From: Gemmatimonadota bacterium
GTDB lineage: Bacteria; JAAXHH01
Assembly (NCBI GenBank): GCA_009838645.1
Contig: VXRC01000035.1
Location: 1 to 64,000 of the forward strand
DNA length: 64,000 bases
Direction of reading: 5' to 3'
Shown here: in pieces, positions 1-64,000 of the stretch
How positions within the stretch are numbered: position 1 is the stretch's first letter
How the letters are laid out: the number at the start of each line of letters is the position of its first letter
Notes under the pieces: model-generated
The model's database searches: none
Told to the model about the DNA's origin: nothing
Seen by the model: the letters and a program-made list of their open reading frames with translations, nothing else
Made by a program: the position numbers and the translations under genes

Positions 1-864
1 AAGAGACCGCCCCCGGGGCCGCCCGCCCCACCCTCACCACCCGGATCGTCCGGAGCCCCTGGGTCGTCAGGAGCGACCGCGCCGCCCGGTCACGACTGCG
101 CGTCGTGCGCGCTGCAGGAAAACCTGGTGCAGATGGGCGTTACACTGGACCGATGGGACTATGTCATCGCCCTGGCGGGGAACCCGAACGTGGGAAAGAG
201 CACGGTCTTCAACGCCTTGACCGGACTGAAGCAGCATACGGGGAACTGGCCCGGGAAGACGGTGAACCGGGCCGAAGGCGGCTTCGAGTTCAACGGCAGC
301 AGGTACAAGATGATCGACCTGCCCGGCACGTATTCCCTGCTGTCGGCGTCCATCGACGAGGAGATCGCCCGGGACTTCATCCTCTTCGGACGCCCCGACT
401 GTACGTTGATCGTCGTCGACGCCACCATGCTCGAGCGCAATCTCAACCTCGTGCTCCAGGTGCTGGAGATCACGGAAAGAGCGGTGGTCTGCCTGAACCT
501 GATGGACGAGGCCGCGCGCAAGGGGATCTCGGTGGATCACCGTTCGCTCTCCCGGGAACTGGGCGTGCCGGTCGTGCCCGTGTCGGCCCGGAAGAAGGAA
601 GGACTGGGCCTTTTGATGCGCACGGTCGCCGACGTGATCCAGGGCGAGATCAAGAACGCGCCGCGGCGCATAACGGGCAACGACGAACTCGACCGGACGG
701 TGGATTCAATCACGGGCATGCTTCAAGCATCCTATCCGGACCTGCCGAACCCCCGCTGGATCGCCTTCAGGCTGCTCGACGGCGACTACCGGGTGCGCCG
801 GGCCCTGGAAACGGGCGAATTCAGCCGGATGGGCATCCAGGCCGGTGCAATGGACGGGAAATGA
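1..864 (+). CDS. feoB: Ferrous iron transport protein B, GTPase part (5' end outside window)
   Basis: This is the cytosolic G-protein module of the Fe(II) transporter FeoB. The G motifs are visible: GNPNVGKST (G1), DLPGTYSL (G3), NLMD (G4) and a VSA motif (G5), followed by a helical bundle. The frame is open to the window edge. The first ATG is at 127, but the residues before it ([14 protein letters not shown]) look like the Cys-containing N-terminus of one FeoB subgroup, so the real start lies upstream, after a Gly/Pro/Ser-rich stretch. The frame stops at 864, before any membrane segment. The permease is encoded by the next gene, 4 nt downstream, so FeoB is split here. I am confident of the family and unsure of the start. 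Confidence 0.9.
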
Positions 865-868
865 AATC

Positions 869-2287
869 ATGAGCGAGACTTCGACAAAAACCACGGCCGG
901 CGAGGACATTCTCGGACGGGTCGAGGAGTTGCAACGAGGCCTGGATGGATCGTACCGGGATGAAATCGTCGAGGCCATCTACCAGGATGCCGAGGCCATC
1001 ACCCGGAAGGTGGTCCGCACCGACGAAACGGCCTCCTATCCCTGGGACCAGAAGCTGGACCGCATCGTGACCTCGAGGATCTGGGGCCTGCCGTTCATGG
1101 CCCTGCTCCTGGGTGTCGTCTTCTGGGTCACCATATCGGGCGCCAACGTGCCCTCCTCCATGTTGGCCGAAGGACTGTTCTGGCTGGGTGCGCGCGGCGT
1201 CGAGTTTTTCGATTGGTTGGGCATGCCCTGGTGGGTCACCGGGTTCATCTGGCACGGCGTATACCGGGGGCTGGCCTGGGTGATCGCCGTCATGCTGCCG
1301 CCCATGGCGATCTTCTTTCCCATATTCACCATACTGGAAGACCTGGGATACCTCCCCCGCGTGGCCTTCAACGTCGACGCCCTGTTCAAAAAGGCGGGCG
1401 CCCACGGCAAGCAGGCCCTCACCATGAGCATGGGACTGGGCTGCAACGCGGCCGGGGTCGTGGCCTGCCGTGTCATCGATTCGCCCCGGGAGCGGCTGAT
1501 CGCCATCCTCACCAACAACTTCATGCCCTGCAACGGTCGGTGGCCCACGCTGATCATACTCGCGACCCTGTTCGTGGCGGCGGCCTTCCCGCCGGCCTTC
1601 GCGGCCATGGCCGCGGCGGGCTCCCTGGTCCTCATCGTCCTGATCGGCGCCGCGACGACCCTGCTGGTGTCGGCCGTACTGTCCCGGTCCTTCCTCAGGG
1701 GCGAAGCCAGCAGCTTCACGCTGGAACTCCCGCCCTACCGGCGTCCCAGCATCCTGCGCGTGCTCTACACCTCGCTGATCGACCGGACGATCTTCGTATT
1801 GTGGCGGGCGGTGGTCATGGCCGTGCCGGCGGGCGGCGTGATCTGGCTGCTGAGCAACATCCACGCCGGGGGACAGAGCCTGACGGTCTGGGTCTCGCAG
1901 TGGCTGGAACCCGTGGGACGGGCCATCGGTCTCGACGGCGTGATCCTGCTGGCCTACATCATCGCCATACCCGCCAACGAAATCGTGGTCCCGACCATCA
2001 TCATGGCCTATACCGGCGCGGGCATGATGATCGAACTGGACACGATGGCGGAACTGCAGCATCTCCTGGTGAACCAGCAGGGATGGACGCTCCTCACCGC
2101 CGTCTGCCTGATGCTCTTCTCCCTGCTGCACAACCCCTGTTCGACCACCATGTGGACGGTCTACCGGGAAACCAGGAGCGTGAAGTGGACCGTGGTGAGC
2201 GGCCTCATGCCCCTGGCCATCGCCTTCCTCCTGCTCTTCATCGTCGCCCAGACCGCCTACTGGATCATGGGGCTGGCGGGATGGTGA
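869..2287 (+). CDS. feoB: Ferrous iron transport protein B, membrane permease part
   Basis: This is the inner-membrane Fe(II) channel half of FeoB, made as a separate polypeptide of about 472 residues. It has many hydrophobic helices, a Gate-like motif with cysteine ([18 protein letters not shown]), then [13 protein letters not shown], and a second gate-like segment near [16 protein letters not shown]. The ATG at 869 follows the stop of the GTPase gene by 4 nt; a GTG at 845 in the same frame would overlap it. The tight coupling suggests the two products form one transporter. The 3' end overlaps the convergent cysNC gene by 23 nt. The family is clear from the motifs; the exact start is inferred. 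Confidence 0.9.
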
Positions 2288-4187
2288 GCAGGTAGCCTTT
2301 CTCCTTCAACACCGCTACGACGCGTGAAACGGAACGGTCCACCGGGTCGGTCTCGGACGCGACCTTCACCGCCGGGTCAAGCGGCCTTTCGTAGGGGTAG
2401 TCCACGCCGGCGAGATTGCGCAGCAGACCCCGGTCCGATTTGACGTAACAGCCCGTGGTATCGTGCTTCCGGCACCAGTCCAGCGATGCGTCGACGAAGA
2501 CTTCTACGTACCGGTCGGCTCCGATCCGCTCGGCCACCTGGCGGCGACCTTCTTCGCTCGGCGAGATGAAGGAGGCGACGACGATGAGACCTGCGTCGTT
2601 GAGCACACGGGCGCACTCGGCCACGCGCCGCAGGTTCTCGGCCTGGTCTGCCGCCGAGAAGCCCAGGTCCCGGCTGAGCCCGCTGCGGACGACCGAACTG
2701 TCCAGCACCACCACCGAGTATCCCTCCTCGTACAGCGCCGCCTCGAGTCCGAAAGTGACGGCCGACTTGCCCGATCCCACCAGTCCCGTGATCCAGATCG
2801 TGCAGGGCTTCTGCCCATAACGCGCAATCCGCCGGTCCGGGTCCACCAGGCTGGACCGCTTCGACGTGGAGGCCCGGGGCTTGGAACCGGCGTCCACGTC
2901 CATGGGCACGCGGTCTTCCGGCAGCCGGTCGATGATCATGCCCGCAGCCACGGTATGGTTGGTCAGGTAGTCCACCAGGATGAAACTCCCGGTCAGCCGG
3001 TTGTTCTGGTACGCGTCGTGGAAGAGGGGCCGGTTCGAGGTCAGGGCCACGCGGCCGATATCGTTCAGCGTAAGACGTGAAACATCGACTTTGTGCAGCG
3101 TATCGACGTCGATCCGGTAGTCGACGTGATCGATGCTCACGCGTGCGGACTGCGTGGTCTGCTTGATCAGGTAGTGACGGGACGGCTCCATGGGCACCTC
3201 GCCCATCCAGACCATCATGGCTTCGAACCGTCGGTCCACGTGGGGCAGGTTCTTCGGATGGACGATCATGTCGCCCCGGCTTATGTCCACCTCGTCCTCC
3301 AGCTGCAGCGAAACGGACATGGGCGGATAGGCCTCATCGAGGTCGCCGTCGAAACTGGACACGGACTTCACCCGCGTCCGGTTCTGCCCGGGCAGGACCA
3401 GCACTTCATCCCCGGGCCGGACCACGCCGGACAGCACCGAACCCGCGTAGTACCGCGCGTTCTGATGAGGGCGGATGACGTACTGCACGGGGAAGCGCAG
3501 GTCCACCAGGTTGCGGTCGGTCAGGAACTGCACGTCCTCCAGGATATCCAGCACGGTCTGCCCGTGGTACCACGGCATGCGGCCGCTCTTCTCCACCACG
3601 TTGTCGCCGAGGAGGGCGCTTACCGGGACGAGCCGGATATCGCTCACGTTCAGCTTGGCGGCGTAGTCCAGGAAGACACGGCGGATGTCGTCGAAAACCG
3701 CTTCGCTGTAATCGACCATGTCCATCTTGTTCACGGCGACGACGAGGTGCTGGATGCCGAGCAGGGACGTGATGAAGGCGTGGCGGCGGGTCTGCGTCAG
3801 CACGCCGTTGCGCGCGTCGACGAGCACGATCGCCAGGTTGGCGCCGGACGCGCCGGTCGCCATGTTCCGCGTGTACTGTTCGTGGCCCGGGGTGTCGGCG
3901 ATGATGAACTTCCGCTTCGGCGTCGAGAAATAGCGGTAGGCCACGTCGATGGTGATGCCCTGCTCCCGCTCGGCCTTGAGGCCGTCCAGCAACAGGGCCA
4001 GATCGGGCGCTTCGTCCTTGCGGGACAACTTCCTGAGGGAGGCGAGGTGGTCCTCGTAGATGTTCTTCGAGTCGGCCAGGAGCCTGCCGATCAGCGTGGA
4101 CTTGCCGTCGTCCACGCTGCCCGCCGTACTGAAGCGCAGCAGTTCCTTTTCTTCGTTCTGGGTCAAAAAAGCCTGGATGTCGGTCAT
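2265..4187 (-). CDS. cysNC: Bifunctional sulfate adenylyltransferase subunit 1 / adenylylsulfate kinase fusion
   Basis: A CysN GTPase fused to a CysC-like domain, 640 residues. CysN stimulates formation of APS from ATP and sulfate with CysD. G motifs are GSVDDGKST (about residue 23), DTPGHEQY (about 99) and NKMD (about 154), followed by EF-Tu-like beta barrels. From about residue 460 an APS-kinase fold begins with GLVGSGKSA. In this domain the usual LDGDN(V/I)R loop reads LDSSVVR, and the usual RDxKGLYxKAR region reads [11 protein letters not shown]. The second loop aspartate is therefore lost, and the kinase domain may be weak or inactive. The gene is the last in the order cysC-cysD-cysNC and converges on feoB with an overlap. 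CysN function is firm; kinase function is doubtful. Confidence 0.93.
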
Positions 4188-4215
4188 ATCAAGTTGCGCT
4201 GCCGGTCGAAGAGCC

Positions 4216-4295
4216 GAACCGCCGTCTCAGCGGCCGAACCGCCGTCTCAGCGGCCGATCCGCCGCTTCGGTGGCCGGACCGCCGCTTCGGTGGCC
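4216..4295. repeat. Four tandem 20-bp units between cysD and cysNC
   Basis: Units start at 4216, 4236, 4256 and 4276, and a partial fifth starts at 4296. Units 1 and 2 are identical (GAACCGCCGTCTCAGCGGCC); units 3 and 4 read GATCCGCCGCTTCGGTGGCC with one change. Each unit has complementary arms (CCGC/GCGG or CCGCC/GGTGG) that could form a small hairpin in the cysD-cysNC message. The array fills most of the 117-nt intercistronic gap. Confidence 0.9.
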
Positions 4296-4304
4296 AATCC
4301 GGCT

Positions 4305-5210
4305 TCAGAAATAGCCCTCCCGTTTCTTCAACTCCATCGACCCTTCCTGGTCGTGATCGATGATGCGTGTGGAACGTTCCGATATGCGCTCCACCATCAT
4401 TTCCTCGATGATCTCTTCGACAGATGTCGCGGTGGATCTAACGGCTCCGGTGCAGGGCGAGCAACCCAGCGTGCGGAACCGGCATATCATGGCGCGGGGG
4501 GTCTCGCCGGGCAGCACGCGGGCCTGCCCCTCCACGGGGATCAGCTGCTCCCCCCGGACCACGACCTCGCGCTCCCGGGCAAAATAAAGGGGTACGACCG
4601 GGATGTTCTCCCGGTGGATGTACATCCAGACGTCCAGCTCGGTCCAGTTGGATAGGGGGAAGACCCGGATGGACTCCTCCTGGCCGATGCGGCAGTTGTA
4701 CAGGTTCCACAGTTCGGGCCGCTGGTTCTTCGGATCCCACTGGCCGAAGCGGTCCCGGAAGGAGAAGAACCGTTCCTTGGCCCGCGATTTCTCCTCCTCG
4801 CGCCGGGCGCCGCCCAGCGCGGCGTCGAAGCGCCCTTCCCTGAGCCCGTCGAGCAGGGCCTGCGTCTTAAGCAGTCCGCAGCACCTTTGCGTGCCCAGGT
4901 CGTAGGGATTGGCGCCTTCGGCGATGGCTTCCTCGTTGCGGTGGACGATCAGGTCCGCCTCGTATTCCTCGGCCATGCGCCTTCGGAAGTCGTACATCTC
5001 CTCGAACTTGTACCCGGTGTCCACGTGCATGAGCGGGAAGGGCAGTTTCTGCGGATAGAAGGCCTTGCGCGCGAGGTGCAGCATGACCGAGGAATCCTTG
5101 CCGACCGAATACAGCATGACGGGCCGCTCGAATTCCGCGGCGACCTCGCGCATGACGTGGATGCTCTCGGCTTCGAGCTGCATCAGGTGTGAGATGGAAT
5201 AACGAGGCAT
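4305..5210 (-). CDS. cysD: Sulfate adenylyltransferase subunit 2
   Basis: CysD, the catalytic ATP sulfurylase subunit, forms APS with CysN. It has 301 residues, the usual length. The PP-loop-like motif is [18 protein letters not shown] near residue 35. Also visible are [16 protein letters not shown], the [12 protein letters not shown] segment, and the conserved C-terminal GCSPCTGA(V)RS region. The ATG at 5210 lies 8 nt after the stop of the upstream APS kinase gene, so translation is probably coupled. A 117-nt gap with 20-bp repeats separates it from its partner cysNC. Identification is secure. Confidence 0.96.
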
Positions 5211-5218
5211 GAAAGGAT

Positions 5219-5836
5219 CTACAGACAGGGTGCGATGTGGTCCATGACCATCTTCTCGGATTCCGCGGCCGTCAGCCGCGAGGTGTCGATGCGCAATTCC
5301 GGTGATTCCGGTGCTTCGTAGGGATCGTCAAGTCCGGTAAACCCGCTGATCTCGCCCCGCCTCGACCTGGCGTACAGTCCCTTTACGTCCCGGGACTCGC
5401 ACACTGCCAGGGGCGTGGACAGGTGCACTTCGATGAAACGCACGCAGCGCTGCCGTACTTCCTCCCGGGCTTCCCGGTAAGGCGAAATGAGCGACACGAT
5501 CGTGCAGATGCCGTTTCGCTCGAGGACCGATGCCAGGTAGCCGACGCGGGCGATGTGGGCCATGCGACCGGGTCTGTCGAACCCCGTGCCGGGAAAAACG
5601 GCCCGGATTTCATCTCCGTCCAGCCGTTCCGCCTTGATCCCGCCCTCAAGCAGGCGTCGGTGGATCCGGTCCGCGATCGTGCTCTTTCCCGATCCGGACA
5701 ACCCGGTGAACCACAGGACAAAGGGTTTCTTCGCTTCGCGCGGTCTGTCCCCCACGCCTCGTCTCCCGCGTTGCCTCCGCCAGGTCGGCGGGCCGTCGAT
5801 CAATCTGGGTCGCCTGGTCCACCTGGTTACCCCCAT
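5219..5836 (-). CDS. cysC: Adenylylsulfate kinase (free-standing)
   Basis: This enzyme phosphorylates APS to PAPS. It shows an intact Walker A (GLSGSGKST, about residues 43-51), the RLDGDEIR loop, [12 protein letters not shown], and [20 protein letters not shown] followed by DDPYEAPE. The catalytic features missing from the CysC domain of the neighbouring fusion are therefore present here. The first 27 residues are Arg-rich and unlike the family, so the start may instead be the GTG at 5755, which follows a GGGAG and gives [10 protein letters not shown]. The gene leads the operon cysC-cysD-cysNC, with a promoter at 5874-5902. No PAPS reductase is visible, so PAPS may serve sulfation. Confidence 0.93.
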
Positions 5837-5873
5837 CTGTCGCCACCCAGTGCATTCCGTCTACGGCGCATAC

Positions 5874-5902
5874 CATATAATGCAGCCGCGAACGAATTGC
5901 AA
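5874..5902 (-). promoter_or_regulatory. Sigma-70-type promoter of the cysC-cysD-cysNC operon
   Basis: On the minus strand TTGCAA (5902-5897) is followed after 17 bp by TATATG (5879-5874). The start would be near 5867, about 30 nt before the longest cysC ORF. The region is AT-rich compared with its surroundings. Confidence 0.55.
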
Positions 5903-6061
5903 CATATATATGAATTGGGCCGCAAGGGTTTATTTCGCGGGCTGTCCAACCATGAAATGCCTTGACGGAAACGGCGGATGTTCCGAGTTTCTTCTGTGTT
6001 CGACGTCCGTCCGGTTAGGCGCATGACAGGGATCGCCGCCATCGCCCGGCAGGAGGTTTTC

Positions 6062-7522
6062 TTGCGATCAGCCATGGCCATGCTCGTGTTTGTATTCGTC
6101 TCCGCGGCGCTGGTATCGAGTTGCGCCTCAGCGCCGAAGCCGCAGCATCCGTCCCTGGAAACCCCCGTACCCCTCCAGTGGACCGCCGCGCCGTCGGAAG
6201 GCGGTATCATCGATGAGCGCTGGTGGTCGGATTTCAGCGACTCCCGGCTGGACGGGCTCATCGACGAAGCCCTCTCCCGCAATTTCGAACTCAAGTCGGT
6301 CACCGGCCGAATGCAGGCCGCGCGGGCCCAGGCACGGATCGTAGGCGCCCCCCTGCTGCCCCAGGTCAGCCTGGATTTCAACCGTACCAGGACACGCCGG
6401 AATTTCATCGGATTCCCGATCCCCGGCGGGAACGGCGGTGTGCTGAAGACGACGTCGACGAACTACGGCGTATCGACGAATATCAACTGGGAGATCGACC
6501 TGTGGGGCCGGCTGAGCGATGACAAGGCGGCCGCGCTGGCGGATCTGCAGGGTACGCAGGCAGACCTCTATGGCGTCCGGTCGTCCGTGGCCGGTCAGAC
6601 CGCCAAGGCGTGGTTCGCCGCCATAGAAGCCCGCCGCCAACTCGATCTGGCCCGGGCGACGAGAGATAATTTCAGCGAGGTGAACGAACGGATCGAGAAC
6701 CGGTACGCGCGCGGACTCAGACCCGCCCTCGACCTCCGCCTTTCGCTGGCCAACGTGGCTGCGGCCGAGGCCGTCGTCCTCCAGCGGATGCAGGCCTTCG
6801 ACGGCGTCGTCCGGCAGCTCGAGATCCTGCTCGGGAGGTATCCTTCGGCCGAACTCGCCATCGCTTCAGACCTACCCCCCGTACCCTCGACCGTGCCGGC
6901 CGGACTGCCCGCCGATCTCATCGCGCGCCGGCCGGACCTGATGCTGGCCGAGCGGCAACTCGCCGCGGCCGGCGCCCGTATCGGCGTAGCGAAGAAGGCG
7001 CGGTACCCGGCCATACGCCTGACCGGTTCGGGCGGGACGTCCACCGCCGCGCTGACCGACCTCCTCGATGGCGATTTTATCGTCTGGAGCCTCGTGTCCA
7101 GTCTGCTGCAACCGCTGTTCCAGGGTGGACGGCTCAGTGCGGGCGTGGACCTGGCGGAGGCCAACAGGGACCAGGTCCTGGCAAACTTCGCGGACCGGGC
7201 CCTGCGCGCCTACGGGGAGGTGGAAACCGCCCTGGCGGCGGACGGGCTTCTCCGGCGGCGCGAAGCCGCGCTCCTGGAAGCGACGACGCAGGCGGCGGCC
7301 GCCCGTGAACTGGCGGAATCGCGTTACCACGGCGGACTGAGCGACGTGATCACCATGCTGGACGCCCAGCGGCGGGCCTTCGATTCCGAGGGACAGTACC
7401 TGGCCGTGCGGCGTCAACGGCTGGACGCCCGGGTAGACCTCTACCTGGCGCTGGGCGGCGGATTCGAACGAATGGCAACGGAGACCGCCGATATAAAAGA
7501 TATAGGTGATTTACAGGAGTAG
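6062..7522 (+). CDS. RND efflux outer-membrane lipoprotein (NodT/OprM family)
   Basis: The outer-membrane channel of a tripartite drug or metal efflux pump. A TTG start at 6062 sits 5 nt after AGGAGG (6051-6056). It gives a short basic N-terminus, a hydrophobic segment (MLVFVFVSAALVSSC) and a lipobox cysteine. In-frame ATGs at 5978 and 6023 are possible but would put an odd extension before the signal peptide. The mature part starts with the typical WWSDFSDSRLDGLIDEAL and contains the repeated TolC-like segments, including IARRPDLMLAERQLAAAGARIGVA described here only by its ends: IARRPD and RIGVAKKARYP. It is first in the operon, with the membrane fusion protein and pump following. Confidence 0.9.
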   Translation: MRSAMAMLVFVFVSAALVSSCASAPKPQHPSLETPVPLQWTAAPSEGGIIDERWWSDFSDSRLDGLIDEALSRNFELKSVTGRMQAARAQARIVGAPLLPQVSLDFNRTRTRRNFIGFPIPGGNGGVLKTTSTNYGVSTNINWEIDLWGRLSDDKAAALADLQGTQADLYGVRSSVAGQTAKAWFAAIEARRQLDLARATRDNFSEVNERIENRYARGLRPALDLRLSLANVAAAEAVVLQRMQAFDGVVRQLEILLGRYPSAELAIASDLPPVPSTVPAGLPADLIARRPDLMLAERQLAAAGARIGVAKKARYPAIRLTGSGGTSTAALTDLLDGDFIVWSLVSSLLQPLFQGGRLSAGVDLAEANRDQVLANFADRALRAYGEVETALAADGLLRRREAALLEATTQAAAARELAESRYHGGLSDVITMLDAQRRAFDSEGQYLAVRRQRLDARVDLYLALGGGFERMATETADIKDIGDLQE

Positions 7523-7525
7523 AGG

Positions 7526-8734
7526 ATGAACAAGTGGCTTAGAATATCCCTTCCGCTGGCCATTGTCGCGGGATCGGTGCTGATCATGGTCTTCCTGGTC
7601 CGTAGCCGGCCCGTGGTGGAAAGCAGGATGCCGGACGTCCCGCCTCCGCTGGTTCGCACGGCCGTCGCGACGCTGGACACGGTCCGGCTCACGGTACGGT
7701 CCCAGGGCGCGGTGATGCCCAGGACCGAGAGCGCGCTTTCGGCCGAGACGGACGGTCAGATCGTCTTCGTATCTCCTTCTTTCGTTCCCGGCGGGTTCTT
7801 CGAAAGAGACGAGTTGCTGGTGCGCCTCGACCCGCGCGACGCGGAACTGGCGGTCACGCGTGCCGCCGCGGATACGGCCCGGTTCGCCACCGCGCTGCAG
7901 ATCGAGCAAGAGGAAGCCCGCCTCGCCGAGGACGAATGGCGCCGGCTGGGATCGGGCGCACCCATGCCGCTTGTCCTGAGAGAACCTCAACTGGCCCAGG
8001 CCCGGGCCAACCTGGAAGCGTCCGTCGCGGCGCTTCAGCAGGCGAAGCTCAACCTGGAACGAACGGAGATCCGCGCGCCGTACGCCGGCAGGGTAAGGAA
8101 GAAGAATGTGGACGTGGGCCAGTTCCTCCGGCGTGGCGAAGCGTTGGCGACCATCTACGCCATCAACTACGCCGAGATACGGCTGCCCATTCCCGATGAA
8201 GAACTGGCATTCTTCGACACGCCCATGCAGTTCCGCGGCGAGATGGCCCGCGCCGCGGGGCCCCCGGTCGTGATCAGCGCCGAATTCGCCGGCCGCCTGC
8301 ACCGGTGGGACGGCACGGTGGTCCGCATGGAAGGCGAGATCGACCCCATGAGCCGGATGGTCTACGCGGTGGCCAGAATCCAGAATCCTTACGGACGGGG
8401 CGCGAATCCCGACCGGCCGCCCCTGGGCATCGGCATGTTCATCGAGGCCGAGATCCTGGGCAAGCGCTATCCCGATGTGGCGGTATTGCCCCGGACGGCC
8501 ATGCATGGCGAGAACCGGATCGCCGTCATCGATGACGAAAACCGGCTTCGGTTTCGGCGCGTCGAGATCCTCAGGATAGCGTCCGACCAGGTTTACATCC
8601 AAAGCGGGATCGAGGCCGGCGAACGCGTCTGCCTGTCCGCTCTGGAAACCCAGGTGGACGGCATGGAAGTGCGGGTACTCGAATCGAGTTCGTCCGGAGC
8701 CGTCGTACAGGATGAGGAAGGCACGGGCAGATGA
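7526..8734 (+). CDS. RND efflux periplasmic adaptor (membrane fusion protein, HlyD family)
   Basis: The adaptor joins the inner-membrane pump to the outer-membrane channel. It has 402 residues. An N-terminal membrane anchor (LPLAIVAGSVLIMVFLVRS) is followed by a lipoyl half-motif, a coiled-coil hairpin (about residues 100-190, rich in Ala/Glu/Leu), the second lipoyl half ending near ERTEIRAPYAGRVRKKNVDV, and beta-barrel segments. A strong ribosome site (AGGAGTAGAGG) lies before the ATG. The gene starts 3 nt after the channel gene stop and overlaps the pump gene by 4 nt (ATGA), so the three proteins are made together. The substrate cannot be read from the sequence. Confidence 0.93.
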   Translation: MNKWLRISLPLAIVAGSVLIMVFLVRSRPVVESRMPDVPPPLVRTAVATLDTVRLTVRSQGAVMPRTESALSAETDGQIVFVSPSFVPGGFFERDELLVRLDPRDAELAVTRAAADTARFATALQIEQEEARLAEDEWRRLGSGAPMPLVLREPQLAQARANLEASVAALQQAKLNLERTEIRAPYAGRVRKKNVDVGQFLRRGEALATIYAINYAEIRLPIPDEELAFFDTPMQFRGEMARAAGPPVVISAEFAGRLHRWDGTVVRMEGEIDPMSRMVYAVARIQNPYGRGANPDRPPLGIGMFIEAEILGKRYPDVAVLPRTAMHGENRIAVIDDENRLRFRRVEILRIASDQVYIQSGIEAGERVCLSALETQVDGMEVRVLESSSSGAVVQDEEGTGR

Positions 8735-11700
8735 ACTACGTACTGGCCTGGTTCGCACGGAACAACGTGGCGGCCAACCTGCTCATGATGACGATCATCG
8801 TGGGTGGACTGCTGATGATATCCCGGCTGAAGGTCGAGATCTTCCCCGAGTTCGAGACCGACATCGTCATCATCACGGTCCCCTACCTGGGCGCGGCGCC
8901 GGCCGAAGTGGAAGAAGCGGTATGCGTCCGGGTGGAAGAAGCCATTCAGGACCTGGACGGCATCAAGAAACTCAGTTCCACCGCTTCGGAGGGGGTCGGC
9001 AGGATCCAGGTCGAGGTGGATCCCGACGCCGACGCCCGCACGCTGCTCCATGATCTGAAGTCCCGCGTGGACGCCATCGACACCTTCCCGGAGGAAACGG
9101 AGAAACCGGTGATCCAGGAGATCATCTTCCGGCGCCAGGTCATCGACGTCGCCGTGGCCGGGCGGCTGGACGAACCGTCCATGAAGCGCCTGGCCGAAGA
9201 GATCCGGGAAGACCTGCTGGCCCAGCCGGAGATCAGCCATGTAAACCTGGCGAGCGTCCGTCCGTACGAGATATCGATCGAGGTTTCTGAAGCCGCGCTC
9301 CGCCGCTACGGCCTGACGTTCTCCGAGGTCGTCGGCGCCGTGCGGAATTCCTCGCTCGACCTGCCCGGCGGATCGGTGAAGACCCCCGGCGGCGAGATCC
9401 TGCTCCGATCGAAGGGACAGGCCCTGGTCGGAGCCGAATTCGACCGGATCGTGCTGCGGTCCCGCTCCGACGGCACGCGGCTTCTCCTCAGCCACGTGGC
9501 CCGGGTCGTCGACGGATTCGCGGAAACGGACGTCTTCTCCCGGTTCGACGGAAAACCGGCCGCCCTGGTGAAGGTCTTCCGCGTGGGCAACGAGAACATC
9601 CTCGACGTCTCCGGCGCCGTGCATCGGTACGTGGCCGCCAGGCAGGCGGAACTGCCGGACGGCGTCGAGTTGATCACCTGGCAGGACCAGTCCCGGCTCC
9701 TCGAAAGCCGGCTCGACCTGATGATCAGAAACGGCCAACTGGGTTTCCTGCTCGTATTCCTCTGCCTGGCCCTGTTCCTGCGCATCCGGCTGGCGTTCTG
9801 GGTCGCCCTGGGTATCGTCATCTGCTTTCTCGGCACTTTCTGGATGATGCCGCTGGTGGGCGCTTCCATCAACATGCTCTCGCTTTTCGCCTTCATCATG
9901 GTGCTCGGCATCGTGGTGGACGACGCCATCATCGCCGGGGAGAACATCTACGCGCACCAGGAAAAGGGGGTGGAGCCCGCGACGGCCGCGCGGATGGGCG
10001 TACAGGAGATCGCCAAGCCCATTACCTTCGCGGTCCTGACGACCATCGTCGCCTTTATGCCCATGTTCTTCGTGGACGGGCTCATGGGGAAATTCTTCGA
10101 GATTTTCCCCATCGTGATCATCCTCATGCTGCTTTTCTCCCTGATCGAGTCCCTGCTCATACTGCCCACTCACCTGCGCCACGGTCAACCGAAGAAGAAG
10201 GAAAGTCCGCTGCCCCGTACGTTCCTGCTGGTCAGGCCTTTCTACCTCGTACTCTTCTACGCCGACAAGTGGCTGTACGAACTGCAGGACAACGTTGCCC
10301 GGCATCTCCGGCGATTCGTGGACGGCGTCTACGTTCCCCTGTTGAAGAAGGCCCTCTCCTGGCGGTACCTCACCCTGTCCATTGGCGTCGGCGCGATCAT
10401 CCTCACCACCGGGCTCGTGGCCGGCGGCATCCTACGTTTCGTGTTTTTTCCGACCGTGGAGAACGAATTCGTCTCGGCGCACCTTACCCTGGCCGAGGGT
10501 ACGCCCGCCGAGGTCACCGACCGGTATATCGGGCTGATCGAGGAAAGCGCCGTACTGCTGCAGAGACAGGTCGGCGACGAAATCGCCCGTGACGACCCCG
10601 GGAGCGATACCGAGGTCATACGGAACATCATGGCGGCCATCGGCGAACAACCGAACGCCGCCCGGGCGCAGCAGAACGCGGGGGGCATAGTCGGGTCCGC
10701 CAGGTCCTCCCACATCGGTGAGGTTGTACTGGGCCTGTCCCCGTCGGAAACCCGGAACATCAGCGGCGAGGAAATCGTGAACCGCTGGCGGGAGCTCATC
10801 GGTCCGATTCCCGATGTGGTGGAACTCTCGTTCACCTCCTCCCTGTTCAATGCGGGCGAGGCGATCAACATCGAACTGTCCAGTCCCGATCCCGAAGCGC
10901 TGCTGCAGGCGACCGCCGAGTTGAAAGGCACGGTGGCGAATTACGACGGCGTCATGGACGTGGCGGACGATTTCAGGCCGGGTAAGCAGGAGATCAGGCT
11001 GAACGTAACGCCCGAAGGAGAGGCCCTCGGCATCACCATGGCGGGGCTGTCCCGGCAGGTCCGGCAAGCCTTCTTCGGTGAAGAAGCCCAGCGGATCCAG
11101 CGGGGCCGTGACGACGTCCGCGTGATGGTGCGTTATCCCGAATCGGAAAGGCGGTCCCTGGGCGACATGGAAAACATGCGCGTTCGGACGCCGACCGGCA
11201 TCGAAGTGCCCTTCTCGCTCGCGGCGCGCGCGGAGATGGGAAGGGGCTATTCCAGCATACGGCGGACGGACCGTAAGCGCGTCATCACCGTCACCGCCGA
11301 CGTGAACGACGCCGTCGCCAGTTCCAATGACATTCTCAGCGACCTCACGTCGTCGTACTTGCCGTCCCTGATGGCCAGGTACCCAGGCCTGACCTACACC
11401 CTGGAGGGACAACAGCGCAACCAGCAGGAGTCCATCGAAAGCCTGAGCTTCGGATTCCTGGTCGCCCTGCTCGTGATCTACGGACTGCTGGCCATCCCCT
11501 TCAAGTCCTACGTCCAGCCCATGATCATCATGAGCGTCATCCCCTTCGGCATCGTGGGGGCGGTCTTGGGCCATCTGATCATGGGATTCGCGATTTCGCT
11601 GCTCTCCCTCTTCGGCATCGTCGCGCTGTCCGGCGTCGTAGTGAACAACAGCCTGGTGCTGGTGGACTTCATCAACCGCGGGCGAGAACGCGCGGGGCCC

Positions 11701-12012
11701 GACGCGGACCTGCACGAGATCATCCGCAGTGCGGGGGTCGCCCGGTTCCGGCCCGTGCTGCTGACCTCGATCACGACCTTCGCCGGGCTGATTCCGATCC
11801 TGATGGAGAGGAGCCTCCAGGCACAGTTCCTCATCCCCATGGCCATATCCCTCGGATTCGGCGTGCTGTTCGCAACCGCCATCACGCTGATCCTGGTGCC
11901 CATCTGCTACTACATCCTCGAAGACGGGCTCGCCGTCCTGTCCAGCGTCCGGAACCGGTTGAGCGGACAGGTCCTGAAGTCGGGCGAAACGGCCGAATCG
12001 CCGGCTTCCTGA
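8731..12012 (+). CDS. RND-family efflux pump, inner-membrane subunit
   Basis: An AcrB-like resistance-nodulation-division transporter of 1093 residues, a normal length. An N-terminal helix (NNVAANLLMMTIIVGGLLMI) is followed by a large periplasmic domain, a block of helices from about residue 335, a second periplasmic domain and a final helix block. The TM4 proton-relay motif is present as MVLGIVVDDAIIAGENIYAH, with two adjacent aspartates. The later segment GIVALSGVVVNNSLVLVDFI is also typical. The start codon overlaps the adaptor stop. The clade resembles the general HAE group rather than CusA-type metal pumps, since the metal-binding methionine arrangement is not apparent; this is a weak judgement. 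Confidence 0.95.
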   Translation: MNYVLAWFARNNVAANLLMMTIIVGGLLMISRLKVEIFPEFETDIVIITVPYLGAAPAEVEEAVCVRVEEAIQDLDGIKKLSSTASEGVGRIQVEVDPDADARTLLHDLKSRVDAIDTFPEETEKPVIQEIIFRRQVIDVAVAGRLDEPSMKRLAEEIREDLLAQPEISHVNLASVRPYEISIEVSEAALRRYGLTFSEVVGAVRNSSLDLPGGSVKTPGGEILLRSKGQALVGAEFDRIVLRSRSDGTRLLLSHVARVVDGFAETDVFSRFDGKPAALVKVFRVGNENILDVSGAVHRYVAARQAELPDGVELITWQDQSRLLESRLDLMIRNGQLGFLLVFLCLALFLRIRLAFWVALGIVICFLGTFWMMPLVGASINMLSLFAFIMVLGIVVDDAIIAGENIYAHQEKGVEPATAARMGVQEIAKPITFAVLTTIVAFMPMFFVDGLMGKFFEIFPIVIILMLLFSLIESLLILPTHLRHGQPKKKESPLPRTFLLVRPFYLVLFYADKWLYELQDNVARHLRRFVDGVYVPLLKKALSWRYLTLSIGVGAIILTTGLVAGGILRFVFFPTVENEFVSAHLTLAEGTPAEVTDRYIGLIEESAVLLQRQVGDEIARDDPGSDTEVIRNIMAAIGEQPNAARAQQNAGGIVGSARSSHIGEVVLGLSPSETRNISGEEIVNRWRELIGPIPDVVELSFTSSLFNAGEAINIELSSPDPEALLQATAELKGTVANYDGVMDVADDFRPGKQEIRLNVTPEGEALGITMAGLSRQVRQAFFGEEAQRIQRGRDDVRVMVRYPESERRSLGDMENMRVRTPTGIEVPFSLAARAEMGRGYSSIRRTDRKRVITVTADVNDAVASSNDILSDLTSSYLPSLMARYPGLTYTLEGQQRNQQESIESLSFGFLVALLVIYGLLAIPFKSYVQPMIIMSVIPFGIVGAVLGHLIMGFAISLLSLFGIVALSGVVVNNSLVLVDFINRGRERAGPDADLHEIIRSAGVARFRPVLLTSITTFAGLIPILMERSLQAQFLIPMAISLGFGVLFATAITLILVPICYYILEDGLAVLSSVRNRLSGQVLKSGETAESPAS

Positions 12013-12179
12013 CCGCCCGCCCTCATCGCCCGGGCCGACTCGTCCGGAACATACAAACTCCTTGCCCGTACCCGCGCATTTCCCCATCTTTCAAACAGGT
12101 GCGGCAACGCCGGAAGGACCCGGAACCGGGCACTTGCGGCGCATGGAATCCGTGACGGGTCAACGAACAGGGGAACGCC

Positions 12180-15100
12180 TTGCCCTTCCACGCTGATCTG
12201 CATCTCCACTCCCATTACTCGAGAGCGACCAGCAAGAACCTGAACCTGGAGCACCTGTACAAGTGGGCCCAGCTGAAGGGCATCCGCGTGGTGGGCACCG
12301 GGGATTTCGTTCACCCGGGCTGGATGGATGAGCTGGAGGAGAAACTGCAACCGGCCGAGGAGGGCCTGTTCCGGCTGAAGCCCGAGTTCGAGAGGACGAT
12401 GGACGGCCAGGTGCCGGCCGCCTGCCGGGCGCCGGTTCGTTTCATGCTGACGGTCGAGATATCGAACATCTACAAGCGGCTCGGCCGCGTGCGGAAGGTG
12501 CATAACATCATCCTGGCGCCTGGATTCGAGGCCGCCAAGTCCCTGCAGGCCCGCCTCGGCGCCATCGGCAATATCCGATCGGACGGACGTCCCATCCTGG
12601 GACTGGACTCCCGGGACCTGCTGGAGATCACCCTCGAGACCGACCCGATGGCCTGCCTCATCCCCGCCCACGTCTGGACGCCATGGTTCTCGGCCCTGGG
12701 ATCAAGGGGAGGATTCGACCGGATATCGGACTGTTACGGCGACCTCACGGAGCACATCTTCGCCGTCGAGACCGGCCTGTCGTCCGATCCGCTCATGAAC
12801 TGGCGGCTGGAGCAGCTCGACCCCTACGTGCTCGTATCGAACTCCGACGCCCATTCGCCCGGAAAGCTGGGCCGGGAAACCACCCTGTTCGATACGTCCT
12901 GCGACTATCCCGCGATCTACAGCGCCCTGTCCGATCCTGAAGACGAGGGACTGACCGGGACGGTGGAGTTCTATCCCGAAGAGGGCAAGTACCACTATGA
13001 CGGGCACAGGAAGTGCGAGAGAAGGATGCACCCGAGGGAAACGATCGACGGGAAGGGCCTGTGTCCGGATTGCGGCAAGCCCGTGACCGTGGGGGTTATG
13101 GCCCGCGTGGAAGCGCTTGCGGACCGTGAGGAGGGGAAGAAGCCCCCCCGCGCGCGCCACTTCTTCAGCGTGATACCCCTGCCCGAGATCATCGGCGAGG
13201 CGAAACAGGTCGGACCCGCTACCAAGACGGTGGATACGGTATACCAGGCAATAGTCTCGCGACTCGGCAGCGAACTCGACATCCTCCTGGACATACCGGA
13301 AGACGACATCGCACAGGTCGGCGGTACCCTGATCGCCGAGGGCATTCGCCGCATGCGCATCGGAGAGGTGGATATCCTTCCGGGGTATGACGGTGACTAC
13401 GGGGTGATCAAGTTGTTCAACCCGGAGGACCGGCTTGGAGCCGACACGCAGATTGCCCTGCTGGAAGATCTTCCCGTGAAGGAGAAGAAGCGGGTTCGAG
13501 CGGATCCCGTGCCGGACGATACGCCGGAGATGGAGGAAGAAGATACGCCGGTGGTGGCCGAAACGTCCCCGGTTAGCACTAACGGGAAGGCCGAAGTCGA
13601 GGTTCCGGCGCCGACCGTTCCGAAGACTACGGCGTCTGCGGACCCGGCGGAAACCGGCCCGGACGGAGTGGGCCCGGTGGAAACGAATCCTGACGCGGCA
13701 AGTCCGGTGGAGGCGGACCCGGCGGAGACCGGCCCGGACGGAGCGGGCCCTTCCGTGGCCGTCCTGGAGGCGCTTGACGCTCCGGAAGACGCGACATCGA
13801 TGAGCGGTCCACTCAATGAAGATCAGCAGAAGGCCGTAACGCACCGCGAGGGACACCTGCTCATCGTGGCGGGGCCCGGCACCGGAAAGACCCACACACT
13901 GACCCACCGCATGGCGTACCTGGCGCGTCACGAAACCACGCCCGGCCGCATGCTGGCCGTGACCTTCACCAACAAGGCCGCCGGAGAGCTGAAGGCGCGA
14001 CTGGGCGCTCTGCTCGACGGACAGACCGGCACGGCCGCCATGGTCGGCACTTTCCACGGGATCTGTCTGGCCCTGATGCGCCAGTGGTCCCGCCATGCGA
14101 GCATCCCCTTCAGCCTGAGCGTGGCGACGCCCGACGACCAGGAGCGGCTGGCCCGCGCGCAGTGGCCGCTGGACAACGCCGTGCAGCTGAGAAGGCGGCT
14201 GGAGGAGGTCGCCCGATGGAAGGCGTCGGGCCGAAGCGGTGAAATCCCGGAAGCGGTGTCGGCGTACACCCGGCTTCTGCGCCGGCATGGGCTCCTTGAT
14301 TTCGACGACGTCATTCTGGAAACCACCAAGCTCCTGAGGTCGGACGAGCGGTTCAGGCAGAATGTGCACGAGCGGTTCCACTACGTTCTCGTGGACGAGT
14401 ACCAGGACATCAACCCGGCCCAGCACGACCTGCTGAAGATCCTGGTGGAAGGCGGCGCGCGGATGACCGCCATCGGCGATCCCAACCAGGCGATCTATGG
14501 TTTTCGCGGAGCGGACACCCGCTACTTCCACTCCTTCGAGGAAGATTTCCCAGGAGCTGAGGTTCGGTACCTCAGCGAGAACTACCGATCCGCGGCTAAC
14601 TTGCTCGATGCCTCGTCCCAGGTCATGCGGGCTTCCGGCGCTTCCACGGCGCCGCCGCCGGTCGCCGCGCTCTATGTCCAGGGACGCCTGGTCATCCGGG
14701 AGACCCGTTCGGACCGGGCTGAAGCCGAATACGTCGTGCACCAGATCGAACGGATGGTGGGCGGCACCAGCCATTTCTCCCAGGACTCGGGGCGGCTGGA
14801 ACACGGGGCGGACCCGGGCGAGGAGCGATCCTTCGGCGACATCGCCGTACTGTACCGCGTGAACAGTCAGCATACCGCCCTGGTGGAAGCCTTTGAACGC
14901 AGCGGAATACCGTACCGCGTAGCGGGGGATACGTCCCTTATCAACAGGCCGGGCGTGCAGGAGATCGTTACCCTGCTTCAACTGGGCGACGGACGGACCG
15001 TCACCACCGGCTCGGCGCTGCGGTGCCTGTCTTCGACGATCGACGGGCTGGGGGACCGGACCGTGGAACTCATCGAGGAACTCTGGAAAAAGCGCAACCA

Positions 15101-15770
15101 GATCACGATCGACCACGTGAGAGAACTGATGGATCATCCCCGCCTGCTCATGAAGCGATCCAGGAACGGCGTGGAAGCCCTGTTGAGTGACCTGAAGACG
15201 ATCAATACCGACCTGGAGAAGCGGACGGCGGGCCACATATTGGAGAACCTGGCGCGCTCTTCCATCTGGGACAAGCTGAAGTGGCGTTATCCCAGGGCGG
15301 ATGACAGCCTGCGCGAGCTCGCCCGGTACGCACGAATCGAAACGGAATTGCCGGTCATGCTCGACAAGCTGCTGCTCAGCCAGGAGTACGACGCTTTCGG
15401 CGAAGCGTCGGAGCATGTGAACCTCATGACCCTGCACGCGGCCAAGGGACTCGAATTCCCGGTCGTCTTCGTAGTGGGGTGTGAAGACGGTTTGGTGCCC
15501 CTGCAACACGGAGGCGAGGCGTCGAACGTGGACGAGGAGCGCCGCCTGTTCTACGTGGCCATGACCCGTGCGAAAGAACACCTTTACCTGGTTCGGTCCG
15601 GGAAGCGCATGCTGTTCGGCGAGGTGCGTGCCACCCGGCCGTCACCCTTCCTGACCGACATTGAAGAACAGTTGAAGCAGTACGACCGTCCGCAAGGTCC
15701 GCACAGACCGGACCGGCGGCGGAAAAAGGCTAAATCCAAACCGACCAACCAGTTGAGCCTGTTCGGCTAG
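12180..15770 (+). CDS. Endonuclease Q-like PHP domain fused to UvrD/PcrA-type DNA helicase
   Basis: A 1196-residue fusion. Residues 1 to about 430 match the endonuclease Q family: DLHLHSHYS at the N-terminus, FVHPGWMDEL, DSRDLLEI, SNSDAHSPGKLG, and a zinc-binding region with KCERRMHPRE then CPDCGKPVTVGVMARVE. EndoQ cuts DNA 5' of deaminated bases. A Pro/Glu/Asp-rich linker (about 440-540) contains a repeated DPAETGPDG. From about 540, superfamily-1 helicase motifs follow: GPGTGKTHTLTHRM, VDEYQDINP, AIGDPNQAIYGFRGAD, LSENYRS, NLMTLHAAKGLEFP and RLFYVAMTRAKEHLYL. The TTG start follows AGGGGAA. The fusion suggests cutting and unwinding in one repair enzyme. Confidence 0.92.
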   Translation: MPFHADLHLHSHYSRATSKNLNLEHLYKWAQLKGIRVVGTGDFVHPGWMDELEEKLQPAEEGLFRLKPEFERTMDGQVPAACRAPVRFMLTVEISNIYKRLGRVRKVHNIILAPGFEAAKSLQARLGAIGNIRSDGRPILGLDSRDLLEITLETDPMACLIPAHVWTPWFSALGSRGGFDRISDCYGDLTEHIFAVETGLSSDPLMNWRLEQLDPYVLVSNSDAHSPGKLGRETTLFDTSCDYPAIYSALSDPEDEGLTGTVEFYPEEGKYHYDGHRKCERRMHPRETIDGKGLCPDCGKPVTVGVMARVEALADREEGKKPPRARHFFSVIPLPEIIGEAKQVGPATKTVDTVYQAIVSRLGSELDILLDIPEDDIAQVGGTLIAEGIRRMRIGEVDILPGYDGDYGVIKLFNPEDRLGADTQIALLEDLPVKEKKRVRADPVPDDTPEMEEEDTPVVAETSPVSTNGKAEVEVPAPTVPKTTASADPAETGPDGVGPVETNPDAASPVEADPAETGPDGAGPSVAVLEALDAPEDATSMSGPLNEDQQKAVTHREGHLLIVAGPGTGKTHTLTHRMAYLARHETTPGRMLAVTFTNKAAGELKARLGALLDGQTGTAAMVGTFHGICLALMRQWSRHASIPFSLSVATPDDQERLARAQWPLDNAVQLRRRLEEVARWKASGRSGEIPEAVSAYTRLLRRHGLLDFDDVILETTKLLRSDERFRQNVHERFHYVLVDEYQDINPAQHDLLKILVEGGARMTAIGDPNQAIYGFRGADTRYFHSFEEDFPGAEVRYLSENYRSAANLLDASSQVMRASGASTAPPPVAALYVQGRLVIRETRSDRAEAEYVVHQIERMVGGTSHFSQDSGRLEHGADPGEERSFGDIAVLYRVNSQHTALVEAFERSGIPYRVAGDTSLINRPGVQEIVTLLQLGDGRTVTTGSALRCLSSTIDGLGDRTVELIEELWKKRNQITIDHVRELMDHPRLLMKRSRNGVEALLSDLKTINTDLEKRTAGHILENLARSSIWDKLKWRYPRADDSLRELARYARIETELPVMLDKLLLSQEYDAFGEASEHVNLMTLHAAKGLEFPVVFVVGCEDGLVPLQHGGEASNVDEERRLFYVAMTRAKEHLYLVRSGKRMLFGEVRATRPSPFLTDIEEQLKQYDRPQGPHRPDRRRKKAKSKPTNQLSLFG

Positions 15771-15823
15771 AACGGTCCTCCGCGCAACCCGGAAGGGTCC
15801 GTTTATTGTGAAAGGAGATCCCC

Positions 15824-16522
15824 ATGTTCAATGCGAAGCGCATCGTGCCGATCGCGATCATCACGGCACTGTTCGCCTTTACCATGTATACCGTGGCCCG
15901 GTCCGGCGGCGAACCCGCGGCGCGGTCAGGGGAGACCATGAAGGCCGGACAGACCGGCGAGGCCGGACAGGCCAGGCAGACAGGGCAGACCATGCGGTCC
16001 GGCGAAATCGCGCTGGCGACCTTTGCCGGGGGCTGTTTCTGGTGCATGGAGCCGCCCTACGACGAATTGGATGGCGTCATTTCGACCATCGCGGGTTATA
16101 TCGGCGGAACAACGCCAAATCCCACTTACGGGCAGGTAACCACCGGCCGTACGGGACACACCGAAGCCATGGAGGTCCGTTACGACCCGTCGAAGATTAC
16201 CTACCAGGAACTGCTGGACGTCTTCTGGGTGAACATCGATCCCACGGTGGACGACCGTCAGTTCTGTGACAGGGGCGACCAGTACCGTGCCGGGATCTTC
16301 TATCACGACGCCGAACAGAAAGCGCTGGCCGAGGCATCCAGGCAGAAGATCATCGATTCCGGCCGGTTCGACCGCGTGGTGACCGAGGTCACCCCGGCGT
16401 CGACGTTTTACCGGGCCGAAGAATACCATCAGGATTACTACATCAAGAACCCGTTGCGGTACAAGTTTTACCGGTACAACTGCGGCCGTGACCGCCGCCT
16501 TGAGGAACTGTGGGGCGACTGA
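15824..16522 (+). CDS. msrA: Peptide-methionine (S)-S-oxide reductase with N-terminal membrane anchor
   Basis: MsrA repairs oxidised methionine (S-sulfoxide). The catalytic motif is FAGGCFWCMEPPYDELDGV, with GYIGGTTPNPTYG and GHTEAMEVRYDP after it. Resolving cysteine candidates lie near the C-terminus (YRYNCGRDRR). The protein starts with a hydrophobic signal or anchor (IVPIAIITALFAFTMYTVA) followed by a low-complexity Gly/Gln/Thr stretch encoded by a 9-bp-like minisatellite. It should therefore act outside the cytoplasm, tethered or secreted. AAGGAGAT lies 5-6 nt before the ATG. The identification is firm; location is inferred from the N-terminus. Confidence 0.95.
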   Translation: MFNAKRIVPIAIITALFAFTMYTVARSGGEPAARSGETMKAGQTGEAGQARQTGQTMRSGEIALATFAGGCFWCMEPPYDELDGVISTIAGYIGGTTPNPTYGQVTTGRTGHTEAMEVRYDPSKITYQELLDVFWVNIDPTVDDRQFCDRGDQYRAGIFYHDAEQKALAEASRQKIIDSGRFDRVVTEVTPASTFYRAEEYHQDYYIKNPLRYKFYRYNCGRDRRLEELWGD

Positions 16523-16540
16523 CGGGATCATCCGCGACGG

Positions 16541-16582
16541 ACCCGGCGACCGGACATACGCACCCGGCGACCGGACATACGC
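16541..16582. repeat. Two exact tandem 21-bp units upstream of the gerW-like gene
   Basis: ACCCGGCGACCGGACATACG plus C is repeated at 16541-16561 and 16562-16582, in the gap between msrA and the next gene. It ends about 25 nt before the start codon. Confidence 0.9.
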
Positions 16583-16607
16583 ACCGATAACCAATTGGAG
16601 ACCTTGC

Positions 16608-16970
16608 ATGGCTGATCTGGAAAACCTGATAAAGACCACACTGAGTGAAATGAGGGAGATGACCCGGGCGCAGTCCGTCGTCGGCGATCCCGTGGAGGTC
16701 GGGGAGACTACGGTCGTCCCCCTGGTCCGGCTCGGTTACGGCTTCGGCGGCGGTGGAATGTCGGGGAAGGAAGGGGACCGGGGCGGCAGCGGCGGCGGCG
16801 GCGGCGTACAACCGGTGGGCGTGTTGGTCGTCAGGGACGGTGAAGTCCGTCTGGAGCGCATGGCGGGCCAGTCCGGGTTCTCCTCGGCCACGAACTCGAT
16901 GGCGGATCTCGTGAAGTCGGTGCTGGACCGGTGGCTGAAACACCGATCGGAAAAGAAAGCTGAACCTTGA
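16608..16970 (+). CDS. ytfJ: GerW/YtfJ family protein
   Basis: A 120-residue protein of the GerW (YtfJ) family, known in Bacillus as a spore germination protein but widespread in bacteria that do not sporulate. Visible family features are LENLIKTTLSEMREM, the VVGDPVEVGETTVVPLVRL segment (typical 'G-pi-...-t-viPv' strand), a glycine-rich loop, and QPVGVLVVRDGEVRLERM. The ATG at 16608 follows TTGGAG. Its stop overlaps the TTG start of the DUF2953 gene by 3-4 nt. In Bacillus subtilis ytfI (DUF2953) and ytfJ are also neighbours, so the pair is an old association. The molecular role is unknown. Confidence 0.88.
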   Translation: MADLENLIKTTLSEMREMTRAQSVVGDPVEVGETTVVPLVRLGYGFGGGGMSGKEGDRGGSGGGGGVQPVGVLVVRDGEVRLERMAGQSGFSSATNSMADLVKSVLDRWLKHRSEKKAEP

Positions 16971-17701
16971 TCCCTAACTTCGAACCCTATCTGCTCATAC
17001 CCGTCGCCCTCCTGCTCTCGGTGTTGATGCTACTGGCGGTTCCCGTGACGATCACCTTCTCGGTCGTTCGCCGGGAGGGTTTCTCGGGCAGGATCACGTT
17101 CGGGTGGCTGTTCGGACTGTTCCGCATCACCCCTTCCCTATCGACCGGCGCCGGCCGAAAACGAAAGCGCAGGCGTCCGGTCCGCGCGGCGGCTGAATCG
17201 GCCGAATCAGGTAGAGCGGACGAACCAGGCGGACCGGAGGCCCCGTCCGCGAGCACCTCGGCCGACGGAAAGGCCGATGGAAAACGTGCTCCGTGGGAAC
17301 GCTTGCGCCGGGTACTGAAGACGAGGGGATTCGTCCGGGGTATGCTGATATTCCTGCGTGATATGGCCAGGTGCGTGCGTTTCGTGTCCCTGCACGTCGC
17401 GGGCCGTTTCGGGCTGGACAATCCCTGTGACACGGGCCGCCTCTGGGGCACTTTCTGCGCCCTTACCGGACTCCTCCACGGCACCGAGCGCGTGCGGCTG
17501 CGGGTCGAACCCGATTTCGACGAGGCGGTCTTCGAACTGGACGGCCGGGGCGAGATCCGCATCATCCCAGTCGCCCTGTTCCTTCCCTTCATTCGGTTCT
17601 TCCTTGCGCCCGCCACGCTGCGCGCGGCCTGGTCGGCGGCCAGGCGGACCGGGCGGACCGGGCGGACCAGGCGGACAGGGCGGACAGGGCGGTCCGGGTA
17701 A
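16967..17701 (+). CDS. DUF2953-like membrane protein
   Basis: A 244-residue protein with an N-terminal membrane helix (LIPVALLLSVLMLLAVPVTI), a basic and acidic linker (about 60-110), and a C-terminal domain with GLDNPCDTGRLWGTFCAL, LRVEPDFDEAVFELDGRGEI and a hydrophobic end, as seen in DUF2953 (B. subtilis YtfI). Start is TTG at 16967, overlapping the gerW-like stop (TTGA). The last 20 or so residues are Arg/Thr/Gly repeats made by a 9-bp minisatellite (17640-17700), and are probably a recent extension. Function is unknown; adjacency to the GerW family protein suggests a joint role. Confidence 0.75.
   Translation: MIPNFEPYLLIPVALLLSVLMLLAVPVTITFSVVRREGFSGRITFGWLFGLFRITPSLSTGAGRKRKRRRPVRAAAESAESGRADEPGGPEAPSASTSADGKADGKRAPWERLRRVLKTRGFVRGMLIFLRDMARCVRFVSLHVAGRFGLDNPCDTGRLWGTFCALTGLLHGTERVRLRVEPDFDEAVFELDGRGEIRIIPVALFLPFIRFFLAPATLRAAWSAARRTGRTGRTRRTGRTGRSG
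17640..17700. repeat. 9-bp minisatellite at the 3' end of the DUF2953-like gene
   Basis: Six or more copies of GGCGGACCG or GGCGGACAG in tandem encode an Arg-Thr-Gly-Arg tail. Similar GGxGGxC units occur elsewhere in the window. Confidence 0.85.
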
Positions 17702-17775
17702 CGCCAGCCGCCTGGTCGGCGTCCGGCCAGACCCGGTAACGCCAGGCCATCCACCGATCAAAGTCAGGAGCATGC

Positions 17776-19491
17776 ATGTCATCGTCTCTTCGCAGCGCCC
17801 ACTGGTTCGGCCCCAGAGACAAAGTGGGGTTCATTCATCGAAGCTGGATGAAGAACCAGGGGCTTCCGGACCATGTCTTCGACGGCCGGCCCGTCATCGG
17901 CATCTGCAACACCTGGTCGGAACTGACGCCGTGCAATGCCCATTTCCGTACCATCGCGGAGCGGGTACGCCGGGGTGTCTACGAAGCAGGCGGGTTCCCG
18001 GTGGAGTTTCCCGTCATGTCCCTGGGCGAGCCCCTCATGCGGCCCACCACCATGCTCTTCCGCAACCTGGTCAGCATGGACGTCGAAGAGACCATCCGAG
18101 CCAATCCCCTCGACGGGGTCATCCTGCTCGTCGGTTGCGACAAGACCACCCCGGCCCTGCTCATGGGCGCGGCGAGCTGCGACCTGCCCACGCTGGCCAT
18201 CTCGGGCGGGCCCATGCTCAACGGCCGGTTCAGGGGACGGAATATCGGGTCCGGTACGGACGTCTACAAGTTCAGCGACGAGGTGCGCGCCGGGACGATG
18301 AGCGAGGAGGAGTTCCTCGAAGCGGAATCCTGCATGAACCGGTCCACGGGACACTGTATGACCATGGGCACGGCCTCCACCATGGCCAGCGTCGTGGAGG
18401 CGCTGGGCCTGGGCATGCCCGGCAACGCCGCCATCCCCGCGGCCGACGCCCGGCGGATGAAGCTGGCCCACGAAGCGGGCTCGCGCGTGGTGGAGATGGT
18501 CCGGGAGGATCTGCGCATGTCCCGCATCGTCACGCGCAAGGCCCTGGAAAACGCCATCCGGGTCGTCGGAGCCGTCGGGGGTTCCACCAATTCGGTCGTG
18601 CACCTGCTGGCCATCGCGGGCCGCCTCGGCGTCGATCTCTCTCTGCAGGACTGGGACAAACTGGGTTGCGACATCCCGTGCATCGTGAACCTGATGCCGT
18701 CGGGGCAGTACCTGATGGAAGATTTCTACTACGCGGGCGGATTGCCGGCCGTGATCCGCGAACTGGGCGACCTGATCCATCGCGACGCCCGGACCGTGAA
18801 CGGCAGGACCATAGGGGAGAACACGGCGGGCGCACCCTGTCACGACCGGGACGTGATCCGGACGCTGGACGCTCCATTGGCTCCGACCGGAGGACTCGCC
18901 GTGCTCCGGGGCAACCTGTGTCCCGACGGCGCCATCATCAAGCCCTCGGCGGCGTCGCCCGGACTGATGCGGCACCGCGGCCGCGCCGTGGTATTCGAAA
19001 ACATCGAAGACCTCCACGACCGTATCGACGATCCGGAACTGGACGTGGAAGCGGATGACGTCCTGGTGCTTAAAAACTGCGGACCGAAGGGATATCCGGG
19101 CATGGCCGAAGTGGGGAACATGCCCCTGCCGTCGAAACTGCTGCAACGGGGCGTCACGGACATGGTCCGCATATCCGACGCGCGCATGAGCGGCACGGCC
19201 TTCGGCACCGTCGTACTCCACACGGCGCCGGAAGCCGCCGCGGGCGGCACGCTGGCCCTCGTTCAGGACGGCGACATGATCGCGCTGGACGTCGAACGGC
19301 GCCGCCTCGAACTCGAAGTGCCCGATGATGAACTGGCCCGGAGGCGTGCCCGCTGGTCCCCTCCGGTACCCGTGATGGACCGGGGATACTGCCGGTTGTA
19401 CGTGGACCACGTGCTCCAGGCCGACCGCGGCGTGGACTTCGATTTCCTGGTCGGCGGAAGCGGCGCGCCGGTGGCCAGGGATTCGCATTAG
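17776..19491 (+). CDS. IlvD/Edd family dehydratase (probable sugar-acid dehydratase)
   Basis: A 571-residue Fe-S dehydratase. Cysteines expected to hold the cluster are seen in ICNTWSELTPCNAHF, VGCDKTTPALLMGAASCD and NRSTGHCMTMGTAST. Family motifs include SGGPMLNGRF, GAVGGSTNSVVHLLA and a C-terminal VRISDARMSGTAFGTVVLH. The arrangement (short N-terminus, RSWMKNQG, GEPLMRPTTM) resembles the pentonate/L-arabonate dehydratase branch rather than valine-pathway IlvD. It would remove water from an aldonic acid to give a 2-keto-3-deoxy acid. AGGAG precedes the ATG. It leads a catabolic run with a dioxygenase and a sugar isomerase/epimerase-like protein. The exact substrate is not determinable. Confidence 0.88.
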   Translation: MSSSLRSAHWFGPRDKVGFIHRSWMKNQGLPDHVFDGRPVIGICNTWSELTPCNAHFRTIAERVRRGVYEAGGFPVEFPVMSLGEPLMRPTTMLFRNLVSMDVEETIRANPLDGVILLVGCDKTTPALLMGAASCDLPTLAISGGPMLNGRFRGRNIGSGTDVYKFSDEVRAGTMSEEEFLEAESCMNRSTGHCMTMGTASTMASVVEALGLGMPGNAAIPAADARRMKLAHEAGSRVVEMVREDLRMSRIVTRKALENAIRVVGAVGGSTNSVVHLLAIAGRLGVDLSLQDWDKLGCDIPCIVNLMPSGQYLMEDFYYAGGLPAVIRELGDLIHRDARTVNGRTIGENTAGAPCHDRDVIRTLDAPLAPTGGLAVLRGNLCPDGAIIKPSAASPGLMRHRGRAVVFENIEDLHDRIDDPELDVEADDVLVLKNCGPKGYPGMAEVGNMPLPSKLLQRGVTDMVRISDARMSGTAFGTVVLHTAPEAAAGGTLALVQDGDMIALDVERRRLELEVPDDELARRRARWSPPVPVMDRGYCRLYVDHVLQADRGVDFDFLVGGSGAPVARDSH

Positions 19492-19515
19492 CGCTTCAGC
19501 TTCAGGGAGGCGGAT

Positions 19516-20204
19516 ATGCTCAAGGTGCCGGACGAGGCCCCTTCATACTTCGCTGAGAATGGTTTTCTCCTCGTCGAATCCGTATTCACGGTGGAAGAGA
19601 TGGCGGCCTGCAAGACCGCGGCGAAGGAGCTGGTGCAAAACACCTCGGGGCCGTCGGGCGTTCACGTGTGGATGTGCGACACCATCCCGCCCCTCTTCGC
19701 GTCGATTTCCTGCGACCCCCGGATGGCGGCCATCCTGCGGCCGCTGATCGGCCGCGCATCGAGTTCCTCAGCGCAAAGCCCGTGTTCAAGTCCTCGTCGG
19801 TCCACTTCGCTTCGCCCTGGCACCAGGACCAGGCGTACTGGGGCGGCGCGACCAAGTGGTCCGCCTGGATCGCGCTCGAAGACGCGAACGCGGAAAACGG
19901 CTGCCTGCGGGTTATTCCCGGCTCCCATCGGCATCAACGGGATCATGCGTCCGTGCGGGACGCAAGGGGGTTCACGAACCGCGTCCCGGACGACGAACTC
20001 GAGGGCGAAACGATCATCGAAGTGGAAATGAAACAGGGGGACGTGCTGGTGTTTCACGACCGGCTGCTGCACAGTTCCCATCCGAACCGGTCCGGCCGGG
20101 AACGCTGGTCCTTCATCCCCACCTACCGGAACGCGGATGTGCCCGATACATCGACGGTATGGACCGCTTCGAAACCCATGGACGCGCCTGGCCGGCGCGC
20201 ATAG
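19516..20204 (+). pseudogene. Phytanoyl-CoA dioxygenase (PhyH) family gene broken by a -1 frameshift
   Basis: The N-terminal half is read in one frame from ATG 19516 (VPDEAPSYFAENGFLLVESV to AAILRPLIG). The C-terminal half is in another frame from about 19754 (RIEFLSAKPVFKSSSVHF, WHQDQAYWGG, NGCLRVIPGSH, LLHSSHPNRSGRERWS). Adding one C at GGCCGCGC near 19750 restores a continuous protein of about 230 residues, with the HxD (HQD) and distal His (SSHPN) iron ligands and an Arg for 2-oxoglutarate. The protein would be a non-heme Fe(II)/2-oxoglutarate oxygenase. The break is either a real mutation or a sequencing error in a short C run. It sits between dehydratase and isomerase genes. Confidence 0.85.
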
Positions 20205-20226
20205 CCGAGGGCGCGCCTGGCCGGCG
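20184..20226. repeat. Duplicated 15-bp palindromic element after the PhyH gene
   Basis: GCGCCTGGCCGGCGC occurs at 20184-20198 and again at 20212-20226. Each copy is self-complementary at its ends (GCGCC/GGCGC). The first copy encodes the last residues of the dioxygenase. Confidence 0.8.
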
Positions 20227-20253
20227 CAGCCTGATCCAACCCAAGGAGTCGAA

Positions 20254-21066
20254 ATGAAAATCGCACTGCAGGAAGGCCTGCTTCCAGGCGGCACGCTCGA
20301 CGAAAAACTGGATTTCGCCGAGTCATTGAATGTCGAAGGTCTCGAGATATCCGGAAGGGGGCCGGCCCGGCGGATCGACGAATTGGAATCCGCGCTGCGG
20401 AACCGCGGCATCAGGCTGGTCTCGCTCTGCGGCCAGGGCACCTTCGACTTCCTGGACCCGGACTTCGACAAGCGGAACCACAGCGTTGCCGAGGCGAAGG
20501 AGAACCTGCAGGTGTGCGGGCATTTCGGCGCCGTCGGTCTCATCCTGCCGCCCATATTCGGGCCGCCGCGCCTCCCGGACCTCACGCCGCTGGCCGACGC
20601 CGTCACCCTGGAAATGCAGTTGCTGACGGAGATCGTTCGGGACCTGGCCGCATTCGCCGCGGAGCAACAGACGAAGGTGTTGCTGGAACCGTTGAACCGT
20701 TACGAGGAGCACTTGCTCAGGCAACAGGAGCGGGGCATCGAAATTATCCAGCGGGCCGGCGATCCGCCGTCGGCCAGCCTGCTGTGCGACTTCTTCCACA
20801 TGCACATCGAAGAGACGGACACGCCGGCCACGCTGCGACGCATCGGAAGCCGTTACGTGGGCCACGTGCACATGGCCGATAACACCCGCCAGGAACCGGG
20901 CTCCGGGGACATCGACTGGAAGGCGGGACTTTCCGCTCTCAGGGACATCGGTTACGATGGATACCTGGCATATGAATGCGGCATCACCGGGGACAGTGAT
21001 ACGGAAAGAAGGGAAACCCTGTCCAGGTCCGTGCAGTTCATTCAGGACATCATCAAGGAAGGATGA
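20254..21066 (+). CDS. Sugar phosphate isomerase/epimerase family (xylose isomerase-like TIM barrel)
   Basis: A 270-residue TIM-barrel protein of the AP-endonuclease-2/xylose-isomerase-like family. Characteristic pieces are KIALQEGLLPGGTLDEKLDF, VEGLEISGRG, KVLLEPLNRYEEHLL (metal-ligand Glu in LEPLNR), LLCDFFHMHIEE (Asp/His ligands), GHVHMADNTRQEPGSGDIDW and GYLAYECGI (last Glu). All expected metal ligands are therefore present. AAGGAG lies 5 nt before the ATG. It probably isomerises a keto-sugar or related acid in the same pathway as the upstream dehydratase; the substrate is unknown. The 3' end overlaps the convergent lipoprotein gene by 14 nt. Confidence 0.87.
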   Translation: MKIALQEGLLPGGTLDEKLDFAESLNVEGLEISGRGPARRIDELESALRNRGIRLVSLCGQGTFDFLDPDFDKRNHSVAEAKENLQVCGHFGAVGLILPPIFGPPRLPDLTPLADAVTLEMQLLTEIVRDLAAFAAEQQTKVLLEPLNRYEEHLLRQQERGIEIIQRAGDPPSASLLCDFFHMHIEETDTPATLRRIGSRYVGHVHMADNTRQEPGSGDIDWKAGLSALRDIGYDGYLAYECGITGDSDTERRETLSRSVQFIQDIIKEG

Positions 21067-21706
21067 TGTCCCGGTTTTCGTAGCGCAGACGCATCAGGAA
21101 TTCGGGGCCCAGGGTCTTCCAGATGCGCGTCACCGAGGAACGGGCCTCGATATGGAGGGGGTCCAGGGTGATTGCCTCCATGTAGGCGTCGTGGGCATCC
21201 TCCAGCCTGTCCAGCTTCTCCAGAGTCCGGGCCAGGTCGACATAGCTTTCCACCGCCCACAAACGGTCTTTGTCCCTGGTAATCGCCTCCCGGAATTCGG
21301 CCACCGCAGCTTCGTACTGGCCGGCGGCGTCATAAAGTCGGGCGGCCATCAGCCAGCACGGCACGTAGTCCACGTCCCTGATCCGGGCCATGTGCACGTA
21401 GCGGATCGCCTCCTTGACGTCTCCCCGCTCAAGGAAAAGGCGGCTCATTCCCACGTAGGCCGGAGCGTAGCCGTCATCGAGCCGCATGGTCCTGCGCAAT
21501 GCCGCTTCCGCCTCGTCATGGGCACCCGATTCCAGCAGGCTCAGCGCCTTCGCGTATTCGACCTCGGGCGTATCGAGCGAACCGGAGTACTGCATGGTCT
21601 TCGCGCCGCACCCGGCGAACCCCAGGGCCACGATGGCCAGGGCCGCGATGGCCAGTCCCAGGCCGGACAGGCCCAGGCCGGACAGGCCGACCGCCGTTCT
21701 ACTCAC
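21053..21706 (-). CDS. TPR-repeat lipoprotein
   Basis: A 217-residue secreted lipoprotein. The N-terminus is low-complexity Gly/Leu/Ala and ends in the lipobox GFAGC. After that come three or more tetratricopeptide repeats: AKALSLLESGAHDEAEAALR, APAYVGMSRLFLERGDVKEA, LMAARLYDAAGQYEAAVAEF and LARTLEKLDRLEDAHDAYME. Such proteins act as scaffolds at the outer membrane; no partner is evident. The GTG start at 21706 is preceded by AAGGAGG. The gene lies just downstream of tRNA-Gly, with a terminator between them, so it may depend on read-through or on a promoter I cannot place. Confidence 0.85.
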   Translation of the reverse strand: MSRTAVGLSGLGLSGLGLAIAALAIVALGFAGCGAKTMQYSGSLDTPEVEYAKALSLLESGAHDEAEAALRRTMRLDDGYAPAYVGMSRLFLERGDVKEAIRYVHMARIRDVDYVPCWLMAARLYDAAGQYEAAVAEFREAITRDKDRLWAVESYVDLARTLEKLDRLEDAHDAYMEAITLDPLHIEARSSVTRIWKTLGPEFLMRLRYENRDIILP

Positions 21707-21720
21707 GGTACCTCCTTCAC

Positions 21721-21754
21721 AAGAAAACGCCCTGTGGTCCGGAACGCCACAGGG
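21721..21754 (-). terminator. Rho-independent terminator after tRNA-Gly
   Basis: On the minus strand CCCTGTGG and CCACAGGG form an 8-bp perfect stem with a 9-nt loop (21754-21730), followed by CGTTTTCTT. It lies 7 nt after the tRNA end and just before the ribosome site of the lipoprotein gene. Confidence 0.78.
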
Positions 21755-21761
21755 TAGACAG

Positions 21762-21833
21762 GCGGGAAACGGGGCTCGAACCCGCGACCCTCAGCTTGGG
21801 AAGCTGATGCTCTGCCAACTGAGCTATTCCCGC
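21762..21833 (-). tRNA. tRNA-Gly (anticodon CCC)
   Basis: A complete cloverleaf can be drawn: acceptor GCGGGAA/TTCCCGC, D-stem GCTC/GAGC, anticodon stem TCAGC/GCTGA with loop TTCCCAA (anticodon CCC), 5-nt variable loop, T-stem GCGGG/CCCGT with loop TTCGAGC. CCA is not encoded; the base after the acceptor stem is C, not the U usual for bacterial tRNA-Gly. It decodes GGG. It has its own promoter upstream and a terminator downstream. Confidence 0.96.
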
Positions 21834-21870
21834 GGGATGGGCAGGACCGAAGACGGCCACTGCACAAGGT

Positions 21871-21900
21871 ATTCTAACCGGGCGACCGACGCCGTGTCAA
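21871..21900 (-). promoter_or_regulatory. Promoter of tRNA-Gly
   Basis: Minus strand TTGACA (21900-21895), an 18-bp spacer, and TAGAAT (21876-21871). Transcription should begin near 21864, about 30 nt before the mature 5' end. This is a near-consensus sigma-70 site. Confidence 0.8.
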
Positions 21901-22039
21901 GCGAAATCCGATCGGCGTTACGCCCGTCCCACGGCAATGCAGTTCGCGCGCGATGGACAGGAGATTACGCCAGTGCCGACAACGACCACATTCGTGTCAA
22001 TGATGATGGGCCCGGGGTATGTCCCAAAACGAAATTTAT

Positions 22040-22061
22040 GTTGATTTTTATTTCAATCAAC
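22040..22061. other. Hairpin in an AT-rich intergenic segment
   Basis: GTTGATT and AATCAAC form a 7-bp stem with an 8-nt loop, in an AT-rich patch (about 22018-22090) between ddl and tRNA-Gly. No clear T-run follows on either strand, so it is a weak terminator at best. No coding sequence is visible in 21901-22100. Confidence 0.4.
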
Positions 22062-22100
22062 ATTGACAATATAAAAAAGTCTGTGAAACAACCATACTGC

Positions 22101-22190
22101 CGGGCGAGGCGCTTTCGGGCGAGGCGCTTTCGGGCGAGGCGCTTTCGGGCGAGGCCCATCCGGGCGAGGCCCATCCGAGCGAGGCGCGGG
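22101..22190. repeat. 15-bp minisatellite downstream of ddl
   Basis: Six units of 15 bp: three CGGGCGAGGCGCTTT, two CGGGCGAGGCCCATC and one degenerate. They begin right after an AT-rich patch and end 25 bp before the ddl stop. ORFs through it on both strands consist of simple repeats (for example LARKR) and are not taken as genes. Confidence 0.93.
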
Positions 22191-22215
22191 CAGGCCGGAC
22201 ATCCTGACGCGCGGA

Positions 22216-23304
22216 TCAAGTCTCTAGAGTCTTCTCTTCATCGAACCGCTCCAGCGCGAGCTTGATCAGGCGGTCGATCAGGTCGGCGTAGGAAACGCCG
22301 GCGACTTCCCACAGCTTGGGAAACATGCTGATCCGGGTGAACCCGGGAATGGTATTGAGCTCGTTGACCAGGACTTCGCCGTCCTCCTTCAGGAAGAAGT
22401 CCACCCGGGACATGCCCTCGCAGGCCAGCACCCTATGGGCCCTTACGGCGGTCGCACGGATCTCATCCGTCAGTTCCGGCGGCAATTTGGCTGGAATATC
22501 CAGTTCGGCGCCGTGCTCGTCGATGTACTTCGCCTCGTAAGAATAGAACTCATGGGTGGGCCGTACCTCGCCCAGGCCGGATGCTTCGGGCCGGGCATTC
22601 CCCAGCACGGCGCATTCGATCTCGCGGCCGCTTACGCACTCTTCCACCAGGATCTTCCGGTCGTACCGGAACGCTTCCCGCACGCCCGCTTCGAATTCAC
22701 GGCCATCGCGGGCCCTGGTGATGCCGACGGAGGAACCCAGGTTGGCGGGCTTGATGAAGCACGGCATCCCCAGCCGGCCCCGCACTTCATCGAAGGAGAT
22801 CCGGTCTCGATCGGAGGATACGAAGGTCATGAACTCGGCGATGGCGATGCCCGCATCCCGCAACAAGCGCTTCATCACGTCCTTGTCCATGGACACCGCC
22901 GATCCCAAAACACTCGAACCGACAAAGGGCAGATTGGCCAGCTTGAGCAGGCCCTGTACCGTGCCGTCCTCGCCGAAGGGACCGTGAAGCACGGGGAAAA
23001 TGACGTCTATGTCTCCGGCCGGTCGGTGCGTCGTCGTGGTCGTTACCGGATCGCTGGGCGCCCCGGGAGCGAGGGTCACCGTCTCGCTCAGGCGGTTCAG
23101 GGCGATCTGCTTCGGATCGTGGGCGTTGAGCAGGAATCCCGCCGAATCGCCCAGGTGCCACTGCCCGTTACGGTCAATGCCGATCAGCACGACCTCGTAC
23201 CGGTCCCGGTCGATGGCGTCGACGATATTCCGCGCCGACTGCAACGAGACCTGGTGTTCCGCCGACCGCCCCCCGCACAGGATGCCTACCCTGATCTTCT
23301 TCAT
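22216..23304 (-). CDS. ddl: D-alanine--D-alanine ligase
   Basis: Ddl joins two D-Ala residues for peptidoglycan. It has 362 residues and ATP-grasp features: VGILCGGRSAEHQVSLQSA, FPVLHGPFGEDGTVQG, CFIKPANLGSSVGI, the ligand region VDFFLKEDGEVLVNELNTIPG. The subgroup is the longer DdlA/VanA-like one. It is the last gene of lepA-lepB-hemW-ddl, 23 nt after hemW. Family and function are secure. Confidence 0.97.
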   Translation of the reverse strand: MKKIRVGILCGGRSAEHQVSLQSARNIVDAIDRDRYEVVLIGIDRNGQWHLGDSAGFLLNAHDPKQIALNRLSETVTLAPGAPSDPVTTTTTHRPAGDIDVIFPVLHGPFGEDGTVQGLLKLANLPFVGSSVLGSAVSMDKDVMKRLLRDAGIAIAEFMTFVSSDRDRISFDEVRGRLGMPCFIKPANLGSSVGITRARDGREFEAGVREAFRYDRKILVEECVSGREIECAVLGNARPEASGLGEVRPTHEFYSYEAKYIDEHGAELDIPAKLPPELTDEIRATAVRAHRVLACEGMSRVDFFLKEDGEVLVNELNTIPGFTRISMFPKLWEVAGVSYADLIDRLIKLALERFDEEKTLET

Positions 23305-23327
23305 GCCGTCTTCACTTTCTGCACGGC

Positions 23328-24461
23328 CTACATGAGATATTCGCAGACGCTGTCGGCCAGGGCGAGACCTCTCCGGGTCAGGCAGAGCCGCGATCCGCGT
23401 TTCGCGAGCAACCCCTCGCCGGCCAGGGCATGGATGGCCGGATCCCGGTCGTCCATGGCGTCGTCCCCGTAGCGGTCCCGAAACAACCGGGTATCCAGGC
23501 CATCGACGGATCTCAGGCTCAGCAGGATATACTCGTGTATACGTTCGTCCACCGAAAGCGTTTCATCCATGTCGGTGGCTTCTCCCCGCACATCCATGGC
23601 ACGCAGGTAGTCGGCGAGGCCGCGCGCATTGGCCAGTCTCCGTCCGTCCATGCGCGTGTGGGCCGACGGCCCGAGCCCCAGGTAATCGCCGCCCTTCCAG
23701 CAGGATACGTTGTGCCTGCAAGCAAATCCCGGTTTCGCCAGGTTGGAGATCTCATAATGCCGGAAGCCGGCGTCGGTGAGCCGGTCCAGGGCCTGGAAGT
23801 ACAGGGCCGTGTGCCGCCCTTCGTCCGGCAGGTCCAGCGCCCCCTGTTCCGCCAGCCGGGCGTATTCCGTCCCCGGCTCGATGGTCAGGCCGTAGACCGA
23901 ACAGTGCTCGGGATCCAGGGAAACCGCCCGTTCCAGCGTATCCGCCCAGTCCGCCGCCGTCTGGCCGGGCACGCCGAACATGAGATCGAGATTGACGTTC
24001 CGGAAACCGGCTGCCCTGGCGGACGCGAACGCCTTTTCGGCCCGGTCCGCCGTATGGCGACGACCGAGTTTCAACAGGATTTGCAGGGAGAAGGACTGGA
24101 CGCCGATGGAGATCCGGTCGACTCCGAGTCCGCGAAGCCGCTTCAGCTTGGGGATGCTGACCGTTTCCGGGTTCGCTTCCACCGTGATTTCGGCGTGGGA
24201 GGCGATCCGGAATCGATCATGGATCGTCTGGAAGACGCGGTCCAGCTGGCGGTCCGTGAGGCAGGTGGGCGTGCCGCCCCCCAGGAAGACCGTGTCGAAG
24301 ACGCCGTCGGCCCAGGGTAATTCGCGGCCGCGCCGCTCCGCCTCGGTGTCCAGGGCGCCCAGTAACTCATCCACCCGGCCGCCTTTGAGCAATTCAAAGG
24401 AGAAATCGCAGTATGGACAGGCGTGGCTGCAGAAGGGTATATGAACGTAGAGGCCGGCCAA
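23328..24461 (-). CDS. hemW: Heme chaperone HemW (radical SAM, coproporphyrinogen III oxidase-like)
   Basis: HemW is a radical-SAM heme-binding chaperone. The cluster motif is visible as YVHIPFCSHACPYCDF (CxxxCxxC then phenylalanine, cysteine spacing as in HemW). Other signs are FLGGGTPTCL, EANPETV, ISIGVQSFS, NLDLMFGVPGQT, EISNLAKPGFACRHN and GLGPSAHT. A TTG at 24461 gives MAGLYVHIPFC, starts 17 nt after the lepB stop and yields the usual length of about 377 residues. The longer frame running to 24596 would sit inside lepB and is not similar to the family. HemW lacks the extra cysteine of true HemN, as here. Confidence 0.93.
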   Translation of the reverse strand: MAGLYVHIPFCSHACPYCDFSFELLKGGRVDELLGALDTEAERRGRELPWADGVFDTVFLGGGTPTCLTDRQLDRVFQTIHDRFRIASHAEITVEANPETVSIPKLKRLRGLGVDRISIGVQSFSLQILLKLGRRHTADRAEKAFASARAAGFRNVNLDLMFGVPGQTAADWADTLERAVSLDPEHCSVYGLTIEPGTEYARLAEQGALDLPDEGRHTALYFQALDRLTDAGFRHYEISNLAKPGFACRHNVSCWKGGDYLGLGPSAHTRMDGRRLANARGLADYLRAMDVRGEATDMDETLSVDERIHEYILLSLRSVDGLDTRLFRDRYGDDAMDDRDPAIHALAGEGLLAKRGSRLCLTRRGLALADSVCEYLM

Positions 24462-24478
24462 TGCGTGTGCGCCCCGAT

Positions 24479-25186
24479 CTACATGACGATTCTTCCGATG
24501 CGGTTCCAGCGGACCCGCCACGGAACATGCACGATGTTGTACCCCAGTACGTAGACCAGCGAGGCGACGCTTTCCAGGGGCCTGGACGACTGCCACACCA
24601 GTTCGGGGTCCTCCCGGTGGCGTTCCCAGGACCAGTAGATGATGAAGGCGTTGCCCACCACGTCCTCCCGGTCCACGAATCCCCAGTACCTGCTGTCGGA
24701 ACTGTAGTCCCGGTTGTCGCCCATGACGAACAGGGCGTCCGCCGGGACGATCTTGGGCCCCCAGTTGTCCCGCGTGCTTCGGGTCGCCGCCCTGACCGAC
24801 GGGTCATCGAACTTGACCTGCGGCGGATTCTCCACCATCACGTCGTCCACGTATACGCGCTTGTCCCGGATTTCCACCTTCTGGCCGGAGACGGCGATAC
24901 ATCGTTTGATGAACATCTGCGCCGGGTTGCGGGGATAGGGAAACACCAGGATATCGCCGGGTTCGGGATCGCGCCAGGCAGGCATGCGTATATCGGTGAA
25001 CGGAATGCCGGGACCGTAGATGAACTTGTTGACCAGCAGGAAGTCCCCCACCTGGAGGGTGGCCTCCATGGACTCCGACGGTATGCGAAACGCCTGGACG
25101 ACCTCCGCCCGTATGAAGAGGAAGAGCAGTACGGTGAACAGCAGGATTTCCACGTACTCTCTGAGCAGCGACTTGTTTCTTGCCAA
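24479..25186 (-). CDS. lepB: Signal peptidase I
   Basis: LepB cleaves Sec and Tat signal peptides at the outer face of the inner membrane. It has 235 residues and one N-terminal membrane helix (VEILLFTVLLFLFIRA). The catalytic serine is in FRIPSESMEATLQVGD and the lysine in FIKRCIAVSGQKVE. The later boxes GDNRDYSSDSRYWGFV are intact. Start is TTG at 25186. The gene lies between lepA and hemW in one operon, as in many bacteria. Identification is firm. Confidence 0.96.
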   Translation of the reverse strand: MARNKSLLREYVEILLFTVLLFLFIRAEVVQAFRIPSESMEATLQVGDFLLVNKFIYGPGIPFTDIRMPAWRDPEPGDILVFPYPRNPAQMFIKRCIAVSGQKVEIRDKRVYVDDVMVENPPQVKFDDPSVRAATRSTRDNWGPKIVPADALFVMGDNRDYSSDSRYWGFVDREDVVGNAFIIYWSWERHREDPELVWQSSRPLESVASLVYVLGYNIVHVPWRVRWNRIGRIVM

Positions 25187-25229
25187 GGATTGAAATCCTC
25201 CAGGGACCGGGGCGTCCCGGTCCGGACGT

Positions 25230-27047
25230 TCAGCCGCCCACTGCCGCGCCTTCGCCCCGTATATCCAGTACCGCCAGGAAGGCTTCCTGCGGCACTTCGA
25301 CGTTTCCCACCTGCTTCATGCGCCGCTTGCCCTCCTTCTGCCGTTCCAGGAGCTTGCGCTTCCGCGTGATGTCGCCGCCGTAGCACTTGGCCGTGACGTT
25401 CTTGCGCAGGGGACGGATCGACTCCCGCGCGATGACCCTGCCGCCGATGGCGGCCTGGACGGCGACCTCGAACATCTGCCGCGGTATGATCTTGCGCAAC
25501 CGCTGGCACAGCTCGCGGCCCCACTCGTAGGCCTTGTCCTTGTGGATGATGATGGACAGGGCATCCACCAGGTCGCCGTTGAGCAGCAGGTTCAGCCTGA
25601 CCAGGGGCGAGGCGCGGTACTCCAGGAAGTCGTAGTCGAAGGAGGCGTATCCGCGGCTGATCGATTTCAACCGGTCGTAGAAGTCGAAGACGATCTCCGA
25701 CAGCGGCAGTTCGTACTGCAGGGCGACCCGGGTTGGATCGAGGTATTCCATGGCCTTGTAGATGCCCCGGCGGTCCCGGGTCAGTTTCATGATGTTTCCG
25801 ATGTAGTCGTGCGGGACGACGATCTGGGCCTGGATGAACGGCTCTTCCACGGCGTCGATGTACGCGGCATCGGGCATGTCGGCCGGGTTGTCCACCTTGA
25901 GCACCTCGCCGGCCGTGGTCGTGATCCGGTACTCTACGCTGGGCATAGTGGCCAGGATCGTCAGCCCGTACTCCCGTTCGAGGCGCTCCTGCACGACTTC
26001 CATGTGGAGCAGCCCGAGGAATCCGCAGCGAAAGCCGAATCCAAGGGCCACCGACGTCTCGGGTTCATACACCAGGGCGGCGTCGTTCAACTGGTACTTC
26101 TCGAGGGCCTCCTTCAACGGTTCGTAATCTTCCGAAGTCGCCGGGTAGAGTCCGCTGAACACCATGGACTTGGCCTCCCGGTAACCGGGCAGCGGTTCGT
26201 CGCAGGGCCGGACGGCGTCGGTGACCGTGTCGCCCACGCTGGCGTCGGCCACGTTGCGGATATTTCCGATCAGATAGCCCACCTCTCCGGCCGTGAGCGC
26301 ATCCACGGGCGCCTTGTCAAAACGGAGCACGCCGGTCTCGGCGACCTCGAACCGCTTGCCGTTGGAGCACATCATGATGTGCATGCCCGGCTTTATTTCG
26401 CCGCTCACGACGCGTACGTAGGGCACCGCGCCACGGTACTGATCGAAGATCGAATCGAAGATGAGAGCCCGCAAGGGACCGTCGTCGGGTTCCGGGGGCG
26501 GGATACGGTCCAGGATGGCCTCCAGCACCGCTTCGACCCCGATTCCGTCTCTCGCGCTGGTCAGTACCACGTCTTCGGGGTAGACGCCCAGCAGATCCAC
26601 GATCTGGCCCGTCACGACATCGACCCGCGCGTTGGGCAGATCGATCTTGTTGATGACCGGGATGATGGTGAGGTCGTTCTCCAGGGCCAGGTACAGATTG
26701 CTGATCGTCTGCGCCTCGATGCCCTGTACGGCGTCCACGATCAGGAGCGCGCCTTCACAGGCCGCGAGGCTCCGGGAAACCTCGTAGGAAAAATCGACGT
26801 GTCCGGGGGTATCGATCAGATTCAACGCGAAGGACCGTCCGTCCGGCGCATCGTAGGACATGCGGATCGCGTGGGCCTTGATCGTGATGCCCCGCTCTCG
26901 CTCCAGATCGAGATTATCGAGCATCTGGGCACGCATCTTCAGGGGAGACACGGTACCCGTCATCTCCAGCAGGCGATCCGCCAGGGTCGATTTGCCGTGA
27001 TCGATATGCGCGATGATGGAGAAGTTGCGAATGTGTTCCGTCGACAT
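25230..27047 (-). CDS. lepA: Elongation factor 4 (LepA)
   Basis: LepA is a ribosome-associated GTPase that acts in translation. It has 605 residues. G motifs are [36 protein letters not shown] and SARDGIG. The LepA-specific C-terminal domain is present, with [34 protein letters not shown] and [20 protein letters not shown] (20 residues). It leads the operon with lepB, hemW and ddl. A promoter is seen at 27118-27146. Confidence 0.98.
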
Positions 27048-27117
27048 GTAAAAACCGTCCGGTCATCCTGAAAGCAGGGGTATCCGCCGCCTTAGCAAAC
27101 CGTATGCAACAGGGTGA

Positions 27118-27146
27118 AATAAAACGATTAAGGCGCGGAATGTCAA
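27118..27146 (-). promoter_or_regulatory. Promoter of the lepA-lepB-hemW-ddl operon
   Basis: Minus strand TTGACA (27146-27141), 17-bp spacer, TTTATT (27123-27118). The start would be near 27111, about 64 nt before the lepA ATG. The 27048-27243 gap has no gene. Confidence 0.65.
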
Positions 27147-27243
27147 CAGGTATGCGGGATGGGAAGGGCCCGTTTCATGGGTGCGAAGCGGGGGTTCCCG
27201 GGCAGGGTGCGCGGCGGTTATTCAGCCCGTTCGGGTAGGCGTT

Positions 27244-27822
27244 TCAGTACCGTCTGCCGATCCGGAAGCTCGAAATGCCGACATCCAGGTTCTCGGCCGC
27301 GCGTATGAGCAGGCAGCCCACCGCGAGTGTGGTGGCGACCAACAGCAAGGAACCCCAGTCGACCGAAGCGGAGACCGGATCGGGTAGGTGGGCCAGGACC
27401 GCGCCGGCCTGCGCCTGCAGGTAGGCCTGGATATCTCGAAACGCGGTCGTCACCGGTCCGGCTACGGTCTGGACGGGCAGAAGGCTCCCGGCGATTTCGG
27501 CGAGTGATGCGCGGTACAGCCAGATCAGTGCGGCGGCGGCCAGCGTGAAGGCGAAGACGAGACGGGGAAAGATCAGGGCCGGCGCGAACCACGATGACCG
27601 CGAAGGCGCGGGCAACTGCTCCATCACTTTGGACAGGAAGGCTTCGGTGGGTTTGGCGGCCGGAGTCGTTTCGACCGTCTCGATCAACGCGTCGAGAACC
27701 GCCGCCTCCGACCTGCAACGTTCGCAGCCGGTAAGATGGGCATCCAACAGGCGGCGCTCTTCCGGGGAAAGCGCCCGGTCGACCGCCTCGTACACCATTC
27801 TTTGTGCGGATTCGCAGTTCAT
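27244..27822 (-). CDS. Anti-sigma factor with zinc-finger HC2 (ZAS) domain
   Basis: A 192-residue membrane protein. The N-terminal domain holds the HxxxCxxC zinc motif in DAHLTGCERCRSEA, preceded by MNCESAQRMVYEAVD. This domain binds and holds back ECF sigma factors. One hydrophobic segment (LVFAFTLAAAALIWLY) near residue 90 and another near residue 165 (LLLVATTLAVGCLLI) suggest membrane anchoring, with a domain between them that could sense the envelope. It follows the sigma gene by about 34 nt and is co-transcribed with it. The partner relationship is inferred from adjacency. Confidence 0.85.
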   Translation of the reverse strand: MNCESAQRMVYEAVDRALSPEERRLLDAHLTGCERCRSEAAVLDALIETVETTPAAKPTEAFLSKVMEQLPAPSRSSWFAPALIFPRLVFAFTLAAAALIWLYRASLAEIAGSLLPVQTVAGPVTTAFRDIQAYLQAQAGAVLAHLPDPVSASVDWGSLLLVATTLAVGCLLIRAAENLDVGISSFRIGRRY

Positions 27823-27856
27823 GATCGTTCGGTTCCGGGGATGCCGGGTCCAGAGC

Positions 27857-28444
27857 CTAACTCAGCGTATCGGGCTCGATGGACCGGTAGATCAGTTTCC
27901 GCAATGCGGCGCGGGCGCGGAACAGCCGGGCCTTGACGGTGCCGATCGGCAGTTCCAGCGCTTCCGCGATCTCATCGTATGACAGGCTTTGCATATGATA
28001 CATCGAAATCACCGCGCTGTAAATAGGCGGAAGCGCCGCCACCATGTTTCTTACCTGATCCCTGAATTCAGCCTGCTCGAACCGTTCCGCGGGGTCCGCC
28101 GACGGATCCGGCAACTGCATCGGCAATCCGTCTTCGTCGTCCTCAGGCTCCGAAAGGGAAGTCGTGGACAGATCCCGCCGGGAACGGCGCGCCGAACTCA
28201 GGCTCACGTTTACGGCGATGCGGTAAAGCCACGTAGAGAACCTGGAATCCCCGCGAAACCGGTCGAGACTTCTGTAAGCGCGGACGAAAACGTCCTGCGC
28301 GGCCTCTTCCGCGTCTTCCCGGTTCCCGACGATCCGCAACGTCATGTTGAACACGGAAACGCTGTGCCGCTCGACGAGACGGGCGAAGGCCGGCCGGTCT
28401 CCCTCCCGGGCCCTTGCGACGAGCTCCTCATCGCTCAAATCCAT
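27857..28444 (-). CDS. ECF RNA polymerase sigma factor (RpoE-like)
   Basis: An extracytoplasmic-function sigma factor. Region 2 is visible (FARLVERHSVSVFNMTLRIV, GNREDAEEAAQDVFVRAYRS, RFSTWLYRIAVNVSL) and so is region 4 (VAALPPIYSAVISMYHMQSL, YDEIAEALELPIGTVKARLF). An acidic linker (EPEDDEDG) joins them. I prefer the ATG at 28444, which is 6 nt after GAGG; the ATG at 28456 is 12 nt further upstream and lacks a well-spaced site. The anti-sigma gene follows. A promoter-like site resembling the sigma's probable target lies upstream. Confidence 0.94.
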   Translation of the reverse strand: MDLSDEELVARAREGDRPAFARLVERHSVSVFNMTLRIVGNREDAEEAAQDVFVRAYRSLDRFRGDSRFSTWLYRIAVNVSLSSARRSRRDLSTTSLSEPEDDEDGLPMQLPDPSADPAERFEQAEFRDQVRNMVAALPPIYSAVISMYHMQSLSYDEIAEALELPIGTVKARLFRARAALRKLIYRSIEPDTLS

Positions 28445-28552
28445 GGGTCGCCTCATCCTGTCTCAAGCGCATCACAGCCATGAACAGGGCCGTTTCGCCC
28501 GACAGATTCGACCCCTTACAGGGATCCCGGTCGGTATCCCTATTGATTATAT

Positions 28553-28579
28553 GACTATCGGGAATCTACAAATGTTTCA
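28553..28579 (-). promoter_or_regulatory. ECF-type promoter candidate of the sigma/anti-sigma operon
   Basis: Minus strand TGAAAC (28579-28574), then 18 bp, then GTC (28555-28553). The same TGAAAC-N18-GTC layout is found on the plus strand in front of the divergent operon. TGAAAC resembles -35 elements of SigW-like ECF factors. This is an inference from two matching sites. Confidence 0.45.
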
Positions 28580-28637
28580 GCATACGGTCATGCTTTTCTT
28601 ATGGCGGTAACGCCAAATCAATTTAACTTTCAGTTTC

Positions 28638-28664
28638 TGAAACAAAACGGTCGACTTTCGTGTC
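28638..28664 (+). promoter_or_regulatory. ECF-type promoter candidate of the DUF6249-PspC operon
   Basis: TGAAAC (28638-28643), 18 bp, GTC (28662-28664), with CGTGTC at the -10 region. The spacing equals that of the divergent site at 28579-28553. The start would be about 58 nt before the ATG at 28728. A short palindrome (GTTTCTGAAAC) overlaps the -35 element. Confidence 0.5.
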
Positions 28665-28727
28665 GAAACCTTGAGAAGCAGGTCAGGGTGGTTGACCGGC
28701 AGGGCGATCTCCGATCGGAGGCAGGAT

Positions 28728-29246
28728 ATGGATAACTGGAAAGCCTGGGCAGCGTTTTTCGTCAGCGTATGCGTCATGGTCGTTGTCCTCGCGAACCTGG
28801 ATTACGAGGAGGCAGCCATCCTGGCCATCGCCGTCTCCTTCGGACTGGGCGTCGTCTGCGCGTTGCTGGGGTATTTTAAAAGAGGACGGGAAATCAGACA
28901 CCAGGAACGCATGGCGATGATCGAGAAAGGGATCTACATCGAAGCCAGGAAGCACGAGTCCGGCGCTCCCTCCCTGGCCGTGGTGCTCCTGGTGGGCATC
29001 GGCCTGGCCACGGTCATCGCGAGCGATGTGGAGTTCTTCGGCTTCGTCCTGCTGTTCGTGGGCATCGGCCTGATCGTACGCGCCAGGTTGCAGCACAACC
29101 GGAACCAATCGCAGGAAGTCCTGCCACCGGCCCAACCCGCGAGTCCACCGGCCGCGGAAGAGCCACCGGCCGCGGAAGAGCCGCCGGCCGCGGAAGAGCC
29201 GCCGGCCGCGGAAGAACCACCGGCACCGGAAAAAGAGGAAAGGTAG
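28728..29246 (+). CDS. DUF6249-like membrane protein with Pro-Ala-Glu tail
   Basis: A 172-residue small membrane protein. It has a helix near the start (AWAAFFVSVCVMVVVLANL), a second one (AILAIAVSFGLGVVCALLGY), the segment RHQERMAMIEKGIYIEARK typical of DUF6249-type proteins, and two further hydrophobic stretches. The C-terminus is five near-identical PPAAEE units encoded by an 18-bp minisatellite (about 29150-29220). ATG at 28728 follows GGAGG. It is 7 nt upstream of the PspC gene, and the two are divergent from the ECF sigma operon, so a role in envelope stress is likely. The DUF assignment is from memory of the motif. Confidence 0.7.
   Translation: MDNWKAWAAFFVSVCVMVVVLANLDYEEAAILAIAVSFGLGVVCALLGYFKRGREIRHQERMAMIEKGIYIEARKHESGAPSLAVVLLVGIGLATVIASDVEFFGFVLLFVGIGLIVRARLQHNRNQSQEVLPPAQPASPPAAEEPPAAEEPPAAEEPPAAEEPPAPEKEER
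29148..29222. repeat. 18-bp minisatellite encoding PPAAEE repeats
   Basis: Tandem units near CCACCGGCCGCGGAAGAG and CCGCCGGCCGCGGAAGAG, about four to five copies, in frame with the membrane protein. Confidence 0.85.
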
Positions 29247-29253
29247 CGCAGCC

Positions 29254-29949
29254 GTGCCCGACAAAACACTCTACAGATCCGCATCCAACCGGATGATCAG
29301 CGGCATCTGCGGCGGCCTGGCCGAGTACTTCGACGTGGACGCTTCCGTGCTGCGTATCGCCATGGTGGCCTTCACGGTCATCACCCTGCCTGTATTCGGC
29401 CCCTTTGTCTTTCTGGCCTACCTGGTATGCGTCTTCATCATACCACGGGATCCGGGCCTGGCCCCCGCGGCGACCTCCGATTCGCCTGTTGATTCAGAGA
29501 ATTCGGACCAGCCGAAACAGGGCGCGCGGCAGGTTGCGGAGAAACAGCCCACCAACCGGAACAACAGCATGGTCCTGGGCGGCCTGTTCATCCTGCTGGC
29601 CGTGATCGTACTGACCTGGTCATATGCGCCGGATTTCGGGCGGTTCTCCTTCTTCCTGCCCATGGTTCCCATCGTGGCCATCGGCGCCGCGGTATTCATT
29701 TTGTTCGTCTACAGAGGGCAGATCATGGAGTTCTTCAAACATCGACGGCTGTACAGGCTGAATGAAGGCAAGAAGATCTTCGGCGTTTGCAACGGCCTTG
29801 CGGATGCCTTCAACCTGGACCCCACACTGATGCGTATCGGGTTCTTCATCGCCTTTCTGTTTTCCATTGGAACGGTAACGCTGATCTACCTCTTCATGGC
29901 CTTCATCATGCCCGAGGGACGTCCCGAGCTTCCCGCAGAAGACAGATAG
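29254..29949 (+). CDS. Protein with two PspC domains
   Basis: A 231-residue membrane protein. An N-terminal PspC domain (LYRSASNRMISGICGGLAEY, DVDASVLRIAMVAFTVI) is followed by a Ser/Asn/Gln-rich linker and two or three helices. A second PspC domain then follows (LYRLNEGKKIFGVCNGLADA, NLDPTLMRIGFFIAF, LIYLFMAFIMPEGRP). PspC senses or transmits phage-shock-type membrane stress. The GTG start at 29254 follows the upstream stop closely, so the pair forms an operon, probably under the divergent ECF sigma. Function beyond family is inferred. Confidence 0.88.
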   Translation: MPDKTLYRSASNRMISGICGGLAEYFDVDASVLRIAMVAFTVITLPVFGPFVFLAYLVCVFIIPRDPGLAPAATSDSPVDSENSDQPKQGARQVAEKQPTNRNNSMVLGGLFILLAVIVLTWSYAPDFGRFSFFLPMVPIVAIGAAVFILFVYRGQIMEFFKHRRLYRLNEGKKIFGVCNGLADAFNLDPTLMRIGFFIAFLFSIGTVTLIYLFMAFIMPEGRPELPAEDR

Positions 29950-30108
29950 CATATGATGTACCGCTTCAAACCGATCGACCGCCGGTAATTGGTCCGCACC
30001 CCGCGTCCGGTTCCGGCCTCAAGTTTCCCCGGTCGGTTTCGGACCGGACCCCCGGCGGATTCTGGCCCAGGCCCTCCGGCGAGTTCCGGCCCAGGCCCTT
30101 GAATCGGC

Positions 30109-30137
30109 TTGACAACCTACATTCATACGACTAGCGT
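30109..30137 (+). promoter_or_regulatory. Possible promoter upstream of the small ORF and surE
   Basis: TTGACA (30109-30114), 17 bp, TAGCGT (30132-30137). The -10 is poor. A terminator-like hairpin begins where the transcript would start, so the site may be spurious or attenuated. Confidence 0.35.
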
Positions 30138-30142
30138 ATTGC

Positions 30143-30178
30143 GCGATTAGTCAGTATCCGTGACCGGTCGCTTTTTTT
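30143..30178 (+). terminator. Rho-independent terminator after the PspC operon
   Basis: GCGA...TCGC and GTCA...TGAC pair around the loop GTATCCG, with two G-T pairs and one mismatch between the two segments, followed by TTTTTTT (30172-30178). Confidence 0.6.
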
Positions 30179-30194
30179 GTGCCTTATCGACGTA

Positions 30195-30461
30195 ATGAGT
30201 ATGAGAAGAAAGCACAATCTACGCCTGGCCCGCGTCATACAGTGCATCAGCGGCGTACTCGCCGTCCTGACGATTTATCCTTTAGTCCGCCTGATCTACC
30301 CCTGCTGTCGCCGGCTGAAGGGTACGGGCAACCACGGGGAATCGGGCGGCAGGGGCGACGACCGGAAATCGGGCGGGCGGCACGCATCCGGCCTGCACTC
30401 ACCCGGCTCATCCGAACCGCCTGGCGGACCATCGGGAAAATCCATTGCCCAGGATAAGTAG
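30195..30461 (+). CDS. Small hypothetical membrane protein upstream of surE
   Basis: An 88-residue ORF from ATG 30195, ending 6 nt before surE. It has a basic start (MSMRRKHNLRLARVI), one hydrophobic stretch (ISGVLAVLTIYPLVRLIYP), then a Gly/Ser/Pro-rich low-complexity tail. I recognise no family. The tail is the kind of sequence that minisatellites produce, so the ORF could be fortuitous. The close spacing to surE supports a real gene. There is no strong ribosome site. Confidence 0.4.
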   Translation: MSMRRKHNLRLARVIQCISGVLAVLTIYPLVRLIYPCCRRLKGTGNHGESGGRGDDRKSGGRHASGLHSPGSSEPPGGPSGKSIAQDK

Positions 30462-30467
30462 GCCGCT

Positions 30468-31151
30468 GTGAAATTGATTGTCACCAACGACGACGGCATC
30501 GAGGCACCGGGTCTGCTGACGCTCGAGGGCCTGGCGTCGCAGTGGGGTGACGTGGTCGTGGTCGCCCCGGCGGAAGTACAGTCGGGCGCGGCACACCAGT
30601 TGACCAACAACCAGCCCATTCGCGTAGATGAACTCGGGAGCCGCCGGTACAGGGTCTGGGGCACGCCCGCCGACTGTGCGCGCCTGGCGGTCAACCAGCT
30701 TGCGACCGACGGGGACTGGGTGTTGTCCGGTATCAACGACGGGGGCAATCTCGGGGTGGACGTCTACGAATCCGGCACGGTGGCCGCCGCCAGAGAGGCC
30801 GCCATCCACGGCTGCAAGGCCATGGCGCTGTCCCATTACACGGCGGACGGCCGGAAGATCGACTGGCCTCTGGCCGCGGAACGACTGCGGCCGGTCCTGG
30901 AACGCCTGCTGCGCGAGGACCCGGAACCCGGGGTTTTCTACAACGTCAACCTCCCCCACCCGGATCACCACGAATCCCGCCTGGAGGTCAAATCCACTCC
31001 GGTGGACACGAGTCCCTTCCGTATCACGTTCACGCCGACCGATAACGGTTACCTGCATACAGGGATCTATCACGAACGGCACCGGGAGCCCGGTTCCGAT
31101 ATCGACCAGTGCTTCAGCGGTCATATCTCCCTGTCGAAGATCCGGGTCTGA
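30468..31151 (+). CDS. surE: 5'/3'-nucleotidase SurE
   Basis: SurE removes phosphate from nucleoside monophosphates and acts in survival and repair of damaged metabolites. The 227-residue protein opens with the signature MKLIVTNDDGIEAPGLLTL (Asp-Asp metal ligands), then VVVVAPAEVQSGAAHQLT, VLSGINDGGNLGVDVYESGT and AAREAAIHGCKAMALS, all standard. It is somewhat shorter than E. coli SurE at the C-terminus. GTG start at 30468. In many genomes surE is near pcm or nlpD; here its neighbour is a sulfotransferase-like gene. Confidence 0.96.
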   Translation: MKLIVTNDDGIEAPGLLTLEGLASQWGDVVVVAPAEVQSGAAHQLTNNQPIRVDELGSRRYRVWGTPADCARLAVNQLATDGDWVLSGINDGGNLGVDVYESGTVAAAREAAIHGCKAMALSHYTADGRKIDWPLAAERLRPVLERLLREDPEPGVFYNVNLPHPDHHESRLEVKSTPVDTSPFRITFTPTDNGYLHTGIYHERHREPGSDIDQCFSGHISLSKIRV

Positions 31152-31224
31152 TCTATCCCACCGATTTCCTGAAGAAACCTGCTGGTCCTGTTCAAACGGC
31201 AGTCACCGTCCACCGAGTCAGACC

Positions 31225-31944
31225 ATGCCCATCATTACCATTATTGGCCGGGGGCACTCCGGCACGCGGGCCATGTCCCACACGCTCTACACGAGCGGTG
31301 TCTACATGGGCCGGACGATCAACGCCTCGGGCGACAAGGTGCCACCGCACGACCTGTATGACGCCTGCCGTATCTTCGCGAAGTACGTCCGGTGGGCCGG
31401 CGGCACTTCCTGGGATTTCTCGAAGACGCTGGAGATGGACATCGACCCGGAATTCGTGGAGAAGGTGGAAGCCTACCTGGCGGACGTGCTGGAAAACGGG
31501 GATCCTTTCCGCGGATGGAAACTGCCGGAAACCACGCTCATTTATCCGTGGATCGTCCGCATGTTTCCCGATATCCGGTACATTCACTGGATCCGGGATC
31601 CGAGGGACGGCATCCTCGCCCGGCACAGGACGGACGATCTCGGTGACTTCGGCATCGCCCGTCCAGACACGGCGGACATCAGGCGGCAGCGGGCGATTTC
31701 ATGGCTGTACCAGTACCGGCTCATGAAGGCGACGCCGGCGCCCGGCCACCTCGTGACCATCCGGTTCGAAGACTTCGTATTGAAACAGGAAGAGACCCTT
31801 CGCCGGCTTGAAGCCTATCTCGGCATCCCCCTGAGCCGTATCGTCGTGCGGCCCGAAGCGGTGGGGCGGTGGAAGAAGGCCGAAGGCGCGCTCCCGATGG
31901 ACCTGCTGGGCGAAGCGCTGGCCGAGCTGGGATACGAGGTCTGA
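31225..31944 (+). CDS. Sulfotransferase family protein
   Basis: A 239-residue protein of the PAPS-dependent sulfotransferase superfamily. The PAPS-binding P-loop-like motif is at the N-terminus (TIIGRGHSGTRAMSHTL), and the 3'-phosphate binding region is suggested by YIHWIRDPRDGILARHR. A later RFEDFVLKQEETLRRLEAYL segment is typical of the family. It would move sulfate from PAPS to a sugar, lipid or peptide acceptor. The window also holds a PAPS-forming set (cysC-cysD-cysNC) about 25 kb away. The acceptor is not known. The ribosome site is weak. Confidence 0.8.
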   Translation: MPIITIIGRGHSGTRAMSHTLYTSGVYMGRTINASGDKVPPHDLYDACRIFAKYVRWAGGTSWDFSKTLEMDIDPEFVEKVEAYLADVLENGDPFRGWKLPETTLIYPWIVRMFPDIRYIHWIRDPRDGILARHRTDDLGDFGIARPDTADIRRQRAISWLYQYRLMKATPAPGHLVTIRFEDFVLKQEETLRRLEAYLGIPLSRIVVRPEAVGRWKKAEGALPMDLLGEALAELGYEV

Positions 31945-32018
31945 GCCGGCGGCCTGGCACAAGGTGCGGCAGCCGTGTCCGCCGGACCGGGCTGCGCGGC
32001 TGGAAGCGCCCGCCGCGC

Positions 32019-33218
32019 TTAACGTCCCTCCCGCCGTGCCAGTTCCTTCAGCTTGTCGACGCACCGGTCGATTTCGTCTGTCGTGTTGTAGTAGTGAGTG
32101 GAGATACGGAGGCCCCTGTGGCCGTCCCGGTCGTGGTCGTCCACGTGGAGATGCGCTTCCTCCTCCATGGGCCCGCGCCACCGCGCCGCGTCGATCCCGT
32201 CGAATTCGAAGATGGTGGAACCCGGAGACGAGATGTCGTGGGACAGGCTGGTGAGCAGCCGCAGCCCGGGGACCTCCAGGAGAGCCTTTCTCAGGTAGTC
32301 CGACAGCATGCGCAGGCGCCGCTCGATATTGCCTATTCCGATGCGGTTCAGGAAATCCAGGGCGGTGCCTAGAGCCGCGCGCACGGGCAGGTCGTAGGTC
32401 CCCTGTATTTCGTAACTGCGCGCGTCGCCGCCGGGTTCGGCCGCGGGTGCGTAGAGGGTGCTGAAGGCGGGCTGCATGGCGCGGGTGACATGGAGGAATC
32501 CCGTGCCGGCGGGACCGAGGAACCACTTGTGCAGGCTGTTGGTATACAGGTCGCTGCCGACCTCGGCCAGGTCGACGTCCAGCATACCCACCGCCTGGGC
32601 GCCGTCGACGGCCGATACCAGCCCGTTCTCCCTGGCCATGGCGCAGAGACTTCCGACCGGATACAGGTAACCGCCCCGGGTGACGTGACAGAAGAAGAGC
32701 ACTTTCGTCCGCCCGTCGATCGACGCGGAGATACGCTCAAGGATGTCGTCCGCTCCCACCAGCGGGCTGGGGATATGGACTTCCCGGACCTCGATACCGT
32801 ATCGTTCCGCCCTTACCTTCCAGGGCCGCACCGCGCTGGGATGCTCCTGCGTGGTCATCAGGACCCCGTCCCCCGGCGCCAGGTCCAGTCCGTTGACTAT
32901 ATGATAGAGTCCCTCGGTCGCATTGCGCGCCAGGGCGATTTCACCCGTCTCCGCACCCAGGAAACCCGCCATGGCCGGCCTGAGCTCGGACTCGATGTAG
33001 TTGTGGAAATCCCGCTTGGCCTTCGACGGGTTCTCGGACATCAGGCGGAATCCCGCGGCGACGGCATCCCGAACGGGCTTGGGTGGCATGCCCAGGGCGG
33101 CGTTGTTCAGATAGGCGTGGCCCGGTTCCAGGATGAACTGGGACCGGACCTGGGACCAGTAGGCCTGGTCACCGGGATCGATGGGCTGGGTCTGCGGTTC
33201 GGAAATGGAAGTAAACAT
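32019..33218 (-). CDS. Aminotransferase class V-fold PLP enzyme (isopenicillin N epimerase-like)
   Basis: A 399-residue PLP enzyme of aminotransferase class V (CefD/SufS-like fold). The lysine expected to hold PLP is in TNSLHKWFLGPAGTGFLHV. Upstream are AYLNNAALGMPPKPV, ARNATEGLYHIVNGLDL (cofactor-phosphate region), TTQEHPSAVRPW and SAVDGAQAVGMLDVDL (Asp and Gln contacts). No SufS-type cysteine loop is seen. Function could be an epimerase, a lyase or a desulfurase-like reaction; it is not determinable. A Met start at 33218 is used. Convergent with the sulfotransferase gene. Confidence 0.85.
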   Translation of the reverse strand: MFTSISEPQTQPIDPGDQAYWSQVRSQFILEPGHAYLNNAALGMPPKPVRDAVAAGFRLMSENPSKAKRDFHNYIESELRPAMAGFLGAETGEIALARNATEGLYHIVNGLDLAPGDGVLMTTQEHPSAVRPWKVRAERYGIEVREVHIPSPLVGADDILERISASIDGRTKVLFFCHVTRGGYLYPVGSLCAMARENGLVSAVDGAQAVGMLDVDLAEVGSDLYTNSLHKWFLGPAGTGFLHVTRAMQPAFSTLYAPAAEPGGDARSYEIQGTYDLPVRAALGTALDFLNRIGIGNIERRLRMLSDYLRKALLEVPGLRLLTSLSHDISSPGSTIFEFDGIDAARWRGPMEEEAHLHVDDHDRDGHRGLRISTHYYNTTDEIDRCVDKLKELARREGR

Positions 33219-33285
33219 GGCAATGTTCCGTTGTCCAGTGGACGGTTTGAATGCTCAAAATGAATCGGGGATGGCGCGTCGCGGG

Positions 33286-34161
33286 TCAGATGCCCTCGAT
33301 ATCGTCCTTTGAAAGCCAACCGTTCTTTCCGTCCGGCAGGCGGATTCGGAGCCAGTCGTCCCGGTGTTCGACCAGCTGGACCTTGGCGCCTTCGTGCAGC
33401 GTGAAAACCGGTTCGAATGATGCGTCGGGACCCGTTCTGACCACGGCCGTCGGCCTCAGGACGATCGCCTCCTCGTTCACCAGGCTGTCGTAGATCTTGA
33501 TGCCCAGAAACCCGGTGGCCATCAACAGCACGAGGCAGGAGACCAGGAGCGCGTAACCGGTCGCGGACCGCGTGCGCGGCCGCCTTGCGAACAGAAAGCC
33601 CACCAGCGTCAGCGACGCGAGGAAACCGGCCGAGGTGGCGGCGACCGTGGCTTCGTTCACCGTTACGCCGTCCAGCGCTTGCCGGCCGAACCACGGCACT
33701 TCGCCCGCGATCTGGTCCGACGTCCGGTCCTTCGCGAGGTCCAGGTTGTTGTGCAGGTCCCCGTCCCTGGGCATGAGGCGGTTGGCCCGCTCGTAGGCCA
33801 GGATGGCCAGACCGATCCGATCCTGCTTGTAATAGGCGTTCCCCAGATTGTAGTACACGTGACCATTGCGTACCCCGCGTTCTATGATGCGTTCGTACGT
33901 CCGGCTGGCCTCCGTGAATTTCCCGCCCTCGTACAGCAGGTTGCCCTGACGGTACAACTCCGCGGTCTGCCGGTCCACCGGGTCTTCGGCGCAACCGGCG
34001 GTCGCGAATCCGATGGCCAGGACGGCCACACATAACCCCGGCACCAAACCCAGCCTTGGGACCAGGTGTCGAAAACCCCTTGTTTCCGGTCTCCGGTCCG
34101 GTTTCGAGGCGGACACCGGCAGGCCATCCGCGCGCATATCGGATATCGGGATGGCTTTCAA
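33286..34161 (-). CDS. batE: BatE-like TPR and SH3 protein
   Basis: A 291-residue envelope protein. It has a lipobox (AIGFATAGC) near residue 57, two TPR units (QTAELYRQGNLLYEGGKFTE, GHVYYNLGNAYYKQDRIGLA, ILAYERANRLMPRDGDL), two membrane helices (TVAATSAGFLASLTLVGFLF, GYALLVSCLVLLMATGFLGI), and a C-terminal SH3-like domain (VVRTGPDASFEPVFTLHEGA, VEHRDDWLRIRLPDGKNGW). This is the layout of BatE from the Bacteroides aerotolerance group. TTG start at 34161 overlaps the batD stop by 4 nt; a Met nine codons in is an alternative. It is the last gene of the Bat cluster. Confidence 0.82.
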   Translation of the reverse strand: MKAIPISDMRADGLPVSASKPDRRPETRGFRHLVPRLGLVPGLCVAVLAIGFATAGCAEDPVDRQTAELYRQGNLLYEGGKFTEASRTYERIIERGVRNGHVYYNLGNAYYKQDRIGLAILAYERANRLMPRDGDLHNNLDLAKDRTSDQIAGEVPWFGRQALDGVTVNEATVAATSAGFLASLTLVGFLFARRPRTRSATGYALLVSCLVLLMATGFLGIKIYDSLVNEEAIVLRPTAVVRTGPDASFEPVFTLHEGAKVQLVEHRDDWLRIRLPDGKNGWLSKDDIEGI

Positions 34162-36068
34162 CGGTCTCGGGATAACTGGGATTCGATGGATTCGATACCG
34201 TCCCGGGCCTTGTCGTGCAGGTCACCGGCGTGTTCCGCCGTATGCGCCGTCGGGGCGAACCGGGCCAGGTCGCAGGCGTCCAGGCAGTCCCTGACCAGCG
34301 CAGTCGTGTCTACGTCCACGCCCCGTACCCTGAGCAGTTCGACGACGCGCGGCGACGTCAGGCCGGCCGTCGGCAGGTTGCACTTGTCGGCGACGTAACC
34401 GTACAACGCGTTTGAAATGCCGGTGAAGGCCTGGTCAAGCGTGCCCCGTTTCAGCTGCTCCCGGGACCGTCGCAGCAGGCTGTGGGCGGTACTTCTCGCC
34501 CGGCGCCGCCGGGCAAAACCGGTGTCGCCCCGCAGGCGATGGGCGTGGGACCGGTACAGGACCGTCGCCAGGATCGCCGCGACAGGCAGGACATGCAGCA
34601 GCAGGTACCAGGTCGACTGGAACAGGATCTCGCCCTGGTCGCCCAGGTAAACCGTTTCGGGCTTGATGTACTGGATATCTTCACGGATCTGCCGGACGAT
34701 CGATCTGCGCGGCGTGCCGACGACGGCCGCCTGCGTTCCGCTGGCCGGCAGGACGGAAATCGTTACCGGTTCGGTCGATGCAACCCGATAGGAGTCCGTG
34801 TCGGGATCGAAGAACGGAAAGACAAGCGAAGCGATGGTATGGTCGCCGGGTACCGTGGGGATGAGCACGTGATCCCAGGTCTTGGTACCGGAAATCCGCA
34901 GCCTGTCTGACGCGTATTCCGCCCGGTTGCCGGACTGGTATTCCTTGAAATCACCGAGCGGCGGCAGAACAGGATCCTCGACGATCTTCAGATTGCCTTC
35001 TCCGGTCAGCTCGATCGTCAGCGTCACGGGCTGGTTCACTTCCGTGGTGGCCTGATCCACCATAACCTTGAGCGAGAAGTCGCCCACCGCGTTGCCGAAA
35101 CCGTCGGGGCGACCCTCGCGCGGCAGCGGCAGCACCTGCACGGTCTGCTCGCCGGACACCACCCTGATCTGACGCGTATTCGAGAAAAACGTGTCGAAAG
35201 GATCGGACAGAAAGCTGTCAAAAAGGCTTCTGCGGGAGCGTTCGGCCTGCACGTCACAGATCATCGACAGCGGCTCGAGGGTCAGTTCCCCCGTTACGGT
35301 AGGGAACAGGGCGATCATACGCAGCGTTGAAACGGCGTACCTCCGGCCGCCGATGATCTCTTCCTTGAAGTCGAGGTGATGGGCGGAGAAGAGTTCCTCC
35401 ATCCAGAAGCCTGTGTAGGAGGGGACTACGTCGTAACGGGCGTTCGACAGGCCCAGGCGGGTGTACAGCGTATAGGTCACCGTCACCTGCTCACCCAGGT
35501 AGGCCCGCCGCTTGTCCAGGTTGGTCCGGATGTAGACCGTATCTTCCAGGTCCGGTGTGCCCGCGGCATCCTGCGAGGAACCCGCGGCCGAGGACTGACC
35601 CGCGGCCGTGGACGGTGAACCGCCGGACGGCGCGGCACGGGTTACGCCCGGTTGCGAAGAACCGGGGGCGGCCGGCGTAACCTCGATCGTGATCGGCGTC
35701 GTTTCGTGGGTGACGCCGTCAAGCGTCACTTCGGCCGCGTCGATGACGAAGGTGCCCGTACTCCGGGGTTTCAACTGGTAGATGAACCGCACGGACCTGG
35801 AAGAGGACAGTTTGCCGTTCACCAGATTGAAGCTGGAGGAGGAGGAAGACGTGCTGCCGATGACGATAAACGGCTGCATGTCGGCCAGGACGGGTTTCGG
35901 GACGTCGCCCAGTTCGGACCCGGAAACCGAAACCGTCAGGATCAGCGTCTCGTCGACGGTCATCCGGGTACGGCTCACCTCGGCGGTGACCGAGATTTCC
36001 TGGCCTGGCACGGCCCGGGCACCGAGCAGCAGCAATACGACGAGACCAGTCTGCATATATCGTTTCAT
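34158..36068 (-). CDS. batD: BatD-like protein
   Basis: A 636-residue protein with a signal peptide (MQTGLVVLLLLGARAVPGQE) and BatD features: ISVTAEVSRTRMTVDETLIL, a long beta-rich extracytoplasmic part with VYIRTNLDKRRAYLGEQVTV, VNQPVTLTIELTGEGNLKIV and IPTVPGDHTIASLVFPFFDP, a membrane helix (TWYLLLHVLPVAAILATVLY), and a basic cytosolic tail with a helical region. A Ser/Gly/Ala-rich stretch (about 140-170) interrupts the beta part. BatD works with vWA proteins BatA and BatB in the aerotolerance system. It is separated from them here by three amino-acid biosynthesis genes. Confidence 0.88.
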   Translation of the reverse strand: MKRYMQTGLVVLLLLGARAVPGQEISVTAEVSRTRMTVDETLILTVSVSGSELGDVPKPVLADMQPFIVIGSTSSSSSSFNLVNGKLSSSRSVRFIYQLKPRSTGTFVIDAAEVTLDGVTHETTPITIEVTPAAPGSSQPGVTRAAPSGGSPSTAAGQSSAAGSSQDAAGTPDLEDTVYIRTNLDKRRAYLGEQVTVTYTLYTRLGLSNARYDVVPSYTGFWMEELFSAHHLDFKEEIIGGRRYAVSTLRMIALFPTVTGELTLEPLSMICDVQAERSRRSLFDSFLSDPFDTFFSNTRQIRVVSGEQTVQVLPLPREGRPDGFGNAVGDFSLKVMVDQATTEVNQPVTLTIELTGEGNLKIVEDPVLPPLGDFKEYQSGNRAEYASDRLRISGTKTWDHVLIPTVPGDHTIASLVFPFFDPDTDSYRVASTEPVTISVLPASGTQAAVVGTPRRSIVRQIREDIQYIKPETVYLGDQGEILFQSTWYLLLHVLPVAAILATVLYRSHAHRLRGDTGFARRRRARSTAHSLLRRSREQLKRGTLDQAFTGISNALYGYVADKCNLPTAGLTSPRVVELLRVRGVDVDTTALVRDCLDACDLARFAPTAHTAEHAGDLHDKARDGIESIESQLSRDR

Positions 36069-36072
36069 GCGT

Positions 36073-37131
36073 TCAATCCAGGTATCCCTGGGTCCGCAGG
36101 AACTCCGCGTTCAGGATGGACGTACCCGCGGCCCCCCGGACGGTGTTGTGTGAAAGTACCACGAATTTCATGTCCAGCACCGGACAGGGCCGGATCCGGC
36201 CCACCGTCACGGCCATGCCGTTTTCGGCGTCGCGGTCCATCCTCGGCTGCGGCCGGTCCGGTTCCTCGCGTACGATGACCGGGCGGGCGGGAGCGAAGGG
36301 AAGGCCGAGTTCCTGGGGCGGTCCCCGGTGGTTGCGCAACGCCTCGGCGAGACCGTTCGTATCGGTCTTGGTCTCCAGAGCGACGGAAACGCATTCCATG
36401 TGACCGTCCTGGACGTGTACCCGGTTGCACTGCGCGCTGACGACGATCCCGGCATGCTCGATCCGGTTATCCCTGAACCTGCCCAGCAGCTTCAGGGTTT
36501 CCCGCTCCATCTTGTCTTCTTCTTCCCCGATGTATGGAAGCACGTTATCGAGGATCTCGAGGGAGGGAACGCCCGGGTAGCCGGCTCCGGACAGGGCCTG
36601 CAGGGTGGTGACCGCGACCTGCCGTATGCCAAAACGTTCGACGATCGGCTTGAGCGCCATCGTAAGGCCGATGGTAGAGCAGTTCGGATTGGTCGCGATG
36701 AACCCGCGGTCATACCCCCTGCGTTTGCGCTGATAGTCGATGATCGCGCAATGGTCCCCGTTGACCTCGGGAACGAGCAGCGGTACGTCCTCGTCCATGC
36801 GGTGGTTCTTCGAATTACTGACGACGGCGTAGTCGGCCGCCGCGAAGGCCGCCTCGATCGGGCCGGCCACCGCGGAATCCAGGCCCGAGAACACCAGGTC
36901 GCAGTCCAGTCCCGGTTCGCACAGCGCAACGGGCAGCGCGCGCACGGCCTCCGGGACCGGCGTGTCCAGCCGCCAGGTCACGGCTTCCGCGTAGGGTTTG
37001 CCGGCCGACCTCTCCGAGGCCGCGACGGCGGTTATCCTGAACCACGGATGGTCTTCGAGCAACTGGACGAACCGCTGCCCGACCGCTCCGGTAGCGCCAA
37101 GGACCCCTACTTTGATTTCATTCGTCGACAT
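36073..37131 (-). CDS. asd: Aspartate-semialdehyde dehydrogenase, archaeal/fungal type
   Basis: Asd reduces aspartyl phosphate to aspartate semialdehyde. It has 352 residues. The Rossmann motif [20 protein letters not shown] and the active cysteine in [17 protein letters not shown] are present. The sequence [20 protein letters not shown] and the [12 protein letters not shown] region identify the archaeal/yeast-like branch of the family rather than the enterobacterial one. It is the third of lysC-hom-asd on the minus strand, between batC and batD, 4 nt before batD. The order fits a branched aspartate pathway. Confidence 0.93.
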
Positions 37132-37158
37132 TTCATGCTCCCGGATCAGGTATGGAGG

Positions 37159-38292
37159 TCATGGATGATCGCCGCCGGGCAGCGTCCTTGCCGCCTTGAT
37201 CAGGTCTCCGAACAGGCCGCCCGCCGTGACCTCCGGCCCCGCGCCCGGCCCCCGCACGATCAGCGGGTTGTCCCGGTACCGCTTCGTGGTGCACACGACC
37301 ATGTTGTCCGGACCGGCCAGGCTTCCCAGGGGACTGTCCCGGTCCACGTTTTCGAGGCCTACCCGGCACGTGCCGTCCTCCACCGTGGCGACGTACCGCA
37401 GCACCTGCCCGCGTTCTCCGCCGGATTCGACCCGCTGCGTGTAGGCCGCGTCTTCGCCGGTCAGCATGGCCATGAACGCGTCCACCGACGGCGCGTCCAG
37501 CAGCGCGTCGGACACCATGCCTTCGATCTCCAGGTCGTCGAGTTCAAGGCGGTATCCGATTTCACGGCCCAGGATCAAGGCCTTCCGGGCCACGTCCATT
37601 CCGTTCAGGTCGTCCCGTGGATCGGGTTCCGTGTACCCGAGTTCCTTTGCCTCCCGCACGATCTCGGAGAAGGTCCGGCCGTGGTCGAGCTGGGAACAGA
37701 TGTATCCCAGCGTGCCGCTCAGGCATCCCGCGATCCGCGTTACCTCGTCCCCGGTATCTACCAGTTCCCTGACGGTGCTGACGATGGGCAGGCCGGCGCC
37801 GGCGGTCGTTTCGTACCAGTACCGCATCCGATCGGCACGGCCCAGCCGCCGGATCTCTTCATACGCGGCGCTCCGGTCGGTGATGGGCTTCTTGTTGGCC
37901 GTTATTACCGGGACGCCCCGGCGAAGGCAGGCCAGGTGCACTTCCGTCATTTCGGCCGACGTGGTGTCGACAACGCACAGGTTCCCGGGCGGATCGCCCG
38001 GACCGCCCGGACCGCCCGGACTGCCCAGCAGGCGATCGATCATGGCGGCCGCGCCCGGGTAGTCCTCGCGGCTGTCCCCGTCTTCGAGCAACCGGTCCAG
38101 GCCGCCGGGGCCGCTTAACGCCTTGTTGAGACCCCCTGGATTGAAAACCAGCCGGTTCCTGCCGCAGATGCCGATGTATTCAAAGGAAAGGCCGGTGGCT
38201 TCGGCCAGGGAGCCGGCGCGGTCCGCCACCTGCCGAATCAAGGCGCCGCCGATATTGCCCTTTCCGAACTGAAACAGTTTAATCGAGCTCAA
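37159..38292 (-). CDS. hom: Homoserine dehydrogenase
   Basis: A 377-residue HSD that makes homoserine from aspartate semialdehyde. It has an N-terminal Rossmann motif ([17 protein letters not shown]), [49 protein letters not shown] and [20 protein letters not shown]. There is no C-terminal ACT domain, so it is the type without ACT regulation. A Gly/Pro stretch ([14 protein letters not shown], about residue 90), encoded by a GC minisatellite (about 37985-38030), interrupts the N-terminal domain. Its start overlaps the lysC stop by 14 nt. Confidence 0.94.
37985..38032. repeat. GC-rich 9-bp minisatellite inside hom
   Basis: Tandem CCCGGACCG-like units encode a Gly-Gly-Pro loop in the homoserine dehydrogenase. 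The unit is like the GGxGGxC arrays elsewhere in the window. Confidence 0.7.
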
Positions 38293-39688
38293 AATCTCCG
38301 TTCCCTCCCAGTCCGAAGGACGCGTGCACCAGTTGAACGGTCTTTCGCAGGTCGTCCCGACCGATGATGAATGAAATGTTCAGCTCCGACGATCCCTGGG
38401 CGATGGCGATAATGTTTATTCCGTGTTCGCCGAGAATGCCGAACGTGCGGGCCGCGATGCCCGGGGTACCCTTCATGCCGCCGCCGACCACGGCCACCAC
38501 GGCCAGGTCGGATTGAACCGAGATCTCCTCCAGGCTGCCTTCGGCGACCTCGTGGCGGAATTCCTCCTTCAGCGCCTGGACCGTTCCCGGGCCGTCTCCT
38601 TCGCCGACGGCCAGGCAGATGTCGTGTTCCGAAGAAGCCTGCGTAATCATGACGACCTGGGTCTTGCGGTCCGCCGTAGTCTTGAACAGCCGCGCGTGGG
38701 TATCCGGCGTTCGGCTCAGGCTGGTGCCCTCCACCATGATCAGGCAGAGCCGGTCGATACTCGTTACGGCCTTCACGCCCAGCGGTGCGGCACAGGTCCG
38801 CGACGTGATGAGCGTACCACTGCTTTCCGTCCGGAAGGTGTTCCGTATCCGGATGGGAATCTCCTGTTTCACCGCGGGCAGCATGGTCATGGGATGGAGC
38901 ACCTTGGCACCGAAATAGGACATCTCCGAGGCCTCGAGATACGAAATCTCCTTGAGGACGCGGGCGTCCTCGACGATCCTCGGATCGGCCGTCATCGCGC
39001 CGTCCACGTCCGTCCAGATCCATACTTCCTCCGCGTGCAGCGCACTGGCGACCAGGGAGGCGGTATAATCCGAAGCGCCCCGGCCGAGGGTCGTGGTCAC
39101 GCCTTCGTCGGTGGATCCGATAAACCCCGTAACGATCGGAATGCGGCCGCCCTTAACCATCGGCGCCAGGCCCGCCGAAAGCCGCCGTTCCGTCTCGGCG
39201 AAATTCACCTCCGCCTCGGTGTAGCGCTCGTTCGTCTTCACATACTCCCGCGCGTCGACGGGCAGGGACGACAGGCCGGCCGACCTGAGCGCGGCCGAGA
39301 CGACGACGACGGAAAGGCGCTCGCCGAAGGAACTGACCAGGTCGGCCGACCGTGGGGAAAGCTCCCTGAGCAGCGTGATGCCGTGCAGGATGCCGGACAG
39401 TTCGTCGATGAGCCCGGCACAAACCTCGAGGGCCCGTTTCCGCTCTTCTCCTTCGGCCAGGGCGCTGATCGTCTCGTCGTGGCGTTTCCTCAGCGCCGAG
39501 AGGGAAGCCGTGGGTTCCGTACCCTCGCAGGCCTGCGCCGCCATGGCGCGAAGGGCGTCGGTCACCTTGCTCATGGCGGACAGGACCACCACCGTATTGT
39601 GTTCGCGGTACATTGCGACGATCTCGACGACTTGTCGAATGGCCTCCACGCCGCCCACGGAAGTGCCGCCGAATTTCATGACGATCAT
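38279..39688 (-). CDS. lysC: Aspartate kinase
   Basis: The first enzyme of the aspartate pathway, 469 residues. The amino-acid kinase motif is VMKFGGTSVGGVEAIRQV, with LVSSFGERLSVVVV, TLGRGASDYTASL and EEVWIWTDVDGAMTADPRIV. Two ACT-type regulatory regions follow (VTSIDRLCLIMVEGTSLSRT and VAVVGGGMKGTPGIAARTF, NIIAIAQGSSELNISFII). It is probably feedback-inhibited by lysine or threonine. It is the first gene of lysC-hom-asd and lies 72 nt after batC on the same strand, so it probably shares that transcript. Confidence 0.95.
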   Translation of the reverse strand: MIVMKFGGTSVGGVEAIRQVVEIVAMYREHNTVVVLSAMSKVTDALRAMAAQACEGTEPTASLSALRKRHDETISALAEGEERKRALEVCAGLIDELSGILHGITLLRELSPRSADLVSSFGERLSVVVVSAALRSAGLSSLPVDAREYVKTNERYTEAEVNFAETERRLSAGLAPMVKGGRIPIVTGFIGSTDEGVTTTLGRGASDYTASLVASALHAEEVWIWTDVDGAMTADPRIVEDARVLKEISYLEASEMSYFGAKVLHPMTMLPAVKQEIPIRIRNTFRTESSGTLITSRTCAAPLGVKAVTSIDRLCLIMVEGTSLSRTPDTHARLFKTTADRKTQVVMITQASSEHDICLAVGEGDGPGTVQALKEEFRHEVAEGSLEEISVQSDLAVVAVVGGGMKGTPGIAARTFGILGEHGINIIAIAQGSSELNISFIIGRDDLRKTVQLVHASFGLGGNGDFELD

Positions 39689-39760
39689 AGAGCTACCATC
39701 GCGATTCCCCGATCAGCTTAGTCCGCCTGGTCCGACCAGTCCGTCCGGTCCCCGGACCGG

Positions 39761-40453
39761 TTACCAGTCTTTCTCCGGATTGACCTGCGTGGCCTGTTGT
39801 CTGCGCAGCCGGCGCTGGATGTCCTGCTCGTCCCTGTTCAGGGCGTTCAGCAGGCGTTCCGCCTCCGCCCTGCTCAGTTCCCCCTCCCGGGGCGGCGGCT
39901 GCGCTTCCGGGCTTTCCTCTTCATCGGGTTCCGGTCCCCCGTTGTTCCGGTCGCCCGGGTCTTCCCGGTTGTCCTGGCCATCCTGGTTGGCCTGGTCCTC
40001 CCGCCGGTCCCGCCCGTTCCTGCTTTCCTGTTCCTCCTGCTGCTGAAGCTGCCGCATTACGTATTCCAGGTTGTATTTCATGTCGATATCGTCCGGCTCA
40101 ATCCGCAGGCCCGCCTTGTAGGCCTCGATGGACTCCTCCAGCCGTCCCATGCGATAGAGGCTGTTTCCCATGTTGTACCGGGCCCGGCCACCAACCGGCG
40201 CCTCGCCGTCCAGCGCGTTCACGAAGGCCTGTACGGCCGAGGGATACTGCTCGGAGCGGTACAGCGCGTTGCCCCGGTTGTAATGCAGTGCCGGGTTCTC
40301 GCCGTCCTCCGCCAGCGCCTCGTCATAAGCCGCCAGCGCCTCATCGTATTTTTCCTGTTGATACAGTTCGTTTCCGCGGGCGTTCTTCGCGGCCGGCTGC
40401 CAGCCGAGAAACAACAGGATGACCAGGATTGCGCTCATGGTATCGGGTTCCAT
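39761..40453 (-). CDS. batC: BatC-like TPR protein
   Basis: A 230-residue protein. A short hydrophobic N-terminus (MSAILVILLFLGW) is followed by three TPR units: ARGNELYQQEKYDEALAAYD, ALHYNRGNALYRSEQYPSAV and ARYNMGNSLYRMGRLEESIE. After that comes a Gln/Glu/Asp/Asn-rich low-complexity segment (about 140-190) and a helical tail (SRAEAERLLNALNRDEQDIQ). BatC proteins bind the other Bat proteins in the aerotolerance group. It starts 3 nt after the batB stop. Identification rests on context and TPR layout. Confidence 0.82.
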   Translation of the reverse strand: MEPDTMSAILVILLFLGWQPAAKNARGNELYQQEKYDEALAAYDEALAEDGENPALHYNRGNALYRSEQYPSAVQAFVNALDGEAPVGGRARYNMGNSLYRMGRLEESIEAYKAGLRIEPDDIDMKYNLEYVMRQLQQQEEQESRNGRDRREDQANQDGQDNREDPGDRNNGGPEPDEEESPEAQPPPREGELSRAEAERLLNALNRDEQDIQRRLRRQQATQVNPEKDW

Positions 40454-40456
40454 TCC

Positions 40457-41497
40457 CTACGATTCGTCGAGCAGGCCACGGTCCCGGATCACGGTGTCCG
40501 CAACCAGGAGCAGCAGGCCGAAGAACAATATATATTGGAAACGTTCGACGTACTGCGTAAATTCTCTGCTCTCGAACTCCGCCTTCTCCAGTGACGCGAT
40601 GGTGTCGTATACCAGGTCCATCTCGTCTCCACCGGGCGTAGCTCTGTAGTAGGCCCCTCCGGTCGTTTCCGCGATTTGTTCCAGCGTAGACTCGTCCAGC
40701 CGGCTCATGACCACTGCGCCGGACCGGTCCCGCATGTGGCCGGCGACCCTGCCGTCCTCGTCCGTAACCGGTATGGGTACGCCCTGCGGCGTGCCGATAC
40801 CCACCACGAAGACGCGAACCCCCTGGGCCGCCATCTCCGAGGCGACGGGAAGCGGGTCTTCCTGGTGGTCTTCTCCGTCGGTGATCAGCACGACGGCCTT
40901 GTTCCCCTTGTGATCCTGCCGAAACGACCGGCCCGCGATGCGCAACGCCTCCGCGATGGCCGTACCCTGGGTACCCACGGTCCGGGTATCGATGCCGTTC
41001 AGGAAAAGCTCCACGATGCTGTAGTCGGTGGTCAGCGGACACTGGAGAAAAGCGGACCCGGCGAATACCACCAGACCGATCCGGTCGTTCCGAAGCTTCC
41101 CTGCCAGGGATCGGACGGCGTATTTGCCGCGTACGAGGCGGTTCGGCCGGACATCCTCGGCCAGCATGCTGTTGGAAACGTCCAGCGCGACCATGACCGA
41201 GAACCCGGTCTGGCGCACGGTTTCGGACCGGGTCCCGAACTGCGGCCGGGCGAGGGCCAGAACGAAACAGACCAGGGCGAGGAGCACGAGGGCCGCCTTG
41301 ACCGACTGCCTTCTCGCCACGGTTGAACGGGACAGCCTGCCGATCAGTTCCGGTTCTCCCAGCTGCCTGAGGGATTCGCGCCTGCGCCGGAACCGCGCGG
41401 CGTAGAACAGGACGAGCAGGGGTGCGGCCGCCAGGAGATAGAGGAATTCAGGTTGTGCAAACTGCATGTCGGCTCCTCGGCCGATACACGCCGCCAC
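40457..41497 (-). CDS. batB: BatB-like vWA membrane protein
   Basis: A 346-residue protein with two N-terminal helices, a vWA domain and a C-terminal helix. The metal site (MIDAS) is VALDVSNSMLAEDVRP (DxSxS). Further pieces are YAVRSLAGKLRNDRIGLVVF, TQGTAIAEALRIAGRSF and VVLITDGEDHQEDPL. It resembles BatA (next upstream) over its whole length, so the pair probably arose by duplication. It forms a complex with BatA and is placed in the inner membrane facing the periplasm or cytosol. Start at 41497 is 13 nt after the batA stop. Confidence 0.9.
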   Translation of the reverse strand: MAACIGRGADMQFAQPEFLYLLAAAPLLVLFYAARFRRRRESLRQLGEPELIGRLSRSTVARRQSVKAALVLLALVCFVLALARPQFGTRSETVRQTGFSVMVALDVSNSMLAEDVRPNRLVRGKYAVRSLAGKLRNDRIGLVVFAGSAFLQCPLTTDYSIVELFLNGIDTRTVGTQGTAIAEALRIAGRSFRQDHKGNKAVVLITDGEDHQEDPLPVASEMAAQGVRVFVVGIGTPQGVPIPVTDEDGRVAGHMRDRSGAVVMSRLDESTLEQIAETTGGAYYRATPGGDEMDLVYDTIASLEKAEFESREFTQYVERFQYILFFGLLLLVADTVIRDRGLLDES

Positions 41498-41510
41498 CGG
41501 GCCGTACGTG

Positions 41511-42518
41511 CTACGGCAGTCTTCTAAGCCGGGTGTGCGACAGCACGATATCGGCCAGTAAGAGAAAAATGGCCGGCAAAAGGAAATACCCGAACAGTTC
41601 GGTGTACCTCGAGTACGCGATGACCTCCATCTCCGTGCGTTCCAGTGCGTCTATCCGCTGGTAGATGTGGGACAGCATCTCGGCATCGGTCGCCTTGAAA
41701 TAGAATCCTCCCGTGATCCGCGCGACCTCCCTGAGCGTCCCTTCATCGATTTCCGTGAGGGCGAGGCTGCCGTCCCGATTGCGCGCGTACGTGCGGCCCA
41801 GCACGGGGTCGTCGACCGGGATGGGCGCGCCGCCCTCTTTCCCGATCCCGATCGAGTAGATCTTGATCCCCAGCGCGTCGGCCGCCTTGGCCGCGGTGAT
41901 GGGGTCGATCGCCCCCGTGTTGTTCACGCCGTCGGTAAGCAGAATGACCACTTTGCTTTCGGCGGCGCTCTGCCGAAGCCGGTTGACGGAATTGGCAATA
42001 CCCATCCCGATGGCCGTACCGTCTTCAGTCAACCCGATCTCCACCTGGTCCAGCAGACCGAGCAGGACGTCGTAATCCAGCGTAAGCGGGCATTGCGTGA
42101 AGCTACGTCCCGCGAAGACCACCATGGCGATCCGGTCGTTTTTCCGTTCCCGGATAAAGTCGGAGATCACGGACTTGGCCACGAAAAGCCGGTTGCGGGG
42201 CTTGTAGTCTTCCGCCCCCATGCTCCCGGATATATCGAGCGCCAGTACGATGTCGATCCCCTCCGTCATCACTTCCGCGCCTTCAGTGCCGGTCTGCGGG
42301 CGGGCCAGGGCGAGGATGGCCAGGCCGATGGCCATGGCGCGAAGTGCGGTGGGAACGTGGCGGTACTTCAGGGCGGACGCGGGTTTCAGCCGGTTGACAA
42401 AGGAGATATCCGAGAAGCTCAGCCCGCCCCGGCGTGCCTTCGATTGCCGGCGGTACGTCCATAGGAGCACCGGCAGGATCACGAGCAACACCAGGATCAT
42501 GGGCGTGGAAAAGAACAT
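41511..42518 (-). CDS. batA: BatA-like vWA membrane protein
   Basis: A 335-residue vWA protein. It begins with a hydrophobic helix (PMILVLLVILPVLLWTYRR). The MIDAS is LALDISGSMGAEDYKP, followed by NRLFVAKSVISDFIRERKN, TAIGMGIANSVNRLRQS and VVILLTDGVNNTGAIDP. A C-terminal helix (GYFLLPAIFLLLADIVL) ends the protein. It is typical of the aerotolerance (Bat) operon. It is followed on the transcript by BatB and BatC. It starts 6 nt after the upstream gene. Confidence 0.9.
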   Translation of the reverse strand: MFFSTPMILVLLVILPVLLWTYRRQSKARRGGLSFSDISFVNRLKPASALKYRHVPTALRAMAIGLAILALARPQTGTEGAEVMTEGIDIVLALDISGSMGAEDYKPRNRLFVAKSVISDFIRERKNDRIAMVVFAGRSFTQCPLTLDYDVLLGLLDQVEIGLTEDGTAIGMGIANSVNRLRQSAAESKVVILLTDGVNNTGAIDPITAAKAADALGIKIYSIGIGKEGGAPIPVDDPVLGRTYARNRDGSLALTEIDEGTLREVARITGGFYFKATDAEMLSHIYQRIDALERTEMEVIAYSRYTELFGYFLLPAIFLLLADIVLSHTRLRRLP

Positions 42519-42524
42519 GGGGCA

Positions 42525-43547
42525 TCAGTCCTGTGCAGTGACTTCCGGCACTTCGGGTGGACGTGTCCGCTCGACGATCTCCCGTCCTTCCCGCAGCGAA
42601 AGCAACTGCCGATGCGTTTCCGGCGTATACCTGGCGAATTTGACCATGTCGCATTCTTCGAAAAGATCCCGGACGACCCGGGATTCTTCGTGGCCGACCT
42701 GGCGCGCGTTCAATGCCGCCAGCAGTTCGGAGGTCGTGTATTCCATCGCGGCTATCCCGTAGCGCCCGGACAGGTACCGGCGCAGGATTTCCGACAGCGC
42801 GGAATAGTGTGCTCTCACGCGTCCCTGGGCCAGCCACTCCTTCAGGGCCAGCCGTTCCAGTTCTTCCAGGGCGATCTCTTCGGGCGGGCGTTCGATCGCC
42901 GGGACCGAACCTCGCGGGTCCTCCCGGTTCCTTCGGCGCCTGATGTACAAGAAGACGGCCGCCGTGACGGCGAGCAATACCAGTCCGGCGATCAGCCAGT
43001 AGTACCAGGGCGCCCCGCCGGGGATGTCCACCTGGGATTTCAGATCGCGTATATCCGCGGCATCATCGTCGATTACGCTGACGACGGTAACCGGAACGGC
43101 TTCCGATTCGGCGGATATTTCGGTGCCATCCGACAGGACGCACTTGAGCGAAAAGGGCGGGATGGAATGCTCGCCGGTACGGTACAGGGTGAGTTCGTAC
43201 CGGAGCACATCGATGTTCGCGCCGCCGGGTCCGGAAAGGGGTCCTGCATGCTCGAAGGACAGGAGTTCGAAACCTTCCGGAGGCGTCCCGGATTCCGGCC
43301 ATTCGATCGCGGAGTTGCCGGGACTCTTCACGGTGACCCGGTACAGGAAGGGATCGCCCACAGTAATCCGGCCGCTGTCCACCGAGGCCTCGATCGAAAA
43401 CCCGGGATCTCCTTCCTGCGGTCCCGGGAAGGCTCCGGTGTCGACCGGGTCCGTCGCGACGGCCACCAGGACGGTGGCGAGTAAACAGGAACGCCTCACC
43501 GCATGCCGCCTCACGTCACGATTTCGGTGTCTGGGCGACCATTTCAT
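42525..43547 (-). CDS. BatD/DUF4381-like membrane protein
   Basis: A protein with a signal-like start, an extracytoplasmic beta domain, a helix (WYYWLIAGLVLLAVTAAVFL), then a basic linker and a cytosolic helical region (LKEWLAQGRVRAHYSALSEI, YTTSELLAALNARQ, FEECDMVKFARYTPETHRQL). The last part is the DUF4381/BatD-C-terminal type seen next to MoxR-BatA-BatB genes. The ATG at 43547 overlaps the upstream DUF4340 gene by 32 nt. A GTG at 43499, 9 nt after GAGG, is a better start and gives MRRSCLLATVLV. The window thus has two BatD-like proteins. Confidence 0.72.
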   Translation of the reverse strand: MKWSPRHRNRDVRRHAVRRSCLLATVLVAVATDPVDTGAFPGPQEGDPGFSIEASVDSGRITVGDPFLYRVTVKSPGNSAIEWPESGTPPEGFELLSFEHAGPLSGPGGANIDVLRYELTLYRTGEHSIPPFSLKCVLSDGTEISAESEAVPVTVVSVIDDDAADIRDLKSQVDIPGGAPWYYWLIAGLVLLAVTAAVFLYIRRRRNREDPRGSVPAIERPPEEIALEELERLALKEWLAQGRVRAHYSALSEILRRYLSGRYGIAAMEYTTSELLAALNARQVGHEESRVVRDLFEECDMVKFARYTPETHRQLLSLREGREIVERTRPPEVPEVTAQD

Positions 43548-45294
43548 TGATCCGGGCGATGAACCCGGCCCTGGCCAGAGACACGACGGGGCTGTTCCTT
43601 CGCTTGACGTAGACCAGGTTCTCGTCCCCGGGGAGGGATCTGCCTACCAGGAGCGACAAGCGCTCTTCCGGCACGTTGTCCCGGCCCCCGACCTGCAACG
43701 TAAGTTCCATGACCGGCCGGTCCAGTCCGAAGGTTGTCAGGTCCGCATCGGGGTCCGCCGTTACGAAGGCCTCCGAATACAATGAATCCAGCTCGCTGAA
43801 GGCCCGGCCGACCGAGATCGCGTCCGCGTCTCCCGTTGAAGGCTCTTCCAGTTTCCACACGACTCTCTGCTTCTGGTCGCGGCGCACCCGCAGCCGTTCG
43901 TCGGGTGTGACCACTTCGAACATGTGTACCTCGTAGCCCTTGAACCGCAGGATCTTGTTGTCGCGCAACTCGATCGCGGAGGCCGGCATACGCTGCAGGC
44001 TGGCAGCGTCCACCGCGTAGATCCATTCTTCCGCAGGATCCATGACGTAGGTGTACTGCCCGTCGCCGGAGTTCCTACCGATCATGATTTCCTGGGGGTT
44101 CACCCGGTCATCGATCGTAAGCGAAAGGCGGGCGGCCGGTTGCTCGAAACCGTACCCCGCGCTGTTGCCGTCCGTCGCCGGGATATGGTCCCGCACGCGC
44201 ATGATCTCCAGGCTGTCCAGCATGGCCGTGATGAACTGGTCGTTCGCTCTCAGCTCGTAGGGCGTGGTCATCCGCCAGTCTTCGAAGGCATGCTTGACCA
44301 GGGTCACGTTCTCGTCTCCGATGTTCATCGAGAAAGTGGGGACCCTGTAGGACTGGAAATCGAAGGCCGTGAGGCGCCGGTAGAAGTCGGGCTCCCGGTC
44401 CAGTTGCCGCGGGATCGACGTCGAGACCGAGTATACGTTGCGCCTTTCACTGGTCATGGCGTAGACCTGGCCCATCTCCTCATTGCCCAGTGAAAGCGTA
44501 TGGAGAACGCTGCCGTCGCCGGATTTCACGGTCGCCGTCATCACCGGATCCGCCAGGCCGTATCCTGCCAGGGAAGTCGGCGCGTCGTCGATGAAGGCAA
44601 TGGCCGTGGCGGCGGTGATCGTACCCAACGCGTTGATCACTTCATCGCGCTCCGCCGGCAGCCGGTACGGCGCTTCCACGCGCCAGGTCCCGAAGGGGTC
44701 CAGCCTGAGGACGACGCGGCGGCCGCCCTTTTCGAGGACAATCTCCTCCACCTCGTCCTGTTCGACCCGCATCAGCCTGCGGTCCCGCAGCGCATCGGTC
44801 GTCTTGCGCAGGTTCCCGTTGATCTGCGCGGAAATGAGAAACACCCGCCGCGTGCCCTGTTCCACGGCGTAGTGGGCCGCGCCCGTCGGGTTCACGTCTC
44901 CCAGCAGTAATACCATGGGCCTGTCGAGACCCCGGATGACCTCGACGGTCGCCGACGGCTGCTCGAGGCCGTACTCCGAAAGGACCTCCGCCGAATCGGC
45001 GATGGTCCGGGCCGGCGACAGGGCGGAGAATTCCCGCAGCAGCGTAACCACGATGTCCGGGTCCGCCGCGTAACGGACCGGATCGGTAATCACCCAGCCT
45101 TCCAGCGGGACCTTCTCGATCGTGGTGACCTCGCCGTCCACGGCAACCTTGATCTCGACGACCTCTTCCGCGTTGAGCTCGAACACGCGCTCGGCTACCG
45201 CGACTTCTTCTTCCTCGAGCACGAAGAGGAAGAAAACGGCCGCCAGCAATCCCAGGATCACGGCCAGCACGATCGTGTACCGTCCACCGCTCAC
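43516..45294 (-). CDS. DUF4340 domain protein
   Basis: A 592-residue protein with one N-terminal helix (TIVLAVILGLLAAVFFLFVL), then repeated beta-rich segments: LSPARTIADSAEVLSEYGLE, PMVLLLGDVNPTGAAHYAVE and KKVFLIS-like repeats. These are typical of DUF4340 proteins, which are found beside Gld-type ABC transporters. It is probably anchored in the inner membrane and faces the periplasm. It follows the GldG-like gene by 13 nt. Function is unknown; co-conservation with gliding-type ABC systems suggests it works with that transporter. Confidence 0.82.
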   Translation of the reverse strand: MSGGRYTIVLAVILGLLAAVFFLFVLEEEEVAVAERVFELNAEEVVEIKVAVDGEVTTIEKVPLEGWVITDPVRYAADPDIVVTLLREFSALSPARTIADSAEVLSEYGLEQPSATVEVIRGLDRPMVLLLGDVNPTGAAHYAVEQGTRRVFLISAQINGNLRKTTDALRDRRLMRVEQDEVEEIVLEKGGRRVVLRLDPFGTWRVEAPYRLPAERDEVINALGTITAATAIAFIDDAPTSLAGYGLADPVMTATVKSGDGSVLHTLSLGNEEMGQVYAMTSERRNVYSVSTSIPRQLDREPDFYRRLTAFDFQSYRVPTFSMNIGDENVTLVKHAFEDWRMTTPYELRANDQFITAMLDSLEIMRVRDHIPATDGNSAGYGFEQPAARLSLTIDDRVNPQEIMIGRNSGDGQYTYVMDPAEEWIYAVDAASLQRMPASAIELRDNKILRFKGYEVHMFEVVTPDERLRVRRDQKQRVVWKLEEPSTGDADAISVGRAFSELDSLYSEAFVTADPDADLTTFGLDRPVMELTLQVGGRDNVPEERLSLLVGRSLPGDENLVYVKRRNSPVVSLARAGFIARINEMVAQTPKS

Positions 45295-45307
45295 GGCGCT
45301 TCGCCTC

Positions 45308-46927
45308 CTATTTCCTTCTCCACCACACCACGACGCCCGCGATCAGGATGCCGATGGGCGACAGGATGCCGGTTACGATGAAGATATCCCGCATCTGGCT
45401 CAGCGAGATCTGAACCAGCCTGGTGTCGCTGGACTTGGGCCGGATCGCGAGCAGGTCCTCCTCCTGGGCGAGCCAGTTGAGGATGTTCAGGGCCAGGTCG
45501 CCGTTGCCCGGCAGCCTGATATAGGTATTGTTGGCAAAAGCAGAGTTGCCGACGACCACGATGCGGGTCTTCAGTTCGTGCTCCTCCGGCCGCATCGCCA
45601 TCTCCTGGGGCGTCAGCGTCCGCATGTCACTGCGGGGCAGCGACCTGGGGACGGCCGTGATGGCCACGGCGATGGACACGGGACCGGGCTCGTCCACTTG
45701 CGGGTCCAGCGCGGGCGTGTATTCCACGGCTTCTTCCGGCGATCCCGGCAGCGTGGTCTCCGCCCAGCTGCGGGCACTGGTCATGGCGATGGTCTGGATC
45801 TCCACGGTGTCGTCGGAGGCCGACACCGGTTCGACGGACCGCACCAGTGGAAAGAAACTCACGGTGCTGCCGAGCGGGCGCGTGATGGGATGGGCCGGGT
45901 ACTGCATGACGGCCGGCATGTACTCGTTCATGCCGGGCAAGCGCCCCACGGCACTCTCGTCGATCACCACGTTGTCGCCGATCCGCACCTTCCAGTGGGC
46001 GAGGAGCGCCGACAGGTCGGCGCTATCCTCCGGATAGTCGGGATTGATCAGGAACAGGGCGCGGCCGCCGCGGTCCAGGTAGTCGCGAATGGCTTCCTGC
46101 TCGTTGCCCACCAGGTTGGTCCGGGGACCCGCCACCACGAGGACGCTGCAGTCGGCCGGGACTTCCACTTCGCTGAGCAGCGAGAAACTCCGGACGACGT
46201 AGCTCTGGTTCTCGAGCAGCTGGAGCAACCTGTTGTAGCCGGCCTGGTCGGTCAGGTTGACGTTGTGCTCTCCGTGGCCTTCCAGGAAGTAGATGGTCTT
46301 CTGGCCTTCCCGCGTGACCTTGACCAGCGCGTTGGTCACGTTCGATTCGAGGTAGCGGTTGATGTGCTCGGTCTTGCCCTCGCTTTCGAACACGATCGTT
46401 CCGTAGGCGGAGATGTTGTACTGGCGGGCGATGCTGGGTTCGAGATCGGGGTCTATGAATTCGTAGGTGATGTGGTCCGAGTGGTACTGAAACTGGTTCA
46501 GCATATCGTCGATCTGGTGCTGTTGCATGGCTTCGGGCCCGCCGGATCTGAAGAATCCAACGATGTGGACGTCCTGGCCGAGGTCTTCCAGCACGCTGAT
46601 GGACAGGTCCGCGAGGCTGAACCGTTTGTTGGCGGTCGTGTCGTACCGCTGGGAGTACCGCGCGCCGATCAGGTTCACGAAGGCCAGGATGCCGATCACC
46701 AGCAGGACCAGGACCGCGGTGTTGGCGCCGTACCGCGTGGTGCGCCGCCCCAGCAGGTTCCACACCGTCTCCCACTCCAGGACCAGCCAGGCCGATCCGA
46801 TCGCCAGGCCGGCCAGCAGGACGATCAGGACCGTACGCGGCGTCGTCGCATCCGAGACGTAGAGGTACCCGCTGACCAGGATCAGGATGAGCCCCAGGTA
46901 TCCGGCGGTTGAAACGAGACTCCTCAT
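45308..46927 (-). CDS. GldG-like ABC transporter auxiliary membrane protein
   Basis: A 539-residue protein. Four N-terminal hydrophobic helices are present (GYLGLILILVSGYLYV, TVLIVLLAGLAIGSAWLVL, NTAVLVLLVIGILAFVNLIG). The GldG/IFT52-like domain follows: LADLSISVLEDLGQDVHIVG, TIYFLEGHGEHNVNLTDQAG and VVVAGPRTNLVGNEQEAI-type segments. A final helix (IFIVTGILSPIGILIAGVVV) lies before the stop. In Bacteroidetes GldA-GldF-GldG belong to gliding; elsewhere the same set has unknown function. It follows the GldF-like gene with a repeat array in the gap. Confidence 0.83.
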   Translation of the reverse strand: MRSLVSTAGYLGLILILVSGYLYVSDATTPRTVLIVLLAGLAIGSAWLVLEWETVWNLLGRRTTRYGANTAVLVLLVIGILAFVNLIGARYSQRYDTTANKRFSLADLSISVLEDLGQDVHIVGFFRSGGPEAMQQHQIDDMLNQFQYHSDHITYEFIDPDLEPSIARQYNISAYGTIVFESEGKTEHINRYLESNVTNALVKVTREGQKTIYFLEGHGEHNVNLTDQAGYNRLLQLLENQSYVVRSFSLLSEVEVPADCSVLVVAGPRTNLVGNEQEAIRDYLDRGGRALFLINPDYPEDSADLSALLAHWKVRIGDNVVIDESAVGRLPGMNEYMPAVMQYPAHPITRPLGSTVSFFPLVRSVEPVSASDDTVEIQTIAMTSARSWAETTLPGSPEEAVEYTPALDPQVDEPGPVSIAVAITAVPRSLPRSDMRTLTPQEMAMRPEEHELKTRIVVVGNSAFANNTYIRLPGNGDLALNILNWLAQEEDLLAIRPKSSDTRLVQISLSQMRDIFIVTGILSPIGILIAGVVVWWRRK

Positions 46928-46972
46928 GTACGGTTTTCTCCCTATTCAGACTAAAAGCAGCTTGAGCGCGCA

Positions 46973-47043
46973 GGACCGGTCGTTCATTCGGAACCGGTCG
47001 TCTATTCGGAACCGGACATCCATTCCGGACCAGTCGTCCATTC
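46973..47043. repeat. 18-bp tandem repeat between gldF- and gldG-like genes
   Basis: Four units of 17-18 bp (46973, 46990, 47008, 47026), for example GGAACCGGTCGTCTATTC, with substitutions between copies. It fills most of the 126-nt gap. Confidence 0.85.
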
Positions 47044-47053
47044 GTGACCGGCG

Positions 47054-47827
47054 TCAGCCCCGCCAGCGTGTCGATTCAACCGACCGGACCGTGATGAACA
47101 GGCCCAGGAAGATGAAACTCAGGAAAAAGAGGCAGTCCGTCGAGTCGACGATCCCCTTCTCGAAGGTATTGTAGTGCCTCAGCACGGACAGGTACCCGAC
47201 CACCTCGCCGAGCATACCGGTCATCGATTCCGCCGCTACATCCATCATCCAGAGTATGAGCGCGGCGCCGAAGCAGATCACGGCGGCCACGATCTGGTTC
47301 TCCGTCAGCGAGGAGGCGAAGAGCCCGATGGTGATCACGCCGCCCCCGAGGAGAACGAGACCGAGGTAGCCGGCCCATATGGGGCCCCAGTCGGGATCGC
47401 CGTACACCTGGAGCACCAGCGGGTAGATGATCGTCAGCCCGATCATGGCCGTGTACAGGGTGAAGGCCGCCAGGAACTTACCCAGGATCACGTGCCAGTC
47501 CCGGACCGGCGAGGTCAGCAGCAGCTCGATCGTGCCGGTCTTCTTTTCTTCGGAAAAGACCCGCATGGTGAGCATGGGCATGAGCGTCAGCACGGCCACG
47601 AAACTGATGGTATTGAACAACGGGCGCATAATCATCTCGTTGATGTTGATGCGCTCCATCATCGTCGGGTACTGCGCGACCTGCATGAAATACTGGGTGT
47701 AACTCTGTAAGCTATAGAAAAACATGAAACTTACGATAAAAATAAACACGGTCGAAAGTGCGTAGAAGATGGGTGAAATGAAATAGGCCTTCAATTCACG
47801 TCCCCAGATGGCCAGCAATCCCTGCAT
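47054..47827 (-). CDS. ABC transporter permease, GldF/ABC-2 type
   Basis: A 257-residue permease with six hydrophobic segments. It has an N-terminal RELKAYFISPIFYALSTVF, a strongly hydrophobic FIFIVSFMFFYSLQSYTQYF, and EEKKTGTIELLLTSPVRDWH after the second helix, which is the ABC-2 loop motif (ExxxGTxExLLxTP). It pairs with the ATP-binding gene immediately upstream (2 nt gap). With GldG, DUF4340 and Bat genes it forms one minus-strand cluster. The substrate is unknown. Confidence 0.87.
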   Translation of the reverse strand: MQGLLAIWGRELKAYFISPIFYALSTVFIFIVSFMFFYSLQSYTQYFMQVAQYPTMMERININEMIMRPLFNTISFVAVLTLMPMLTMRVFSEEKKTGTIELLLTSPVRDWHVILGKFLAAFTLYTAMIGLTIIYPLVLQVYGDPDWGPIWAGYLGLVLLGGGVITIGLFASSLTENQIVAAVICFGAALILWMMDVAAESMTGMLGEVVGYLSVLRHYNTFEKGIVDSTDCLFFLSFIFLGLFITVRSVESTRWRG

Positions 47828-47829
47828 CG

Positions 47830-48777
47830 TCAGTCGCCCTCCTCTTCCTGGGTCGTCAGCTCGAGGAAGATCTCCTCCAGGCTCATGCCGGACGTGGTGA
47901 GTTCCACGAGGTCCCAGTTTTTTCCGACCACCGACGAGGCCACCTCGGAACGGAGATCCCGGCCCGGCAGGACGTCGATGTCGTACTGCCAGAGGCCGTC
48001 GCCGATGGAAGACCTGGTCTTCACGTCCACGACGCCGTCCATCTCCTTCAACAGGTCCATCACCTCGCTGACCGGCCCCCGGATCTGCGCCGAGATGGAC
48101 TGCGACCCCCGCAGCCGCGCGTCCAGGTTGGCCGGCGTGTCCCCGGCCACGATCCGGCCCTGGTCGATGATGACCACGCGCTCGCAGGTCTTGCTCACCT
48201 CGGGCAGAATATGGCTGCTCAGAATAATGGTATGGTCCCCGGCCAGGCCCTTGATCACCTCCCGGACCTCGTTGATCTGCTTGGGGTCGAGGCCGTTGGT
48301 CGGCTCGTCCAGGATCAGGACGTCGGGATCGTGGATCAGCGCCTGGGCCAGGCCCACCCGCTGGCGAAACCCCTTGGAACAGTGGCCGACGATCCGGTGC
48401 TCGACCTCTTGCAGGGCGGCCAGCTCGATCACGCGGTTGACGGCCCTCCGGCGATCACGGGACGGGATGTCCTTGATCTTGGCGATGAACTCCAGGTAGG
48501 GACGGACCCGCATGTCCAGGTAGAGGGGTACGTTCTCCGGCAGGTATCCCACCCTGCGGCGCACGTCGAGGGACTGGCGGAACGTGTCGAACCCCGCCAC
48601 CCGGGCGGTGCCGGCCGTCGCGGGCATGAAGCACGTCAGCACCCGCATGGTCGTGGTCTTGCCCGCGGCGTTCGGTCCGAGGAACCCGAGGATCTCGCCC
48701 TTTTCGACCTCGAAACTCACGTCCCGGACCGCGGTGAAATTACCGTACTTCTTGGTCAGGTCCTTTACTTCTATCAC
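47830..48777 (-). CDS. ABC transporter ATP-binding protein, GldA type
   Basis: A 315-residue ATPase. Walker A is GPNAAGKTT, the signature region is CSKGFRQRVGLAQALIHD, and Walker B is VLILDEPTNGLDPKQ with a switch histidine in IILSSHILPEVSKT. A C-terminal regulatory domain (about 210-315) is typical of the ABC-2/Gld group. A promoter candidate lies upstream at 48843-48871. The permease follows by 2 nt. Family assignment is secure; substrate unknown. Confidence 0.92.
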   Translation of the reverse strand: MIEVKDLTKKYGNFTAVRDVSFEVEKGEILGFLGPNAAGKTTTMRVLTCFMPATAGTARVAGFDTFRQSLDVRRRVGYLPENVPLYLDMRVRPYLEFIAKIKDIPSRDRRRAVNRVIELAALQEVEHRIVGHCSKGFRQRVGLAQALIHDPDVLILDEPTNGLDPKQINEVREVIKGLAGDHTIILSSHILPEVSKTCERVVIIDQGRIVAGDTPANLDARLRGSQSISAQIRGPVSEVMDLLKEMDGVVDVKTRSSIGDGLWQYDIDVLPGRDLRSEVASSVVGKNWDLVELTTSGMSLEEIFLELTTQEEEGD

Positions 48778-48842
48778 GTCAGGCTCCCTACGCCGTTGTC
48801 ACAACCTTCGCGCAAAACGCGCAGCGATTTTCAAAGTATCCT

Positions 48843-48871
48843 AATTTATCGCACAAAGTGATGTAAAGCAA
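48843..48871 (-). promoter_or_regulatory. Internal promoter before the gldA-like gene
   Basis: Minus strand TTGCTT (48871-48866), 17 bp, TAAATT (48848-48843), in the AT-rich 112-nt gap between DUF58 and gldA. It could start a transcript for the Gld-Bat part of the cluster. Confidence 0.5.
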
Positions 48872-48889
48872 GCCTTTGTTGCCATCCGA

Positions 48890-49767
48890 TCACCGCGCGA
48901 ATTTGCGTTCGCGCAGCTTGAAGAACTGCATCAGCGGATCGATATAGGGCTCGTCCGTGCGGATGTGGATGGCATCCACGCCGGTCACCCTGAACTGCTG
49001 GTCGCGCGCTTCGCGGAGGGCTTCGTTGTATTCGGCATACTGCCTGCGCCAGACGGCGTCGCCGGTGTCGACGAGCACCTCTTCTCCCGTCTCCGCGTCC
49101 TGCAGCTCGATCAGGCCGATCCCGGGCAGGCTGAGTTCCCGCGGGTCCGTGATCGTGACGGCGACCACGTCGTGCCGTTTGCTGGCCACGCGCAGGGGCT
49201 TCATATAGTCTTCGGTCAGGAAATCGGAAAGGATGAAGACGATGCTCCGGCGCGTCAGCAGCCGGTTCAGATATTCAAGTGCCTGCGTGAGGTCGGTGCC
49301 GGTGTGGCCGGGCCGGGTGTAAAGCACTTCCCGTATCACCCGCAGGATATGGGTCCGGCCCTTCTTCGGCGGGATGAACTTCTCGATCTGGTCGGTGAAC
49401 ATGAGCAGGCCGACTCGGTCGTTGTTCTGGATCGCTGCGTAGGCCAGCAGCGCGCAGATCTCCGCGGTGATCTCGCTCTTCATCTGGTTCACCGTGCCGA
49501 AATGGCCCGATGCGCTGACGTCGGCCATGAGAATGACGGTCAGCTCCCGTTCCTCGATGAAGCGCTTGATATAGGGACGTCCCAGGCGGGCGGTTACGTT
49601 CCAGTCAATCGACCGGATCTCGTCGCCCGGCTCGTATTCGCGCACCTCGGCGAACTCCATGCCCCGACCCTTGAAGACGCTGTGGTACTCGCCGCTGAAC
49701 ACGTCGTTCACGAGATGCCTGGTCCGGATCTCGATCTGCCGGATCTTCTGGATGATCTGCCTGGGTA

Positions 49768-49771
<4 letters not shown>
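48890..49771 (-). CDS. DUF58 domain protein
   Basis: A 293-residue protein of the DUF58 family, which usually sits beside MoxR. It contains GRGMEFAEVREYEPGDEIRS, IDWNVTARLGRPYIKRFIEE (the conserved 'WxxTAR' part), VILMADVSASGHFG, a vWA-like metal-site aspartate, and TDLTQALEYLNRLLTRRS. It has no membrane helix. DUF58 proteins are predicted adaptors for MoxR in complex assembly. Its start overlaps the moxR stop by 4 nt, so the two are translationally coupled. Confidence 0.93.
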
Positions 49772-50781
<1,010 letters not shown>

Positions 50782-50799
50782 GTTCATCCTTCAGTTGGA

Positions 50800-50900
50800 G
50801 CCAGGCGGACCGGACGGTCCGGACGGACCGGAGGGACCGGACGGACCAGGCTAACCAGGCTGGCCGGTCGAGCCAGGCTGGCCGGACGGGCCAGGCTGAC
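50800..50900. repeat. GC-rich 9-12-bp minisatellite between moxR and the end of fmdB
   Basis: Units such as GGACGGACC and GGACGGTCC in 50806-50850 continue into the 3' end of fmdB as GCCAGGCTGGCCGG-type units. The coding part gives a Gly-Gln-Pro-Gly tail. Confidence 0.75.
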
Positions 50901-51258
50901 CGGAAGACGAATCGGCCTTCGAGGAGGCTTCGGCTTTCGACTTGTCACCGGAACCGGACGCGTCGGACGAACCGCCGCTGGACTTGGACCCGTCGGACCT
51001 GGATCCGTCGGATTTGGACCCGCCGGACCCGGACGACGAGGATTCCCGGTCGGCCTTCTCGGCCTGCTTGTAGTTCTCGCTCCGGTAGTCCGTCGTGTAG
51101 AATCCGTCGCCCTTGAACAGGAAACCCGCCCCGCCGCTGATGAGGCGCTTCACGGCGCCGCCGCATTCCGGACAGGTGGAAAGGGGATCCGCCGTGATCG
51201 ACTGGAACTCGGAAAACTCGTGCCTGCATTCGTTGCAACGGTACTGGTAGGTAGGCAT
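50851..51258 (-). CDS. FmdB-family zinc-ribbon protein with low-complexity tail
   Basis: A 135-residue protein. The N-terminal FmdB zinc ribbon is clear: MPTYQYRCNECRHEFSEF and CPECGGAVKRLISGG, two CxxC pairs. GFYTTDYRSENYK follows. Residues from about 75 are Ser/Gly/Asp/Lys-rich and end in GQPG repeats made by a minisatellite. Proteins of this family are implicated in regulation; function is unclear. AAGGAA precedes the ATG. A strong terminator lies just upstream, so it has limited read-through from groEL. Confidence 0.9.
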   Translation of the reverse strand: MPTYQYRCNECRHEFSEFQSITADPLSTCPECGGAVKRLISGGAGFLFKGDGFYTTDYRSENYKQAEKADRESSSSGSGGSKSDGSRSDGSKSSGGSSDASGSGDKSKAEASSKADSSSGQPGPSGQPGSTGQPG

Positions 51259-51270
51259 GCGTTCCTTCCT

Positions 51271-51307
51271 AACAAAACCGGCGCCGGCTAAGACAGCCGA
51301 CGCCGGT
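51271..51307 (-). terminator. Rho-independent terminator of groES-groEL
   Basis: Minus strand ACCGGCGTCGGCT and AGCCGGCGCCGGT form a 13-bp stem (one G-T pair) with a 5-nt loop, followed by TTTTGTT. It ends 13 nt before the fmdB start codon. Confidence 0.8.
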
Positions 51308-51347
51308 CTTCACGTACATGAACTGCCCGGCAGGAGGGCCTGGAGGC

Positions 51348-53027
<1,680 letters not shown>

Positions 53028-53074
53028 TCAGCCGCAACCGGACCTTTAAGGTTACGGTTCGGACACTCGATGAT

Positions 53075-53362
53075 CTACGACACGATACCCAGGATGTCCT
53101 CTTCCCGCATCATGAGGTATTCGGAATCATCCAGATTGACTTCCGTGCCGGAGTATTTGCCAAAGAGGATCTTGTCGCCGACCTTGACTTCCAGCGACAC
53201 GCGGTCGCCGTTGTCGCCGACGCGCCCCGGACCGGCCGCCACGACCTCGCCCTGCTGCGGCTTTTCCTTGGCCGTATCGGGAATGATGATACCGCCGCGC
53301 TGTACCTCTTCTTCCTCGAGGCGCTTGACCAGGACCCGGTCGCCCAAAGGTTGTACGTTCAT
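53075..53362 (-). CDS. groS: 10-kDa co-chaperonin GroES
   Basis: GroES, 95 residues. [40 protein letters not shown] and the C-terminal [17 protein letters not shown] are typical. AAAGGAGCAGG precedes the ATG. It is the first gene of groES-groEL; about 290 nt of leader lie between it and the best promoter. No CIRCE element (TTAGCACTC-N9-GAGTGCTAA) is visible upstream. Confidence 0.98.
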
Positions 53363-53394
53363 TGCTTCCTGCTCCTTTCACTGGTGATAAGAAC

Positions 53395-53428
53395 GCTGAT
53401 TTTGAAATCAGCACGTTTTGAAATCAGC
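53395..53428. repeat. Palindrome and direct repeat in the groES leader
   Basis: GCTGATTTTGAAATCAGC (53395-53412) has 8-bp arms around a 2-bp centre. The half TTTTGAAATCAGC is repeated at 53416-53428, 16 bp on. The block begins 33 bp upstream of the groES start codon and lies inside the leader of the predicted transcript. Confidence 0.8.
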
Positions 53429-53595
53429 AACATAGTGAACGATTATCTCGTCCGCTTACTTACATGCAATTACCGTGCCACCATGGATTAGACCGCTCGC
53501 CATTCCAAAAAACAAAATCTTAATTGTTTGTTATTTGTAGAGTTATATACATTGTAGCGAAAAGCCGAGTGGTACCGCCCCGCCGCCAAGTCTTC

Positions 53596-53635
53596 TGCCA
53601 ATTTGTCACATGTGCCGTATAGTGCCAAAATGGCA
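53596..53635. promoter_or_regulatory. Operator-like TGCCA-N3-TGNCA sites in the groESL promoter region
   Basis: A perfect inverted repeat TGCCAAAATGGCA is at 53623-53635, and an imperfect one, TGCCAATTTGTCA, is at 53596-53608. They are 27 bp apart (spacing of site starts) and lie around the predicted start regions. They may bind a repressor other than HrcA. Function is inferred from symmetry and position. Confidence 0.45.
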
Positions 53636-53642
53636 TTGTCAA
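53616..53642 (-). promoter_or_regulatory. Second groESL promoter candidate
   Basis: Minus strand TTGACA (53642-53637), 15-bp spacer, TATACG (53621-53616). The palindrome TGCCAAAATGGCA lies inside the spacer. Confidence 0.4.
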
Positions 53643-53658
53643 AATAACATAACAGGCC

Positions 53659-53687
53659 ATTTTAGTCATGCCTTACTGGCGTGTCAA
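53659..53687 (-). promoter_or_regulatory. Main groESL promoter candidate
   Basis: Minus strand TTGACA (53687-53682), 17-bp spacer, TAAAAT (53664-53659). It lies just downstream of the terminator of the DUF6338 operon. The start would be near 53652, about 290 nt before groES. The 53363-53743 stretch has no convincing ORF. Confidence 0.7.
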
Positions 53688-53743
53688 GGGCATTCGCAAT
53701 TCTGATTGTCTCCGTATGAAACGCTGAACCGATCCCTTCTACC

Positions 53744-53770
53744 AAAAAACCCCGCTCCGAAAAGCGGGGT
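53744..53770 (-). terminator. Rho-independent terminator after the proline-rich small gene
   Basis: Minus strand CCCCGC, loop TTTTCGGA, GCGGGG, then TTTTTT. It ends the DUF6338/small-protein transcript about 40 nt after the small gene stop. Confidence 0.85.
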
Positions 53771-53808
53771 TTGGGACCAAACGATTGTTGGATTTGAGGT
53801 CTTAGATA

Positions 53809-53967
53809 CTACCTGGGTTTGGAGGGTGGTTTCAGGGCGCTACCCACATTGGGAGGTTTCGGATTCGCTGGTTTGTTAGGGTTAGGTTTCGGTCTGAATC
53901 CCCTTGTTTCTATGTTCCTGCGGGTTGGTCCATACCCTTTTTCCGGAGGTTGGGATACTTTATTCAA
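53809..53967 (-). CDS. 52-residue proline-rich small protein (overlaps DUF6338 gene end)
   Basis: A short ORF translated from a TTG at 53967 that overlaps the last codons of the DUF6338 gene (ATTGAATAA). The protein starts MNKVSQPPEKGYGPTRR and continues with ETRGFRPKPNPNKPANPKPP. It is rich in Pro, Lys, Arg and Asn and has two loosely repeated units, KGYGP and RGFRP. It is hydrophilic, with no helix or signal, and is probably disordered and cytosolic. The overlap of 8 nt with the membrane gene, the AT-rich codon use matching it, and a terminator 39 nt downstream support one operon. I recall similar small proline-rich ORFs beside DUF6338 genes in other genomes, from memory only. Confidence 0.7.
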   Translation of the reverse strand: MNKVSQPPEKGYGPTRRNIETRGFRPKPNPNKPANPKPPNVGSALKPPSKPR

Positions 53968-54676
53968 TTGACTCCTCCTCTTCCTCAATCGGGATGAATT
54001 CTACTGAAGATACCTCCCCACTCGAAAGGAAAACACCACGACCCTGGGGAATCCAGTTATTCTGGTTATCAATTTCGTAAACTTCAGATATGTAGATATC
54101 CTGGTTTTCTATATCTGACGAAGCGAAACAATCAGAATCAAGCATCCCTCCAAACTGAACACCGTTTTTTAATGTAATCAGTACAAACTGTTCAACGGTC
54201 TCAGAAAAACACCATTCCCATGCTGTCGGAGTAGGTTGAATAGGGTTCAGTTTAAATAAACTCAGAATCCTGTAAACGTAACCCTTTGTTGCTACCCAAC
54301 CGGAAATCAACCCGACTAGAATCGGGACAATAACGACACAGATTAACGCTTTGAATTCGTCAACCGATGTGATGAGAAAGTGTGCTTCCGTAAAATTCAA
54401 TATCAACATCCCCAGTGGGAAAATCAATACCAATAAAACCAACCAGTAAACCGTCGAGACAGTCAGATAGGAAAGAAATCCTGCGGGGTACGGAAGGATG
54501 CTCCCTTTGACAAACTGTGACCTCACAAAAACAATGATAACCCCTGGTACTACTGCAGCTATGAACAGAACAAGCGTGGAACTCGGAACAGGACCATGCC
54601 ACTTTTCAATTAAATCGTTGAAAATCGATTCCACTATGACCTCTTTGTAGTCAGTCTCCACTACTGATTGAGCCAC
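53960..54676 (-). CDS. DUF6338 family membrane protein
   Basis: A 238-residue protein with three hydrophobic segments: TLVLFIAAVVPGVIIVFV, a helix around STVYWLVLLVLIFPLGMLIL, and LICVVIVPILVGLISGWVA. A cytosolic C-terminal domain follows, with FVLITLKNGVQFGGMLDSDC, FASSDIENQDIYISEVYEID and VFLSSGEVSSVEFIPIEEEE. This layout (helices then a small beta domain that may bind a ligand or RNA-like fold) is that of DUF6338. GC content is far below that of its neighbours, a sign of transfer. It is followed by an overlapping small proline-rich gene and a terminator, next to the groESL promoter. Function is unknown. Confidence 0.75.
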   Translation of the reverse strand: MAQSVVETDYKEVIVESIFNDLIEKWHGPVPSSTLVLFIAAVVPGVIIVFVRSQFVKGSILPYPAGFLSYLTVSTVYWLVLLVLIFPLGMLILNFTEAHFLITSVDEFKALICVVIVPILVGLISGWVATKGYVYRILSLFKLNPIQPTPTAWEWCFSETVEQFVLITLKNGVQFGGMLDSDCFASSDIENQDIYISEVYEIDNQNNWIPQGRGVFLSSGEVSSVEFIPIEEEEESIE

Positions 54677-54871
54677 GTTGTTCCCTACCGATAGACAACA
54701 TCGGGTATGTCATATAAGTAATCAGTTGTTTTTTGGGCATGAGTTCTCGTATGTGGACTCGTTTTCTTTCCAATGCATCAGTAGAAGACTATTTTCATTC
54801 CAAGATCGAAAACATAAGTTTGTATCCACTTCCCTCCCCGCCAAGCTTACGGAATTCACAGGAGCTTTTCC

Positions 54872-55912
54872 ATGCCCGTAGTGCCCTTCGACCAGCTCAA
54901 CAGCCTGAGCCGCGCGGTCTTCGAGGCGACCGGCATCCCGGCTGAAGACGCCCATATCCTCGCCGATCACCTGACGACCAGCAACCTGCTCGGGCACGAT
55001 TCACACGGCGTGTGGTTCATGCCCCGCTACGTCCCGTCCCTGAAGTCGGACTATAAGCCCTGGGAGGACCATATCGTGATGGCGGACCGGCCCGGATTCG
55101 CGCAGATAGACGGGAACGGCGCCAACGGCATCGTGGCGGTGACGAAGGCCCTGGCCCTGGCGGTGGAAAAAGCGCGCAGCGCCACGATCGGCATGATCGC
55201 CCTGCGGAACGTCTCCCACATCGGCCGGCTGGGGGACTTCCCCCCGCGGATCGCCGAACAGGGCATGATCGGCATGGTGGGCCTCAACGGCGGCGGCGAA
55301 TTCGTGGCGCCCTACGGCAGTGCAGACCGGCGCCTGCGACCCGAGCCCATTGCCTTCGCCGTGCCCCGGGAAAAGGGGCCGCCCCTCATGCTGGACATGA
55401 CGCTCAGCGTGGTCGCGGGCGGCAAGGTAGAACAGAAGATCGAGCGCGGCGAGCCCATGCCGGACGGGTGGCTGATCGACCAGCAGGGCCGCTACGTGAA
55501 CGACGGCAGCCGGTATCACGCCGAGCCGGACCAGGTGGCCGTGCTGCCCCTGGGCGGCCTGCAGTTCGGCCACAAGGGACACGGCCTGGCCATGATGATC
55601 GAGATGATTATCGGTCCCCTGTCGAACGCAGGTTGCACGGGCGGCAAGGGCGGCGGCGGGATCCTGATCGCCGCATTGGATATCGAAGCCTTCATGGACC
55701 CGGCCGATTACAAGGCGGAAATCGAAGCCCACGTGGCCTACGTGGGTTCGGCGAAACCCCTACCGGGATTCGAGAAGGTTTACGCCCCCGGCGAGATCGA
55801 GGAGGACGTCCGGCAGCAGCGGCTTGCCGAGGGCATCTACATCCCGGACAAGACCTGGAACACGATCTCGGAAACCGCGGCCGAGCTTGGCGTGGAAATG
55901 CCGACTGTATAG
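54872..55912 (+). CDS. Malate/L-lactate dehydrogenase family (Ldh2) oxidoreductase
   Basis: A 346-residue NAD(P)-dependent oxidoreductase of the Ldh2/malate-dehydrogenase family. Motifs are HLTTSNLLGHDSHGVWFMPR (with the conserved DSHG), GMIALRNVSHIGRLGDFPPR, PIAFAVPREKGPPLMLDMTL and GGLQFGHKGHGLAMMIEMI. It would oxidise a 2-hydroxy acid to a 2-oxo acid, with unknown exact substrate. AGGAGC precedes the ATG. A Gfo/Idh-type oxidoreductase follows 41 nt later, so the two probably act on the same class of sugar acid. Confidence 0.92.
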   Translation: MPVVPFDQLNSLSRAVFEATGIPAEDAHILADHLTTSNLLGHDSHGVWFMPRYVPSLKSDYKPWEDHIVMADRPGFAQIDGNGANGIVAVTKALALAVEKARSATIGMIALRNVSHIGRLGDFPPRIAEQGMIGMVGLNGGGEFVAPYGSADRRLRPEPIAFAVPREKGPPLMLDMTLSVVAGGKVEQKIERGEPMPDGWLIDQQGRYVNDGSRYHAEPDQVAVLPLGGLQFGHKGHGLAMMIEMIIGPLSNAGCTGGKGGGGILIAALDIEAFMDPADYKAEIEAHVAYVGSAKPLPGFEKVYAPGEIEEDVRQQRLAEGIYIPDKTWNTISETAAELGVEMPTV

Positions 55913-55953
55913 CGCGCAATCCGTGCGTCGCACCGCAGAAACAGGAGAACCCT

Positions 55954-56964
55954 ATGCCCGACAGACCGGTACGCGTAGCCGTCTACGGAACCGGCCGGTT
56001 CGCCCAGGCCACCCACCTGCCCAACCTGAGCCGGATCGACGGCGTCGAGATCGCGGCGCTGTGCGATATCAACGAAGACGCGCTGCGCGAAGCGGCTGCC
56101 CAGTTCGGGGTCGCCCGCACCTACACGGACGCCCACGCGATGCTGGAGGCCGAAGACCTCGATGCCCTCTGGTCCATCGTGCCGGCCTTCGCCCGCACCG
56201 ACGTGGAAATCGCCGCGGCCGAACGCGGCATCCAGCTCTTCAGCGAGAAACCCCAGGCCATCGACATGGCTCTGGCGAAGTGGATCGACGCGGCCGTGCG
56301 GAAGGGCGGCGTCATCAGCACGGTGGGCTTCCGGGAACGGTACCGGCCCATCTTCCAGGAAGCCCGGCGGCTGCTCCGGGACAAGCGCGTTGTGCACGTC
56401 CGCTTCCAGCAGATCTCGCATAACCCGAAACCGGCCGCCGCTCCCCCCACCGCATGGTCGCACCAGGTGGAGAAGGGCGGCGTCCGCTTCTTCGACTGGG
56501 GCGTGCACGCCACGGACTACACCCGGTTCATGACGGGGCAGGACGTCCTCAAGGCCCAGGCATTCCTGTACCATCCGGAGGAATACCATACGCCGCTCTC
56601 ATCGTCCTTTCATTATCAATTGTCGGAAGGCGCCACGGCGACGCTGACCTTCATCGAATCCGATCCGACCGGCCCGGGCGAAGAGCCCTATTTCAAGATC
56701 TATTTCGACGGCGGGAGGCTGGGTGTCTTCGGTTATGAACGGATAGAGGTGAATGACGAGGTCGTCTACGAAGCCAATCCCTTCGACCCGTGGTTGGCCC
56801 AGGACCAGGCCTTCGTCGAGGCGGTCCGGTCAGGAGACCCGGGGATTCTTCAAAGCGACTACCACGACGGGCTTAGATCACTCGCGCCGATCCTGGCCGG
56901 ATGGGATTCGGCACGCCGGGAAGGGGACCTCGTGGACGTGGAGCGGTTTATCGAGGAGGCGTGA
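55954..56964 (+). CDS. Gfo/Idh/MocA family oxidoreductase
   Basis: A 336-residue NAD(P)-dependent sugar dehydrogenase-like protein. The Rossmann motif is VRVAVYGTGRFAQATHLPNL, followed by VEIAALCDINEDALREAA, and the conserved EKP is in GIQLFSEKPQAIDMALAKWI. STVGFRERYRP and FFDWGVHATDYTRFMTGQDV follow; the latter contains the His seen in this family. The ATG at 55954 follows AGGAGAA. The gene is part of a small carbohydrate set with Ldh2. The precise substrate is unknown. Confidence 0.93.
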   Translation: MPDRPVRVAVYGTGRFAQATHLPNLSRIDGVEIAALCDINEDALREAAAQFGVARTYTDAHAMLEAEDLDALWSIVPAFARTDVEIAAAERGIQLFSEKPQAIDMALAKWIDAAVRKGGVISTVGFRERYRPIFQEARRLLRDKRVVHVRFQQISHNPKPAAAPPTAWSHQVEKGGVRFFDWGVHATDYTRFMTGQDVLKAQAFLYHPEEYHTPLSSSFHYQLSEGATATLTFIESDPTGPGEEPYFKIYFDGGRLGVFGYERIEVNDEVVYEANPFDPWLAQDQAFVEAVRSGDPGILQSDYHDGLRSLAPILAGWDSARREGDLVDVERFIEEA

Positions 56965-56965
56965 T

Positions 56966-57020
56966 CCAGGCGTGCAATCCAAGCGGTGCATTCCAGGCGG
57001 TGCAATCCAGGCGGTGCAAT
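56966..57020. repeat. 14-bp tandem repeat upstream of the lipoprotein gene
   Basis: Four units of 13-14 bp: CCAGGCGTGCAAT, CCAAGCGGTGCATT, and two identical CCAGGCGGTGCAAT. They start just after the Gfo/Idh stop. Confidence 0.9.
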
Positions 57021-57051
57021 ACATCCAGGGCGCTACATCCGGGAGACGACC

Positions 57052-57510
57052 ATGTACCACAAAAACAAGTGTTGCTACGTTCTGGCTGCCCTGCTGATCG
57101 TTATGGGATGCGGCAGCCCGAAGGAAAATCTCACCCATCTGCTTGTTGCCGGCGAGCGACTCGGCGTCGTGATGGAGAGCGAACGGATCGTTTCACTCAA
57201 TTCGAAGGAGAATGAACCGGTCGTATGGACATTGAACCGGTTCGGCGGGGTGATCGAATCGTGGGATGCGGAGGGTTTGACCGTCGTCGTGGATGACGTC
57301 GACGTGCCGGAAGGCCTGCTCGATACATTTTCATCCGATCGCAACCGGCTCGTGGTCGAAATCACGCAGGCTGGAGGCAGGGACGGAAACCTCGGCGTAT
57401 CCTTCGAGCCCATCGGCGATTCGGGTTCCGGTGTAGTCGTCCGGATATCCGATGATCTGGTGGAAGAGGGCTTGAGGCAGACCGAAGATGGACTGGAATT
57501 GAGGATTTAG
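57052..57510 (+). CDS. Small lipoprotein of unknown function
   Basis: A 152-residue protein. It has a signal peptide (KCCYVLAALLIVMGC) with lipobox cysteine and a mature part of mainly beta character: VMESERIVSLNSKENEPVVW, LTVVVDDVDVPEGLLDTFSS and SGVVVRISDDLVEEGL. I recognise no family. GGGAG lies a few bases before the ATG at 57052. It is separated from the Gfo/Idh gene by a 14-bp repeat array. It would be anchored in the inner or outer membrane. Confidence 0.72.
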   Translation: MYHKNKCCYVLAALLIVMGCGSPKENLTHLLVAGERLGVVMESERIVSLNSKENEPVVWTLNRFGGVIESWDAEGLTVVVDDVDVPEGLLDTFSSDRNRLVVEITQAGGRDGNLGVSFEPIGDSGSGVVVRISDDLVEEGLRQTEDGLELRI

Positions 57511-57617
57511 CGGGCGCAGGTATCCGACTGCTGGGTGCATTGTTTGGCCACCGTCCTGTTTGTGATCCAACTGAGAGTAAGGCCGGGTTAGTCCGCGTGA
57601 ATCCGACGTTTACGCGA

Positions 57618-57634
57618 GTACCATAATACGGTAC
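57618..57634. promoter_or_regulatory. Palindrome upstream of the antitoxin gene
   Basis: GTACC-ATAATAC-GGTAC, 5-bp arms around 7 bp, about 57 bp before the antitoxin start. RelB-like antitoxins often bind such sites to repress their operon. This is an inference. Confidence 0.35.
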
Positions 57635-57690
57635 GTTGAAACTGGGATGTATCTTCGCAGTAATAGGTATAACGACAAAGGACAACCAGG

Positions 57691-57918
57691 ATGGCGACTT
57701 CGATACGACTGACACCTGAAGATGAAAAACGGCTTGAATCATTAGTATCCAGAACGGGCGGCACCAAGGATTTCTACTTGCGTGAAATCATCGAGCGTGG
57801 CCTCGAAGACCTGGAAGACTACTTCGTTGCCGCGGACGTACTGAATCGCCTCAGAAGTGGGACGGACAAAACCTATACTGCTTCCGAAGCGAGAAAAAAA
57901 CTTGCCCTGGACGATTGA
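57691..57918 (+). CDS. RelB-like antitoxin (ribbon-helix-helix)
   Basis: A 75-residue antitoxin of the RelB/DUF6290 type. It has the ribbon-helix-helix start ATSIRLTPEDEKRLESLVSR, with a beta strand before the helix, then KDFYLREIIERGLEDLEDYF, and a C-terminal tail that would wrap the toxin. It overlaps the following (broken) relE frame by 17 nt, the usual arrangement for toxin-antitoxin operons. It should bind DNA and repress its own promoter. The toxin partner is disrupted here, so it may be an orphan. Confidence 0.88.
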   Translation: MATSIRLTPEDEKRLESLVSRTGGTKDFYLREIIERGLEDLEDYFVAADVLNRLRSGTDKTYTASEARKKLALDD

Positions 57919-58156
57919 GTACACAGAAACCGCCCTTAACGATCTACGTTAACTCGACAAGCAGAAGATACAGCGCATCGTCAATTACTTAGACAAACGC
58001 GCTGAAGGCCCTGGTGATCCACGAAACACTGGAAGGGCACTAGTTGGTCCGTTGGGTAAACTGTGGCGATATCGGATCGGAGATTCACGTGTGATCTGCG
58101 ACATACAGACCGGAGCATTGCGCGTTTTGGTCATACGAGTTGGCAGACGTGATTAA
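57902..58156 (+). pseudogene. RelE-like toxin gene with internal stop codon
   Basis: The frame from TTG 57902 encodes WTIEYTETALNDLR, then a TAA at 57950-57952, then LDKQKIQRIVNYLDKRAEGP, PLGKLWRYRIGDSRVICDIQ and LRVLVIRVGRRD in the same frame. The whole reads like RelE, an mRNA interferase cutting at the ribosomal A site. In relatives the stop position is a lysine (LRKLDKQ), so one base change (AAA or AAG to TAA) explains the break. The C-terminal WRYR and RVICDIQ residues are preserved. Length with the stop read through is 84 residues, typical. Functional only if the stop is an error or is suppressed. Confidence 0.88.
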
Positions 58157-58201
58157 ATTTACCGTTGATGACAGTACAACAGGAAGTCAATTGGAGTTTC
58201 C

Positions 58202-58224
58202 TTGGTGAATCTCTATTTCACCAA
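58202..58224. other. Stem-loop between relE remnant and nucleotidyltransferase gene
   Basis: TTGGTGAA and TTCACCAA form an 8-bp stem with a 7-nt loop. It overlaps the 3' end of the minus-strand gene. No T-run follows on either strand, so it may be a weak bidirectional terminator or message stabiliser. Confidence 0.45.
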
Positions 58225-59376
58225 CTCCTCCCAGAATCCCTCTAGTACCTGCCATTTTGACTCCGAGTCTATCCTTTCGTCCATTCCGTCAACCAGTAGG
58301 GGCAATCGCGTTCCCAGTTCTGCCGGCAGGAAGTTAAACGAAGGGATATCGCGATTCATCCACTTGGGTACGCTCAGAAACCGCCCGTTTCGTATGTACA
58401 GCGCGATCAACAAATCGTTCGCGGCCTGGTTGGCCAGGCAGTAGAGATGGATCCGGTCGTCGGCATCCTGTGCCTTTTGCCACTGGTCCCGGAACAGGGG
58501 CAGCCGATGCTGTGCTTCCGCAGTAACTGACCTCACCAGTTCATCGGGCAGGCGCCCGAGTACCGCCTTCCACTCCTTCAGCCGCCCATCCGGATCGACC
58601 AGCGGGTGGCAGTTCTGCAACTCCTCGGCGAGAATCCGCTGCTCGGGCGGCATTGGAAACTCCGCCAGCATATCCTCTACGGTCTGCATGGACCAGTAAC
58701 GGATGTGGATCATTGCCCCGTCAAGCACCACGCTGTCGCATGCCGGCTCTATCAGAGGATCGCGGCGTATTTTCAGCCAGGCAGTGATCAACCGGCGGCG
58801 GTCGGCCTCCCGGGGAATGCCCGGTCCGAAAACGAGCAGGTCGATATCCGACTGGCGGTCGGCATAACCTCTTCCCAGGGATCCACCCAGCGCAACGACG
58901 CTCGCTCCCTCGAGAAGCCTGATCCTTTCCGCTGTTTCGGCGGCAAGGGCGTACAGCTCACCAGGATCCCGGGACTGATCGGGCTTGAAGGACCCATTCT
59001 CGATATCCTGGTCCAATGAATCCTGTTCGCCACCGAATTCGTTCAACAATTTCAGGATATCCCGCATCAGCCGGGACGCGGCCGCCCACACCTTTTCAGG
59101 TACTCGTTCGGTCGCGAGCGTCCAGAGGGCATCGCCGGCGTTTTCCGGTGCTCTGGACAACCCGTTCAGCCGGTTTCGCGCGCCTTCGAGCCGCGACGGA
59201 TAATACATGGTCTCCGGCAGGCCGTTCATCCCGTAGAGCACGGTGGCGGTCTGGTGGATCATCAGGTAGAGGGCGTGGCGGAAACGGACGTGATCGCCGC
59301 GATCTATCAGGTTAGTCGGGGGAAGCCGCAACCACCATCCGAGTTGGTTCGCCGCTTCTTTCAGGTGGGTCGACAT
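58213..59376 (-). CDS. Nucleotidyltransferase with flanking helical domains (DUF4037-like)
   Basis: A 387-residue protein. The polymerase-beta-type motif ASVVALGGSLGRGYADRQSD plus DIDLLVFG (GS-x10-DxD) lies near residues 160-185. A helical domain follows with ANQAANDLLIALYIRNGRFL and SVPKWMNRDIPSFNFL, which resembles the DUF4037-type tail of small nucleotidyltransferases. The N-terminal 110 residues (LYLMIHQTATVLYGMNGLPE) look like a second copy of that helical tail, before the transferase domain. The protein could modify an antibiotic, tRNA or protein; nothing decides this. Its position next to a broken toxin gene may be chance. Confidence 0.72.
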   Translation of the reverse strand: MSTHLKEAANQLGWWLRLPPTNLIDRGDHVRFRHALYLMIHQTATVLYGMNGLPETMYYPSRLEGARNRLNGLSRAPENAGDALWTLATERVPEKVWAAASRLMRDILKLLNEFGGEQDSLDQDIENGSFKPDQSRDPGELYALAAETAERIRLLEGASVVALGGSLGRGYADRQSDIDLLVFGPGIPREADRRRLITAWLKIRRDPLIEPACDSVVLDGAMIHIRYWSMQTVEDMLAEFPMPPEQRILAEELQNCHPLVDPDGRLKEWKAVLGRLPDELVRSVTAEAQHRLPLFRDQWQKAQDADDRIHLYCLANQAANDLLIALYIRNGRFLSVPKWMNRDIPSFNFLPAELGTRLPLLVDGMDERIDSESKWQVLEGFWEELVK

Positions 59377-59462
59377 GAGATGCGTCCAGGCACGTTTGTT
59401 GGGCCAGATATGGACCAGTCAACGGGGAGCGAGTGAAGAGTCGCCGGGGAGCGGGAGAAGTG

Positions 59463-60050
59463 TTACTGTGGCGCGGGAGAAGGCATGATCAGCGTGGGGT
59501 CCTGCTGCATGTCGGGCAGGGCGGGTACCGGTTTCCGCTGGTCTTCGGGGATCAGCGTCCGGGCCACGGCGATTTCGTCGCAATGGGTGAAACGGGCGCA
59601 GTTGGTACAGTCCTTCCAGACCTTGTGCGGCAGGGTATCGCGGTCGACCACCTCGAAACCGTGACGGCCGAAGAAGCTGGTCTCGTAGGTCAGGGCGAAT
59701 ACCCGGGCGACGCCCAGTTCCTCGGCCTCTACGATCAGCTCGTCGACGATGCGCCCGCCGATTCCGCCGCCCTGGCATCCTCTCCGGACGGCCAGCGACC
59801 GCACCTCCGCCAGGTCGTGCCAGATGATGACGAGCGATCCGCACCCGATCACCTGTCCGTCGCGTTCGGCGACGACGAAATACCGGATCTGCTCGAAGAG
59901 GCGGTAAACCGACACCGGGAGGAGGATGTCCTCGTCGATGTAAGGCTGGAGGATCTCCATGATCTCGGGAACGTCCCCGATCACGGCCGGGCGGATGACG
60001 ATGTCGCTACCGTTCGATGCCGGCGACCCGGTTGTGTCCGCTTTATTCAT
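59463..60050 (-). CDS. N-acetyltransferase, ArgA-like (probable N-acetylglutamate synthase)
   Basis: A GNAT-family protein of about 195 residues. Core motifs are VIRPAVIGDVPEIMEILQPY, GCGSLVIIWHDLAEVRSLAV, RRGCQGGGIGGRIVDELIVE (acetyl-CoA binding) and FALTYETSFFGRHGFEVVD. The segment WKDCTNCARFTHCDEIAVAR is typical of the short ArgA-like acetyltransferases that form N-acetylglutamate. It is the gene after argH, 56 nt from its stop, and part of the argC-B-D-H cluster, so it probably feeds the acetylated pathway. The ATG at 60050 is used. A Pro-rich tail ends the protein. Confidence 0.85.
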   Translation of the reverse strand: MNKADTTGSPASNGSDIVIRPAVIGDVPEIMEILQPYIDEDILLPVSVYRLFEQIRYFVVAERDGQVIGCGSLVIIWHDLAEVRSLAVRRGCQGGGIGGRIVDELIVEAEELGVARVFALTYETSFFGRHGFEVVDRDTLPHKVWKDCTNCARFTHCDEIAVARTLIPEDQRKPVPALPDMQQDPTLIMPSPAPQ

Positions 60051-60074
60051 GATCGCTCTGCTCCAATGCATCCT

Positions 60075-60146
60075 GCGCCAGGATCTCGCGGGCCTGTTCC
60101 AGCTGGTTAACCGCGCGCCAGGATCTCTCGGGCCTGTTCCAGTTGG
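60075..60146. repeat. 32-bp imperfect direct repeat at the argH 3' end
   Basis: Copies at 60075-60106 and 60115-60146 match at 30 of 32 positions and begin 40 bp apart. One copy encodes the ArgH tail (QLEQAREILA); the other lies after the argH stop and can encode nearly the same residues in another frame. A duplication of 40 bp is the simplest origin. Confidence 0.9.
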
Positions 60147-61471
60147 CGCAGCACGGCTTCCTTTCCGGTGCCGCCGGGAAGGGCGCGCTTGTCGGCGCTG
60201 TCGTCGAACCTGAGCCCGGCGATCACGGCTTCGTCGAAATGTTCCGAATACTGACGGTACAGCTCGAGCGGCAGGTTGCGCAGGCTGCAGCCTCGGTTCA
60301 TGGCCTCGTCCACGAGCGCGGCCACGATGCCGTGTCCTTCGCGGAACGGCACGCCGCACCGGGTCAGGTAGTCCGCCAGGTCCGTGGAAAGCATGGCGTC
60401 GTCCATGTTTTTTTCAACCCGATCGCCTCTTACCTCCAGCGTCTCCCAGATCGCCGTGAAGACCGTCAGCGCGACGATCACCGTGTCGATGGCGTCGAAA
60501 AGCGGTTCCTTTTCATCCTGCATGTCCTTGTTGTACGTGTGGGGCAGGCCCTTGAGTATGGTGACGAGGGTGACCAGGCTGCCCACGACGCGGCCGGTCT
60601 TGCCCCTCAGCAGTTCGGCGGCGTCCGGGTTCTTCTTCTGCGGCATAATGCTGCTGCCCGTGGCCAGCCGGGGATGCTGCGTGACGTACCCGAATTCCGT
60701 GGACGACCAGATGACCAGGTCCTCGCAGGCCCGGCTGATGCGGATCATCAGTGTCGTGCAGGCGGCGAGGAACTCGACGTTGTAATCGCGGTCGCTCACC
60801 GCGTCGATGCTGTTGGGCGAGATGCCGTCGAAACCCAGTTCATCGGCCAGGAACGCGCGGTCGATCGGGAAGGCGCTGCCCGCCATCGCCCCGGCGCCGA
60901 GGGGCATGACGTTGATCCGCTTCCGGCAGTCCGCCAGACGCTCCCGGTCCCGCTGGAGCCCGAACAAGAGCGAAAGGGCGTAGTGGGCGAACCGGATCGG
61001 CTGCGCCTGCTGCAGGTGGGTATACCCGGGGAAGACGACATCCACCGTGCGTTCGGCCAGCCCCAGCAGCGCTGCCTGGCATTCCCGGATCCGCCCGGAG
61101 ACGTCGTCCACCACCTCGCGGAGATACAGTCGCTCGTCCGTGGCGTTCTGGTCGTTGCGGCTCCGGCCCGTGTGCAGTTTTCCGCCCACGGGACCCACTT
61201 TCTCGATCAGGCGTTTCTCCACGGCCATGTGGATGTCTTCCAGATCCCGGGTCAGCGCATAGGCGCCGCTTTCGATCTCGCCTTCGATCTCGCCCAGTGC
61301 CTTTTCGATTACGCGGCCCTCGTCGGCGGTGAGCACGCCAATGCGCAACAGCCCGCGGGCATAGGCGATGCTACCCCGGATATCCACGCGGAAAAGGCGG
61401 CGGTCCGCGTCGATGGACGCGTGGAAATCATCCATGAGTCGATTGAGTGCTTCGTCCCGGCTTTCGGTCAT
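60107..61471 (-). CDS. argH: Argininosuccinate lyase
   Basis: ArgH cleaves argininosuccinate to arginine and fumarate. It has 454 residues and motifs HTGRSRNDQNATDERLYLRE, GYTHLQQAQPIRFAHYALSL and the signature GSSIMPQKKNPDAAELLRG. The C-terminal end was changed by a 40-bp duplication: QLEQAREILA is followed by RG and a stop, while the second copy would have read on for some 10 residues to a stop overlapping the next gene. The gene follows argD in the arginine cluster. The core is intact, so activity is expected. Confidence 0.97.
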   Translation of the reverse strand: MTESRDEALNRLMDDFHASIDADRRLFRVDIRGSIAYARGLLRIGVLTADEGRVIEKALGEIEGEIESGAYALTRDLEDIHMAVEKRLIEKVGPVGGKLHTGRSRNDQNATDERLYLREVVDDVSGRIRECQAALLGLAERTVDVVFPGYTHLQQAQPIRFAHYALSLLFGLQRDRERLADCRKRINVMPLGAGAMAGSAFPIDRAFLADELGFDGISPNSIDAVSDRDYNVEFLAACTTLMIRISRACEDLVIWSSTEFGYVTQHPRLATGSSIMPQKKNPDAAELLRGKTGRVVGSLVTLVTILKGLPHTYNKDMQDEKEPLFDAIDTVIVALTVFTAIWETLEVRGDRVEKNMDDAMLSTDLADYLTRCGVPFREGHGIVAALVDEAMNRGCSLRNLPLELYRQYSEHFDEAVIAGLRFDDSADKRALPGGTGKEAVLRQLEQAREILARG

Positions 61472-61510
61472 GATGCTCCATTCATGTTAAAACGGTCACT
61501 TTGCGCGTGC

Positions 61511-61554
61511 AGCTGACTGCGGCGCAGGTAGATCATCATCCTGCACGGTCAGCT
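61511..61554. other. Stem-loop in the argD-argH gap
   Basis: AGCTGAC (61511-61517) pairs with GTCAGCT (61548-61554), and GCAGG (61524-61528) pairs with CCTGC (61540-61544). It could stabilise or process the message. No T-run follows. Confidence 0.4.
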
Positions 61555-61569
61555 TACCATGCGGGCTCC

Positions 61570-62763
61570 TCACCGCGCGTCCAGCACAACGCCGATGATC
61601 CCGAGCGCCTCGTCCACGTGCCGCTGATCGATCACCAGGGGCGGCGCACAGCGGAGCACGTTGTCCCCGGCCGTTCCCACGATCAGGCCCTTGTCCCGGC
61701 ACGCGCTTACGAGGTCGCCTACCTTGTCTTCGAATTCCACGCCGATCAACAGGCCCGCGCCCCGGACCTCCTTGATGTCCTTGTGAGTTTCAGCGAGGGC
61801 ATTCAGTCCGGCGGTCAGTTTGCCGCCCATTTCCAGGGCCCGGTCCGCCAGACCCTCGTCGATCATCTTGCTGACGACGGCGTGGGCCACGTGACAGGCC
61901 ACCGGGTTCGCCCCGAAGGTGGAACCGTGCATGCCCGGCTTGAGGACTTCGGCGATGTGGGATTTCATCATGACGGCGCCGATGGGCAGGCCGCCGGCCA
62001 GCGGCTTGGCCAGGGTCATGACGTCCGGTTCGATGCCGTGGTGCTGGTAGGCGAAGAGCTTGCCCGTGCGGCACAGGCCGCACTGGATCTCGTCGAAGAT
62101 CAGGGCGACTTTGCGTTCGTCGCACATCTTGCGCAGATGCCGCAGGAATTCCACGTGCGCCGGGTTCACGCCGCCCTCGCCCTGGACGGGCTCCACCATC
62201 ACGGCCGCGGTCCGTTCCGCCGATATCGCCTCTTCGAGGGGCTCGATCTCGTTCAGGGGCAGGTAGACCATCCCCGGAAGCATGGGCTTGAACCCCTCGT
62301 GGTACTTGGGCTGGGCCGTGGCGCTGACGGCGCCGTAGGTCCGTCCGTGAAAGGCGTTCTCGAAGGTCACGATCTCGTGCTTGGCCTCGCCGCCCGCTTC
62401 GGACGCCCACCGGCGCGTAAACTTCAGGGCCGCTTCGATGGACTCCGATCCGCTGTTGCAGAAGAAGATCCTTGCCGGGAAGGCGTTGTCCACCAGCAGC
62501 TTCGCGAGCCTCACGTGGGGTTCCGTGTGGTACAGGTTGGAGATGTGCATCAACTTCGCGGCCTGCTGCGCCACGGCGCCGATGATCTCCGGCACCCCGT
62601 GGCCCAGGGAGTTCACCGCGATGCCGCCGAGGAAATCGAGATACCGCCTGCCCTCGAGGTCGTAGACGTAAGCGCCGCTGCCCCGGTCGAACACGACGGG
62701 CGGACGCACGTAGGTCGGCGCGATGTACTGTTCCTCCAGGGCGATGATCTCTTCGGTATTCAT
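61570..62763 (-). CDS. argD: Acetylornithine aminotransferase
   Basis: ArgD forms N-acetylornithine, using glutamate and PLP. It has 397 residues and class-III aminotransferase motifs: GGIAVNSLGHGVPEI, FFCNSGSESIEAALKFTRRW, TFENAFHGRTYGAVSATAQP, ALIFDEIQCGLCRTGKLFAY and LAKPLAGGLPIGAVMM (PLP lysine in LAKPLAGG). It is the third gene in argC-argB-argD-argH. It may also use LysN-type substrates, as many do. Identification is firm. Confidence 0.96.
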   Translation of the reverse strand: MNTEEIIALEEQYIAPTYVRPPVVFDRGSGAYVYDLEGRRYLDFLGGIAVNSLGHGVPEIIGAVAQQAAKLMHISNLYHTEPHVRLAKLLVDNAFPARIFFCNSGSESIEAALKFTRRWASEAGGEAKHEIVTFENAFHGRTYGAVSATAQPKYHEGFKPMLPGMVYLPLNEIEPLEEAISAERTAAVMVEPVQGEGGVNPAHVEFLRHLRKMCDERKVALIFDEIQCGLCRTGKLFAYQHHGIEPDVMTLAKPLAGGLPIGAVMMKSHIAEVLKPGMHGSTFGANPVACHVAHAVVSKMIDEGLADRALEMGGKLTAGLNALAETHKDIKEVRGAGLLIGVEFEDKVGDLVSACRDKGLIVGTAGDNVLRCAPPLVIDQRHVDEALGIIGVVLDAR

Positions 62764-62847
62764 GCTTTTTCCTTTCTTCCAGTGGTTGCTGCCGACTGCT
62801 TCACCTCGGCCGGTAGCGACACGGTGCTATCCGTTAGCAAAACGGCG

Positions 62848-63636
62848 CTAACCGGTCGTCACTACCGTTCCGAAAACACTTTCTTCCGACGCCAGTTCCT
62901 TCCGCAGCGTTCCGGCCCCCCGCCACGCGATGATGCGGGCGCGGAGGACGCCATAGGACAGGCACTCGAGGGCGGAGCGGACCTTGGGAATCATCCCGCC
63001 CGTGATTTCTCCCGCTTCGATCAGGGCATCGGCCAGTTCGGGAGTCAACTTGCGAACGGGCCGGCCGTCGGACCGGTGGATGCCGGCCACGTCCGATATG
63101 AACACGACGTCGTCGCAGGCCACGGCCCGGGCGATGTCCAGCGCGGCGTGGTCCGCGTTGACGTTGTAGGTCTCCCCGTTGACGCCCCCCGAAATGGGGG
63201 AGACGACGGGCGTGACGTGGTTCGACGCGCAGAGATCGAAGAGGGCGGTATTCACCTCGACGATCTCTCCCACGAAGCCGATGTCCACGCCGTCCTCCCG
63301 GTACTTCTCAGCCCGCAGCAGGCCCATGTCCTTCCCGCTTACGCCGAGCGCATTCACGCCGCTGTGCTGGAAGCGCGAGACCAGTTCCTTGTTGACCTTG
63401 CCCGACAGGACCATCTCCACGATTTCGACCATGTCGCCGTCCGTGACCCGGAGTCCGTTCACGAAGGTGAACTCCTTGCCGAGCAACTCCAGATAACGGC
63501 CGATCTCCGCACCGCCGCCGTGGACGATGATCGGGAAAACGTCCGGCAGGTCCCGAAGGTCGGCGGCCAGTTCCTCGATCACGCCGTCCTGCTCGATCGT
63601 CGCGCCGCCGAGTTTTACCACGATGTTTTGTGCCAT
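62848..63636 (-). CDS. argB: Acetylglutamate kinase
   Basis: ArgB phosphorylates N-acetylglutamate. It has 262 residues and starts MAQNIVVKLGGATIEQDGV. It shows FPIIVHGGGAEIGRYLELLG, FTFVNGLRVTDGDMVEIVEM, VSPISGGVNGETYNVNADHA and GGMIPKVRSALECLSYGV, all typical. The shorter C-terminus lacks the extra N-terminal helix of arginine-sensitive ArgB forms, so arginine feedback is less likely. It starts 1 nt after the argC stop. Confidence 0.96.
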   Translation of the reverse strand: MAQNIVVKLGGATIEQDGVIEELAADLRDLPDVFPIIVHGGGAEIGRYLELLGKEFTFVNGLRVTDGDMVEIVEMVLSGKVNKELVSRFQHSGVNALGVSGKDMGLLRAEKYREDGVDIGFVGEIVEVNTALFDLCASNHVTPVVSPISGGVNGETYNVNADHAALDIARAVACDDVVFISDVAGIHRSDGRPVRKLTPELADALIEAGEITGGMIPKVRSALECLSYGVLRARIIAWRGAGTLRKELASEESVFGTVVTTG

Positions 63637-63637
63637 A

Positions 63638-64000
63638 CTAGATCAGCCCCGTCGTTTCGTCCAGGCCACTCATGACGTTCACGTTCTGCAGCGCCTGGCC
63701 GGCAGCGCCCTTGACCAGGTTGTCGATGGCGGACGTGACGATGGCCAGGTCCGATCCGTCGACGCGGTCGATCCGCAGGTCGCAGTAGTTCGTCCAGGTC
63801 ACGAAACGGGTCTCGGGATAGCCGGAATGCGACAGCCGGATGAAGGGCTCCCCTTCATAGCGCCGCTCGTACAGGGCCCCCAGGTCACCATGGGTCGCGC
63901 CGTTCTTCACACGTACGTAGGTCGTCGCCAGGATGCCCCGGCTCATGGGCGTCAGGTGAGGCGAAAAAACCACGTAGGGCCGCGCATCGGAGAACCTGGA
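63638..64000 (-). CDS. argC: N-acetyl-gamma-glutamyl-phosphate reductase (5' part outside window)
   Basis: ArgC reduces acetylglutamyl phosphate to the semialdehyde. Only the C-terminal part is present; the frame is open to the window end. Visible are PHLTPMSRGILATTYVRV, YERRYEGEPFIRLSHSGYPE, NYCDLRIDRVDGSDLAIVTS and AIDNLVKGAAGQALQNVNVM, which match the end of ArgC. The N-terminal Rossmann and cysteine regions must lie beyond 64000. It is the first of argC-argB-argD-argH, and the arginine operon start is outside the window. Confidence 0.95.
   Translation of the reverse strand, partial: SRFSDARPYVVFSPHLTPMSRGILATTYVRVKNGATHGDLGALYERRYEGEPFIRLSHSGYPETRFVTWTNYCDLRIDRVDGSDLAIVTSAIDNLVKGAAGQALQNVNVMSGLDETTGLI

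Follow-up and report, generated by a model that had tools for sequence, protein, structure and literature searches.

DUF6338 membrane protein genes and an overlooked proline-rich GYxP mini-protein encoded downstream of them

The two-gene islet and its surroundings

The window analyzed here is a stretch of 64,000 nucleotides of contig VXRC01000035.1 (assembly GCA_009838645.1) of a Gemmatimonadota bacterium. Between groES and a dehydrogenase gene, it contains a compact islet composed of a DUF6338 membrane protein gene, an overlapping small open reading frame (ORF) rich in proline and lysine, and a terminator (Table 1). The arrangement proposed by the initial annotation, including the start of the small ORF at a TTG within ATTGAATAA and a terminator located exactly 39 nt after its stop, proved correct to the base. 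Since relatives of the DUF6338 protein begin at MESIF, its true start may be the in-frame GTG at 54634. The protein matches the Pfam profile with a score of 100.1 bits (E 1.7e-28, gathering cut-off 26.5 bits) over positions 6-203 of 205. The terminator folds with an energy of -22.8 kcal/mol (z -2.3), and its hairpin is kept in all islet-bearing members of the genus that were aligned. GC3 reaches 0.46 in the small ORF and 0.44 in the DUF6338 gene, against 0.78-0.89 in groES, groEL and the dehydrogenase gene. A sigma-70 scan gave no convincing promoter directly upstream of the unit.

Table 1. Coordinates of the islet and of neighboring features within the window
Feature	Position	Strand	Description
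DUF6338 (PF19865) gene	54676..53960	-	238 aa from GTG 54676; three predicted TM helices (about 33-51, 75-93, 110-128) and a predicted C-terminal Sm-like beta barrel (about 152-230)
Stop-start overlap	53968..53960	-	ATTGAATAA; TTG at 53967; the two genes overlap by 8 nt
Shine-Dalgarno-like motif	53979..53972	-	AGGAGG(AG) just upstream of the TTG
GYxP mini-protein ORF	53967..53809	-	52 aa, MNKVSQPPEKGYGPTRRNIETRGFRPKPNPNKPANPKPPNVGSALKPPSKPR; TAG stop at 53811..53809; two G[YF]xP units (KGYGP, RGFRP) and a PKPPNVGSA...PPSKPR tail
Rho-independent terminator	53769..53744	-	hairpin CCCCGCTTTTCGGAGCGGGG at 53769..53750, T6 at 53749..53744
Conserved block upstream of groES	53600-53700		putative groESL promoter TTGACA-N17-TAAAAT at 53687..53659 (minus strand), followed by near-palindromic TTGGCAATGCCA/TTTTGGCA repeats
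Direct repeats upstream of groES	53400-53429		two 14-nt repeats TTTTGAAATCAGCA, 16 nt apart

The block upstream of groES is strongly conserved across the genus (same region of loci L213-L221) and looks like a groESL promoter with an operator distinct from the classical CIRCE sequence. The 14-nt direct repeats were also seen in one other genome of the genus (G009) but are absent from most other members.

The occupancy of the groES site varies within the genus, some metagenome-assembled genomes of which are labelled Candidatus Latescibacterota. The islet is found between groES and the dehydrogenase gene in the genome of the window (G000) and in G003, and is frameshifted in G011. In G008 and G009, most of DUF6338 is deleted but the peptide frame remains, with an altered C-terminus in G009. 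Five genomes have 435-569 nt at this site instead of 1509. A second DUF6338 unit in the genome of the window (locus L002, G000:C24:9462-9985) has an internally deleted membrane gene but an intact RGYRPKP peptide. Persistence of the peptide frame at G008, G009 and G000:C24 fits a restraint outliving a lost effector, but also plain decay. Across 12 genomes of the genus, a profile of the peptide finds it only at DUF6338 genes or remnants.

A conserved small gene downstream of DUF6338

The small ORF is a real and conserved gene. Both outcomes that had been named beforehand as refuting it, namely the lack of similar ORFs downstream of other DUF6338 genes and equal substitution rates at the three codon positions, were examined and neither was observed. 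Against its orthologues from the same genus, L018 and L008, omega is 0.19-0.26 and third positions take most of the changes (7/4/13, 7/8/20). Comparisons in ten other groups (Acinetobacter, Deltaproteobacteria and other subfamilies) gave omega values of 0.05-0.51 in close pairs, although some pairs are saturated at synonymous sites.

We gathered 88 DUF6338 loci by HMM search of whole genomes, pattern search and plasmid BLAST. A first alignment was too divergent for a pattern scan, while a narrower one gave 12 genome and 2 viral loci. A proline-rich ORF with G[YFW]xP or PPxGG/PPPPP lies directly downstream of DUF6338 on the sense strand in 48 of the 88 loci, against 14 antisense, 2 upstream, 1 about 0.7-1 kb downstream, and a mean of 1.8 (maximum 7) in 50 dinucleotide shuffles. 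As these motifs were chosen after the first loci had been seen, a motif-free test was also carried out. An ORF with at least 12% proline starts within -45..+60 of the DUF6338 stop in 43 of 68 non-actinobacterial loci, against 8.1 in shuffled DNA (maximum 14), and in 11 of 19 actinobacterial loci, against 4.6 (maximum 8). By eye, each of the 42 rows of the main non-actinobacterial clade of the DUF6338 tree has a peptide, two of which were found by hand (L050 with AWQP, and L208 with GWTP/GYQP). In contrast, several members of DUF6338 clade 2 lack a peptide (L019, L022, L061, L129, L130), and L019, L022 and L025, from Latescibacterota, represent a DUF6338 subfamily without any downstream proline-rich ORF.

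The 45 peptides analyzed have a mean length of 55 residues, 18% proline, a mean net charge of +5.6 and 2 cysteines in all. Forty-two start with ATG and 39 are preceded by a Shine-Dalgarno-like match of four or more bases. Sixteen overlap the DUF6338 stop and 26 start 0-30 nt after it, i.e., 42 of 45 start between the overlap and +30 nt. The recurrent word is G-Y-x-P (48 Tyr of 59; x is Gln in 37), often after Lys, Arg, Glu or Asp, in one to three copies, and the tail is PP-rich and often ends in Lys. The unit is best written G-Y-[QRKTG]-P, which is more general than the KGYGP and RGFRP units of the initial annotation. Acinetobacter carries three peptides in tandem. Examples from Escherichia coli include MSDTKRSYKEDGYTPIEKGYQPKNDLANNGFQPSKQTSQPAPPPKKP, whose ATG overlaps the DUF6338 TGA by one base. 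A natural in-frame fusion of the DUF6338 barrel with an RGYRPKP peptide, in which the N-terminal TM part is missing, was also found (L023/L042, G006:C1:2434141).

Five peptide classes follow the DUF6338 tree: A (GYxP), B (poly-Pro), C (PPxGGSG), D (KGGxNPP) and E (actinobacterial PPPxxVPS). Their distribution requires 16 changes against 36.7 when shuffled (0 of 200 as low), class D forming one clade (support 99) and class B needing 2 changes. Such clustering is expected for linked inheritance and hence shows co-inheritance, not binding. No family was found for the window peptide at E <= 1 in Pfam, PADLOC and NCBIfam, or at E <= 0.01 in PHROGs, and its relatives gave only sub-threshold chance hits. 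Likewise, DUF6338 matches no PADLOC, NCBIfam or PHROGs family.

In the literature searched, a single paper mentions DUF6338. In Pseudomonas stutzeri ATCC 14405, mass spectrometry detected three proline-rich proteins (SEPs) of less than 50 aa with 44-114 PSMs, predicted to share an operon with the DUF6338 gene Pstu14405_RS12030, whose product was undetected (PMC10433244). They were described as not conserved beyond the species and possibly de novo genes, without recognition of a motif or a conserved partnership. Their position, composition and copy number, three as in Acinetobacter, match the family described here, from which we infer, without sequence comparison, that they likely belong to it. 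If so, the lack of conservation would be an effect of BLAST thresholds on short, low-complexity sequences.

Predicted fold of DUF6338 and carriage by mobile elements

AlphaFold2 modeling on 57 homologues gave a mean pLDDT of 86, with the C-terminal barrel above 90. Hydropathy predicts three TM segments with more positive charge on the barrel side, suggesting that the barrel is cytosolic. The 50 best Foldseek hits listed against the PDB are Sm/Lsm or Sm-fold proteins, the best being 1th7 (E 5.9e-4, prob 1.0, target TM 0.73). The predicted domain shares the N-terminal helix and bent barrel of the archaeal SmAPs 1th7 and 1i8f, yet DUF6338 is predicted to be membrane-anchored, and RNA binding or ring assembly could only be assumed by analogy. 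A profile search of PDB sequences returned no relative of solved structure, and no Sm/Lsm chain up to E = 1. When the window protein was modeled with the stop bypassed in silico to read into its peptide, solely as a modeling device, the peptide was not docked (pLDDT 49-69, no structure in the tail); remote peptides, which could not be aligned to the fusion, were left out.

The unit recurs across several phyla and is carried by diverse mobile elements. These include a P1-like Klebsiella phage-plasmid, small mobilizable plasmids, a P2-like phage-plasmid in which DUF6338 is frameshifted, and a viral contig in which the unit lies between terminase-like and portal genes. A Tn7-like element of Proteus penneri pPp47 (L206) carries DUF6338, a GYxP peptide, TIR and caspase genes in one direction, near the resistance gene aac(3)-IId. 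The unit also occurs in E. coli prophages (ECONIH2, GF131, BCE049). A blastn search with the P1-like copy finds DUF6338 in 6 of 5,426 E. coli genomes, whereas the host prophage family is present in 157. In this prophage, located at shoB/yfhL (L237-L242), a cargo slot between a DEAD/SNF2 helicase gene and a VRR-NUC gene holds DUF6338 and the peptide in a few genomes, and a cytosine methyltransferase or other genes, including hypotheticals, in the three other members inspected. TIR and SIR2 genes (PADLOC PDC-S35, PDC-S25) lie nearby.

Defense genes are frequent neighbors of the unit. Besides those of the Tn7-like element and prophages, they include a CD-NTase with a CBASS-type 2TM (SLATT) effector, in one locus only among those examined, as well as E2-E1-JAB proteins and a reverse transcriptase. 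Methyltransferases are also among the direct neighbors. However, this is genomic context only, as the PADLOC scan of 110 neighbors yielded counts by family without a matched enrichment control, and other neighbors are ordinary (GrpE, adenylosuccinate lyase, EPSP synthase, and groES in the window). No neighbor family is conserved except the peptide.

Altogether, the interpretation proposed by the initial annotation is partly supported. A conserved pair of a membrane protein and a disordered peptide with a Gly-aromatic-x-Pro unit is strongly supported across several phyla, and signs of transfer are supported by low GC3, presence/absence at the groES site and carriage by mobile elements elsewhere. 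The suggestion of a defense or envelope system remains plausible but unproven.

Possible roles of the pair

We tentatively favor a compact accessory module, usually carried by mobile elements, in which DUF6338 would be an inner-membrane effector, acting by membrane perturbation or blocking of entry, and the peptide its cytosolic ligand. In this view, an abundant, basic and intrinsically disordered peptide, translated through a stop-start overlap or a very short gap and bearing one to three linear motifs plus a PP-rich or PPxGGSG tail, would bind the Sm/SH3-like barrel through its GYxP words and restrain (or arm) the TM domain. The peptide would serve as restraint and sensor, lost or displaced by phage infection or a competing element. 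Our analyses establish that the peptide is coding and conserved, its near-obligate position, the co-inheritance of its classes with DUF6338 clades and the carriage by mobile elements, as well as, at the level of a model, the barrel-plus-TM architecture. Direct binding, the effector role with any toxicity or phage protection, the polarity of regulation and the trigger are all inferred. Gene position, tandem copies, repeated words, clade-matched classes, the natural fusion of barrel and peptide, the abundance of the presumed P. stutzeri counterparts, carriage as mobile cargo and the defense neighbors fit this model, while the undocked peptide of the fused AlphaFold2 model, the lack of a match to any PADLOC, NCBIfam or PHROGs family, the ordinary neighbors and the peptide-less members of clade 2 speak against it. 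The predicted architecture is analogous to that of the S-2TMbeta effectors CBASS Cap15 and Panoptes OptE, two-gene mobile defense modules in which TM segments precede a small cytosolic barrel that binds a small ligand that switches membrane activity, this ligand restraining the effector in Panoptes (PMC12657218). Their ligand is a cyclic nucleotide made by a synthase, whereas here the proposed ligand is a genetically encoded peptide and no synthase is part of the unit. Homology between the barrels is not shown, the best structural hits of DUF6338 being Sm/Lsm proteins.

Two other readings are less likely but cannot be excluded. A toxin-antitoxin or addiction pair, in which DUF6338 would be a membrane toxin, the peptide an antitoxin that keeps the element in the population, and phage defense incidental, is doubtful. 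Carriage by small mobilizable plasmids and phage-plasmids fits this reading, as do the presence of a peptide at every main-clade locus with an intact DUF6338 and the intact peptides next to a broken DUF6338 at L002, L217, L219, L209 and, from the split frames, L032 and L141. Yet the excess of the latter is not significant given the fourfold larger target of DUF6338. Like type II modules, the pair consists of two small overlapping genes on mobile elements, but it matches no known toxin or antitoxin family, the gene order is reversed, the downstream peptide has no DNA-binding domain, and one to three tandem peptides are unusual for antitoxins. About as unlikely is a scaffold in which DUF6338 tethers to the membrane, through its barrel, a peptide that is itself the functional molecule, for example by binding nucleic acid or ribosomes. 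The peptides are basic, disordered-looking and cysteine-poor, those of P. stutzeri are abundant while DUF6338 was undetected, and Sm-fold barrels often bind RNA or peptides. However, the peptide sequence outside the motifs is poorly conserved between clades, and a tether alone does not explain swapping as mobile cargo.

A proline-rich antimicrobial peptide, with DUF6338 acting in export or immunity, is very unlikely. The peptides are short and Pro/Arg/Lys-rich, and the P. stutzeri study mentions antimicrobial roles for proline-rich proteins and the presence of DUF6338 in biosynthetic gene clusters (PMC10433244), but the N-termini are hydrophilic, without signal or leader sequence as judged by eye, and no protease or transporter gene recurs among neighbors. 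Finally, the view that the downstream frame is merely a GC/Pro-biased spacer or regulatory RNA, which could be suggested by its short length, low complexity and TTG start in the window, is contradicted by the omega values, motif conservation across phyla, Shine-Dalgarno sites and detection of the presumed P. stutzeri counterparts by mass spectrometry.

The physical association of small proline-rich proteins with one DUF6338 gene was already published for one species, but the pair belongs to no described system and the peptide to no described family. Should its function prove to be that of a toxin-antitoxin pair or of a CBASS-like effector, the unit would instead fall within those kinds of systems. 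It is possible, though less likely than not, that it represents a previously unrecognized, cross-phylum class of anti-phage or inter-element systems spread by prophages, plasmids and Tn7-like elements, in which a membrane-anchored Sm-like barrel would be controlled by GYxP peptides, as a bacterial counterpart of motif-barrel (SH3-like) signaling. Its occurrence in E. coli prophages makes its role directly amenable to testing in laboratory E. coli. The recurrence of the unit shows how a gene can be missed by annotation because it is short, proline-rich and overlapping. Three small proteins regarded as de novo and restricted to one species become probable members of a large family with an almost obligate partner and a defined motif, which gives DUF6338, a domain with no function, its first strong functional lead.
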